A stretch of DNA of 64,000 nucleotides. Origin: Coffea arabica (taxonomy: Eukaryota > Streptophyta > Magnoliopsida > Gentianales > Rubiaceae). The number at the start of each line of letters is the position of its first letter. The first letter of the stretch is position 1. Position numbers and translations under genes: made by a program. Below are positions 1 through 64,000 of this stretch, one piece after another. The stretch lies in the NCBI RefSeq assembly GCF_036785885.1, contig NC_092315.1, positions 21,554,026 through 21,618,025 on the forward strand, in the 5' to 3' direction. The notes under the pieces are model-generated. The model made no database searches. It saw only the letters and a program-made list of their open reading frames with translations, and had not been told where the DNA came from.

Positions 1-1231
1 CATTCCTCATTGCCCTTCCATAGAGAATAAAACCAGATCAACAGTGATTAGATACGATATATAATGGATAAGTTTACAAAAGCGAAGAGGTAAAAGGAAA
101 CGATTCTAACTACCAATTCTTCAGCTGCCTTGCATCTCCAACAGGCGGATCAATCAGAAGAACTGAATCGTTTCTAGTGGAGAGCGCAAGTCCTACGAGA
201 AAGAGGGATGTAAAGTACCTTAATAAACGAAACATGATATGAAATAAGCTAGAATGTATATAAATTGACAAGCAGCATAATTGATGATACCATTATAAGA
301 GACAACTCTGAGCCTGCGGCAAATAAGAATTGGGCGATTCTTTAACTGCTGTGTAAGATTCTTGCCTTCGGTTTCAACAAAGTTGTTCCAGAGAGATAAC
401 ACAACTGGCTGCAGTCTGCTTTGCAAAAAATATGGACGAAATCCTAATAAATCATAACGCATGCACTTGAATTCTTATTCTTAGATGCCACTTTGAAAAG
501 AAGCTACCAAGTACAGGAAAACAGTTTTTTAGAAACTCACTCCTCATTAATGATTACAAACCGCTGAACATATGAATCTTACGACTGAAGTTTGATTGGT
601 ACAGTGGACTGGACATCAATGACAACTCCGAGGACATCTGATGTTGAAAATTTAAAACAGTTAGGAGCTTGAAAGGAGCATCTGATAATTATAAAAAATG
701 TAACAGGTATGGAAGTTATCGTGGGATTACCAATAGTTTCACTCTTTGAATCCACAAAGAGCGGGAAGTCCTTAAAAGGTACGTAATCAAAGTGAAAAGG
801 TAAGACAGAACCATCTTCATCATCATCTTCCTCAACAACAGTTCGAGTGCTTATAACCCATTGGATGGTTATTCCATCAAAATGATATTTCTCGTCAATT
901 TCTCTCACCTCAGCATTGGAGATATGTTATTTCTTATACAACTGCAGCTTCGAACCCATCTTCTCAGTATCATTGTTGAAAAGGATACCCTGGACCCTAG
1001 AACCCTGTTAGCAAATAAGGTGAAATGGATTAGTCTAGGTTGGACCTTTGGTAAAGGTGTCAGAAGCAAGGAGGCTGAGGAAAAAACCTCTGAATCAGAT
1101 AGCACAAATTTTTGATATCTTGTCGGGCTAGTCTTGCCTGAACCAGGATGCATCTTTTCTTTGACAAAAACCTTGGCAGACCAATTTTGCATTTTTGGCT
1201 TGACATCAGCAATTTTCAGTAACTCAGACAT
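1..1231 (-). pseudogene. RPA1-like single-strand DNA-binding protein (RPA-B), damaged, 5' part of gene only
   Basis: Helitron-associated replication protein A large-subunit homologue, expected to bind the single-stranded transposition intermediate. Five exon-like blocks with GT/AG borders are visible on the minus strand: 1231-1088 (starts MSELLKIADV; OB-fold DBD-A), 1004-731, 637-583, about 470-291 (PVVLSLWNNF...RRLRVVSYN, the DBD-B start) and 192-114 (GLALSTRNDSVLLIDPP, the DBD-B end). The gene runs off the left edge, so a zinc-ribbon DBD-C cannot be judged. Block 2 contains an in-frame TAA at a usually aromatic position (KK-stop-HISNA). It starts about 130 bp downstream of the helicase gene, the usual order in plant Helitrons. 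Confidence 0.75.
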
Positions 1232-2084
1232 CCTAGAGGGAACAAGTTAATTACTTATAAGGGCCAAATACATTATAAGTATTTCGTTAAATGTTCAAAC
1301 AACATCAGTTTAAAAGAAAAAAGTGCAGATCGATAGAGAGTGAATCAAGAAGAGCTAACCAAGTCAAAAAAATGATGGTTTAGACAGCTGCAAAACCTCA
1401 CGATAAACAATATTTCTCGTTTTGCCACAAGACACAGAATCACTATAAGTCCCTGGTACAATGAGAACCTTGACTGCTGTAGATGTTTTTGCACGAGATA
1501 GAGCAACATACAGTTGTCCATGGGAAAAGACCGGTTCACGTAAATAAATTCCCACATAATCTAGTTTCTGACCTTAGGACTTATTAATAGTCATTGCAAA
1601 ACAAAGCTTAATTAGGAATTGAATCCTCTTGAAAGGAATACCATTCTTTTCATTATCAGCTGACTGAAGTGGAATCCTTGGAAGCAAAACCTTTTTGCCT
1701 CGATGCTGTCTAACGACAATCTCAGCACAAATTGTATTTTTCCTGAGCTCTTTACAGATTAGGCGAGTGCCATTGCAGAGGCCTTCAGCTGGGTTCAGAT
1801 TGCGCATCAAAATGATTGGACAGTTGTCCTTTAGGATTAATTTATGAGGAGGGAGGCCTTTTGGATTCAAAGAGTTAAGAAAATCTTCATAATCTCCTTG
1901 ATCTCGCTCATTAAGCGTTCTATCAGTGCTCGTATAAGTATAAGGCTGACCTGGGAACCGATCAATTATCATCTGGTTTATATCATCAACTACACTATTT
2001 ATTGCGGATAGGATACACCTATTTATCATTAGATAGGGGTCCAAGGAGTAAAGCCGCAAGTCTGAAAACATTGATTCTATTAAC

Positions 2085-2262
2085 CTGTGTGATCAAGGAG
2101 CTAGTCAAGACAAATACAATCTGTGGCAGGATAGCCTATGACGCTGTTATAATACGTAGCCGTACAGTTATCCCATAGGCGCATGCACATCAATACCAAC
2201 GAAAGTATTATAATGCAGCAACGTATGCTAATATATATAAAAGGCGTGAATTAGAAAGCAAC
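2085..2262 (-). other. Intron in Helitron-1 helicase coding sequence (178 bp)
   Basis: Minus-strand junction GACAG|GTTGCT ... CACACAG|GTTAATAG restores the helicase frame (NSLDR joined to LIESMFSDL). Helitron-2 is uninterrupted at the homologous point (SINALIDTVFPN), so this intron is present in only one of the two elements. Confidence 0.6.
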
Positions 2263-4851
2263 CTGTCAAGAGAATTATCCTTGCTATCATATGGCACTAA
2301 TATGTCGTTGCTTAGAGATATTCTCCCATCTTCGTCCTCAGGTTCAGTCCCTTCGCCCACTCTAAGAAGAAATTCTGAAAATGGTTTATCCAGAAGAGCT
2401 CACATATTCTCCGTTAGAATTGACAAAGCTGGCTTGAACTTGAATATCTCGTGTTGCATTCTAAATGACAGGGAGTGTTTGACGAAAGTCACCGCCAAAA
2501 ACGATGACTTTACCACCAAATGGTTTATCACTGTCCATGATATCCTTAAGGAGCAAATCAAATGCTTCACTGGTATCTCGCTTTGCCATTGAAGCTTCGT
2601 CCCACAGGATTAGCTTGGCCATGACAATCAGTTTAGCAGTCGAGTTCTGCTTACTGATCTGGCAAGTCCTAGTGTTTGATGCATCAAGAGGAATCTTAAA
2701 CCGCGAGTGCGCGGTTCTTCCTCCAGGAAGAATAGACGCTGCTATCCCGAATGATGCAACCGCCAATGCTATATGGCCTTGTGTCCGCAACGTAACAAGG
2801 AGGGCACGATACATAAAGGTTTTACCCGTTCCTCCAGGACCATCGACAAAGAAACTTTTGCCATCAGGTGAAAAGATGTCTGTCATAATAGCATTATATG
2901 CAGTTTGCTGACCAGCGTTCAATTGATAAACTGTTAGCAAATCATCATCTATAAAGGGAATATTTCGTTCACTTTCAATTTCCTTGGTCAAACGTTCATG
3001 GTCGGTAAACAGAAGATCATCAGGAACCAGATGGTAATCACCAATGCGTTTACCCATCTGCTCCAATGATCTATTTAGGTCATCAACACACATCTCCTAA
3101 TGTAAGCAGGATCATAGCCACTTGCAAGTCCACTTCTTTCGAAATCACCTGATAAGTCCCTCTCATATTTTTTCCATAAACTAATAGGATTGGAAGGAGC
3201 ACAAAAAACAAGTAACATGGCAAACAAGGCTCTAAGCGACCAAGGCATGTGAAATGTACTGGTTTCGTCAAGAGTGTCTTCTATATAGGCATCTGACTGA
3301 AGCAACCCTATTCGAAAGGCAGCTTCTCGATAGGAAGACGCAAGTTGTCCATTGACAGTGAGAAGGTGGTTAAATGACCTTGGCGCACGAATATGAGATA
3401 GGAGCAATCTTAGAAAGTATCGCTCACCTTCATTGGAACTAACGGTAACCACTCTTCCGATCACCTTTCTGCGCTTTCTGCGAGTCCATTTTTTCCTATC
3501 CGAATGCCAAAAAAGTGCTCTGGAAACTCCCGATATAGACATTTAAGCTTGCGTTCTGCTTACTTCGTCTATTCATGACAAAAAACTCAGTCAGCATCGT
3601 TTTTGAAAAAAACTGCACTGTTGATCAGATCTGACAGGTTCGAATTTCTGTGGAAAGAAACCATTTGTTCGCCAGGAAGATGTAGCTGAAGCGTGTAAAC
3701 AGAATGCGTCATTTCACTAATAGGGAATCTATAAATGCGCCACATCGCTTCAGCAGCTGCTATCCATCTAGCAGATTGGAATTCGTGGATCTCGTCTATA
3801 TCTTCCAAAACATCCTCAGAATGAATATGAAAACTGACTCGGTCATGTCCCTTGTACACATATTTGTACAAGTATTTGACCAGCTTAACAGTTGAGGAAA
3901 TCTCGACATTTAAGTGACAATCTATAAGAGCAAGAAGGTATGGAGTGTAGGGGACAACCCATCTATTGTCTAGATAATAATTTCTCACTCTAACAGATCG
4001 GTTATTCTACCTTCGCCTATAGTGAGGGTAGCCATCTTCAGAATGAGTAGTATGCTCAACATAATCCTTTAGATAACGATTCCTACACATTCCATTTCAC
4101 ATACAGACATTATCTTTGTTTAGTGACCCACAAGGGCCATGCATCATGTGTTTTATAACAAGGGAGTATAAGTAGCTTTGTTCTGTTGGGTCAGGCAGCT
4201 CGGCAGAAACCAGCCTGTCGTATGCTTCTAGACTAAGTGGCTTAGCATCTGGTTTCAAAATAACCAGCATGTGTGCATGAGGAAGGCCTCTTTTTTGGTG
4301 CTCAATTACATAAACAAAGGCTGCAACTTCACCAAAGAGGTTCTTCTTAACAATTTCTGTTCTAAGAACCTCAAATTTTGCAAAAACTCTAGCAACCAAA
4401 TCTGGCATATCCTGAGCCTTTTCTTCGTATTTCAAGTTATCTTGTATTTCTTTCCACATTGTGTTACAGTTCATAGTCAAGAACAGGTCCGATTTACCAA
4501 ATTTCTGAACCAAAGACATAACATCTAGATATCTACGCTTCATATCTCTCGGGCCACCAATGAAAGAGGCCGGAAGATATATCCTACGACCAACGTCATT
4601 CCCAGTACTACAGCCGATGGACATATCATCAATGACTCCTTTAAGTATCTCAGACCTAACCTCCTTTTGTTTTTTTCTATGAAAATTAAGCCTCGAAGTT
4701 TCAATTTTAACATAAACATCAACTGAGAACTGCTGTAACAACCTTCTTGCGTGTAAGAGCATCGACCTATCATCTTCTCTCATTTGGAACTTATAACAGT
4801 AATACTCTCTTGCCGACACAGTGTCTCGTTTTGCCTTCCCTTCTTCGGCCA

Positions 4852-4950
4852 CTGCAAGGGAAATAAAGGTAATAGAAATTGGTTTAATAGAAGGACCAAT
4901 GGGCAGGGAGCAGAAATAACGATATAGTTTTTTTAAGCACTTGAAAATAC
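4852..4950 (-). other. Intron in Helitron-1 Rep coding sequence (99 bp)
   Basis: Minus-strand donor G|GTATTT after LENAG and acceptor CTTGCAG|TGGCC. The intron is 99 bp, a multiple of three, with no stop in the Rep frame, so the genomic ORF reads straight through it. Its protein segment has no counterpart in the Helitron-2 Rep, which supports removal by splicing. Helitron-2 has an intron at the matching place (17032-17132). Confidence 0.7.
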
Positions 4951-6513
4951 CTGCATTTTCAAGAGCAATCAGATCAGAAGGTCCTTTTATAAGAGAAAAA
5001 TCTAGCATATCGTCCTCATCAGGTTTTCTTTTTCTTTTTCTTTTAGGCGGAATAGGCTTCTTTGGAATACCATGATACCACCTAGATTCCCCGTGAGGGA
5101 ACAAGAGCGGATACTGTAAGGGGTCATAACAAGCATAATAATGTTGTATCCTATGAGTGGTACTCGAATGGCTGTACACCTGAATGTGGACATTTTTTTC
5201 GAGATCCTGGTCATCGGTCTCGGTCCAAATCGCAGCTACTTGAGAAGTAGCTGGAAGGTTATATACTCGCTGGTCCAAACCTGGATCAGAATTGAGTATG
5301 ATCCTATGTTTCTCAAGCTGAGGAACCTCACGAAGACTCCTAAAGAACCCAGTATAAGGATTCCTCTGAAGTACGTGCATTAGAAATTCAAGAGTGTTCC
5401 CACGTGAACGGGGCGAGTCCTGAAGCCTCAGCGAGAGCTCTTCATCATAGTCATAGAATAACAACTGAATACCAGTAGGAGGAGAGGCTGAAGGCAAAAG
5501 GCTGTTAAGCAAGTGATAGACCTGACCCTGAACGCGAAATGTGTAAATTCCATGGCTATTTTTTGTGAGGTTTCTATCGTATTTTGCAACAAAGGTAGTA
5601 AAAACAAGATTGTTGTTAATCGTGCGAATATTTCTCTGGAATTCTGTACTTTCCTCATCTGTCCCAGTGAAAAGGCGAATGAGATCATAAGGCAGCGCAT
5701 GCTATACAAGTGAAACCCCCCCGTTCGAGCAACAAAAACCCAGAGGTTCAAGATAGAACCTCTTTGCACTACAATGTCGACAATGTGGTACATCAGGAAG
5801 AGTCAGAGGCTTAGTTGGAATTTTCTCTAAGTGGGACCATTTCGCGGTGTATGGCTTTGATCTCTTGGCAGGCCGTCCTTGTTGAACAGGTCTGGCCGGT
5901 GAAGAACCAGGCAGAGCAGCTGTTAAGTAGGAAGGGCCTTCTTGAGAAACAACACTATCAGAAGCTGACAAGAACAAAAAGAAGTAGATAAAAACCCTGG
6001 AACGAGCGAAACATTGTATGAAAAGGGAAAAAGAAAAGACAAGCAGGGAAAGGAACAACGAGAAAAGAAAAATTAAGTATTCCAAGTTGTTTGGCTAGCA
6101 GGAGGAGAGAATAGGTATCGAGGCAAAAGCAGACCTCCAGGAGCTAGAAGTGAAGGCTGAGGCGAAGGAACAGAAAAAACAGATTGTTGAGATAGAATAG
6201 TTATATTAGTAGATGGTTGGATAGCAGTAGAAGCGAGTAGCTGGTCCGCTGGACGAGATAAGACTGCACCGCTAGTGTCAATTTTAGATCTAGAAATGTA
6301 TCCCTTCCTGTTCTATTCAAATTTTTTCAGCTGACATACTATCGGCGAAGGAACATGAACAGGAGATGATTGCGCTCTCTGTTCAGCATACTTTTCTCTC
6401 CTACGACGTAGAATTTCATCTCTTAAATGCTGTGGCATTTCAGCATAACTTTTGCGGCGGGCCGCATTACGATCCATAAAGGCAAACCTTAATAGGTCAT
6501 CAGTTGCAAACAA

Positions 6514-8245
6514 AAGAAATATGAAAAAAAGATAGCTGGAGCAGGGATGTAGAAGGAAGAGACAGGCTGCTACAAAATGCTATACAGTCGCTTAACTCTT
6601 AACATACTATCAAAGAGGCTAAAAATGTAGGCATAACAAAGGAACAAAAAAACCAATTGTCTATCAGGCAACCAGCTTAAAGCAAGAGAAAAAGTAGACG
6701 TCGAGCTGCAAAGGGGAGGAAAAAGGGGGAAAAAAAACATAGCTGGACAAGGGAGTTAAAAGTGACAAGCAATCTAGTAACAAGCTATATACCATCATTG
6801 TATTGCTAATAGGAAAAATATTAAAAACACAGCCATATGGGAAAAGCAGAAAAAACCAAAAAATACTTCAAACAAGAAAAGGAAGCTGCCAGAAACAAAT
6901 AAATACCAGCTACAAAGAGGAAAAAAAAAGAACTGGTTTGAAAAGTTCGAAAAAGTAGACATGCAAAAGAATGCATGAAACAAGGAGGGCTGCATGGCAA
7001 GCATGAGATGGTAGAAAGAACCAATAAGAAAATGTATGTACCTAAAAGCCAACAGAGGCAAATGTAAAACCTGATAGACTTGTAAAGCAGGAACACGAAC
7101 AGCAGTAGAATGCAGAGGAACACCCACAGAGGCTTCTTCAAGTCGGCAACTGAGAAGGGGGAAAAAAAAGGAAAAAAGAGTCAGGCTTTCCCTGTGAACA
7201 AGGAGCTAAAAAAGAAAATGCTAGTTTACTGGAAGCGAAAAAATTAGCGCAAGTGATAGTAGGTACCGCAGAGAGTATATTCACTGGAGAGAGGCGCAGC
7301 ACAGGCAAAGTTGGAAGAGTTTTTTCGTCCTCGCAGAAAGAGCAAGTGGAAACGATAGGAGAAACAATAGTAAGAAGGATAGTGGTGAATGTAATAAGGA
7401 GGAGGAAAAAGGATAAAGGCTAACGTAGCAATACAAACGCACCTGCCATAACATGAAAGCAGATGGCAGCCAAGCACAAATATAGTAATCCTCGGTAGCA
7501 AAGTTCCAAAGGGCAGAAGCTCTTTTGTGCTGCAGCAAGCGGGCGGCCCTGCAGCTACGTGAAAATAGAAAGTTTTTTCGAATTGCATTTAATGTGGCAA
7601 AAAATATATATACGAACACCTCTCTACAAAGCAAACAAACAGACAAGCACTGCATGATGTATCAGGAAAAAGGGCAAAAGAAAAAAGAACGAGGCAGGGA
7701 CGTTTTGTGATAGAAAAGTTTGAAATCCGATCCAAAGCATATGCACAGAGTCAACGGGCTATAACACACACCCCCTCCCGGCGCATATGGGTTTGTTTTT
7801 TAGCATAAGCGATTTTTTTCCACGGAGGACAAAAATAATAAGTTTTCATTCTAATTCATTTTTCCCAACTAATCGGCCAAATAATTCTCCTTTTATTGGC
7901 TGAACAATCGATAACAGCGGGAACAATTTTTTTTGTGCTGCTCTTCCTCTATATAGACGGACATTAAAGGCAACTAATTTCTTAGGAAGTGTTTTTTTTT
8001 TGTATTGCGCTCAAAGGAATCCAGATTGCGTTTACCAATTCTGCCTGGGAGATTCAGATAATTTTTAAAGCACAAGTAAATAAAAAGCGAAGCCGATATG
8101 GCAATACAAAAGGCTCGCTTGACGGAATAATTGGTCCTTGCGAAAGATATAGAGCATTACATCACAACAAAAGCCCATCATAAACAAAGTCACTGGTAGG
8201 TGCACAAAGGAACCTAAACTCTAAGGACATCAGGAAAAACACATT
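6514..8245. other. Non-coding stretch, strongly purine-rich on the plus strand
   Basis: Lies between RPA-A and the Rep/helicase gene of Helitron-1. The plus strand is dominated by A/G runs (AAAAAGG-type tracts), so the minus strand is pyrimidine-rich, like introns or 5' leaders of the minus-strand genes. ORFs here are low-complexity Phe/Leu/Cys/Ser-rich translations of that bias and are not supported as genes. Confidence 0.5.
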
Positions 8246-10328
8246 TTACATTCCAACAGATGCAGCTCCTCCAACCAAATAAGACGTAACAACTGTAAAC
8301 CTAATTCCAGTTACTCTAATGAATCCAGGAGAACGCTTAACATAGCATAACAATTCTTTTCCATCAAGAGTATCAGCAACTCGGAGGTTTAGGCTAACAC
8401 CTTGCAACAGGCAAAAAAGGAATAGAAAAATATGCGTGTCATATATACTGCGAAATGGACAAGCAAGCACAAATAACCAAACTAAAGCGCACCTCATATT
8501 TCGATTGGCTCAACTGGTATGCAGTAAAGCCAATCAGTTTCTCAGCTTCGTAACCCAAAGCAACAACACTGATGGAAGCAGTAGCATCAGCAATATCCAA
8601 CTTAACACGCGCTCTGAGGATAAAAGATACATCAAACCTTGTTAAAGGAGGCACCAGGTAGGAAATAAATTCATTAGTTCCAAGCGAATAGAAGCGAGGG
8701 CAAACCAAAAAGTAGCATTACCGCACCTAGGAAAAGTATAAAGATCCTTGAGGCAGGCAATACAAGAGATTCCTAGAGTCCCAATAAAATTGTTAGGTGC
8801 AAAATAATATGGACAGGCCAAATTCCATAGCCTGTGTAAGCGATCAACAATAACTCGGCCCTTAATCCATGCAGAACTTATAGGCTGGAAAAAACGGAAC
8901 AAGTGGTGTCACAATAATAGGGAAAAAGTTTTAAAAAAAGTAAAAGAATATCAGAAGGGAAGGGTCCCTAACAAAATGAGTTGTTGTGGCAACACTGGAA
9001 ATGGTGGCCAGCATGGTGTCACCAACAGGAGGGAGAAGTAGGAGGGGATTACAGTATTTCTTCTCCAAAACCGAAGTCATTACTTCAGAACAATTATGAC
9101 GGTACCTATAAAGAGACAAATAGAAAGCAGTAATAATAAGTTGAGGTGGTCACCAGTTAGAGGGGGATTTTTTTTTTCTTGGTTCTCAAAAATGCAAAAA
9201 GCAGGACTAGATAACCATCGTGCAAGATGCGTAGCTTCTTGAATTTGGGGGGAAACCAAAACAACGGAAGTAGCTTTAGTACAAAGGGACAAATCTGGAA
9301 GGAAGTAAAAAAGAAAAGATAATAAGCAACAGAACAAAAAAAGGGAAACTAACATAGGTGTAGGCATAAGCATCCGAAACTCACAGTTGTCGGTCTTCAC
9401 TCTGACTCTAATACCAATAATAACTGGCTTCGATTCAGTGGATCTCATTGCATTCACTATAGATCCTCCCTCCTCAGACTCAATCTCCCCGATCAGTGTC
9501 AAAAGAATAGGCATATTATTGGAGGGAAAATAGAAAGCAAATGTTAAAAGCAAATCGGTACAAGGACAAGAGAAAAACAACCAGGAGCATTAGTATGGAG
9601 AAAAACCTCTGATTGGCAACAACATAGTCCCTGGAAACAACAGAAAGAACCTCAGAGCGCGATTCCTTCACAGGCAAAGCGTACAAAACAACACCCATCA
9701 TGTCTATCAAAGAGCAAAGCCATAAGAGTTAATGACAAGTAGTGTGAACTACAAAAAGGTAAAATGCAAAAAGTAGCATAAAAGAACCGAGGGGAAACGG
9801 CTCACTTATAGAGATCTGGCTATCAGCAAAATGCTGGAAGGAGGTGAAGGGGGTAAGATCGAAATAAGGCGGAAAGGTCAGCGTTTTGGGCTCAAAGACC
9901 TCTTTGATCAGGGTAGCACTGTTTATAATCCAAAAGAAGCGATACAAATCGGGCGGAGCAGGTCTGGGAATTTCTTCAACAGCAGCATCACTTATGCAGT
10001 ACTTTTTGAAAGGGAAAAGCAAACCTTCAATGTGAGAAACATTATCATTAAAGGCGACAGGAAAAAACTTTACACCCTATCCATCACAAGATAAAAAGCA
10101 GTTGGGGGGGGGGAATTAGCTACATGTGAGCGGGGAGAAATAATAAAACAATAACATAATCAAAAGGAAGCGTATGTGTGAATCAGCAAAGACGAAGCGG
10201 CGATACATCTTGGATGCATGAGCTGCATAGGTCGTTTTAAGATGAGAAGCCTCGATAACTTGGATGACAGAAGTCCAACGGGGCAGGGAGCTATGGACCT
10301 CAGAGACGCGCAAAGGCTCGACGGTCAT
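8246..10328 (-). CDS. RPA1-like protein (RPA-A) with DBD-A, DBD-B and zinc-ribbon-like DBD-C, about nine exons
   Basis: Replication protein A large-subunit homologue on the same strand as Helitron-1, upstream of Rep/helicase. Exon-like blocks on the minus strand are 10328-~10180 (MTVEPLRVSEV; DBD-A), 10076-9806 (LLFPFKKYCISDA), 9703-9607 (DMMGVVLYALPV...RDYVVANQR), ~9520-9385 (GEIESEEGG, DBD-B), 9294-9216 (LSLCTKATSVVLVSPQIQEA), ~9105-8960, 8884-8727 (AWIKGRVIVDR..., C-x2-Y/C-x2-C remnant), ~8639-8493 (EAEKLIGFTA) and 8400-8246 (stop). I found no in-frame stop in these blocks, unlike RPA-B. The borders of exons 1, 4 and 6 are uncertain. It could be a captured or co-opted host RPA1 paralogue or an original Helitron gene. 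Confidence 0.7.
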
Positions 10329-10457
10329 CTGAAAACGAAAACAGAAACAAGGGCAAGCTGAGGAAAGCCTAAATTCATCAAGGAATGAAAGGTAGGAGAA
10401 AAACAACCTAGGTTCATATAGAGAAAGGAAATGCGTAGCAGGATTTAGAAAAAGGGG

Positions 10458-10465
10458 AATACAGC
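10458..10465. repeat. 8-bp target-site duplication of hAT MITE, left (AATACAGC)
   Basis: AATACAGC immediately precedes the element and is repeated exactly at 11069-11076. Confidence 0.85.
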
Positions 10466-11068
10466 TAGAGCTGTTAAACGAACCGAGCTGTTCGGTAGCT
10501 CGGTTGGTTTCGACTCGTTCGTGTTCGTGAAAGGCTCGTTCGAAATCTTAAACGAACCGAGTTCGAACGAATTTTTTTGTTCGATTAATAATCGAGCGAA
10601 CACGAACATGTTCGCGAGTTTTAACGAACGTTCGCGAACATGGACATAATTATCATTTGATAAATTTTAGGATTAATTTTATGGCTGGACTTTTATATTT
10701 GGAGGGCAAATTGCTTTGTTTTATTTGTTATTTTTATGTTAATGTTAGTTATATAGTTAATGAATAATAGAATTTAGTCACTTAGTGCTTTAATTGTTTT
10801 TGAGAATGGTTAATAATTTGCATGGCATATTTAAGGCTTAAAATAATTTGGATTCGAGCATTTCGAGCATGTTCGCGAACGGCTCATTTATGTTAAACGA
10901 GTCGAATACAAACTCGAACTCGAACACGAATTTTGCTTAACGAGCCGAACACGAACACAGGTTTGGAGTTCGAAAATTAACGAACGAACACGAACGTTGT
11001 TCGAACTGCTTAACGAACAGAGCTCAAACATGAGATACTCGGTTCGATTCGGTTCATTTACAGCTCTA
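10466..11068. mobile_element. hAT-type non-autonomous element (MITE), 603 bp
   Basis: Imperfect terminal inverted repeats TAGAGCTGTTAAACGAACCG and, reversed at the far end, TAGAGCTGTAAATGAACCGA, flanked by a perfect 8-bp duplication, the hAT hallmark. Both subterminal regions (about 10470-10650 and 10850-11060) are crowded with CGAAC/GTTCG motifs in both orientations, resembling transposase-binding arrays. The ~200-bp AT-rich centre has no coding potential. Confidence 0.9.
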
Positions 11069-11076
11069 AATACAGC
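11069..11076. repeat. 8-bp target-site duplication of hAT MITE, right (AATACAGC)
   Basis: Exact match to 10458-10465. Confidence 0.85.
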
Positions 11077-11520
11077 GAAAGAATGAAAAAGAAAGCATAG
11101 TCCAAATGGGCAACAGGATTAAAGAGCTGATAACGCAACATCAAGCACGCAAACTAACAGAGGAACAAGTAGTTAAGCTTACAACCGTAGGCTAAAACTA
11201 ACAGAGGAAAAGAAAGCTCACTGGACAGGAAGAATAGCAAAAGAGCAGCACAACACAAAACAGCTTCAATACGCAGTTTAGACAAAAAATGTATATGTGG
11301 GTATGAGGGAGAGAAAACATAATGAAACAATTTAGAGATAGTGCATTAAGTTTGTGTATTTGTGTGCGTGAGTGTGTGCGGGTTTGCATATGTGTCAAAC
11401 AATAGGAGAACAAAAAATGCACGAAAATGTGTTATATGTGTGAGAAGGGTAGTACGTATAGTCAATTCAGAAAATTCAGTGCGAAAGTTTTACATAAAAT
11501 TTTATAAACAAATCAAACAG
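11077..11520. other. No gene seen
   Basis: A-rich sequence with a GT/TG-rich patch near 11350-11400. No supported coding or RNA feature. A fragment near 11215-11240 (CTCACTGGACAGGAAGAA) recurs at 12718 and is similar at 12950. Confidence 0.5.
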
Positions 11521-12583
11521 TGCTTAATAGATTAAGCGGTAAGAAATTTTTTATATTAAAAGAAATTAAAGACATCTCTATTATTAAACACGTTAAATTC
11601 AAAAAGTTTTGAATTAAATAAATTCTAGTATCAATTAAAATATGAAATAGGCCTCTCTTGAAAACTTCTTTTAGGCAGAATACATAGAGGGTTTTTTGGA
11701 GGACAAACCAATCTCAACACCTCCAGGCAGACACGACAGGGTCACTTTTTTTTTTAATTAAGAAAAGCAAGCCACAAACAGCAAATGAGAATAAGTGAGG
11801 CAAAGACACAGAAAAGACCTCTACTATCATTGTTTGAAGTAGTAAGCATAGAGAACCCAACACAGTGCAAGAACAGTTCTTAATAGATTAAGCGGTAAGA
11901 ATTTTTTTTATATTGAAAGAAATTAAAGATATTTCTATTATTAAACACGTTAAATTCAAAAATTTTTGAATTAAATAAATTTTAGCATCAAATAAAATAT
12001 GAAATAGGCCTCTCTTGAAATTTTCTTTTGGGTAGAAGACATAGAGGGTTTTTTGGAGGACAAACCAGTCTCAACACCTCTAGGCAGACACGACAGGGTC
12101 ATTTTTTTTTAATTAAGAAAAGCAAGCCACAAAAAGCAGATGAGAACAAGGGAGACAAAGACACAGAAAAGGCCTGTACTATCCTTTTTTGAGGCAGTAA
12201 GCACAGAGAACCCAACACAGCACAAGAACAGTGCTTAATAGATTAAGCAGTAAGAATTTTTTTTATATTGAAAGAAATTAAAGACATTTCTATTATTAAA
12301 CACGTTAAATTCAAAAAGTTTTAAATTAAATAAATTTTAGTATCAATTAAAATATGAAATAGGACTCTCTTGAAATTTTCTTTTAGGCAGAAGACATAGA
12401 GGGTTTTTTGGAGGACAAACCAGTCTTAACACCTCCAGGCAGACACGACAGGATCACTTTTTTTTTTAATTAAGAAAGGCAAGCCACAAACAGCAGATGA
12501 GAACAAAGGAGACAAAGACACAGAAAAGGCCTCTACTATCCTTTTTTGAGACAGTAAGCACAGAGAACCCAACACAGCACAAC
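11521..12583. repeat. Tandem array: three ~355-bp copies
   Basis: Copies start at 11521, 11877 and 12232 (spacing 356 and 355 bp), each beginning with TGCTTAATAGATTAAGC or TTCTTAATAGATTAAGC. They share internal landmarks such as CATAGAGGGTTTTTTGGAGG and CAGGCAGACACGACAGG and are highly similar, with small poly-T length and point differences. No coding capacity. Similarity this high suggests recent amplification or homogenisation. Confidence 0.92.
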
Positions 12584-12707
12584 CAGAACGAAAGCATGCC
12601 AAGTGAACAGTTTACTAAAACCAAGAATGTACCTCACCGGACAAAGCACAAAATAGACGAACTCCAGGCCAAAAAAAAAAGGGGATACATAGGAAGACTG
12701 TAGCAAA

Positions 12708-13075
12708 GACCGAATCTCACTGGACAGGAAGAAGAAGAAGGCTTACAACGAAGGAGGAGGAAGAGAACCAGGCGAACGGCACAAGATCCGGACAACAGCA
12801 ACCAACAGCGAAGGTGGCGCCTCCGTGACGGTAAGAAAACAGTGGCTGAGGAGGAAAAAACAGGGAGCTACACGTCACTAGACAAGGGACAAAAAAATTC
12901 GAACTGCAGATGGGGGAAAGAACAGAGGAAACTCACAGAAAAGGTTAGAACTCACTGGAAAGGAAGAAGAAGAAGAAAGCTCACGACGAAGGAGGAGAAA
13001 AACCAACTGGACCGATGCAGCCAATAGCTAAGGCGGCAGCTCCTTGGACGGTAAGAAGACAATGGACTTGGCAGA
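12708..13075. repeat. Direct repeat pair, GA-rich, ~135 bp each
   Basis: The segments at about 12708-12845 and 12942-13075 share CTCACTGGA, AGGAAGAAGAAGAAG, ACGACGAAGGAGGA-like and GACGGTAAGAA blocks in the same order. They are separated by about 95 bp. They look like a degenerate tandem duplication. Short ORFs across them are lysine/glutamate-rich translations of the purine bias. Confidence 0.7.
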
Positions 13076-13436
13076 ACAAAATATCATACCTCAAAAAACT
13101 TTTGTACCAGGTTAGAGAACACGTGGATAAGTGACAGAGCGACATCGTTGTGGGAAGAGGGAAGGAAAAAAAAAAGGGAAAAAAGAACGACAGAAGGAGA
13201 AAGAGAGAGAGGGCAGCGGAAAGAGAAAATGCAGTAGAAGCACAGAAAAGAAGGAAACACAGGCACATGGGCTACTGGCAGCGAGGCCAGATGGGAAGCT
13301 AACGCGCAAGGTGCGAAGGATTGAATGCTTCCAATCCGCATGCTGGGCACGTGAGAGGACGACGAAACTTTTGGCTGAATTCACTTGGAACATTATCTAC
13401 TTATGCTGATAAGAGACTTTTGACCAAAAAAAAAAA
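13076..13436. other. No gene seen; sequence left of Helitron-2
   Basis: Purine-rich DNA up to an A-run (13426-13436). The final A at 13436 is the left flank of the Helitron-2 insertion. Confidence 0.5.
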
Positions 13437-15012
13437 TCTATTATATAAGAGACATGAGAGTTTACTATAGCACTCACATTTTTTGACATATGCATATCTT
13501 TTCGTCATTAACCTCAAGATTTGTAATGGACTTGATAGATTTGATGTTTGTTGTCTCTTTGAATTAGAAGAGTTAAATTCATAAATGAAATTTCTCTCTA
13601 CAGTAAATTTTAGTTGTTTTGATGATCAATAATTTTTCTGTGGTAAATTGAGGCGAAAGTCGGCAGAACAACATTTTCCCTTCTTAACTTTAGATAAGCC
13701 TTTCAAAAAGAAAAGGGGAAATTTTTTTGACTTAAGTTAAAGAAAACAAAGAAACCAAAGCGAGCTATACAAAACTCTTCGTATTTTCATCTCTCAAAAT
13801 TTCCGATTATTCTTGCTAGATTATATCCTAAGAAGTATAAAAAGGGGAGTTGGCTGATATCTCATAAGAAGTGATGGTCCCGTATGAGCACCATCAGTAG
13901 GTGGTTAATTATGGAATTTCACTTTGATGTTTGGGTGTTGGACAGATACGATGGTGTTGTTAGCTTACGTGGAAGCAATTGGGAGCTTCTGAAGTTGCAT
14001 GTCTTGCATGTCTCTGTTAAAAATGGTGCGAACGTCCACTAACGAGTCTTCAAGGTGCAAATCTGTTCTAGACATTCTTCAGTTCATATATATAAAGTGC
14101 AAAATTGTTTACTTTTGCAGTCTTCTTGCTTAGTTCTTTTGTCGGAGCTTTGAAATTACTGGTGAGTTCCTTCTTATTCTTTCTTGTCATGATTCCATCT
14201 CTTTTGTTGCATGCATGAAGTTTTGGCAGTTCATATATACATATATAAGTACAAAATTGTTCTATTTTGTAGTTTTCTTGCTTATTTCTTTTGTCGGAGC
14301 TTTCAAACTAGCCGCCAGTTCCTTTTTATTCCTTTTGTCATGATTCTATCTTTTTTGTTGCATGCATGAAGCTATTTTTCTGTTAAATGTTTCTCTCATG
14401 CATTATATAGTAGCAGCTTTGGTATATGAGTTTATGATGTTTTATGGATTAGATTGTAATTATGGTATATGAGTTCAGTTGGAGGTTAGATGATTATGGA
14501 TAAGTAGTTTATAGATTTAACTTACAGAATTGTTATCATTTTGTGCTGCATGTGCGGAATCTATATATGTATATATATATAGGTCAAAATGAAAGTGCAG
14601 AAACAGAGAACCATTCAAAGTCTGCAAATAAGTTCAAGTGTATACGTATTGTATTCTGCAAGTTTGATTTCTATGTGGTCTGAAAGTTTGATTCCTATAA
14701 AATGACTTGCTCATCTCTCGTTTCTATGTTTTTTTTTATCTATGTCTCGAATTGCAGCTAGCTGTTTAAGTCTGCTGCTGGTGCAAATTGTTCAGGGATC
14801 ATTATCAATGGTTGATCGGTTAGTTTCACTTTGTTATCTGAGTTCTTGTCTTTGATGTGTTAAAGCTTTTGACTGATATCTTTGGTTATGATCAGTTTTG
14901 ATTATTTCTACCTGTATGCTTATTTGTATGATTAATTTTACATTTTCTTAGACTGGAGGTAAGTAAATTTCCTGCATAAGTATATTTATGATTATCGTTT
15001 AACAAATAAGCA
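13437..15012. other. Helitron-2 5' non-coding region
   Basis: AT-rich leader with likely introns or UTR of the Rep gene. It contains a tandem duplication of ~152 bp (about 14085-14236 and 14237-14388) that shares TTTTGTCGGAGCTTT and TTTTGTTGCATGCATGAAG. No ORF is supported before 15013. Confidence 0.6.
14085..14388. repeat. Tandem duplication, ~152-bp unit, two diverged copies
   Basis: GTCGGAGCTT at 14141 recurs at 14293, and TTGTTGCATGCATGAAG recurs at the same offset. Non-coding, inside the Helitron-2 leader. Confidence 0.75.
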
Positions 15013-16204
15013 ATGCCACCAAAAAGAAAATATGCTACTCTTCAAGAACGATACCAGGAAAGAAATAGGAGACGGCGGGAGCGTCGTGCTATTAGTAGGT
15101 CAGAAGCAGTTGGGAATTCTAGCAGAGGCACTTGTACTGTGGCATTAACGGCAGTGCAAATCTGCCCTGAGTATATTGAATCAGCATCTGGTGTTCCAGA
15201 ACAACCAGGAAAACGTAATCAGCAAAAGAGAAGAAAGCGTGAATCTTCAAGTTCAAAAGCTGCTATGATTAATCTAGATCAGAATTCTGATGCTATTTTG
15301 ACTTCTACAGAGTCAGAATCAATACCTGTTGAATACATTCAATCAACATTTGGTATTCTACAAGAAGCAAGAAAATGTAATCAGAAAAAAGGAACAAAGA
15401 CTGATCTTTCAAATTCAAAGCTTGGTATAATTGGTCTGGATCAAAATTCTGATAATGTCTTAACCTCTGCCAAGTTAAAATCGTTCCTAGGTACACAGAA
15501 TTTTCAAACAACAAATGTTATTCTCAGCTCTGGTATTGACATTCCTTCAACCAGTACAGGGATAAACAATGATACTTATCAAATTGCTTCAAGTAATAGA
15601 GCAATAAACAATGGCACTCTTGGATCTCAAAAACCTGCCCGGCGATCTCAATAACGTCGTCAAAGACAGAAAAGAGATATTCTACAAGACATTGCTACAG
15701 AATCAATGACATTACCAGAAGCTTCTTATTGTAAACTCTGTGGAGCAAAAAAATTTCACTTAGAGCCTCCTGATTTTTGTTGTTCATCAGGTGAAATTCG
15801 ACTCCTTGAAACTGAGATGCCTCGAGAATTGATGTTGTTATATCTCAGTGACAATAATGAGGCTGCACACTTTCGCAATTGTGTGCGAAGCTATAATAAT
15901 ATGTTTACTTTTACTTCAATAGGAATGCACTGTGATAAGGAATTAGGAAAAAAGTACAATGGTATCTATACCTTTCGAGTGCAGGGTCAGATGTATCATT
16001 TTATAAATCCATTAGTTCCTGCTGATGGTCAAAAGCCAGTGAATTTGCAGTTGTATTTCTATGATGCTGAGCATGAAGTAGAAAATCGTCTGTCCATATC
16101 AAACAAGTTCAGAGAAAATTTGATAGTAATGTTGGCTGATCTATTGAAAGTAAATCCGTACTCATCATTTTTTCATGGATTACAAGACTTGCCTGATCTA
16201 GATG

Positions 16205-16404
16205 TGTTGGCCTAATCAGCAACATCCCTCAGATCCCGGTTCGACGGGACTAACCGCCCAGCCCGTGGCACCCAGGGGTGCAGACCCTCATGCTGGCCGA
16301 GCGTGGTACGGTGCTTTGCGCTGCCATTGTGGTTAAGGAAATAAAGTTGCGCCTTCACTAACAGCTATAGCTTTTGGTGCAATGGTAAGCGCTTGATCCT
16401 AACA
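16205..16404 (+). repeat. TRIM 5' LTR (200 bp)
   Basis: Begins TGTTGGCCTAATCAGC and ends GATCCTAACA. It differs from the 3' LTR by one base. Confidence 0.95.
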
Positions 16405-16448
16405 AGTGGTATCAGAGCGAGGTCGCGGGTTCGAATCTCCCTGGCTGT
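16361..16448 (+). other. tRNA-like cloverleaf spanning LTR end, PBS and internal region of the TRIM
   Basis: 88 nt fold by eye as follows. Acceptor stem ACAGCTA/TGGCTGT is 7 of 7 (one G-U). The D-stem GCTT/AAGC is perfect around a GG-containing loop. The anticodon stem GCTTG/CAAGT is 5 of 5 (one G-U) with 7-nt loop ATCCTAA (anticodon position CCU, with U33 and A37). A 17-nt variable region contains most of the PBS. The T-arm GCGGG-TTCGAAT-CTCCC has one mismatch. It has an A-box-like (TGGTGCAATGG) and a B-box-like (GGTTCGAATC) element. It is probably a tRNA-derived pol III-like module rather than a functional tRNA, since the variable arm and missing position 26 are atypical. Confidence 0.5.
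16407..16418 (+). promoter_or_regulatory. Primer-binding site TGGTATCAGAGC (tRNA-iMet type)
   Basis: Begins two bases after the 5' LTR. This is the standard plant LTR-retrotransposon PBS complementary to the 3' end of initiator methionine tRNA. Confidence 0.92.
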
Positions 16449-16463
16449 TGCTGGGGGAGGGAT

Positions 16464-16663
16464 TGTTGGCCTAATCAGCAACATCCCTCAGATCCCGGTT
16501 CGACGGGACTAACCGCCCAGCCCGTGGCACCCAGGGGTGCAGACCCTCATGCTGGCCGAGCGTGGTACGGTGCTTTGCGCTGCCATTGTGGTTAAGGAAA
16601 TAAAGTTGCGCCTTCACTAACAGTTATAGCTTTTGGTGCAATGGTAAGCGCTTGATCCTAACA
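16464..16663 (+). repeat. TRIM 3' LTR (200 bp)
   Basis: Starts 259 bp after the 5' LTR, one base different, followed by the AGATG duplication. Confidence 0.95.
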
Positions 16664-17031
16664 AGATGAATACAGAATAATGTTGCAATCAAATCCAACA
16701 GTTGATCAGCACATTTACAACAAGCCAACAGTCTCACAAGTTGGTGCTCTTTGGACAGAATCACAGACCTCTGATCAAACCAATAGCAAACACATTCAAG
16801 TGTATTCAAAAAGTGGGAATGCTCAGATTGTAAAGCACTATTATGGCTGCTATGATCCAATGCAATATCCACTTATATTCCCTAATGGAGAACCAGGATG
16901 GCATCTAGGAATAGAAAAACTTTCAAGTGCACAAAATAATGCTACTTCAGGTAAAACCTGTCCAGGAGAAAGAACAATTCCAGTAGATATGTTCATGACT
17001 GCAGAAGATGTTATACATGCTGAAAACCAAG

Positions 17032-17132
17032 GTATCATTAATCGTATATATTAACAATTTCTATTCAAGATCAATTTATATTAGCTATAGTCATTACATA
17101 TTGTGCCTAATTACTCACCTTTCTATAAACAG
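17032..17132 (+). other. Intron in Helitron-2 Rep coding sequence (101 bp)
   Basis: Donor CCAAG|GTATCA and acceptor TAAACAG|TTGCAGC give ENQ-V-A-A-K, matching the exon join of Helitron-1 (ENA-V-A-E). An in-frame TAA follows the donor, so here splicing is required. Confidence 0.7.
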
Positions 17133-20100
17133 TTGCAGCAAAGCGTAGCAAAAAGCGAAAGTATGTATCTTGCAGAGAATATTATTGCTACAAACTGCAG
17201 ATCAAACCTGAAGACAAATCAATGCTCTTGCATATTGGAAGGCTACTCCAACAGTATGTGGTTGACATGTACGTGAAGATTGAAACATCACGGCTTAATT
17301 TTTTCAAGAATGATCAGTACCATAATCGCCTTAGGACTGAGTTATATCAAGGTCTTCTTGATAGCTTATCAACTGGAGAAATCAATGGCTCAAATGTTGG
17401 TAAAAGATTCATATTGCCTCGCAGCTTTATTGGTGGTCCACGCGACATGAAGCGTCGTTATTTAGATGCAATGACTTTGGTTCAGCAGTATGGCAAACCA
17501 GACATTTTTTTAACAATGACTTGCAACAGAAATTGGCCAGAAATCAAGAACCTTTTATTGCCAACAGAGAAGACAGAGAATAGGCCTGATCTGGTATCCC
17601 GAGTTTTTTGAGCTAAGTTGCAAATGTTAAAGAATGAACTTTTCAAGAAACATATTTTTGGCAAAGTTGCAGCTTACACATATGTTATTGGATTTCAGAA
17701 ACGTGGTCTTCCTCATGCACATTTTCTTATCATTCTAAAGCATTGCTCTAAGTTATTGAATCCTGAAGCATACGATCGCATTGTTTCTGCTGAGCTACCT
17801 GATTTACATAAACACAGGCATCTGCACTCTTTAGTAGCACAACATATGATGCACGGACCCTGTGGACAAATAAATCCAAACTGTGCTTGTATGTAGAAAG
17901 GTGGAATTTGCAAGGATAAGTATCCAAAACAATTTGCTGAATCAACAAGACATGGTCAGAACTCTTATCCAATCTATCGACGAACTGATAACAAAAGGAC
18001 TGTCAAGGTTCGAGGAGATCATTTGGATAATCAATGGGTAGTTCCTTACAATGCATATCTTTTGTCCAGATTTGACTGCCACATGAATGTAGAGATATGT
18101 TCTACTATACAAGCAGTTAAGTATATTTATAAATACATCTATAAGGGTCATGACAAGATACTATATCAACTCAGCAATGGAGAAGCAAATCAAATGCTTG
18201 ATGAAATCAAGAATTTCCAATCAGCAAGATGGATTTCAGCACCAGAAGCTATGTGGAGAATATATAGTTTTGATCTTAATGAAATGCATCCTTCTGTAAT
18301 GACTCTACCAGTGCATCTAGAAAATCAACAACCAGTCACTTTTCCAGATCAACAATCTGTTGATGATGTTATAAAAAATGCACATTTGAAAAAAACTATG
18401 CTCACAGAATTCTTTCAGATGAATAAGTATGACCATTTTGCAAAAAATTTGAATTGCCTATATACAGATTTTCCTCAATATTTCGTATGGGATGCTAAGT
18501 CAAGATATTGGTCATTGCGACAGCAAAGAGATGTAATTGGAAGAATTGCTGGAGTTCATCCTTCTGAAGGTGAAAGGTACTATTTAAGACTCTTATTAAA
18601 GCATGTTAAAAAGCCAACATTATTCCATGATCTAAAAGTGATTAATGGCAAAATTGCTACATCCTTCAGAGAAGCAGCAGAGTTCTTAGGTCTATTACAA
18701 GCTGATAATAGTGTAGAAATTTGTTTAGCAGAGGCTGTCCTATATCAAATGCCATCTTCACTTCGTCATCTGTTTGCTACAATCTTAGTCTACTGCAATC
18801 CTTCAAACTGTCAAGAGTTGTGGCTAAAGTTTAAGAATTTTCTTTCTGAAGATATTCAACAGAATAAAACATTATCTACAGAAGTAGTCAATGGCACAGT
18901 ATTGCAGATTATAGACATGCATTTGAGAGCAATGGGAAAACAGATCACACACTATGGTTTTTAGCTATACCAAATACACAACTGCAGAATCACATGGACA
19001 CAAAAGAATTTCAGATAGAAAAAAATATCATCACTCCTGAGGAAGATTTGCTCTCAGTAAATCAACTAAATGAAGAGTAGAAAATTGCCTTTGATAAAGT
19101 ACTACATTGTGTCAACAACAACATATCAAAGGCATTTTTCATTGATGGACCAGGAGGAACTGAAAAAACTTACCTCTATAAAGCTCTGCTTGCAACTATA
19201 AGATCACAAGGCTACATAGCACTTGTTACTGCAACATCAGGTGTAGCAGCATCCATTCTTCCTGGAGGTCGAACTGCACACTCAAGGTTCAAAATTCCCA
19301 TTAATGATGATCAAAATAAGTACTGCAACATCAGCAAGCAAAGTGTCTTGGCTCAGCTAATCAGAGATGCTAAGCTCATTATATAGGATGAAGCTACTAT
19401 GGCTAAAAGAAAATCAGTTGAAGCCCTTGACAAGATGTTACAAGACATAACAAATAACGGCCATTTTTTTGGTGGAAAAGTCATTGTCTTTGGTGGTGAC
19501 TTTCGTCAGACCTTACCGGTAATCACACATGGTACCAGAGAAGATATCATAGATACCAGTCTTGTCATGTCACCATTATGGAGCAAAGTCGAAAAGATCA
19601 GATTAACAGTCAATATGAGGGCAAGACTTGATCTAGATTTCTCAACATTCTTGATGAGAATTGGAGATGGAATAGAGCAAACTACTGATGAAGATGAAGT
19701 TCAGATACCAGAATCAATCAACATTTCTTTTCAAGATGATGAAACTTCCATAAATGCTCTGATTGATACTGTGTTCCCAAATATGGAGTACATTACTTCA
19801 ACAACATCATATATCATCAATCGAGCAATATTGATGACAAGAAATGACTTTGTTCATCAGATTAATCATAAGTTGATAATGAAATTTCCAGGAGCAGAGA
19901 GAACCTACTTCAACAATGATGAACCATTACACTCTTCAGTACAATTCCAAGATCAAGATCTATTGCATTCTCTTACACCTAAGGGCCTTCCTTTGCATGA
20001 GCTAATACTGAAAAAGAACTGTCCAGTGATGCTTCTCAGAAACATCAATCCAAGTGAGGGCCTATCAAATGGTACACGCCTAATCTGTAAGGAATTTTCG

Positions 20101-20534
20101 AATAACATAATTCAAGCACAGATAGCATTTGGCTCTTTTGCAGGAAAAATTGTTTTCATTCCAAGGATACCATTACAAGCTTCTGATGATGAATTGTCTT
20201 CAGTACAGTTCAAGAGAACTCAATTTCCACTGCGCTTGTGTTTCGCAATGACCATTAATAAAGCTCAAGGACAAACACTTGATTATGTTGGACTTTACCT
20301 CAGAGAACCAGTTTTTTCCCATGGACAACTTTACGTTGCTTTGTCAAGAGCACGGACAGCTACTAACATTAAAGTTCTGATACAGCCACCACACGGACAA
20401 AGAGAAAGCACCAATTTGACACGAAATGTTGTCTATCAAGAAGTGCTTTCAGCAGTAGCTAATAGCTAACTCTTACTTCCTCACATTTTCTCTATTATTT
20501 TGTTTATGTTTCCTACCATTGCTTACCATTTTCG

Positions 20535-20824
20535 TTCTTTTTATAAATCTACTTTAGTTATATATTGATTCTTTGATCAGCTCTTTTTACAGCACTATAC
20601 TATGAACACTATATATACTTATCTCTATACATAAATGCTCGCTAATATTGCAGTAAAATAGAAGAGCTGTGTATTTTGGTTCTTTTCATAAATCTGTTTT
20701 AGTTATATATTAATTGTTTCATCAGCTCTTTTTGCAGCACTATACCATGGACACTGTATATACTTATCTCTATACATGAATCCTGACTAATATTGCAGTG
20801 AAATAGAAGAGCTGTGTATTCCCA
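20535..20824 (+). repeat. 145-bp tandem duplication covering an intron/exon junction
   Basis: Two copies (about 20535-20679, 20680-20824) each contain CACTATA...ACACT, CTTATCTCTATACAT and the acceptor AATATTGCAG followed by TRAAATAGAAGAGCTGTGTA. The second copy leads into the open RPA-like exon. The first is a decoy acceptor and exon start. Confidence 0.8.
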
Positions 20825-22286
20825 TTACTGAAATAGCACAAGAAAAAGAAGATTGGGTTGCAAAAGCTATTCTCATTGAGAAAACAGCTCCTCGTATCAG
20901 TAAAGATGGAAGTACTACATTCCAGAAATATCTGTTCCTTGATAAAGGTAAATTTATTCATATAAGGAATACATAGGCAAAATGTTCTACAAAATAGAAG
21001 TAAAAACTCACTCATTATCTTTTATTCTCTGTTACTGCAAAATACAGAAAAGTACAATCCAAGCTGTCTCATACACAAGAGATATACAAGCTCTAGATCA
21101 AGCACTTGTGTTGTACTCTACATACTACATTGGCAATGCAAAGGTGGAGCCTATAACAATAGAAAATTTCAGATACTGCACTTCACCATTTCAACTAACC
21201 TTGACCAGAGGTACATTCATCAAAGAAGCAGATCAAGAAAACCAATATCCCATTGATCAGTGCTACAATTTTACACCATTCAGAGACTTCTATAAGTACA
21301 TGGATACAAATACAAATCCGATAAGTATTACTTCACTTTAATAATTTTCGTTACATTCTTACTACAATGATTCTTACATATCAATACTAATAGTTAATCC
21401 TCTTGTCTCAGCTTTGCTATGTACTGTCATTGGAGCTCTTCCCCGTCGCTTCATTGCACGACAAAGAGCCGATTGTCCAATTCAAGAATTCATCATCCTA
21501 AATCAAGAGTAAGTATAAAAACAATGCAAATTAGTAAAGTATAATACAATACAATAATCAGATTAACCATTGACAACTGACACAGGCAAAAGCCAATGAT
21601 ACTTACAATGTGGCCAGAATTCATTGATATTGAAGCACAATACCTTCTGAGGATCTTAAATCAATCCCCGACATTGATTATAACAAGAGCCAAAGTGACT
21701 TCAGTACATGGTATGTTAATCTTTCCCTAATTCATATAAACTTAGAAAAGTAAAGTATATTATCTACTTTACAAAATATAATACTAACTTTTCAAATAAT
21801 CATATATCAGTCTTATCTGTCGAGACACAAACAATGAGTGCTATCTTGTTTGATCCACAAATCCCTCAAGCACTAGAACTCAAAAGTTGGTAAGTTTACA
21901 AAGTCAATATTTACTTATTTGTTAGACACATTATTACCAAATTCTGACTCCACCCTATACAATATAACAGGACTAAAGCAAACAGACCTTATATTGAACA
22001 AGTTTTAGCAGAAAAACTTTATGATGCAGCTCATCAAACAGTCCAACCTCCACCTGAAGAACATATGCACGACATCAACTATGCACTAAATACTCCTTAT
22101 CTGGTACAACTACTACATTTATCAATACAAAATAGAATATATTCAATAACATATACTATTACAATAAAATCTAATATTTTACCACATGAAATCTTATAGG
22201 CAAAGCCATTCTGGATCAAAGGCCAAAGCAAAGATAGTTCAGCCTCAACATCGACTCTTAATTTCACAAACAACACTATAGCGTAA
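20799..22286 (+). pseudogene. Helitron-2 RPA-like protein (RPA-C), two OB folds, seven exon-like blocks
   Basis: ssDNA-binding partner gene about 330 bp downstream of the helicase. Blocks with GT/AG borders are 20799-20947 (EIAQEKEDWVAKAILIEKTA; DBD-A), 21048-21324, 21412-21508 (IGALPRR...QEFIILNQ, DBD-B start), 21596-21710, 21811-21889 (SAILFDPQIPQALELKSW, DBD-B end), 21971-22103 and 22200-22286 (AKPFWIKG then stop). The zinc-ribbon DBD-C is missing after FWIKG, so the protein is shorter than RPA-A. I could not fix the true first exon, and the join of blocks 1 and 2 is off by one base, so the copy may be non-functional. Confidence 0.75.
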
Positions 22287-22738
22287 TTAATTTTCCTGAA
22301 TCCTTTGCATTTGAACCCCTAATGCTGTGCTTAAACCTAATATTTTTTTCAGCTGTTTAATAGTTGCATGAAATAATATAGATGATTAAATTCATCTTTT
22401 TCCATTAAATTAAAAGTTTAGCATAGAAAAGTTAGTGCTTTGAATATCTTACTAATAAATTAAAAAAAAACTACATCTTATTGTTAGTTACACATATAAA
22501 TTAAACTTATATATCTTAGTTTCCCAAAAAAAAAAGAAAAAAAAAAGACTTATAGTCTTTAAAACAGCTCCTGAAATAAGAAAATTCCAAATTAGCCATC
22601 TGCTAATTCCGTCTTCCTATTTGGTTTACTAATGAATTAGTTTTGTTGAGGCAATAAATGCTATTCAAATACCATTTTAATTATTCTTAGTGACTACGTT
22701 CAATATCTTAATTTTCTAGCTTTTAATGACTTTCATCT
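22287..22738. other. Helitron-2 3' non-coding, AT-rich
   Basis: No ORF or RNA gene is seen. It contains A-runs (about 22520-22545) and precedes the terminal hairpin. Confidence 0.6.
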
Positions 22739-22777
22739 GGGCACCATCATGCATCGCATGATGCCCCAACAAACTAG
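22739..22777 (+). terminator. Helitron-2 3' hairpin and CTAG terminus
   Basis: The imperfect hairpin GGGCACCATCATGC-ATC-GCATGATGCCC is followed by CAACAAACTAG, with T outside. In Helitrons this hairpin acts as the rolling-circle termination signal. Confidence 0.85.
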
Positions 22778-22915
22778 TATAGTTACAAAGTGGGAGAGAA
22801 GCAAAACGTAGATTTGAATTGGTACATATAGCCTCAAACGACGTCGTACTAGTTGGAGAAAATCATTTCAACGAAGCTCTGGAGTCGGATCAAGTGAGAT
22901 TTCAAAGTTCAAGAA
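22778..22915 (+). promoter_or_regulatory. VPS45 5' flank, only 138 bp of non-Helitron DNA
   Basis: The proximal promoter/5' UTR of VPS45 is limited to this stretch before Helitron-2 begins. It contains a 10-bp perfect palindrome ACGACGTCGT (22838-22847), an ACGT-core motif of the kind bound by bZIP factors. No convincing TATA box is seen. Confidence 0.5.
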
Positions 22916-25900
22916 ATGGTGCTAGTAAATGCCGCACGGGATTACATCAATCGAATCCTTCAAGACATTTCCGGGATGAAAATTCTCATCCTCGATTCTG
23001 CTACGGTTCGTAATTCTTACAGTTCCTTGTGTTTAATTTTGTTTTTCAATTTGATGTGTTAATTCTTGGATTATAATTGCCATTACTATTGCGGGTCAAT
23101 TGTCCTGGTTCTAATGTCTCTCATTAGTTGGTCAAATTTATGGGTTTCTTGTGGATTTCGTTAATATTTTATATTTCCTCTTTTTGGATGTTAATTGTTG
23201 AGTTATAAATACCATTGATCCCTTGTGGGTTCATTTTGCACACTTAATCTCGTGATTGATTGGTCAAAAGTATGGGTCCTTTTTCCTTTTTGGGGTCAAT
23301 TTCATGCAGATTTTGTGTAGTGTCTGCTCAAGTATAACTCTGGTTGAGCGGAATTTTAAAACTGAGGTTAGTTAGTAATAATTGTCAAAAAGGAGCTAAA
23401 GTTTGTAGAATTCTGAAAGTGATGCGGTTTATTTCGAATTTGATGTTTGACGATAAAATTTGGTGGAGTATTTTTTGTTGGACTGATTGAGGTATTGTGT
23501 TTAGAGATAGTTCTGTTGGATGCGTTAAAAACCCTTTCCCTGGTTCTTTCAGGATGCATTGCTTTCTCTTCATCTCTTCTACCGATTTTCTGTAATGAGA
23601 ATCTATTTTATCTGAAATTTTCTGGATTTTTAGGTACTCATGTTGTATATTAATGAAAATGTAGCAGTAATGTTGAACGCCTGAATTGTTCCTACCTTGA
23701 GAAAATGAGTCTTATCTTGGGTACATTTAAAATTATCTTGAATTAACTCTGTTTAAGTTATGGGATTTGGGTAGCTTATTAGAAAGAATTCATGATTAGG
23801 ACTATTCAGTTGGAGTTTGGCTGCTTCATTTGACTTTAAAAACTTGTGTTTCGAGACACAAGCAGATTTGACATAGTTTTATTATGTTTGCATTCATGGC
23901 TGCAGGTTAGTATTGTAAGCGTTGCATATTCTCAGTCAGAGCTTCTTCAGAAAGAAGTTTTTTTGGTTGAATTTGTAGATTCAATATCCATGTCCAAAGA
24001 GCCAATGTCACATCTAAAAGCAGTTTATTTCCTTCGACCAACATCAGAGAATATTCAGCTTATGCGGCGTCAATTGGCTAAACCTCGATTTGGCGAGTAT
24101 CACCTTTGTAAGTTAATTGAATAAGGACATTGGATCGTTTGTTAAGCCTGATTACATTGTTGAGTGAGTTTTGAATTCTTGTGGGGACTGTATTTGTATG
24201 TTATCATGGTTTGTTTGATAATACATTTGTTGGACATGAATTGCTCTTATTGCAATGTTAACAATATTACTAGTTTCAGGCTGTTGCCACAGTGGCTAAA
24301 CAGCATCTATGTTTCATTTCGAGACGCTTATTTACTCCCTAACTTGTATGTCATGATGTTTGCAGTTTTCTCAAACATGTTGAAAGATACCCAACTGCAT
24401 ATCTTAGCTGATTCAGATGAGCATGAGATTGTTCGCCAAGTGCAGGTTACTTTGGATCCTCTGGATGCAGTTTTTTTTTTTTTGGGATAGGATATTTCTT
24501 ATTATTTTGCTATCCTCCCAATCACTAAGAATTTAAGATAACGTATTTGAAATTACAAAAATGTTAAAAAGGATTGATTCTGTGGAGCTCCTGTGAGGTT
24601 TCTAAGAGAGTGTTGAAAATGTTGAACTATTAGTGTTGGTTCTTAAACCAAATATGTAGTGTTTTGCTCTTTGTTTTCTACAATGTCCTGCCATTGTTTT
24701 CAGAACCTACAGTCGCTAATTTAGCAACTGAGTAGACTTTTCAGATCAACAAGTTAACTTGGAGGGTAGTCTATTAGCGTCTTGACAAGAAACCTGAGAG
24801 GCTGTCATTTTAATGTGAAAAATCAGATGGGAGATCCTTGAAATAATAGCAGATCTCATTAGTGTTAATCTACCCCAAAAAAAAAAAAGAAAGAAAAAAC
24901 TATTGTGCAACGTATTCTAAATGACTGAAGAGCTGGCCTTTTCAGTTTTATAATTAACTGCTCCTCATCAATAACAACTTGATCTGTCCAGGAGTTCTTT
25001 GCTGACTTTGTTGCATTAGACCCATTTCACTTCACGTTGAACATTGCATCCAACCAAATGTATATGCTCCCAGCAGTTGTTGATCCTTCAAGTCTGCTGC
25101 ACTTTTGTGAACGAGTTGTCGATGGAATTGCTGCTTTATTTTTGGCCTTGAAACGAAGACCTATTATTCGTTATTCAAGAACATCTGACATTTCAAAAAG
25201 AATAGCACAAGAGGCAGCGGTAAGAAAAAGTGATGTTAGATGGATGGTACATTACTAGTTATGACTGTTTGATGCCTCTCAATCAACTTATATTTTTCAA
25301 ATCTCTTGTTGGTTTCACAGGACTAACTCATAAATTTTCATGTCTGTTTTAGCAGAGATGAGAAGTTGTCTAATTTCTACAGAGATAGAACTAATTCAAG
25401 AGCTCATTTTTTTCCTTTCTTCTGGATGTGCAGAAGCTGATGTACCAGCAGGAAAGTGGTCTTTTTGATTTTAGACGAACAGAGGTTACTCCTTTGTTGT
25501 TGGTGATTGATAGGAGGGATGACCCAGTTGCTCCCTTGCTTAATCAATGGACTTATCAGGTAGATGTGCTATGCTCTGACCTTAATTTATTATGTCATTA
25601 CAGAAGAAAGTGCCGTTCATTGACTTCCTTTATGTTCATGTGTTTACAATCTGAATTGGATGCTGCTGAAACTTTCTAAAATCTGTCATAGGCAATGGTC
25701 CATGAGTTGATAGGCATTCAAGACAACAAAGTGGACTTGAGAAACATTGGCAAATTTCCCAAGGATCAACAGGTTCCCCCACCCCCCCTCTTGCAATACG
25801 TGCTTTCTTGTACTTAACTTGCGAATATACATTTACAACTTAAATGCTTTTAGGAGGTTGTCTTATCCTCTGAACAAGATGCCTTTTTCAAAGCCAATAT

Positions 25901-28900
25901 GTATGAAAACTTTGGAGATATTGGAATGAATATCAAAAGGATGGTGGATGATTTCCAACAAATTGCAAAGAGCAACCAGAACATCCAGACTGTAGGTTTG
26001 TGTTTGGAAAATTTGTGTATTTTATATGAATAAGAACTTTGCTTTGATGAATATGTCAATTTAGTGTTTCCAAGACCAATTCTGAACTGCACATTCTTTG
26101 ATTTGTTTCAGAGGATATGGCTAAATTTGTTGACAATTACCCCCAATACAGAAAAATGCATGGCAATGTTTCTAAGCATGTGACCCTTGTTACGGAAATG
26201 AGCAAGATAGTTGAAGAAAGAAAACTCATGTTAGTTTCAGAAGTAGAACAGGAATTGGCTTGCAATGGTGGCCAAGGGGCTGCATTTGAGGTAAAGTGAA
26301 TATCTGGCACTTTTTATTTTCTTTGTTAGCTTGCTGAAAAAGTGAATATCTGGAAGTCGGTTCTTTTTCACTGTATTGTGCTTAAGAATATATCAGAGCT
26401 TGGAAGATTTGTCCTTGGTTGGGTCCATCTTATGCTTTTTGTATACCCCAATCACATTTCATCCGTCAAGTTGAATGTTCTGCCTGAAATGCAGATGTAA
26501 TTCCCAAGGATATCTCTTAGAATCAAGTCAGATATAGATTTCAAATTCCGTAAGATGATTATAGTTTAATGACATGTGTCAGGTGCACAACCAATAATTA
26601 TAGTCATTCCTTTACCTTGAGTAAATTGCTGCCCAAGTATAGTAGTTTGTTTATCACTGATTTTACCTTGAGTTCATTTTGGCTTAGCATTTGTCAAGTC
26701 TCCAACAAGCAGAGTAAAACTTTAGCTATAAATAGTATTGAGAGGCAAATGGCACTGCAAAAAGCACTAAACCCTTTGAGGGATTAGGTGCAATGCACAA
26801 AGTAATGCTCACATTTAGTTGATTGAAGGGCTTGTTCTGCTTACAATCATGCAGCATTGACATATGCTATCCCAAAATGAAAATAAATGCCATGAAATGG
26901 CCTCAAACACTACACCCTCAAAAACTCAAAGTAAAATCTGCAGAAAAATTGTTAACATTAAACCCTTTTGACATGCAAAATGCCATTGGACATAATCATA
27001 CACACCCTTCACTGGAAAAATAAGTCCTTTCTATTATATCTGTTAGATATCAGTGCCATGTTACTTTTGTATTTCAAGTTGTTTGAATTTTTTTCTTTGA
27101 AAAAAAGAAGTGGCTAAAGAAGTAGCATGATTTAACCATAGAAGAATAGAGACAAAGTACCAATGCAAAATCACTCCATATAAAGACTAGAAATGATTGT
27201 AAAAGAACAGACAATGCTGACTTGTAAAAGAGCAGGAAATATGACTTGAATACAGTTTCTTATTCAATTACCTCTGTTTGCTTTTGTTGTTCTCTCTGAG
27301 TAATATTAATATGTTAACCAAGGTTTAAGCTTGAGCCATCATATTGTTTCCTTTTATTTTTTGTCAATGAGTAATTTTTTTGATGGTATGTTATTGTGAT
27401 GAAAATGAATAGCCCTTGGAAGAGTAGAATAGCTGTACATGATTGAATGGGCAGAATAAAAAACAAATTAAATGTTCCTTTTTTATATCTATTTTCATTT
27501 TGAGGAGGAACCACTGAAAACTACTTTTTATTTCATACATTGCTTGCTAATGTTTGGAATGTTTTTTATTAGACATTTACAGTGGTGTTTAGCATATCTA
27601 AGTTGTTGCAACACATAGTATCTTTGGTAACTTCATAGAGGTTAGATGTGTGTTTGAGCTGGAACCATATAGGTTGACCTATATTTGACATGGAATTTGG
27701 TGTCTTCTTGAATCAGTAACTTGAATTTCAAAGTTAGGTTTTTGTTTCTTATTTTCCTCCACCGTGGTAGTGAATTTTCAAATAGTTAAATCATCTTTGT
27801 TTGAACAATTTTGGTTTTCTATAGGTTGTAGTGGATTGTGCAGATTAATGTGATACCTATAGTTTAAATTAGGGTTTATGAGCTTGACCTATTTCCTACC
27901 ATGTTTATGTGCAGGCTGTGACAAATCTTCTTAACAATGACAGTGTCTCTGACATTGACCGCTTACGTCTAGTCATGCTGTATGCTTTGCGTTATGAAAA
28001 GGAGAGTCCTGTTCAACTGATGCAGTTATTTAACAAATTGGCATCCCGGTCTCCCAAGTATAAGCCTGGGGTGAGAGATCAAATTCAGAAGGCTTCATTT
28101 GGTTGTTTGCTTCTATTGATTTCCCTTGCTTGTGTGATTCTTGCAATTTGTGATTGTGTGGCTCTTCCTTCTGCTTTTGAGGCTTCGGATTTGGAGCTTC
28201 AGATCATTTGGAGCATATGCATTAATTATTATATTTTCTGTTGAATCTTGACATTGGAGTCAAACTAGATCCCCTATTAAATGATCTTCCATCCATTTGC
28301 AGCTTGTGCAATTTTTACTAAAGCAGGCTGGAGTTGATAAACGAACTGGGGATCTTTATGGAAACCGGGATCTTCTAAATATTGCACGCAACATGGCTCG
28401 TGGGCTCAAGGTTTGCCTTCAAACTTTTGTTCTCGTGTTTCTTTAACATTATTTTGCTATAGGCACTATGAAATTGTCACTGTTTCTTGTAGGGGGTTGA
28501 GAATGTGTACACCCAACATCAGCCGCTTTTATTTCATATAATGGAGAGCATTACCAAGGGGCGACTGAAAGATGTGGATTATCCTTTTGTTGGGAATCAC
28601 TTTCAGCAAGGGAGGTTAGTTAATTAATTAATTCATCATTTTCTGTTGAGACCTTGTTTCTGCCTCCTGGACTGACGTATTTATGCCTTACTGATTTTTT
28701 TGTGCTCCTTAACCTATGGATTTAATTTAGAAAGTTCTTTATTAGTCTTTATCATGCACACTCCAGTTCTTTATTCCTTCCTTGTTTGACCAGTCATAAA
28801 TTAATTGATGCCTGTAAGGTGAGTGACTGGGCCAATGTTCACTCATGGTGAATGCAGAAGGTCTGGTTTTTATGTGGAAAATATACCGATGCAAGACACC

Positions 28901-31176
28901 ATTTAGATTGATTTACATGGATTTAGTTGATGACACTAGGGCTGAGAGTTTATTTTTTTCATTTAAGCAGTAATACAGCAGAAGATCTGTTTGAGTTTTA
29001 GCAGTTGATTCTGAGAACGATACATGCTCGTGAGAGGTGGTTGTGGATTTGCGCTGTTCAATGTATTGCTCTTTTTTATGGAAACAGAAGAAGATTGCTT
29101 GGTTGTTAGCAAGGAACAAGGAATTAGGGCTTAAGTGGAGCGAGGATGATTTGGGGTTTTATTTATTCTTTCTTGTGTTGCGGGGTGGGGGTGTCTAATA
29201 GAGTGAGGTTAGGTTATTTGGAAATCATTTGAATCTGCTTGAAAGCTTTCACATTCAGGTTATATCCTTGTAATAGAATTTGAAAATTTTTCTATGACAA
29301 GGATTAAGTTGCCACTAAGTATGTATTGTCACATATCTTCCTTCTTCACCCTGCCATGCTGTAGGAAAAAGCTTTTCAATCTTGTATTTTCCATTGATTT
29401 CTAGTTACAAGCGCCCCCCCCAACCGAAAAAAAAAAAAACAAAAAAGCAGAGGAGTCGGATTTAAGAAGCAGGGAGGGGGCAGGGGGATTTGAACCCAGG
29501 AACTTTAAATCCTAGAACCTCAACCTTTGCCACTAGATCAAGGCATCCTTGGCACTGCTTCCAGAATAATAAGTTTTAAGAATATTGGAGGCTACATAGA
29601 AGAAGAAAGTTTAGGAAGATTCTCTAAGAATGTGTTGTAGATTCCACAGAAATGCCCCACACTAAGGCTTCAAGCAACAAAAGGGCTGTAAACTTTAAAC
29701 GAAAGCATGTGATTGTCATACTGTTCTTTAACTTCAAATCTTTGGTGTGTGAGACTTTTAAGCTTCTGCAGATTTTTTGTTCAAACTCTGAACCATTCAT
29801 TTCTCATACAAGGACAGCTTGGACTTTCAATAAGGCTGCCTATGGTTACATTACCTGTTTTAAACTCATGGACGAAACTGCAGAGAATCTCAGCAAATCT
29901 GACAGCTATAGTAATGCTTGACTATTATATTCAGAATCAAAATTTTGAGATTGAACATGCAAAGAAAACATAGGTTTCATATTAAACTTCATAAAACCAC
30001 GTAGGCTTCCTTTTGTAGATTTATGATATGCCTCTCTGTGCTTGTGTTATTGGTTGACATGAATGTAGGATGATATTCTCTGGAATTGCAATTGGTCTGA
30101 GAAAAAAATTACGGGAATTAACATAGTATTGGTGCTTGCTAACAGCATCCCAAGTTAAGGAGTGAATTTTTTATTTTTAAAACCTAGGATTCACAGTATG
30201 TTGGGATTCTGAGATAGTGAAGCTCCTACACGTTTTTGGTAGACTTAGTGGTATATCTTTTAGGTTGGCTTTTTGGATATTTTTTTCCTACTAGATGTTG
30301 CATTGTAAGCCAATGACTCAGGTGGCAGCTATGAGTGCTCCTTATACAGGGAGGAAATACCTAGAAAATTAGCTGTAGACCCACAGTAAGTTAGAGCAGT
30401 AGGAAGATCCTTGTGAAGTCATGTCGAGGCCTTTCTCCATAGTCTTCGATTTGACTTCTCCTTTATGTTTCTATTCAATGTATCAAAATCAGTTTTTTAG
30501 TCCAGTTATACAGTCAAGGTTTTTGTCTAATATGAAAGGCTTTGAAGTTATCTTCTTTCGCGCAAAGAATGTTTAACACATGACATCAACTATTATCAGA
30601 GTTTTGAATCATTGATCAAACTCACTCCCTACATTCATTATTGTTGACAGGTTGCAGGAAGTGGTTATATTCATTGTTGGCGGGACAACATATGAAGAAT
30701 CACGTGCAGTTGCTTTACAAAATACTACAAACTCTGGTATTCGTTTCATTCTTGGGGGTTCTGCAGTTCTCAATTCTAAGAGGTCTGTGAGTTTTAAATA
30801 TACTTCCGAGTGACTGTTGTTCAGACTGGGTCCAAGAAAATCACGTTAAATGCTATGAAACTTTTTTATTGCAAATACATCTCTGTTATTGGTTTTATGT
30901 AGATTTATTTGCATTTTTTGTTTTTATCTGCTTGGGCCTAGTACATATTCCTTTTGCTTGCTTAAAAACTTTTTGGGATTGCATGTTGGCTTTGTTACTT
31001 TCTGGTTGGCTGTATATGAATTTACCAGACTCCATTTCTTACAAAACAAAATCACCTTTGTTTCCCTTCCACTTACAAATCTTTCAGAAAGTCATATTGA
31101 TCCATGTGCACCCAGGTTTCTGAAGGACCTTGAAGAAGCTCAGAGGATAGCTCGGACTACCACTGGTTTGGTTTGA
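22916..31176 (+). CDS. VPS45: VPS45, Sec1/Munc18 family vacuolar protein sorting protein, 13 exons, 568 aa
   Basis: Binds syntaxins of the trans-Golgi network/endosome and promotes SNARE assembly for vacuolar trafficking. Exons: 22916-23005, 23906-24107, 24366-24445, 24992-25219, 25434-25559, 25692-25772, 25854-25995, 26112-26290, 27915-28070, 28303-28410, 28493-28614, 30651-30782, 31116-31176. All junctions are GT-AG and phases close exactly (1707 nt). The protein starts MVLVNAARDYINRILQDISG and ends RTTTGLV; family blocks include PLLLVIDRRDDPVAPLLNQW, NMYENFGDIGMNIKRMVDDF and VIFIVGGTTYEESRAVALQN. Length matches the ~569-aa Arabidopsis protein. No broken exon, so probably functional. The promoter side abuts Helitron-2. 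Confidence 0.97.
29425..29555 (-). mobile_element. tRNA-derived SINE-like insertion in VPS45 intron 11
   Basis: On the minus strand, an A-box-like TCTAGTGGCAAAGG is followed about 40 nt later by B box GGGTTCAAATCCC (plus-strand 29485-29497), then a body ending in a T-rich tail (plus-strand A-run near 29430-29445). It sits in the 2036-bp intron 28615-30650. I could not identify target duplications, so the ends are approximate. Confidence 0.5.
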
Positions 31177-33579
31177 CTTCCAATCTAGACTCTCAAGCAT
31201 CTTGACTCTTGACTCTTTCAAAATGGTGATACTGCTGTATGTAAATGTGAGTTGTAATACATGTTTTCTGAAACAGTTGCCGCCCCTCTCATTGCCAATT
31301 TTGACAGTCACAATGCGGTTCTAATAACTTAGTTGCTGTTCTTTGTAGCTGAGAAAATAGGCTCATGTACAGCTAATCTGATAATATTTAAGTGTTATTC
31401 TCAAGTTGAAACTATACTAGTCTCTCAATGTGGGTACTTTAGGCACAGCAGATTTTGTGTGCGCGCGCGCACGTTAGCGTTTGTGTGTTTAGCATACATA
31501 CACACACATACATAGATTAAATAGCTTGTGTGCTTGTGTTTAACATACGTATACACATACACATACATTGATTAAGTAGCAAGATAGCTAAGTCCTTTTT
31601 TTTTTTCCAATACTCTTTCTACCCGGTTTGGCTAAAGGGCAACGCAGCTCACAAGATACTAAGGTGTTTTATATAGCGCAAAATCCATTGAATCCCTTTT
31701 AACTATAAGGTTCATTGCAAATTGCCTCCTAGCGATCGCATTGTGCATCACAATTCACTGAGATGGTTTGGTTTGACGTGACCAAAATTTGGCATATGAT
31801 CAAACTTGAATCAGAGTTAGAGGGCAAAATTACCATTGTAAATTGCCAAATAGCCTGGCCTCTTTTTTTTTTTTTGTCTGGCCCCTCCATTGGTATGAGC
31901 AAATCTATGCTAAGTAGCTTAGGTACATTCATTATGCTCCTTGGACATGGAAAATCTAGTAACCGTGAACATAGAGATCTAGTTCTAATTGTAATCCTGC
32001 GAACTCGACCATACAAAAGTGCTCACTTTTACTCGAGCAAGGAGGCTAAACAAAATAAGATGGCATTGGTCTCCATTAGTAGAGCGCTAGAGACACCTAA
32101 GAGCTTAACAAGCAAGTTGTCTAACCATCAAATGGTTCAATGCATTTTCGTTGTATAAGAGACTACTGCAGATGCAGTTTCTAAGAATTGCAATATACTG
32201 TGCATTACTCGTAGCTGAAATTGATCACATTTGGAAAAATCATAAAAAGTCATAAAGAGCCCCTCATCTCATGAGGTCAATCCAAGCTCAACTTAGATGC
32301 TCATCATACTATTCTTACATAAGAGGAAATTAATCAAGTCTCAAATTGTTCTTTGAATGCTTATTCCTGCCCCCATAAAATCATAATGCCAAAATCCTAG
32401 ATAAACTCCCATTAAAAACCAAAATATTTATTCAAAGGGGGAAAAGTGGAAACTGAACTCAAATGGAGGTACACAACAAGGGACAGAAAATGCAGGGCTG
32501 TATATATAAAATATGGACAACCTCTTACCGCATTCTTCTTTGGAAGCAAAATTTTCTCCAATCAAGAGAACTAAAAGAACATACAACTTTTTTTTTTTTT
32601 TTTTTTTTTTTGGGTCAAAAGTAGTTAAAAGGATGTACTCTACTTTACAAAAGGTTGGTAACTAGCAGATAATCTTTATGTTAGCTTACTTAACCACACA
32701 AACGAAGACTTCGCTCCACCTGATCTCATTCAAGAGTTAGCGGTTAATTTAGCGAAACCATGATTACCAAGGTTCACTTTCCTAATAATGAAGGAAAATG
32801 AACACAGCCAAAATGATTCACTACATAATCTAATGTCATTTGTAACATTATCTAATGGGATTATACTACAAAAACACTGATTAATCTCATCAACAATCAA
32901 TTCGCAATTTAAAAAAAAAAATGACAGATGCCCACTGCTCCTCAATTGCTAGTTACACGCACGTTGAGTGTAATACTCCATAATTTTTTTTTGTATTTTC
33001 CAAATACTTGTAAATATGTAATTTGCGTGTTTCTTCTTATCAAAACTTAATTTAGCAAAATGAAAATAGGAATACTAGGCAATTGTGGAAGAATGATATT
33101 GCTGTTCGTACAATTGTACACCTTTATACCCTTGTATACGTATCTCTAAGCTTACATATAGTTGAATGAATTAATTAACTAGAGATGGTGCTCCCCACAT
33201 CCCTTAACAAGTAAAGTCAATTGGAAATTATCCCTCACCGGTACTTCAAGACAAGAAAGAAAATGAAGTAAAGACTCTTATACAAGTAGAGAACTCCCTC
33301 TCAAAATCGAGAAATTATACCTGATTACCCCTAGTCGTAATGGTTTTTGTAGGTGCAGGATACTGAGGGAAAAGTCATCTAATTACTATGTAAAAAGTGG
33401 TTGCAATTGGAGTTTTAACGAGAATTAGAGAGAACTAACAGAATGATCACGTGAATCGCACTTGCAACATTAATGTAACAATGAAAATGACAAATTTGGT
33501 CCCTTATCCTTGTGTCCTTAACCAATTTTACCTCTTAGTTATGATGGTGAATGAATTCAGTTCCTTGGCTACCAAAACA
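31177..33579. other. Intergenic, 3' of VPS45; microsatellites, no gene
   Basis: Holds an alternating CG/TG/CA tract (about 31455-31575: GTGTGCGCGCGCGCACG, ACACACACATACAT), a T-run of about 27 at 32588-32611, and AT-rich DNA. The short ORFs have no family features. Confidence 0.6.
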
Positions 33580-34525
33580 GTGGCCAATAAAATGTTTTTA
33601 CAAGGAATGGAGAGATATCAACAAAATGGAAAGACCTTAATGTTATTTCTTTGGCATATGTTTGAGAAAATTATTTAAAAAGTTCATAAAACTACTAAAA
33701 CTCAAAATACTTTAGGAAAAAATGGCCATTTTGGTCCTTATCTATCATCGCAACATTAATGTAACAATGAAATTTGAAAAATTCTAATAAAGTTAGCCAC
33801 GTGTGTAGTATGTGTGATATTAAAAGAAATTGCTTTTGTATATCATCATTAAGGTTGTGCCATATTTTGTCTTTTGAACAATGTAAACCTTTATTTTCAC
33901 AAAATAAAGTGAATACAGGATTTTTAATGAAAAATTACAAAACCCTAATGGAGCCGATCACATGCACTATAAGTTTACCTTGCGAAAAAAAAGTAGAATA
34001 AACCTTAACTTCCAAAAAAAAGTGGCCAATAAATGTTTTTACAAGAAAATGGAGAGTTGTCAATGAAATGGAAAGACCTTAATGTTATTTCTTTGGCATA
34101 TGTTTGGGGAAAAAAATTTAAAAAGTTTATAAAATTACTATGACTCAAAATATTTCATGAAAAATGGCCATTTTGGTCCCTCATCTTTGGGGTTTTGACC
34201 AATTTAGTCCCTTATCTATCATTGTGACTATTTTATTCTATTATCTTTACCCAAAAAAAAAAAAAAAACAATTTAGGACCTCTTATGGAAATTTGAAAAG
34301 TTCTAATGAAATTAGTCACGTGTGTAGCGTGGGTGCTATTAAACATGACTGCTTTGGTACATTATCATTAAGGTTGTGTCCTATTTTGCCTTTTGAAAAA
34401 TGTAAACCTTCATTTTCACAAAATAAAGTTATTATAGGACTTTTAATGAAAAATTATAAAACTCTAATGGAGTCGGTCCTATGCACTATGAGTTTAACTT
34501 TTTTTAAAAAAAAAGCAGAATAGGA
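33580..34525. repeat. Two ~440-bp direct copies, AT-rich
   Basis: AGTGGCCAATAAAATGTTTT at 33580 recurs as AGTGGCCAATAAATG at 34020, and downstream blocks (AATGGAAAGACCTTAATG, GTGTGTAG, AATGTAAACCTT) recur in order. Part of the second copy is also inverted at 34660-34790. Confidence 0.75.
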
Positions 34526-34790
34526 AAAAAAACTCACACACACAGAGATACACCAATTGGTATGTGATGACATGAAATAGACAAAATTGGACATGATCAT
34601 GAAGATGATGGATGAAAACATTCATTTTTAATTGTGCATATAACTAATTCTGTTAAAATTTTTCATTTTCCATAAGAGGTCCAAGATTAGTTTTTCTTGT
34701 TTGGTAAAGATAAATGACTAAAATGATCACAGTTACAGACAAAGAATTGAATTGTTCAAAACTCCAAAAATGAGGGACCAAAAAAGAAAC
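34167..34790. repeat. Inverted repeat, ~125-bp arms beginning TTTGGTCCCTCAT
   Basis: Left arm about 34167-34300, right arm about 34660-34790. Matching parts include TTTTGGTCCCTCAT, TTATCTTTACC and GACCTCTTATGGAAA. This resembles a non-autonomous long-TIR DNA element, but I could not confirm target duplications. Confidence 0.5.
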
Positions 34791-35953
34791 ACAATTTTTG
34801 TACATCAAACACACTATAAAACTTGTAAATATAAGTTTAGGCATTTTTTTCTATTTGCAATTCAAAACATCATAAGAAAATGCAAAGTAAGACTAAAAAA
34901 TTTCTCAAATTTTGAAATAGTACTACAAAATTTTTTGCAACTCAACTTCAAAAAGAAATTCCAAAATTACTTTTTTCTTTTTTTACACAAAATACACCAA
35001 ACTATGTCTAATAATAACAAATAACACGCATAAAAACATAAGTTCTCAAAGAAGATATTATGGTTATGATTTGATAACAAAATTGCAGGAAAAAAAGCCT
35101 CAATTTTGTGCTATCTGTCCAGGTTAATAATTAAATTTCAAAATATTATAAATGATTCATAAAGCTCATAAAATTTATCCAAATCTCTTTGTTCGTGTCA
35201 TAAAATTATTCATCGTTTCTTAATCCTAATTTTGGTAATTTACATATTATTTTGATAGGGAGGGATTAAGGAAAATGCCTGGAAGGGAATCAAACTAGTG
35301 ATTCAAAGACCAGAAACAAAGACTTTGATCCCCAATAAGTATACACATCATCTTGAACATACCACTGACTAGAATCAAGACTTAGGTGTTTGAATCTTTT
35401 TCTTGTTTTCATATCTTCTCCTTCCACACATGCTTTTGTACACTTCTATGGCTTTGCAACGCGCGGATATGAAACAAAGGCTAGGATCAGCCTAAATGAT
35501 GGCTTCAGGTATTTAGCTGGGATTCATTCTTTCTGAGGGTACCCAAACGCCTGCCTTTATGGCTTCAGGTATACATACCGGGGATTCATTCTTTTTGGGG
35601 GTGCCAATAAACCACCTTTGTGCTTACAAGATGCATGAACTTTTCTAGCTACCATGTGTTCCCGATGGTCATAGCAAGTGCGCAACCAAAAAAGGTAGAA
35701 CAAGTGGAAACTGAAGTAAACAGGATTATCCTCATTGTCAACCAAAACTCAGTGGGAAATGAAAGTAGGCGAGCAACTTGGAATTCCACAAGACTGGACA
35801 AAAAGCTTGTCAAATATGTATGCATCATAGTTGTTGATGGAATGTAATATTAATAAAGCAACAAAGAGGAGACAATAACTAATTGATATACACAATATGT
35901 ATTTTTCGAGCGTCAAGGCTTGATTGAAGCTGCTGTAAAATGTCCTGTGCAAC
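34791..35953. other. Intergenic, no gene seen
   Basis: AT-rich. A small direct repeat, ATGGCTTCAGGTAT followed by GGGATTCATTCTTT, occurs at ~35501 and ~35560. Confidence 0.5.
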
Positions 35954-38900
35954 TTAAGAAACCCTCTTTTCTTGTTCAACATCACTCTGAGGTGGTTGTA
36001 TCTGCACGAGTAGTTTGAACAGTAAGTATGGAATCAAGAGCTAAAAGCAGACTATTGTATCTCCATAAATAAGTAAGAATCCAGTGATGGTGCCCGTGAA
36101 ATCTCTTAACAAGTAAATCCAATTAGGAATTATCCCCCAATGATACTTCAAGACAGGCAAGAAAATTAATTAAAAGACTCCCATCCAAGTAGCGAAATTT
36201 GTCCCGAAAAAACAGAGAAATTATACTTGATTACCAAAATGCTGTTGGTTTCTCCAGATGCAGGAAGAGGGAAAGGTGACATAGTTTGAAGTCTGAGACC
36301 ATGAGATGAAGAAAGAACATGCATGATACCATGTGACAATACCACCTCTCTACAAATAATCAAATTTTGCTCATATTTACAATCAAAAACTGGGCAACCA
36401 GCTTCAACATAAAATTTTTCAAGAGTTTCTCCAATAAATGAAATGATCACAATGCACAATTGGAGCAGGGATGTCAAATTTTGTTTAAACATTGCAGAGA
36501 AAGAGCAAAGAAGCATGGAAATACCAGACCCAGAGCTTCAGTCATGCTTCTACGTGTCCCTTCACCACATGTCCTAATGAGCATGTTTAACAAAAGTTCT
36601 CTTTGATCCACATTTAACTGCTTTTCAAGTCCTCGGGCAACCATTTCCATCTCAGCCTGCAGAAAATCACAAAAACACATAAGAAATATCAAGCATTCTA
36701 TTGATTACTCGATAACTAAAACCTCTTAAGCTTTGCTGAAGAGAGCAAATTTCACAGGAGCTTCCAGTTACCAACATGACCATGAAAACAAATCTACCAA
36801 AAATTGGAGGAATGAACTAACATCGAGATGCCATGAATCATTATGCGCAGCCCATTAATTCCTAAGTTGAGCTTCCTAATATCGAACATTTCATGCCTTC
36901 GAATAAATCAAAAGGAACGCTAATTTACAAGTATTAACCATTTGATACTTCTATAAGAAAATTTATCATGTTTACTGAAGTGTCCAATATTTATTACACA
37001 ACACATATTGCTAAATCCATTTCTCAAAGCTTGACTGTGTAGAGTATAATGACTTGAGGGGTGAAAAAGTGCTCAGTGTTGACCTTGTAAATCCACAAAT
37101 ATTGCTAAGCCAAAATATTTATTGGATTTATTCCTTGGAGATTGATTAAATTCACCTTGGAAACTCAGGTTCAAAATCAAGCCAAGCACAGCTTTTATAG
37201 TCTACGATAAATTGACAAAATTTGTGTGTTCATCCAAAGCACAAGTGGAATTATGCTTCTAATACCATCATGCCTACAAGTGAGATATATCAGAAGAAAA
37301 TAACTATAGTAGTAAACTTGTGAAGCACATGCCTCACTTTCCCCAGTAAAGCCCCGGAAGCTCTTTTGTGCTTAGTGCACTTTGCACCCGCACATTGCTA
37401 TGCATGATACGAGTGCTCCTTTGTGATCAAAACACCACAAACAGAAGATAATTATACTCCACTCATACAATAAACTTGATAACAATTTGAAACAATGTCA
37501 AAAACACCTTCTTTCACCTAAATTGTTTCTGAAACTACTTAGTGGCTGCATGACCCTATCTGCATTATACCTGACTCAACGAAAAATGTGGCAGATTCTA
37601 CTTTTGCACCATTTATCGGCCCCTTAGCGAACTTATTTTCTGCCCTTGTGTAATACCATGTCTACAAGTGAGGTATAACAGAAGATGACAATTTAAGTAG
37701 TAAACTTGTGAAGCACATGCCTTGCTCCCTGCAACAAAGCCCCAGAAGGCCTTTGAGCTTTTAGTGCACTTTGCACCTCTAACCTACTATGCCATGACAG
37801 GAGTGCTCCATTGTAATCAAAACACTTAAACCAAAATGTAGAAGATAATTATATGCACTCACACAATAACTATGTACCAAAGTTAACACTATTTCCAAAT
37901 ATCCTTCTTTCACCTAAATTGTTTCTGGAACTACTTAATGACTGCATGACCCTTGTTATCTGACATGGCCAAAAAATGTGGCAGACTTATATTCTACCCT
38001 TGCACTATTTATCTGCTTTTAGTGGATTTATTTTGTGGCCTTTTGCTTGATTGTACTCACATTAGGCATTCCACCTTGAGAGCTTTTTCTTTTGTGTTCA
38101 AACTTCACATTTAGGTGCAGAAATCATCTCCTTACTCCCCTTCTCCCCTGGCGCCATGGTCGTATAAATTGTAATTACTTTATGAGAACCAGAGGGTGAA
38201 GAAGCTTTGGGCAAGTTACTCAACCAAAAGTCTCCACATTCAACAAGTTTACAAAGTCACAAATTAAATGGCTGACACGTTCCTGCCACGTGTAATTGAC
38301 CTCTAACTTGTTGACTAGTTGCTTTTAGGAGACACTCATGTAATGCACGCTTCACCACAAAATATTGTGTTTTAGATGTAATGGACAAAAGATATATTAA
38401 TATTTCCAAGAGAGCTGGAAAAGAGATAATTGAGAAAAACTAAAGAGAAACAGACTACCGAGCTCTCTTCAGGAGGAAATATCTTGTGAATGAGGCATAT
38501 CTTTAATAGTTCAGCAACTGCTTCAGAATGATTACCTTGTATTTTCAGGGCCTGAAACAAATAAGTATGTTAAGTATAACAACAATCAGCAACAAAAATC
38601 CAGTAGAAAATTGAATGTAATCCCTTTCTCCTTGACACTCGAAACATCAGATAGTCATGCAAGCAGTAAAATCTCTTTTAAGTTAAAAGAGCAAATTAGT
38701 AATTTAGGAAGAATAAGCCTTATACGCTCGAATAATAAGCCTTATATATGAAATATATAAGTTTTCAAATGTAAATAATGCACGTGCAATCCTCTAACAT
38801 GAAAATGCTCTAGAACCTGACCTTCATCATCATCTCCAATAGAGAAAATGAAATACATATAACTTACCCAGGCCTGCAAGAACCGGGAGCGAGTACGTGC

Positions 38901-41900
38901 AGCCACAGCTGCAGACACCATTCTTGACGCACGACTGTTCTCAAGACCGATGTTTTCAGCGAGCCCAGCAATGAAATGGTGGACATCCTCACCATCAATG
39001 TTAATGAAAGCCGATTGATTTTCTATCCTGTAGAAAATGAGATCAGTTTAATATTGCTATATCAGACAAGAAAGCAAGATGACCATAAGTAGATATAATT
39101 ACTAAAAATTAAGTTATGTTAGCTGGTAAACTTCAAAATTTCCATGAAAAGTTTAATATAAAGTGCAATGAGAATAAAAGATGGGTCTTGTTCCTTTCCC
39201 ATATAAGTGAATCAGTAAGCTATACTATAGGAAAACCTTCATACCTTTCACAGCACTGCAAAACAAAGTCAACTGATGCACGATAAATTGAATCTCGGGC
39301 ATTCTCCACCTCAATCAAAACCCTCACACCAGATATTCTGCATATACGGCGCAACTGCCACATTTGGTGACGAACAATATAATCAATATCATCTAAAATT
39401 ACAGATCTAGAAGACAGTCCTAGAACATAATGACAAAATTGCTGGTAAAAAGAACACTGCTAATGAAGCAGGAAAAGATGCATTTGATTCACATCAATGC
39501 AATTGGTAGCTATGTACATCAAAGCATAAGTACTATTACAGAAAGTACAGCTCCCATTTGGATTAAGGGCATCAGGTGGGTTCAATTTCAAATCCTGAAC
39601 CCAAATCCACTATGTGGTTTGGTAAACTTATCAGAGATTTGGGTTTAAAATCCATTCACCAATAGGAGCAATTATAAGGGCTAAACTCAGTGAATTCAAA
39701 TTCACTCAACTTGCATATCATTTTATTCCTTCACACCTCTCCATCACCCCCCCACCCCCCCCCAACAAAAAAATAGTAAAATATCTTTTCTTTTGAGTCA
39801 AGCCAGGACCTCCAGTGACTGCCGCACTGCCGTCACATGCCACCAGCAAAGGAAATTCCAAAACAACAGAGTTGAAACTTGGGAGCTCGTTCCATTTTGC
39901 GCTCAGTGTGGTTTGAGGACATATATCTGTGCAAGAAAAAGGAGCTGTCGGCCACCATGGGCAGTGCAACATTTGCAGGAAATTAGCAAGAGAACACAGG
40001 AGCAGCACTTTGTTCAAGCGTTTGAAATGACAGAAGGAAAAAGGTAAAAAGGGAAATTCAATTTTTAACCTCTGAACTCTTAAGCTTTTCAAATGTCACC
40101 CTCACAAATATTGTTAACTATAAATTCTACTCATCTTGTGATAATTCTCAGCCAAGCAAGGTATTTGAAATAATACAGATTCCAAATCTATTTTATTCAA
40201 ATCCTTCCTCAAATCCAAATCCACCAATCCAAACAGACTAAATTGTATCTTAGCTAGAGCAGAATAGTTTGTACAACCTATATAATTCATCAGAGATATT
40301 CATGCACATTATGCTCACCCTAGAAAGAGGAACTACATTGATGTAGACTTAAAAGACTATCATATACAGCAGAAGTTTGAATTCTGGAAAATTCCATGTA
40401 TACCATCAAAAGTTCATTATCCTTTTATTGCCACAGCTCTGAGAAAACAGTGGCACTCAGGAAACCCAAAACATGGAGCACGCATCAAGGAAATCATTTT
40501 GGAGCTGGAGACAGCAATTTCGATGTTAAAAGAATTAATGATTACAAACTTTACATGACACACTGCTCTTCATATTTAGCACATGCATGGTGTTATGAAT
40601 GTCAAACAAGTTCAAGATATCTTTTTTTTATGGTTCCTGGATTTTACAGATCTCCTTTCCTTGAGTAGATTTAGAAGACCTAGAATCATAATATATTAAT
40701 GCTTCTTCCTCTTTAAAATAGGTCATGGCTCTTCCAGAACTTCATCTCTATAAATGCTGCTGATTTACTTGGCCAATGAACTTCCTTAAACAGCTAATTC
40801 CAAACCCCAAATTTTCAATGGCATAGCTGATATGAGTGGCAAGGAATTAATATTTCCTTTGAAATACCACCTAATTTTAGTTTGCGGACCATGCTATTCA
40901 CTACAAAAACCCAGTTCCTTGAATACATCTTTGCTTGCAAGTCTTAGTAAAGCATGTTTCAGAAACAATAAGAGTGACTATGATCAGAAAGCTTATGTTT
41001 TAAACAAACATCATGCTGTAGTGAAGCCAATTTTTCAGCATGGAAGCTACCGTCTCTACCTTCAAAGTGCAAAGTATGGTTTAAACACGTGATATGAACC
41101 TCAGGTTTAAAAAAACTTGAATGTTTAAAAAAAGAACACTCAATTTCCAACTTGGTAGTGCTATTTTAAATTTCATAAATTTGAGGGGATGCAGTTGATG
41201 GTTTAAATTTGACATACCAATTTATGCCTTCTCCAATGAGACGAAACTTGCACCATCTAATACCTTTCATATTCTATTAGATATAGAAATCCAAATGCAC
41301 AGGACATTCATAACGTCCATGCACAGTTATTGCCATAATTTCGATTAACTAATTAATCAATTTCAATTACTGTAAAATGTAATGGAAATGACCAAGGCAT
41401 CAGTATTATAGAATCCAAGCATAGAACTATCTAACTGCATACAAGCACATTGTAATTAATGTCTGCAAGTCTATCATATTTAAGCATGTTCACACGCAAA
41501 TTCTTATTAACAGATGCACACAAAGATAATGTAATCTAATACAAGATAAACTTACTAACTTGGACTATATCATCCATTGAAATGTCTTCCCCTCTGATTC
41601 TTTTGTCCATGAATGCTGGAAAGGAAATGTATAAGCTGTAATTCGAAGAGAAATGTATGACCACAACACTGCAAGTTTGAGAAATATAGGTCTTTACCTG
41701 CATTGAAGATAGACATTCAGTTATAAAACCTGGAAAGTTGAACTCACTTAAATATACAACTGTGGAGTATTTTTCACCAATCAAACCTTTTTCCTATCCT
41801 TGTCTGGTTTTTCATTAGTATAAAAACCAAACATATGCTCTTAATAACCTCAGGGAAAATTGTTTGTCCCTCCTCAGTCCTATAATCTCAGCCATTTTCA

Positions 41901-44900
41901 TCGCTAACTATTATGCTGCTATTCAAACTCTTAAAGATCAAATGATGTATAAGCAACCTCTGATGCTGTGGTTGCCAAAACGAAGGATTTGAAAACTTTA
42001 AAAATTTGAAGAACTACTATAGAATTTGAAATTACATCCAAAGACTATTCCAGACATGCAAACAATTCAAAAGTTCATCTAGAAGAGAGACATGAAAGAT
42101 ATATGGTCAACAAGACAATCTCTTAACTACAACAATATAAAATCCATGTTATCCGAGAAATTGTATTTAACAAGGATGAAAAGATATAAAAAAGCCAGTT
42201 ACCTGGAGAACTGATGGAAAGCTACTCCCAAAGGATAATAATTAGTGGTAATATCTGAGATACTACATGGGAGCTACACTATAGCTTTTAAGAACATTAG
42301 GAGGGCAAAATCATATTTTTTACAAGATATTTGATAAACTTCAATTCTAAAAGCAGGGCAATTTTCAAAAGTTTTGACGATGATAGTAGATATGTTGGCT
42401 GTTATAAGGGCAAAGTTTTCAGAAAACAACCTCAAAAACTATAGAAAAGCAGTTTTCCCAAAAAAAAAAAAAAATGATGCAATGCTTATGTACAAAGAAA
42501 ATTTGGGGTTTCAACTTATATGCTGGATAAGGTGGTCCTTGAATCTGTTCTTTTTCTTTTGAAGACAGCTTTACATCCATTCTTCATGATTACTTCCACA
42601 CTATCTTAAATTATGCTTTCCACTAGTCATTTTTCGTCAATGTTGGTGGTTCAAGTTTCGTTATGCTCAAGATTACTCAGTCTCTGAGTTTCATAGATCT
42701 CCAAGATATGGAGTACAAAAGTTGCCCATCCAAAGTGTTTCTCAATAACATTTTACATTGCCTCATTTTGGATTTCAGAAAACAGAAAAGAGTTTTGTTC
42801 AGCTTAATATGACCAGGACTATGCCAGAAGGTTGCAAGTTGAAAAAATCTCATTATCCCAAGTGATACATGGGGCCCATGCATTATGAATTCAGAAAATT
42901 CATTGTACAGGGCGCTATAAGTGACTTCAACTTCATCACAGAGTAAGTAGAGATTAGTTATCTTTGAGGAGCTCTATCCTGTATCCAACAAGAAACTCAA
43001 TTTACTTGGTCTATGAGTTTTCTATCCAAAAGCATGGACGCTGGCACAAAGTACAATAGCTTTCTTCAGTATGGAAACAAACTCAATTTTTTCCCCTTGT
43101 ATATCCTCTTTAGTCACCAAAATTATTATGTTTATGACACTTCACTCGAGGTATCAAAATCCCAAAAGGTTTCTGGTTCAAACTCCTGCACATTTCATAT
43201 TAACCTTTTGTCTACTACTCATCTTGGTATTCTTCTGGAGTTATTTCTTGTCTTTGTCTCCTCATCTTCCCATTCTTTTAAAGTCTACTTCTCTAATTTA
43301 GCAACTAAGTAGTGTTTATGCAAGATTTGATTCGATCCTAAATCTCAACCCCTGATTCAGTATAAGTTAAAGGACTTAGGACCCCAGCCCCAAATTGATC
43401 TGTAAAAAACTTCCTCCTCGAGAGCTCGACAAATAACTCGGGGCTTGTCATCTCCAATTAACATAATGCAAGCCTGATGCTTGCATCAAGTATGTACTTC
43501 AAAAAGACCACAAGGCATAAACTCTTTACTAGGTCCAAGTTGTCTTATTTCTATCATTTTGCCACAAAAGTTATGACTTATTCAATTTCAGAAGTCAATG
43601 CCATATTTGCATTAACCAGTTGAATACCTGAATTAAGAAAAGCTCACCAAAGATCCAGCATGCACAAAAGTATCAAAAAATTGTTTTTACATTATTAAAT
43701 ACTACTGCATAACACTCCTTGTCTAAATTATTTTACAAAAAAAGGGGAAGGGAAAGAAAGACGAAACAGAAAGGGAAAGAAAATGCATTGTCTCTTCTTG
43801 GTCTAAATTCTCAAAGAGTGAGAAGACAATAACCATTAGCATATGCATAAACAAAATCAAAAAGCAATTGAAAAGCAAAGTACAATCAAATTTGACATCC
43901 TTTTAGCCTTTTTAACTGCATCCAACAGTCGTACCAAAGAGAATGTTTTAAAAGAAGGGGGGGAAAAAGTCTTACAGATTAATCTGGGTCTTGCCCAAAA
44001 GCAGCACTAGGTGATGTAGGACAGAAATTCTTGAAAATAGTAGAAGACAAGGAACTTAAATTCAGAAAAAAGTTTCACTTCAAAATTGATCAGAACTTTA
44101 TGAGATTTATTTTGCTATTTCAGGTATATTGTAGCCTAAGGCTACCTTTTGTAATTTCAGCACATGTTGGACAATGTCACAGCATGTAGAGACAGCAACT
44201 ACCAGGCTTGCTTTTCTAGGGTAATATCAGAAAGTAGTGGGCTTTAAAATCAAAGCCTAAAGTTTAAAGTCAAATTTGGTGACTGCCTCCACAAGGTAGT
44301 CAAATACAACTTTGACATCCTACGCACACTAGCTTTCACCATTGCTATTTATTCGTTTACCCTAGTCATGAAGTTTGCTTGGTACTTACAAATTCTTACC
44401 CATGAAGTCTTGTTTCGCATATCTATCAGTTGTAAAAGATCTTCTGATAATTTCAATGAAATGAAGAACTTCCAGCAGAAAACTTCATTTTCTTATTGCG
44501 TGAAGCCTACACTCTCCTCTTCTCTCGTCAAATCATCTTCTCTTCTCTGATTTCTAAGCCAATAGTTCTTGAGTTTATTTCTGCTCACATACAGAGGTTA
44601 AAAAGAGATAAATATCCTGCAAGCATATTCACCAATCTCCAATTTTGGTGCTCAAACCTATAAGTTCCTGTTTTAATACTCTGGGTTAGTCAGGCTCCTC
44701 AAAAGGATTGATGTACAAAGTAAAGCTTTAAGTGTTATATATTTGACTATTAAAGTTTCCAAAACTGATACTTCTTACAAGACTATGATGTTAAAGACTT
44801 AATTCTAGCCTCTCTCTTGAAGTCCTGAATCCTGATTCTGTCAGCAGAACTTCCACATAATCAGTGCTTGTATCCGTCCAAATCTCTTGTACAACTTTCA

Positions 44901-45952
44901 TAAGTTTCCAAATTTACCAGCCAAAAATGTTTAAGAACTAGAATTCTGGGTTTATCTAAACTGCATGGTTTAGTTAATTCAAATGTACTTGGCCCTTTCG
45001 TCTTTTTCTTTATAATTGACTCACGTCTGCAGAACATAAACTTCAGAAAATACCCAAAGTCAGAAGGAAAAACAACAAACCACCAGAAACTGCAATTCAC
45101 TGAAAGTGAAATAATGAAGGTTTTCTAAACCAGAAATAGATAGATTAAAAGACAAATATAATGCGAACCTTGAATTAACCGGTTAGCCATCATCTGATAC
45201 TCCTCTTTATTCTCCACCAGCAAACCGGGACCTTGACTGGAGACCGGCCACCATTGAGGCAGTTTCTCTGCCGACCTCTTCTTCCTCCTTTCCCAAAACG
45301 GCCTCTTTATCTCATTTTCGCTCTCCAACATCAGCATTAAGATATTGTTTTCACTTCCCTTCTTTTTGTTTTCGTTTTTTCTAAAATTTGTATCTACTTT
45401 CGCTACAGCAACTTCTCTACCACCCAAACTCCGATCCCTTCTATAAATTACTCCACCATTATTTTCACTAAAACTATCACTATTTCCAATTAACAATTTA
45501 ATCAAAACCCTAAAAACAAAAATAATAACCAAACTTGAGAGCAAAACAAATCCTAGAAAATGAACCGTCGACCTCCGGCACGACACAACAACTCGTTTGG
45601 TAGCTCCATCCACAGTTACAAGAGTCCGAAGGTTTTCAAACGCATCGTCGGCGGCATAAATGAACCGACTGAGCTTCGACTGAGAAGCATCCACGAGTTC
45701 AGATATGTAAGTCACTGGTTTGGAGCTTGAAAGTCGGTCAACGGTTAGGACAATTTGGAGGTTTTGATTGACCGTTGGAGGAGAGCGGTGATCGGCGTCC
45801 GGGTGGTGTTTGAGGAGACGACGACGGTGGTGGCGCCGGCGTGAAGAAACGGAGCGGGAGATTATTTTCGGTGGGGTGAATTTGTAGACATTGATGCGAC
45901 AACGTTTTAAAGTAGCAGAAAAAGACGAGGTGTGCAGGAGAGGGAGGTTCAT
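35954..45952 (-). CDS. Uncharacterised plant protein, 460 aa, single membrane segment, seven exons
   Basis: I do not recognise the family. Exons on the minus strand: 45952-45169, 41615-41560, 39354-39245, 39027-38868, 38551-38459, 36656-36525, 36001-35954. All are GT-AG with phases that close exactly (1383 nt). Residues 1-55 are basic and Ser/Arg-rich without acids (MNLPLLHTSSFSATLKRCRI start), like an organelle transit peptide. One hydrophobic helix spans ~129-155. The rest is a helical, charged soluble region (QAFMDKRIRGEDISMDDIVQ; ENIGLENSRASRMVSAAVAA) with C-terminal tail IQPPQSDVEQEKRVS. Clean splicing over 10 kb argues for a real gene, convergent with VPS45. Plastid targeting is inference. 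Confidence 0.85.
37262..38050. repeat. Tandem duplication, ~391-bp unit, inside intron 6 region... between exons 5 and 6 of the uncharacterised gene
   Basis: Copy 1 starts ATACCATCATGCCTACAAGTG (37262), copy 2 ATACCATGTCTACAAGTG (37653). Shared blocks include GTAAACTTGTGAAGCACATGC, TTAGTGCACTTTGCACC and TTCACCTAAATTGTTTCTG. The two copies are moderately diverged. The intron is that between exons 5 (38459-38551) and 6 (36525-36656). Confidence 0.85.
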
Positions 45953-47844
45953 CAGAGGCGATGGAAAAGAGTGGACGCTAAGAGCTGAGATTCCACGAAA
46001 TACAGCAAAACGGGTTTTGTATTTTGATCAAAATTTTGAATGAATGGGTTAATTAAAGTATAGCCCTTGGAGTATCAGCCAAATTTCACTTTACCCCTGT
46101 TTTGAGTTTTCTATTATATTAGGAGTTCCATTGATCGATGGCTCTATCTTAACGGCAAGTTTTTTTGTCCCGTTTTTAATAGATAATTTTTTTAAAAACA
46201 ATTTTGCCTATAATAACTTTCTAAAAATACCTCAAAGTTTTAAAATACATACCCTAAAATATACACAAAAAGTTTTTCCTTCACAATTTTTAAAATGCAC
46301 ACCCCGAAAACACATAAAAATTTTCCATTTTGTCATTTCTTCTTCTTTCTCCTCTCCTACCTCAACGAACTACCATTGGTTAACATTCCGTTGGCAGCAA
46401 CTATTAGCTGGCACTTCGCCATCACTGTCGACTAGTACCAACAACCCCCTTTCCTCCTTCTTTCTCCTATCGCCATCCCTCTCCTCCTCTCTCTTCCTCT
46501 TTTTCCTCCTTCCCCCTCCTCCTCCTCCTCCTTTCCTCTTCTCCTCCCTCCCCTCCTTCCTCCCATCACCTCCTCTCCTACCTCTCTCTTCCCCTCACCC
46601 CTTCTCTCTCTTTCCTTCCCTCACCAGTCGTGCGACCAATCACGCCACCAGATTTGATTGGGCTTTTAATGTTAGGTTCAAAAGGCGGCATTGGTTGGTG
46701 TTTAATGGTTACCCACATGGGGTGAAAGCCCTAAGGCATGGAGTGTAAGCCCCACATATTTTTTTTATTTTTTTATATATTTAAAAAGATAAAAAAATAT
46801 AAGATACTAATACATACACACACATATGTAAACCATAAGAAAAATCATAATATAAAATTTTAATATATTGTTGTTAGAAATTATGAGATTTCATGACTAC
46901 ACAGTGTTCAAATTATATGGCTAATGCTCAATTGCTTGAACCTACAGCCTATGTTCCTTCAAAAATATAATCATAAAATATCAAAATTTAAAATCTAAAC
47001 CATACATTAGTCATCTAGTCATATTAGTAGAAAATAACTATATATTGGCATCAATAAAAAGGGAAAAAGTATAAGAAGCAAAGCCATAAATGCTTCTACT
47101 TTGTATTTTTTAAAACAATTTTCAAAGAGAAAACAAATAAAATCCTTTTTTAAGATTAATAAAAGAACAATAATGAGATAGGAAACAAAAATAGGAAGAA
47201 AGAAAAGCAAAAACAAAGTTCAATTTTTTTTTGCAAAAATGTTATTTACGCTCCTATTTTTGTTAATCACACTCTCACTAGAATTTTAATCATATAGTTT
47301 TCATTTATTATACTTATAATAACCAATGGTGGGAGTGCAAATAATGAAAAATGAAGTGCAAATAACTTCTCCTTTTTTTTCTGAAAAAAAAGATCCGTAA
47401 TGCCCGAACATCCAATATCCTAAACACCTAGGCGTACGCCCCATAACATGGGATGAACGTCCAACAATACTTATGTCCCATTCAATCGCCACAGGCATTT
47501 GAGGCTCCCCCGAGACTAGATCAGAAAATCCCTTTGAAAACACTATTGTTGATAATCAAAGATTGCAAAATAATATTGAGCAAAAGCTAGAAACTCAAAA
47601 ACAAAGTTGGCTTTCTAAATCTTCAAATATAAATAATATTACTGCAAGTGACTAGTTTAGTCAAATCTATAGGTTTTAGCATAAATTGGTAATGTTGCTT
47701 AGGTATCCTCTTCAAAATTGTAGATATGGATGTATATTTTTGAATAAATATTCATAGTATTATGATAATAGCTTTAGAGTAAATTGTTGGTGGAAATTGG
47801 CTAATTAACAATATAATGGAGCTTGACATTTCAGAAACCAATGA
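45953..47844. other. Intergenic between the uncharacterised gene and the MULE; CT-rich microsatellite
   Basis: 46398-46640 is a pyrimidine-rich tract (CTCCTCCTCCTCC, TCTCTCTTTCC runs) whose long ORF is only a Ser/Pro/Leu/Phe repeat. The remainder is AT-rich with no supported gene. The first ~100 bp are the promoter side of the minus-strand gene. Confidence 0.6.
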
Positions 47845-47853
47845 TATAAAGAA
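47845..47853. repeat. 9-bp target-site duplication of MULE, left (TATAAAGAA)
   Basis: TATAAAGAA directly precedes the element, with an exact match at 49212-49220. Confidence 0.9.
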
Positions 47854-48142
47854 GGGAGAATTGCACCAATCAAATATTGCTGATGTGATAATTTAGTCCC
47901 TCAGAATGAAAATGATCAATTTTAGTACCTAACAAATAAAAAATGATCACTTTTGGTCTCTTTTCACTTTTTCTGAGCGAATTTTCGTCGGAACAAGTCA
48001 CGTCCACATCACATGCCTAATTTTTAAAGGGTGAAAATGACAAACCACCTTACCATTGACTCGAAATGTGAGGGACTAATGCTTCTCAATCTTCTACATC
48101 TCTTACAAACCCCAAATCTCCCCAAATCTAAACTTCATCACC

Positions 48143-48289
48143 ATGGTTGAAGCACCAACTTGTGAGTGCAGTGTACTAGCGAGGGTGAAGACCTCGTGGA
48201 TGGGTAAAAACCCAGGAAGGAGGTTCTATGACTGTGCTTACCATGAAGTAAGGTTTTGCTTGAATTCTTTTTATTTTCAAAATTTTTGA
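48143..48289 (+). CDS. Short GRF-type zinc-finger-like ORF in the MULE, 48 aa
   Basis: Residues CECSVLARVKTSWMGKNPGRRFYDC then a later Cys match the C-x-C ... NPGRRFYxC pattern of plant GRF zinc fingers, a small nucleic-acid-binding domain common in plant transposon-linked proteins (pattern seen here; the family assignment is from memory). It begins inside the left terminal repeat. The ORF stops after FYFQNF; a GTTTTG donor-like site at HEV|R leaves the possibility of a spliced longer protein. Confidence 0.55.
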   Translation: MVEAPTCECSVLARVKTSWMGKNPGRRFYDCAYHEVRFCLNSFYFQNF

Positions 48290-48304
48290 ACTTGGGAGAG
48301 AATT

Positions 48305-48412
48305 TGGGCTCTTGCAAGAGCATCCTACAAAAATCTGTTTGCAGATTTGATGGATGCTTTGAAGGAAGTTGATGAGGGTGCATTTAAATGGCTAGTTGAG
48401 AACATGACCTAA
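48305..48412 (+). pseudogene. MULE transposase remnant
   Basis: 36 codons reading WALARASYKNLF...LMDALKEVDEGAFKWL, then a stop. This resembles the segment just after the catalytic core of plant MULE transposases (W-A-x-A-R-A ... M-x-x-L-K-x-V-D-x-x-A-x-x-W-L). The catalytic D-D-E part is absent, so this is a fragment only. Confidence 0.55.
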
Positions 48413-48603
48413 GGGGCATTTCTACATGCAAGATTTTATATCTAAAGCCCACATTTGCAACAAGCTTTGGAAGAGCAATAGGCCTAAGCTAGAACATAGA
48501 GTTAAATAAAGGAGTTAAGACCCAAAACTCAGCAACGTGATTGAATAAGTAGGCTATTTTGAACAATTGTAAGCCTTCCACTAAGCATAGCCTTTTCCCA
48601 ATT

Positions 48604-48882
48604 CCAAAAAGAAAGAGGCGCAACAAAGCTAAAAGGTTCAGTGATGAACAAATGAAGTCACTTGAGTTCATGTTTAATCAAGAGGCAAAGCTTGAACCAA
48701 GAAACAAGATGTGGCAAAAGATCTAGACCTGCAGCCTCACCAGGTATCAATTTGGTTTTAGAACAAAAGAGTAAGATGGAAATCAAAGAAACTAGAGCAA
48801 CAATATAGAGCAATAAAAGTGAATTTTGGTGCTCTATACCACCAATGAATCCTTGAAGAAATAAAATGAGTCTTTGCTTGAG
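48604..48882 (+). pseudogene. Captured HD-Zip homeobox fragment
   Basis: Reads RFSDEQMKSLEFMFNQEAKL and EPRNK, then after a frameshift near 48720 DLQPHQVSIWF-stop-NKRVRWKSKKLE, then zipper-like NESLKK after another shift. This is the homeodomain helix 1 to recognition helix (QVSIWFxNKRxRWKSK) plus leucine-zipper start of class I HD-Zip factors, closest by eye to the ATHB7/ATHB12 type (RRFSDEQIKSLE). Stops TAG at 48724 and in IWF-stop show it is not functional. Confidence 0.8.
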
Positions 48883-49211
48883 CAGATATCTAGTATCTAC
48901 AACTAGTTCCCCTTATTTTTAGAATTTGTGAACTTTGGAGAAATTTTGGGTTTCGAAGAGATGATAAAGATTGAGAAGCATTAGTCCCTCACATTTCTGG
49001 TCAATGATGACATGGTTTTTCATTTTACCCCTTAAAAATTGGGCATGTGATGTGCGCATGACTTGTTAAGACCAAAATTCGCTCGAAAAATTGAAAAGGG
49101 ATCAAAGGTGATCATTTTTTGTTTGTTAGGGACTAAAATTGATCATTTTTATTCTCAGGGACTAAATTTTCATATCAGCAATATGTGAGGGATGATTAGT
49201 GTAATTCTTCC

Positions 49212-49220
49212 TATAAAGAA
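49212..49220. repeat. 9-bp target-site duplication of MULE, right (TATAAAGAA)
   Basis: Exact copy of 47845-47853. Confidence 0.9.
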
Positions 49221-50643
49221 TTGAGCAATTAATTAGACAAGTTGCTAATGTGTCACATGCTAATGATATAAAAGAAGATAAAAAAACTCATGCCTGTAAA
49301 GTTTCAAAGAAATTAGAATCTTGAGCAGATTCAAGATTAAATACACTTATAAAGGGTTTACTAACCTTCTAAGGAAGAAGTTTTGTGTTAATTGTTAAAT
49401 CACTTACTCTTTACCTACCAATTAAATTGCCAATAAAATTTTCACTCTTCTTTTTATTTGTTAGTAAAAATGAAACTACAAATGCTATATGTATGGTTGA
49501 TCATTTGTGCAAAGCTATTGATGTGAAAAATATATTATATAGTGAGTGAGACATACTTATAAACAATTACTTGTTAAAAAAAAGTTAGAAAAATTGTGTA
49601 TTGAGCTGGTTATGATCTTGAATTACAATTGCTAACATTGTTATCAAATTTGACTATGTCTTCCAAAAACAGTTGTACAAGACAGTTGGGAGAATTTTGC
49701 TTGAATTTCAATTCCATGTCTTAAAAAGTAATTTTGATGCCAATGAAAATATTGATTCTTTCTAAGTTTAGATTCCCTCAATTTGATAAAATATGTCTCA
49801 CCTTAATTCTTTCATTTGCAAATCACCACTTTTAATTTATTACATGAAATTAGAAATCGAGCTATTGGATTAAGTGTCATTTTGGAAAATAGGTTCTTGC
49901 ATACTCTAAAATTGTTGCATTAGCAAATTTTTATCTAAGTTTATCTCATACAAACATTTTTGTCCTGAAGGAGAGCACTTACATAAAACCAAGCAAAACC
50001 TTTTCATTGTGATCATAACATAACGAACAATCATACCGATTCACCCAAGCAACTAAGCAATTACCATAAAAAAATTGTGGTTTTACAGGTGAAAAGTGTA
50101 ATTTCAAAGCAAGAGTGCGAACCAATATCACCAAGTTGTGAACTTTTATCTTTTTAGCTTGATAGGTGTTCACCAATGTAAAATGAACTTAATTGACCTT
50201 TTATAATCAAGTGGTAGTAAAATTTTTGACATAACCTCCCAATCCATGAATTCAATATTTTAATTCATATTGTTGAAGTGTAGCAAAATAATTGCATTAG
50301 CAATCAGTTTCTTTTGTTCATATTCTGAACTAATTGAATACTAAGAGCAAGTGTTTTTTTTAATCCAATTAAACTTTTAACCACATAAGCTTGATTGTTT
50401 TCTTGTAACCAAATTTTTTGGTCAAAATTCTTGTAACCAATTAAGGTTTCAATTCTGACCAAAAGAGATTAAAATTTGTTAACCAAGAAAACCAACCAAA
50501 CTTTCTAAAAAATGTAAGTAAACAAAGAAATACATACTTTTATTTAATAAAACAAGAGCATTGTAATGGCTCTTTGGTTGTTGTTTATGAAACTCCATTT
50601 CCTTTGTATTCTTTATAAATGCACATGAAGACAATATAGTGTT
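49221..50643. other. AT-rich intergenic DNA, no gene seen
   Basis: No supported ORF, RNA gene or repeat boundary. Confidence 0.5.
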
Positions 50644-51480
50644 TGTGACGATCCCACCTCCCCCTAGGGCGTACCCCAGGGTTTAACGGACTGTCTGCCC
50701 AACTCTCGTCAGGACTTACTCACTCTCAACTTTAAGAACACAAGTTATAACTTCAAAAGGAAATGAAACAACAGTTCCAAACTTAGAATGTACATTTATG
50801 CTCAAGTCTGTCTCAATCGTTCATGCATTCCCAAATATAACAAAAGATTTAAGTTCTAGATAACTTCCAACCCTAATCGAGCACTAGCGCCAGTACAATC
50901 ACAAAAAGTCAAAAACTAGACGATGCTAGCTTGTACCAGCCTCACGCCCACGCTCGTACCCCTTGTAAGGAAAACAAAACTAATAGGTTGAGCCAAAACT
51001 TAGTGAGGTTCCAAACATCAGGCAAAAATCAAGTAGCAAGTTGACAACCGTATAAAACTTGAAATATCAAAGTAGCGAGTATAGGAGTTCATAAAAATGA
51101 GCAATAACACTTCAAATAGCAAATCATTAAATATCCAACATTTTCAGGTAAAAGGATACAGTAGTTCTTGCGAGTTAACTCTGCCATAGCTTCACCAAGT
51201 AGTAGTTGACACTCCGTCAACTTTCAAGTAGAGTAACCAGTCCAGTAGTACACCACTTAACTCCAATCTCCATTCATCATTCAAACCCCCTACTGGGCCC
51301 GAACTCCAATTTAACAGTGGTGGTAATACTCGAGCATACCAATTAGTCGAGGAGATAATACTCCATTCAACAAAGTAGTAGACCCAGGGTTCGTTATCTT
51401 ATCGACCAAGCCCTTGTCGGCTCGACTCGATTAACTAGCCACAGGGTTTTTGAAATTCCAGACAGTATCCAAGTCATACA

Positions 51481-51554
<74 letters not shown>

Positions 51555-53105
51555 GCCAATTGTAACCAGTGCACAGTAATAAGTCACATTAGGACAAGTG
51601 CGATAAAGTACACCCTTGCCCTATCAAACAAGTTAAGTCTCGTCCAAGCACATTAACAAAGCAATTCATTCAAGTAATAAGTTCAAACATGCACTTGGAA
51701 ATACTCACAATGATTTATTGCTTTCTAAAACCAAGCTCAGGTTCAACTCCCTGACTGGAGTCCAAATCTGCAATAAAATACCGTTTAACAGTTTGCAATC
51801 AATTAGGGTTTCAAAATATAGGAGTTTCGCTTAAAGAAAACCAAGTAAATAGAACTCATTTAAGTATTACTCATTTTACTTATCAAACCCTAGAAAATTC
51901 ATGCTCGCTCTTTTGGTTTTGATAAAGAAGCGTTTAAAACTTTTAAATTCGCAACTTGGTATAAGAAATTAGGAAATCGTGTTTAAAGTGGCCGTTATTT
52001 TGTCTTTGAGAAATATACACTTTTGGCAAAATTTTAACTTATAAGTCACCCACACGGTCAACTTAAGTATCCCTACATAACTAAGTCCCTGATCGATCAC
52101 AAGTCACACCCCTATTTCCACTTTCACTCACTTATCCTACGAAAGGAAAAATAGGCGGCATTTTCTTTGCGTTTACCAAAATTTTCAGCCATTTTCAAGG
52201 CCACATTTCCATCTTAAATCAGCCCAATAAATACCACAATTAATAAGATAAAAACAACTCTCAATCTAGGCTATAAAACCATCTAATTGAAGTTCATTTC
52301 TAGCATATATAATCACAATATCAAAGCTGAAAAATCTCTAATAAAGTTGGAAATTCCTAGTTAGAAGCTAAAAAGTCACAATAAAGCTACCAATCATCAC
52401 ACAAGTCCATAACCAAGCTCAATACGAACATATCATGGATGAACAACACAATTCAAGGCTGAAAATCATAAACCCTAGGCTGAAATTTCACTAATCTTCA
52501 CCAAATCTAGGTTATCATCCATAAAATTCCAAGTTTCAAGTCATCTTCACCATAACTTGCAAGAATAAGAAAGAGAAAGGAAGTTGTTCATTTTATACCT
52601 TCAACCCCTTGAAGAAAGTGAAGAAACCAAGGCTTCCTCTCCAAAAACTCTCCGCCACAAGCTTTCTTGCTTCCTTATTACTAGTTTGTTCGGTTTAGTT
52701 TTGTGATTCTAACTTAAACAAGGCAAGAATCAAGGAGAAAATGAAAGTTTTTATCTTCTCTTTTCCTCTCCAAACTCACGGCCAAGATGAAGAAAAAGTG
52801 AAGGAAAAATGGCCAAAAGAAAGATAAGAAGGAAAGAAAGTTATCTTGGTCAAACTTGCCTTGGATCATTGACACTTGGCAAGGCCAAGTTTTTCCTCTT
52901 TTTTCTTTCTTTTCTTTCCTTCCTCTTAGTCAATAATTTCGGCTGGCTTTAGGGTTAATTTAGGGAGGATTGAATGAAATAAAATCAAGGAGATTAGGGT
53001 AAGAAAGTATTGGTCAAGTGGTGTACTCAACTAGTAACAAACGGCGCACGTCGATTCAAGCCTACTTCCTTAATTCTCTTGTACTTTTGTTTTAACTTAT
53101 GATAC
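50644..53105 (+). mobile_element. LTR-retrotransposon LTR copy 1 (probably solo), non-coding
   Basis: Begins TGTGACGATCCCACCTCCCC and shares with copy 2 the ordered blocks CCCTAGGGC, CCAACTCTCGTCAG, CCCCCTACYGGGCCCGAAC, GACACTCCGT and CGATAAAGTACACCC. A (TA)n microsatellite is inside it. No gag/pol ORF and no adjacent PBS is seen, so a solo LTR or large non-coding derivative is most likely. The right end is taken as the start of copy 2. Confidence 0.65.
51480..51551. repeat. (TA)n microsatellite, about 70 bp
   Basis: A nearly pure TA dinucleotide run inside LTR copy 1. Confidence 0.98.
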
Positions 53106-56020
53106 TGTGACGCCCCCATCTCTCCCTAGGGCAAACCCTAGGGTATCAGTGAGGCGCCTGTCCAACTCTCGTCAGAACTCATGTACTCAATCAAGTTTAA
53201 TAAAGAACTACAAGTTAACCATTGATTTATAATAAAGAAATACTTCGAATATACAAATCCAAAACTCTCAAGGCTACCATGTATAATTACAATTCAAATA
53301 CCCAAGTATAACAAAATTTACACTTTAAAAGTCTCCAATTTCATATAAAAGGTATACTAGCTTCCACAAAAAATCGTTAGTCTAGAATCACCAACTTTCA
53401 CCTCTAAGTCCTGTTAAGGTAAACAAAATTAAAGGGATGAGCTAACGCTCAGTGAGGCCAAGAAAATCAAGCAAGTAAGCAAGTAGTACAAATTAAATTA
53501 AATATTACACTTAAAACGATTTAACATAAAATTTCATTTTAGTGCGCAAAAATAGGAAGTAAAACACACGTAAAAGGATACAGGAGCTCTCAGGAGCTAT
53601 ATCCACACTGCTTCACCGATAATCTTGATCCACAATTTTCAAGTGCTGACACTCCGTTAACTGAGCAAGTAACAAGTCCGTAGAACTCCACTTTTCACCT
53701 ATTTCCGTCCACCGTTACACCCCCTACCGGGCCCGAACGTCAAATAAGTTTTTGATATTACTCGAGTATATCCAAGCAAGTCATGTATATGAGCCCAAGG
53801 TTCACCAAGCTCCTCAACCAAGCCCTTGCTGGCTTGAGTTGAATGGTTAGCCATTGGGTTTTAGGCGTCCCCACGAGTATAAGTGGTCGATGAGACAATG
53901 CTCCAATCGACTTAATATCGGTTATAGTACTGAGTCGGGATGAGAGGCACCTCCCACCCGAATAGGGTGTGGTACATGCTGCCGCTCAGTACTCACGATT
54001 ACAAACATGTTCAAGTACAAGTTCATATTTCAAGTAACAAGTATTCAAGAGGGAGAGGACAAGGGCGATAAAGTACACCCTCGTCTCGGCAAGTTCACGA
54101 ATCATAACAATTTCACATAACACTTGTACAAATATCATTTCAATCATAGTACATGAAACATGCACTTGACACTCACCAATTCCTAAAAGCAAGCGAGCAA
54201 ATAACTCCTTTAATTGTCCGCACCGGGATTCCTTTTGAAATCCTCTTGAACACCTGAGAAAATATCAACCAGCCATCACTAAATGCAAACCACTTTTAGA
54301 CCAATTTCTCCCTTAATCCATCACTCACGCATACACTAAGTCACTTAGAATACAAGGGAGAAAATTCATTTGTTTAGGCAACCAAGAAAACGCATCAAGA
54401 GAGGCTTAATCCTTTGGAAACCAAGATTCAAAATGAAGGTCTAAGTTACAAGAAACCTTGTATCCATCCATGAAATCAAACTTAAAATGGATTAACAATC
54501 TCAAAGGAAAGTTGGAAGTTCTTAAGAAGGGCATTTTGTTTGAAACCAGAAAATTCCAGCTTTGCGCGACAATATTTGAAAAATCACATCTTGAGTTTCG
54601 TAAGTCCAAAATTTGGAAAATTTATACCGTTGGAAACTAGAGTCAATGTACTTAAACTTTTTAGTAGACACTTTTTCCAGATTCAAATAAAAAATCATTC
54701 AAATCTCAGCTCCAACTTGCTGCTTCATTAAAACAGGGTAAAATAGTCTCGATTTTCAGTGAAATTTGAAAATTTAGCAAAATTCATAGGAACGGAATTA
54801 GCCTCTAAAATTAATAACACTTAAAGAACTTCAAGTCTAGTTTCAAATGCAATAAATGGAACTCAATTCGGATGTTTCTACACCAAGATACAATAGTTTC
54901 ATGAAAGCTGATTTTTGAAACCTGGTTCACTGATTTCCAGCCTTGGAGCATCGACACCGTTTCGAGATCATGTCATAACTAAAGCTACACAAGTCCAAAT
55001 TTGGTGTGGTTTATGGAGTTGAAAACTACATTCAAAGTACTAAAAATCATTTGAAGAAATGATCTTCAAATTCATTTCACAAGAGGAGTGAAAATAAGCT
55101 ACAAGATGCAGCTGTGCAGGTCTCTCGGGTAAAATAGTAGGAGCAAATCAGTCAACTTTGCCGGTTCACTACGGCTCATAGAAAACGAATTAACAGGGGT
55201 ATTTTATACCGTTGGAAAGCCCTCAGAGTCTAGTTTCAAATACCACAAACAGTACTTGATTTTGACTCTTAGAAAAAAATTTATATGCAGTTATAGATAC
55301 TCTGGTCGGCTGTCCTGGGCAACATTTTCCAGATTTGCTTCTCTTCTCTAAACTCAACTTTTACCCAATTAAATGAAATGATTTTTGAGAGATAAATTTC
55401 ACACACACAATCCAACATATAACAAGCATTTTTGCAGTCATTTGAACAACAAATTTTGAAATTAAACCAAGGGAAATAAATCAGTAAAATTCTGACAGCA
55501 CCTTCTCTCTCTCTTCAAATTTTCTCTCCAATATTCAAGCCCAAATCAAGCTAGAAATCACAAAAATAACAACCAAACAAACAAGAATCGTCAAGTCCAC
55601 TACCTAATCATCCACCTCAAGGCATCTACCTAAGTATAAATCAAGAAAATAAGGGTTTCCTCAAGTCATTTAACCTTGCTTTGGTTAGGGTTTCAAATAT
55701 CCTTGCATATCAACCCAAAATCACTACTAACTCTTGTATAAACTAAAGATAAAGGAAAGTGAAGCTTGTTACCTCTCCAAAGCTTCTTCAACCCTAGTTA
55801 GAGCCAAGTTTTTCACCACCAATCCACCAAGAAATCACCAGAAGGTAGGAGCTTTCTTTTAGCTAGATCAACTTCCAAAAGTTTGAAAGTGTTGGATGAA
55901 TTCTTGGAGCAAGATTTGTGGTTGGAGTTTTGAGTTTTCTTCTCCTTTTTTGAGCTTCAAGTGTTCGGCCAAATGAGAGAGAAAAGGAGTCTGCATCCAA
56001 GCTGTTGGCAATATAGCTCA
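53106..56020 (+). mobile_element. LTR copy 2, same family as copy 1, diverged
   Basis: Begins TGTGACGCCCCCATCTCTCC, with CCAACTCTCGTCAG, CCTACCGGGCCCGAACG and GCGATAAAGTACACCC in the same order as copy 1. It contains two copies of a TTTATACCGTTGGAAA motif (about 54624 and 55204). The right end is approximate. No coding region is supported. Confidence 0.6.
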
Positions 56021-56900
56021 CACTCAATTATTAAACTAATTCACACTTAAACCAATAAGTATAAGTGTCTATTTTGGAGTGGAATGATTGGAAAATATTT
56101 TACCGAAGAGAGTTTTTAATTAAACTACTTATTAAGTGCTTAATGATTGCTTTCTTATAAATCTAAAAGATATGGATTACAACATTATAAATAGAAACCA
56201 ATAAGTGTAAATGTCTATTTTGGAGTGTGGTGATTGGAAAGTATTTTACCAAATAGAGCTTTTAATTAAAGTACTTATTAAGTGCTTAATGATATTGTTT
56301 GGTTACATATGTGTTTAAGTGCTTTTTGCATTTGATGAGGTGAAATATTAAATTTTTTGAAATACAATTATCTCTTCATTCAGTTTAAAGTTTATGATAA
56401 TTAGTCAAAATACATTTTATGTTTTCATAAGTAAAAGTTACTTTAAAACACCAATCTTAAGCTTATGCTAGAAATTCTTTTGAGACCAAAAGCTTCATGT
56501 AAATCTAGAATGGTCATACCAAACACTTTACAAATATTGCTATCACATAAAGTTACAAAAACACAACACCTCTAGGCAGGCTCTAAGTCTTCTTGAATAG
56601 TTGAATGGCTCTCTTTGTGAGGACTCAAAAATTATTTTATATTTTTCTTATAATTTTCCTTATTTGTGAATAAGCTAATTTATCTTTTCTTTTGGTTAAA
56701 TTCACTTGCCTTAATTTCTTAAATACTTTAACGATTGAGTCAAGAGTTTTATCTTATCTTTTATAATTAGGTGCATGTTATGTCTCGTAGTGCATTGTGG
56801 TAGTATAATCAATTAGTGAGATATGTGCAATAAATTTGGACTAGAGGAAATTTTGTGCAAAAGACATTAAGTGATAAGAGGTGTTAAGAAAGGATTGGAG
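56021..56900. other. AT-rich junction DNA, no gene seen
   Basis: Contains a short internal repeat (TAAGTGTCTATTTTGGAGTG near 56060, and TAAATGTCTATTTTGGAGTG near 56208). No ORF is supported. Confidence 0.45.
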
Positions 56901-59481
56901 GGACAGTAGATATTTGAAGCTGTAGAGACAATTGGATAGATATGGCTTGGATTCTTGCCAAGTGTCACTCATCCACTCAACTTTGACCAAAGACTAAACT
57001 TGATAATTATCCAATTAAGCTTCCATTCATCACATTTTCTTCTTCTTTTCTCCTTACTTGACCGGTTCTAGAAAGAAGAGAGGTGAGAGGTATTTCTTCT
57101 TCATTTTCTAGCCAAGAGAGTAGGAAAAACATTTGAGGGCAAGCTGAGAAATTTCTCTTGTTCTACCATTATTCCAGTCGAGAGAAAGAGAGAGTTGAGA
57201 AACTAAGAGAAAACTTGAAGCTTCCATCCTTCTACAACTGTTGAACACCAGCCAAAAAACAACAAACAACTGGCAACTCATCCTAGCTAAGAGTCTTGGG
57301 GTAGAAAGAGAGAATCATCTTCTTGTCTGGTCAGCTGAAAGGGAAAATAAAAGGGGAAAGAGTCTTGCCTTGTTTCAATTCTAGCCAAGAGGGAGAAAGC
57401 TTGAAATCCTTGCCCCTTCTTCCTTGTCTTGCAGCCGAGAGTGAGAGAGAGAGGAAAAGGGTTGAGAGTTGCTAGTCTTGATTCTTCAATTTCTAGCTTC
57501 AATTTCTTGAGAAAAAAGAGGTAAAAAGGGCTATAAATCTTTCCTTATTCCGTGCCATTTTAAACTTTAAGGATGTAAGTTGAGTTTGAGCAGAAAAGAG
57601 TGAGTTTTGGTGAAGAAAAGTTTCAATTTTCTTGTTGGAAACTCTGCTTAGCTGATGACAGCTTTATTGTGGTAGTTGATGACAGATTTTGTGAAGTTTT
57701 TAGTAAAATGCTTGACTGAAATAAGTAAGCACTAGAAACAGATTTTGCTGATTGCTTCATTTTATGTTGGATATATTATATGTTGTGTATTTGGTATTTT
57801 CAAACAAGTTAAAGCTTGGAACTTCGGGTGACAGTCAGCTCTGGGCAGTTTTAGTAAAATGATCATAATTTAGTGTAGAAAAATCGAATCTGAGTGCCGT
57901 CAATTGCGTTTGAAACTAGACTCAGAAAGCTTTCTAACGGTATAAAATTTGAGCTATGGTTCATTTTATATATGCACCAGAAAATTGGAAAACTTGATTG
58001 AAAATTCTGCCCTACACAAGTAAAAATTGAAATGTTGTAGTAGTTTGCAGCTCAATTTGGACCAATTTATGAACTAAATCTCTTTGAAGTGTCTTCTAAA
58101 GATTGTTGTGCCTCGAGTCTAGTTTTTAACGAGGCAAGTTGTATGATTTTTTGATAGTTATAATTAAAGTTATGATTTTTCAAAGGAATGATGCTCGCTG
58201 AAAACTTCTAGTTCCAAAGGCATTCAAGTGCTATGAATTTCAACTTTCCTTGCTGAAATTTCATGAATTTAAACTCATGACAAATAGCTTTGATTATGAT
58301 TGTATACTTGTAAGATTGATGGATTTCTTTGCTAACAACTTATGCTATATGTTTCTTTCTATGCCGGATGTGAAAGGTATTATGAGTTTGGTATTTTGAA
58401 CAAGTGAAAAGTTGGATCTGGATAAAAGTTTTGAAATGTATGCTAGAAATTGTGTTTGGCCGAGGGAGAGAAAGAAAGGATTTTCATGTCTATTTTCAAA
58501 ATTTCGTGATGACCTTGGATAAATTTGTTCTATATATTATATAGGACTTCACTCTCACATATATGTGTGTTTGTTGAGCAGAAACTAAGTCTTTTAAGTG
58601 GAAAGAAACTCATCTTTCGAACTCCTTTTCTTGATGGTACACTTCTAGTTTTGGAACCCAGAGAAGGGATGAAATTTTGTCCAATTTTCTTCAAATCCAT
58701 TGGCCATAATCGATCTCTTTTGCTCTGTATACCACTGGTAACTATTGATCTAACTTGCATGTGGTTTTTCCCTTGTTTCAAACACGAAAATCTTATGATT
58801 TTTTGAATGAGTTTTGGAAGTTGACATGTCTCAAATGTGGTAGTTTGAAATTGTGAACTTTTGATATATTCTTTTGGTCTCAGGACTTGAAAGTGGACGA
58901 GAACATGAGCCCGGTACTGAAATGTGAAGTTTTTATTATATGGGTGAGTGTTCTAACTGTATGTTTGAACCATGTGATGTATTTCATTGATATTGTCATA
59001 TATCTTGAACTATAAATGAATAGGCGAGTGTGTACTTTATCGCACTTGATCCAATTTGACTGAACTCTTGTTCTATTGTTACAAGTGAAATGTTTATAAG
59101 TGAACTAGTATTCATGTGCATGGCTTGAAAGTAATGGCCTGGATCCTAAATCCCATCGGCTAGTTAGTTGAATCGAGCCAACAAGAGATTGGTCGAGAAG
59201 ATTGACAAATCATGGGTACTATTTATTGTTTATTCCACTGCTTAATCCATTGGATGCATCTTTTGGAATTGGTATACTTGAGTATTACCACCCACTGTTT
59301 TAATGTTTTTGGATTTCAGGGCCGGTAGGGGGTTGATTGGTGGACGAAAATTAGAGTTAAGTGGTGCTCTACTGGACTTATTATAATTCCATGATTGACG
59401 AAGTGTCAACAGATCCTGGACAAACTGCTATGGAACCTGCTCCTGAGAGCATACTATATCCTTTTACGTGAATGTGTTATT

Positions 59482-59526
59482 TACTTTACATTGTTAAATG
59501 AGTTATCTGGATAACAATGTACAGTA
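59482..59526. repeat. Hairpin: 15-bp arms, one mismatch
   Basis: TACTTTACATTGTTA and TAACAATGTACAGTA around a 15-nt loop, within LTR copy 3. Confidence 0.8.
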
Positions 59527-59537
59527 AACAACAATTT

Positions 59538-59640
59538 ACTAGTACTATTCTTGTCTCTCTCATACCCGGCTTCTAGCTCATCCCTTTATTTGTTTTCCTT
59601 AACAAGGTGCGGGGATGAGAGAGACAAGAATAGTACTAGT
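59538..59640. repeat. Perfect 26-bp inverted repeat with 51-bp loop
   Basis: The arm at 59538-59563 (starts ACTAGTACTATTC, ends CTCTCTCAT) is exactly reverse-complementary to 59615-59640. The loop matches the block around GTTAAGGWAAACAAA...GGGATGAGCTA that is conserved in LTR copies 1 and 2. Confidence 0.95.
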
Positions 59641-59904
59641 CGTAATAAGAAATCTTAAATTTGTATTTGGCCGGCATTGTATTATGGTACTAGTTGTTCA
59701 AGTTCTTATCTTTTGGTTTGTACTTTGGTTTGTATATTTGGACGATTTGTAGCATGTAAATGTTATATTGAAGAATTTTAGTGCTATTGATTTGGTATCC
59801 AACGAATAGTGAGTTTGAAAGTTGTAGTCCTCATTTTATTATTTAGTAAATTGATTGAACTGCTTGTATTTAAAAATAGATCTAGAAAACTCGTATCCCT
59901 GTGC

Positions 59905-61512
59905 ATGGCGGATCCTAAGCCACCAGATCTGGGTGGTGGCAATGCCAGAAGCTTCGCGGCGGTTGTGGCGGGCAGATCAGCTGCTGCAGTGGTTGATGAA
60001 GGCATCGGCGAAATTTCACTTTACCGTGGGGAACCTGCACTCCGTCTCTCACGGCAGGAGATGATCACCTTGGCTGCGCCTTATCGGAATGCTCTGGTGG
60101 GGAGGTTCCCGACTTTCAGGCCCTCAATGGAAGTTGTACGCAAGTTCTTTATTTCCCTCGGCCTAAAGGGGGAGTGTGCCGTGGGACTGCTGGACCATCG
60201 CCACATTCTCATCAGACCGGTCTTGGAAGAGGACTACACCAGATTGTTTTTGCACCGAACATGGTTCATCCAAAACGCACCAATGGTTGTAGCAAAATGG
60301 ACGCTAGATTTCAAGAGTAACCAGGAGCCTTCGATTGTTCCGATCTGGGTTGCGTTTCCTGGGCTGCCTATTCCTTTCTTTGGGAAAAACCAGATTATCA
60401 AACTGGCGGCCACGCTTGGGCGCGTCCTCAAAGTGGATTCGGCAACCTCAGATTTGCGCAGGCCGTCTGTGGCAAGGGTTCTGGTGGAGATGGATGTATC
60501 CAGAGAGCCGGCAAAGCGGGTCTACATAGGGGATGATGACTACGGCTTTTGGCAACCGGTAGAGGTGTAGAACTGGCCAGCATTCTGCAAGTTTTGTGAT
60601 CGTGTGGGTCATCTGGAGGATGTATGCTTCAAGAAAAACCCGGGCTTGAAACCATCTGGAAGCAACCGCGAGAACCCACGCCGGAAGGGAAAGCGACCAG
60701 AGGCAACAACTCGGCAGCTATATCTGGAAGAAGGACGGGACAATGGCAAGGGAGTAGCAGACCCAATTCAGGACGGAGAGTTGCAGGAGCATCTGGGCAA
60801 TTCTGATGGGCAGGGAAAGACTATGGACATCCGCACACCTGACGCCGAGACTGAGGCGTTCGGGCAGGTCATTCCCACAAACGTTCGATCTTGAGGGGAG
60901 GAAGCGGGCGACAAGGACAACGACAACGATAATGGGATGCCACCACTGCTGTCGGCGGTGGCCGAGATGGAGTGTCACATGCAGCAGCCTGCTGAGATCC
61001 AGTATGCTGCTTCGGAGATGCAGACGGCAGTGGCCCAGAAGGAGACGTGGGCGACTGCTGAAAACTTGTGCGCTGGTCCAGAACCACGCATGCAGAGGGA
61101 GGAAACCAGGCCTGGTGCGGCTGCAGCTGTGCAGTCGCGGGCTGTTGCTGATATTGGGGAACTCACGGTAGAGCTTACATGCGAGTCCAGTCAGGTAGCC
61201 GAGTTGGGGAATGCAAGTAAAGGGGTAGCAGCTAGGGACCAGAAACGGCATTCTACTGATCTGCGTGGGGAGCCCCGGGGGTCAGTGAGTGAAGGGGAGG
61301 AGGAAGAGGAGACGGATAGCCTAGCTTCGGGACGTCATACGTGCATGGGGGACACCGTGCTCAGGTTGAATATTAACCAGTCCAGAGTGGTGGATCACGG
61401 TAACAAGCAGACAAAAAAGAAAGGGGTGCGGGTTCCGGGCTCGTCGGACAGGCAGCTTCGGTCTGCGGTAATGCACTCTCAAAATTCTTCTCAACCTTTA
61501 CCCCATGATTAA
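59905..61512 (+). pseudogene. LINE ORF1: DUF4283 domain plus CCHC zinc knuckle, two internal stops
   Basis: One reading frame from MADPKPPDLGGGNARSFAAV to SQPLPHD. It contains a DUF4283-like domain (LVGRFPTFRPS, GLLDHRHILIRP, WTLDFKSNQEPS, WVAFPGLPIPFF) and then a zinc knuckle CKFCDRVGHLEDVC near 60590. TAG at 60568 and TGA at 60892 interrupt it. This RNA-binding gag-like protein normally packages LINE RNA. An upstream in-frame ATG at 59809 extends into non-conserved sequence, so I prefer 59905. Confidence 0.85.
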
Positions 61513-64000
61513 TGGTCTATTTTGGAATATAAGAGGGGTTGCGAAACCTCCCAACCTAAGACGATTGCTAAAGTTAATTCGTATGCACAATTTAATGTTT
61601 GTTGCAATATGTGAGCCCAAAATGGATGTATTGCATATTGATTTAATTAAAGTAAGATTGCCCTTTGATTCGGTAATTGTGAACCTGTCGGCTGATATAT
61701 AGGTATTTTTTAGTTCTCCATTAGTGTGTTCTGTAGTAGGTAGTTCTTCTCAGCACGTCACGGTATCGGTCCAACATCCTTGGGGGAGCGGAGGGTGTTG
61801 TGGCAAGACTTAATGGCCGATAAGCCCAACTCAAGGTCGTGGTGCGTGTGCGGAGATTTCAATGTCATTGCGGACCCGAGTAAGAAGCGTGGAGGTCGGC
61901 CTTCCGCAAGATCTGAGGGGTTGGAGTTACTGTCATTCATGGAGGAGGCCGAAGTGTTTGATGTGGGGTTCTCGGGATCCAGTTTCACTTGGTGTAATAA
62001 CTGGAGAGGGCACGCACGAATCTGGAAGAGACTGGACAGGGTGCTAATCAATGGCGAGTTTACTGAGAGTGCTCCGTCAATCTCGGTGGTCCACTTGGCC
62101 CATCATCCATCAGATCATGCGCCACTGAAGATCTCGCTGGCGTCGCGAATGGATAACAAGCCTAGGGCATTTCGGTTTTTAAACGTTTTGACGTCGAACC
62201 CAGGACTATTGGATGTAATTCGCCAGGCTTGGCAAGCAGAGAGCTCTGGATCCCTGTTAAAGATACTGTGCTCCAAGCTACTGCGTACCAGGCGGGCCAT
62301 CCAAGACTGGAACAAGGGAGTTTTTGGGAATGTGTTTGAGGTTGTTAAGCGGGCGGTAGCGAATGTGCTAGCAGTGGAAACCCGCACAGAGTAGGATGAT
62401 TCGATGGAGGCGCAGGTTGAGCTGAGTAAAGCTCAAGCTGAGCTACGACACGCGTTGCTAAATGAAGAAAAGTTTTGGAGTCAGAAGGCTAGAGTAAAGT
62501 GGCTTCAATACGGAGATCGAAACTCAAGATATTTTCATGCAACGGTTCAGCAACGGAGGGTGCAGGGTGGGATTCATAGAGTGAAGGATGAGAATGGCAT
62601 ATGGGTTGAAGATGACGAGGGGATCGCCAATGAGGCTGTGCGGTTCTTCTCGGATTTGTTCTCGGGCTCCGGGGGGTCAGCTGGTGATTGGGAGCATTTA
62701 ATCCCTAATATGGTGACACAGGCAGACAGGGCAGCTCTTGATGCTGATCCAACTAGGGAGGAGGTGAAACGGGTGATATTTGAGATGGATGGGGATAGTG
62801 CTGCAGGCCCTGATGGCTTCACAGGTCAGTTTTTTACTTTCGCATAGGATGTTATTGCGCAGGACGTTTATAATGCTGTATTGAGTTTCTTTTGTGGGGC
62901 GGAGCTGCCTCGCTTTGTAACATCCACATCCATTGTTTTAATTCCCAAGGTGCCAAGCCCCCAGGACTTTTCTAAGTATAGGCCGATTAGTTTGTGCAAT
63001 TTTTTCAACAAGGTGCTGTCTAGAATTTTGGCGGACAGGTTAGCAAGTATACTACCCAAGATTGTGTCTCCGCAACAGACAGGGTTTGTCAAAGGCAGGA
63101 ATATAACAGAGAATTATCTCCTTGCTCAGGAGCTTATATCAGGGATTAGGAAAAAGGCTAGGGGGGGGAAATGTAGCGTTAAAACTTGACATGACAAAGG
63201 CGTACGATCGTGTCTCGTGGACATTCATTGTCAGTGTATTGCGCAAATTTGGATTTGGTGAGAGATTCATTGACATGGTTTGGAGATTAATGTCGAATGT
63301 TTGGTTCTCAGTCATCATTAATGGGGCATCATATGGTTTTTTCAAATCGAGTCGTGGGGTCCGTCAGGGAGATCCAATGTCGCCAGCCTTATTCGTCATT
63401 GGCGCGGAGGTATTATCACGGGGGCTCAATAGTCTTGCTGCACAGTCGGGATTCTTGGGTTTCACGGTACCCAGGGGTTGTCCGCCGGTCACCCACCTAG
63501 CTTTTGCGGATGATGTGCTTGTCTTTGCTAATGGCTCTTCTAGCTCTTTGAAGGATATTATGCGGGTATTGGAAATGTATCAACTGGCCTCTGGCCAGTT
63601 GGTGAGTGTTCAGAAGAGTGGATACTTAGTGCACTCGTCAGTGTCGCCCGCTAGGCGGAGGGTAGTCGAACGGATTACTGGCTTCTCAAGGCAGCATTTT
63701 CCGGTCCGGTACCTGGGTTTTCCGTTATACATTGGCAAGTGCAAATCCTTGTACTTTGGGGAGGTGTGTCACGCTATCTAGGCAAGGATTCTCTCTTGGC
63801 GGTCTAAACTTTTGTCGCCTGGAGGCAGGTTAGTGCTAATCAAGCATGTTTTATCGTCGCTTCCGACGCACCTTCTATCTGCTGCAATTATTCCGGTGGC
63901 TACATTCCAGAGTATTGAGCGTATCTGCGCAAATTTCTTGTGGGGGACCTCGACCGAGCAGACTAAGCACCATTGGATTCGGTGGTCTCAACTTTGTTAC
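61505..64000 (+). pseudogene. LINE ORF2: apurinic endonuclease plus reverse transcriptase, interrupted and partial
   Basis: Starts MINGLFWNIRG, overlapping the ORF1 stop by 8 bp (ATGATTAA). Endonuclease motifs are CEPKM, CGDFNVI and SDHAPL. RT motifs are LIPKVPSPQDFSKYRPISLC, LDMTKAYDRVSW, GVRQGDPMSPALF and FADD (~63.5 kb), followed by the thumb region to the window edge (NFLWGT). Disruptions are TAG at 61700, a frame change with apparent loss of sequence near 61775, TAG at 62392, TAG at 62845, a one-base shift in a G8 run near 63165, and TAG at 63779. The catalytic residues themselves are preserved. Confidence 0.9.

Follow-up and report, generated by a model that had tools for sequence, protein, structure and literature searches.

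Small-RNA promoters inside TRIM elements have precedents in two described groups. Cassandra is reported to use a pol III promoter (PMC7215508, PMC10853983), and Helenus (TRIMp3), described by Kojima in 2024 as a TRIM of plants and fungi, has LTRs, a primer-binding site (PBS), a polypurine tract (PPT) and 5-bp TSDs (PMC10886601). The only plant Helenus in the sections of PMC10886601 drawn on here is from Selaginella. The TRIM analysed here, which lies in a 64-kb stretch of Coffea arabica DNA (the window), likewise contains sequence of the small-RNA internal promoter type, one of the features that define TRIMp3. Small-RNA promoters inside TRIM repeats are thus already known, and what appears to be new is the layout, with an A box and a B box split by the LTR/PBS junction; within the portions of the open-licence PMC literature covered, we found no earlier description of a module split in this way.

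The coffee TRIM is 459 bp long (16205-16663), with two 200-bp LTRs and a non-coding internal part of 59 bp (Table 1). A PBS complementary to the tRNA-iMet 3' end and a PPT lie between the LTRs and a 5-bp TSD flanks the element, as in Helenus-type anatomy. The TRIM lies in Helitron-like sequence and appears to interrupt this region (15706-20469); Helitron_like_N and PIF1 domains, belonging to Helitron gene fragments, are encoded downstream of it, and the ORF directly upstream has no Pfam match.

A 26-nt motif from the LTR end gave 259 matches in the genome at up to three mismatches, and its reversed control gave none. For the comparison of copies, matches in 85 loci were deduplicated by flank, leaving 56 unique copies. 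Among 41 TRIM loci, a set that includes the window copy (L001) and is partly non-independent because the duplication CCTTA is common to L028 and L029 and because L036 overlaps L041 within a tandem array, 34 had identical 5-bp flanks and 14 had mismatch-free LTRs, and the few oldest-looking copies carried up to 25 LTR mismatches. Tandem arrays with 259-bp spacing, the length of one LTR plus the internal part, were found at G000:C20:46353930-46354741, C12:30394769-30395307 and C7:44048227-44048541. Two patterns tried against viral contigs returned no relatives of the TRIM (0 matches).

Another TRIM family in the genome (L053, L054, L058, L059, L060 and L061) measures about 225-230 bp and has LTRs of about 46-50 bp (TGTTATGGAATT...) and the same PBS. 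Members form a tandem series at G000:C13:14317601-14318251, L060 and L061 have 5-bp TSDs, and GGTTCGA follows the PBS by about 30 nt; none of the three copies tested (L053, L058 and L060) has an A box. This family is about the size of CcaRetroS9 (233 bp), the smallest TRIM given in the parts of PMC4717578 used here, which also describe tandem arrays in other plant TRIMs.

Table 1. Features of the coffee TRIM and of the tRNA-like module at its LTR/PBS junction, in window positions.
Feature	Position	Strand	Remarks
Left TSD, AGATG	16200..16204	.	Paired with right TSD AGATG, 16664..16668
5' LTR, TGTTGG...CTAACA	16205..16404	+	200 bp; one mismatch to the 3' LTR
AATAAA	16340..16345	+	Poly(A)-signal-like, or TATA-like at about -28 of a tRNA-type +1; putative function
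Acceptor-like helix, 5' side, 8 bp	16360..16367	+	All 8 pairs in 27/56 copies
TTTT in 5' LTR	16372..16375	+	One of two T4 runs in the element on the + strand
A box, TGGTGCAATGG	16375..16385	+	Fits TRGYNNARYGG; within LTR; 56/56 copies
Canonical D arm, GTGC-AATGGTAA-GCGC	16377..16392	+	222/224 cells paired
Anticodon-like arm across LTR end	16391..16407	+	280/280 cells paired
Internal region	16405..16463	+	59 bp; same length in 41/41 loci examined
PBS, TGGTATCAGAGC	16407..16418	+	Complementary to the tRNA-iMet 3' end
T arm, imperfect stem (C.C and G.U)	16425..16441	+	217/280 T-stem cells paired
B box, GGTTCGAATC	16428..16437	+	Fits GGTTCRANNC; internal region only; 54/56 copies
Acceptor-like helix, 3' side	16442..16449	+	Pairs with 16360..16367
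Polypurine tract, GGGGGAGGGA	16453..16462	+	By place ahead of the 3' LTR
3' LTR	16464..16663	+	200 bp; A box at 16634-16644, no B box after it
TTTT in 3' LTR	16631..16634	+	Candidate pol III stop

An earlier note on this DNA had described A and B boxes and a T loop, TTCGAAT, at the junction, and a motif scan of the window copy recovered all three, with the PBS standing between the A box in the LTR and the B box in the internal part. When TRGYNNARYGG, with up to two extra letters allowed before GG, had to be followed by GGTTCRANNC at 28-80 nt, the 64-kb window contained a single pair of boxes at tRNA-like spacing, at the junction, and 200 shuffled windows contained none. Conservation of the boxes beyond the PBS, which the earlier note had set as a test of its reading, holds across copies (A box in 56/56, B box in 54/56). 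Two similar motifs within the LTR were rejected as parts of the module: the B-box-like GGTTCGACGGG (16238-16248, upstream part of the LTR) is variable at 16239, 16240 and 16245 and does not fit GGTTCRANNC, and a second A-box-like motif at 16294 has no B box at tRNA spacing.

We compared the junction with 46 control iMet-PBS junctions, made up of 40 of at least 100 exact-PBS places, all near the start of contig 1, and six loci preselected from 11 other-family loci with GGTTCGA after the PBS, some of the 46 sharing families. At none of the 46 did the 47 nt preceding the PBS contain an A box or did ARAGORN make a call; the best score of any control against a panel of 18 tRNAs was 39.5, compared with 51.5 for the window module. 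Two of the 46 contained a full B box in the 45-nt stretch, both of them preselected for GGTTCGA. Other families with GGTTCGA after the PBS were rejected as carriers of the module, since the six tested among the 11 fetched loci had neither an A box nor an ARAGORN call.

Because the boxes are near-universal in the 56 copies and the A box is absent from all 46 controls, we prefer a promoter reading, which is the best of the three that the earlier note had offered (promoter, mimic or relic). We propose, with a probability of about one half, that the TRIM has its LTR/PBS junction within a degenerate tRNA-like gene, closest to tRNA-Trp, which, if it works, would do so as an internal pol III (TFIIIC) promoter and not as a folded tRNA, and that the proteins come from a Copia family. 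The LTR A box and the internal B box, with the PBS between them, would be a candidate TFIIIC-type internal promoter, from which pol III would start about 20 nt upstream of the 5' LTR A box, near 16356, read through the PBS and the internal part, and possibly terminate at the T4 run in the 3' LTR. The predicted RNA would be about 280 nt long (279 by coordinates), with a short repeat shared by its two ends. Against this reading, the other T4 run, in the 5' LTR, sits between the expected start and the A box and would have to be read through there. Reverse transcription copies the A box into each LTR, but the B box lies past the PBS and is not copied. A full-length element would therefore have the whole promoter at its front, and only half of it would be present in a 3' LTR or a solo LTR; within the element, no B box follows the 3' LTR A box at 16634.

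The sequence upstream of the module can be read in two ways. AATAAA at 16340 falls about 28 nt ahead of the expected tRNA position 1 (16368), a place at which plant tRNA genes frequently carry TATA-like sequence, but it is equally a poly(A) signal. A CAA motif, a feature of plant tRNA genes, is absent at the expected pol III start, which speaks against the promoter reading. In a rather unlikely alternative, the junction came from a tRNA or SINE, pol II transcribes the element, as it does most LTR retrotransposons, and the boxes persist only through the youth of most copies. AATAAA with the downstream TTTTGGTG stretch also suits a pol II poly(A) site, and mismatch-free LTRs at 14 of the 41 loci imply little time for decay. 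In addition, mean diversity in the module (0.047 in its LTR part and 0.046 in its internal part) was like that of the LTR elsewhere (0.051), and this lack of excess conservation counts against the promoter reading. Against such a relic, the LTR has no good TATA box upstream of the module (no TATAWAW with fewer than two mismatches in the LTR, and none with two mismatches before 16338), and the A box is intact in every one of the 56 copies, although older copies are few.

Coincidence, in which the LTR end, the PBS and a downstream GGTTCGA merely resemble a tRNA and the pairing is accidental, seems distinctly unlikely in view of the shuffling tests. ARAGORN identified 16360-16451 as a tRNA-Arg(CCT), the only tRNA call in the 64-kb window, and made no call in 150 dinucleotide-shuffled windows, one call when the 131-nt junction was shuffled 20,000 times and 19 calls in 20,000 sequences in which the D and T arms were held and the rest was shuffled; the lack of a box pair in shuffled windows and of an A box at control junctions also argues against coincidence. 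On the side of coincidence, GGTTCGA occurs near the PBS in unrelated families too (within 30 nt of the PBS at 146 of 36,793 exact PBS sites, the TRIM family itself counted), the acceptor pair 16362-16447 is non-standard in 25 of the 56 copies, RNA folding is ordinary (z = -0.48; 59 of 200 shuffles fold as well), and ARAGORN made calls in only 16 of 42 junction rows, the window copy being one of the 16 and one of the 42 rows being a truncated second view of L036. Rfam scores also fell below threshold: the best tRNA-clan score was 15.2 bits (tRNA-Sec, cut-off 47, E 1.6), and six other TRIM copies plus one other-family locus gave no tRNA match up to E 5. We therefore rejected a functional nuclear tRNA gene, as judged by covariance model and canonical cloverleaf, the T-stem mismatch and odd linkers also speaking against it. 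A Cassandra-type 5S module was rejected as well, since the window has no Rfam match at gathering level and the boxes are tRNA-type. Taken together, these results establish the sequence boxes firmly but not the structure: the tRNA likeness of the junction is beyond chance at the level of tRNA-type promoter boxes, and a working RNA cloverleaf is not supported.

The earlier note had placed a near-canonical tRNA across the junction, and the placement is exact, 16361-16404 being the final 44 nt of the LTR and 16405-16448 the first 44 nt of the internal region. In the window copy its seven acceptor pairs are present (16361-16367/16442-16448, one of them G.U, with one further A-U outside), as are its five anticodon-like pairs (16391-16395/16403-16407, one of them G.U) around a 7-nt loop with U33. 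Other parts of the description stood only in part. The D stem pairs as GTGC/GCGC (16377-16380/16389-16392) but shares two bases with the anticodon stem, and the PBS takes up the first part of the variable region but also the last base of the anticodon stem. "Near-canonical" was therefore an overstatement, given the D and anticodon bases in common, the T-stem mismatch and a linker of 9 nt, not 2, from this acceptor to the canonical D stem; if GCTT/AAGC is taken as the D stem instead, its loop is 13 nt long. From the A box at 16375, tRNA position 1 is expected near 16368 rather than 16361, and in an 83-nt register, the one picked by ARAGORN in L040, an acceptor at 16367-16373 pairs at six of seven positions. 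The acceptor of the earlier note lies one imperfect repeat unit upstream (CAGCTATAGCT), where pairing is better and the linker longer.

In the 56 copies, with the extra pair included, 414 of 448 acceptor cells were paired; the non-standard forms of 16362-16447 were A.G in 24 copies and C.A in one, and T-stem pair 16426-16440 was standard in no copy (0/56) and C.C in 55. The sole both-sided change in the helices examined was in L099, where T-A replaces C-G at 16362/16447, so that compensation of stems between copies, another test set by the earlier note, was nearly absent (1/56) among copies too alike for a strong test. With this single change and the ordinary folding energy, the suggestion of a tRNA mimic for packaging or priming finds little support. 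An RNA device at the PBS, in which an 8-bp helix closes a PBS-presenting domain or a tRNA mimic recruits a synthetase or Gag, is very improbable: the minimum-energy fold does enclose the PBS by the 8-bp helix, the anticodon-like stem is paired in every cell, L099 has its both-sided change, and HIV-1 provides a precedent in a tRNA-like element near the PBS with LysRS (as presented in the parts of PMC11181671 and PMC8191761 used), but the total fold is no stabler than shuffles, fewer than half of the copies keep all eight closing pairs, the A.G and paired forms of 16362-16447 both occur among copies with identical LTRs, and the anticodon-like stem takes in the LTR tip and the PBS edge, which are constrained for other reasons.

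Alignment of the module with the tRNA-Trp(CCA) gene of the same genome (L102) gave 46 identities in 53 positions, with several gaps, over tRNA positions 8-60, and none of 5000 dinucleotide shuffles reached the module's Trp score of 51.5. Trp was also the best of the 18 tRNAs, the other 17 of which (iMet, Ile, Phe and Cys included) were represented by presumed sequences; none of 1000 plain shuffles reached 51.5 against any of the 18, the maximum being 48.5. When the A box, B box and PBS were fixed, 6 of 3000 shuffles reached 51.5 against Trp and 4 of 600 did so against any of the 18. The LTR half alone scored 29.0, under the 99% shuffle level over the 18 tRNAs (30.0), and the internal half without the PBS scored higher against the presumed Ile (33.0, its best fit) than against Trp (24.0). 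When the presumed Phe and Cys tRNAs are themselves compared with Trp, they reach 64.5 and 56.5, both above 51.5, and the module is therefore about as near Trp as another tRNA would be. These comparisons are no more than suggestive of a tRNA-Trp origin of the module. They bear in two ways on the earlier idea of a relic of the primer tRNA joined to a tRNA gene: the similarity to tRNA-Trp favours a tRNA gene, but the primer tRNA, represented by the presumed iMet, scored only 33.0 versus 51.5 for Trp.

In the same alignment, the PBS letters ATCAGA fall on the 3' side of the tRNA-Trp anticodon stem. One scenario, which we consider unlikely as a whole, is that the LTR boundary and the PBS arose within a tRNA-Trp gene, or within a SINE of tRNA-Trp origin, where a short insertion in the anticodon region gave the LTR tip and completed an iMet PBS from the gene's own ATCAGA. 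Reverse transcription would then have copied the A-box half to both LTRs and left the B-box half unique, so that full-length elements would have a full pol III promoter, at their 5' end alone, and 3' LTRs and solo LTRs would always lack one.

Three kinds of chimera join the TRIM to one Copia family with gag, integrase and RT domains. In the first (L105, G000:C2:29181500-29191000), the order is Copia LTR, PBS, TRIM internal part, TRIM LTR, second PBS, Copia leader and ORFs; the ORF with the gag domain has 591 aa and the one with RVT_2 and rve has 1053 aa. Its Copia LTR is 97.9% identical to a downstream copy over 1076 columns; no TSD could be demonstrated for this locus, and its 3' LTR is missing its end. 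A third ORF after pol matches PF20167, a putative plant transposon protein. The TRIM LTR end stands directly before the Copia PBS in at least six places among the best 40 of 1578 candidates scored; the 173-nt query ran from the TRIM LTR end into the Copia leader, with a match required from the first base, and since a query holding the TRIM end ranks such places first, six is a minimum and not a frequency. Four of the six were read (L151, L152, L004 and L105): L151 and L152 have a single TRIM LTR in place of the Copia LTR (112-134 nt upstream of the TRIM LTR examined), and L004 has a TRIM with both LTRs ahead of the Copia PBS. L150 and L153 have an ordinary Copia LTR. At L065/L106 (G000:C4:33480927), which matches L105 at 91% identity across 4 kb, a 27-nt piece of the TRIM, from the PBS to the B box, lies within the Copia reverse-transcriptase frame, which is still open, probably as the result of a template switch. 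Finally, in L050 a related Copia LTR (86% over 236 bp) is joined to TRIM U5.

Strand transfer between templates packaged together would produce joins at the PBS such as these, which may have arisen in that way, DNA recombination being the alternative; template switching in plant LTR elements has been published, according to a reference cited in the part of PMC7215508 used. As read from these sequences, the chimeras support the Copia family as the partner of the TRIM. We infer that this family would provide proteins for the TRIM, with shared particles and trans-mobilisation as the presumed route. The PBS chimeras tie a plant TRIM to a Copia family; in the portion of PMC4717578 consulted, only 11 of 289 TRIM subfamilies had a larger relative.

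If the boxes work, LTR elements would have a second means of exploiting a small-RNA promoter, in which the LTR edge splits the promoter and only intact elements are active. Screens that search only the LTRs for tRNA sequence, as the starting screen of PMC10886601 did (section 3.1), could then miss elements with split boxes.

Among known systems, the HIV-1 tRNA-like element also lies beside the PBS, but it is an anticodon-stem mimic at the RNA level that binds LysRS (per the portion of PMC11181671 used), whereas the evidence for the coffee TRIM favours promoter boxes at the DNA level. SMART/OsajRetroS10 and other plant TRIMs, compared by description only, are likewise very small and commonly form tandem arrays, the rice 25-bp motif CGATCCTA(C/T)AA(G/T)TGGTATCAGAGCC resembles GATCCTAACAAGTGGTATCAGAGC of the coffee TRIM, and OsajRetroS10 also has a Copia-type partner; no tRNA-like module is mentioned for them, the word tRNA being absent from the main texts of PMC3281118 and PMC4717578. 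Cassandra shares with the coffee TRIM its place among plant TRIMs with small-RNA-type promoter sequence and the same PBS, TGGTATCAGAGC, but its LTR holds a 5S rRNA module with boxes A and C, in contrast to the tRNA-type boxes split by the LTR boundary here (PMC7215508 and PMC10853983, in the sections used). Helenus is closest, with tRNA-like sequence containing A and B boxes that is mostly non-functional as tRNA, and with a Copia link in fungi that is matched here by the PBS chimeras; in Helenus, however, the tRNA-like sequence lies in the LTR and both boxes occur in both LTRs, whereas the B box of the coffee TRIM is internal (PMC10886601, in the sections used). As the presence of both boxes within the LTR is the defining feature of Helenus, we do not file the coffee TRIM there. 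The asymmetry of the boxes between its two LTRs is a real difference from Helenus and Cassandra, whose modules sit in the LTR, and the coffee TRIM is probably a TRIMp3-like element with a split promoter that would be used by pol III.
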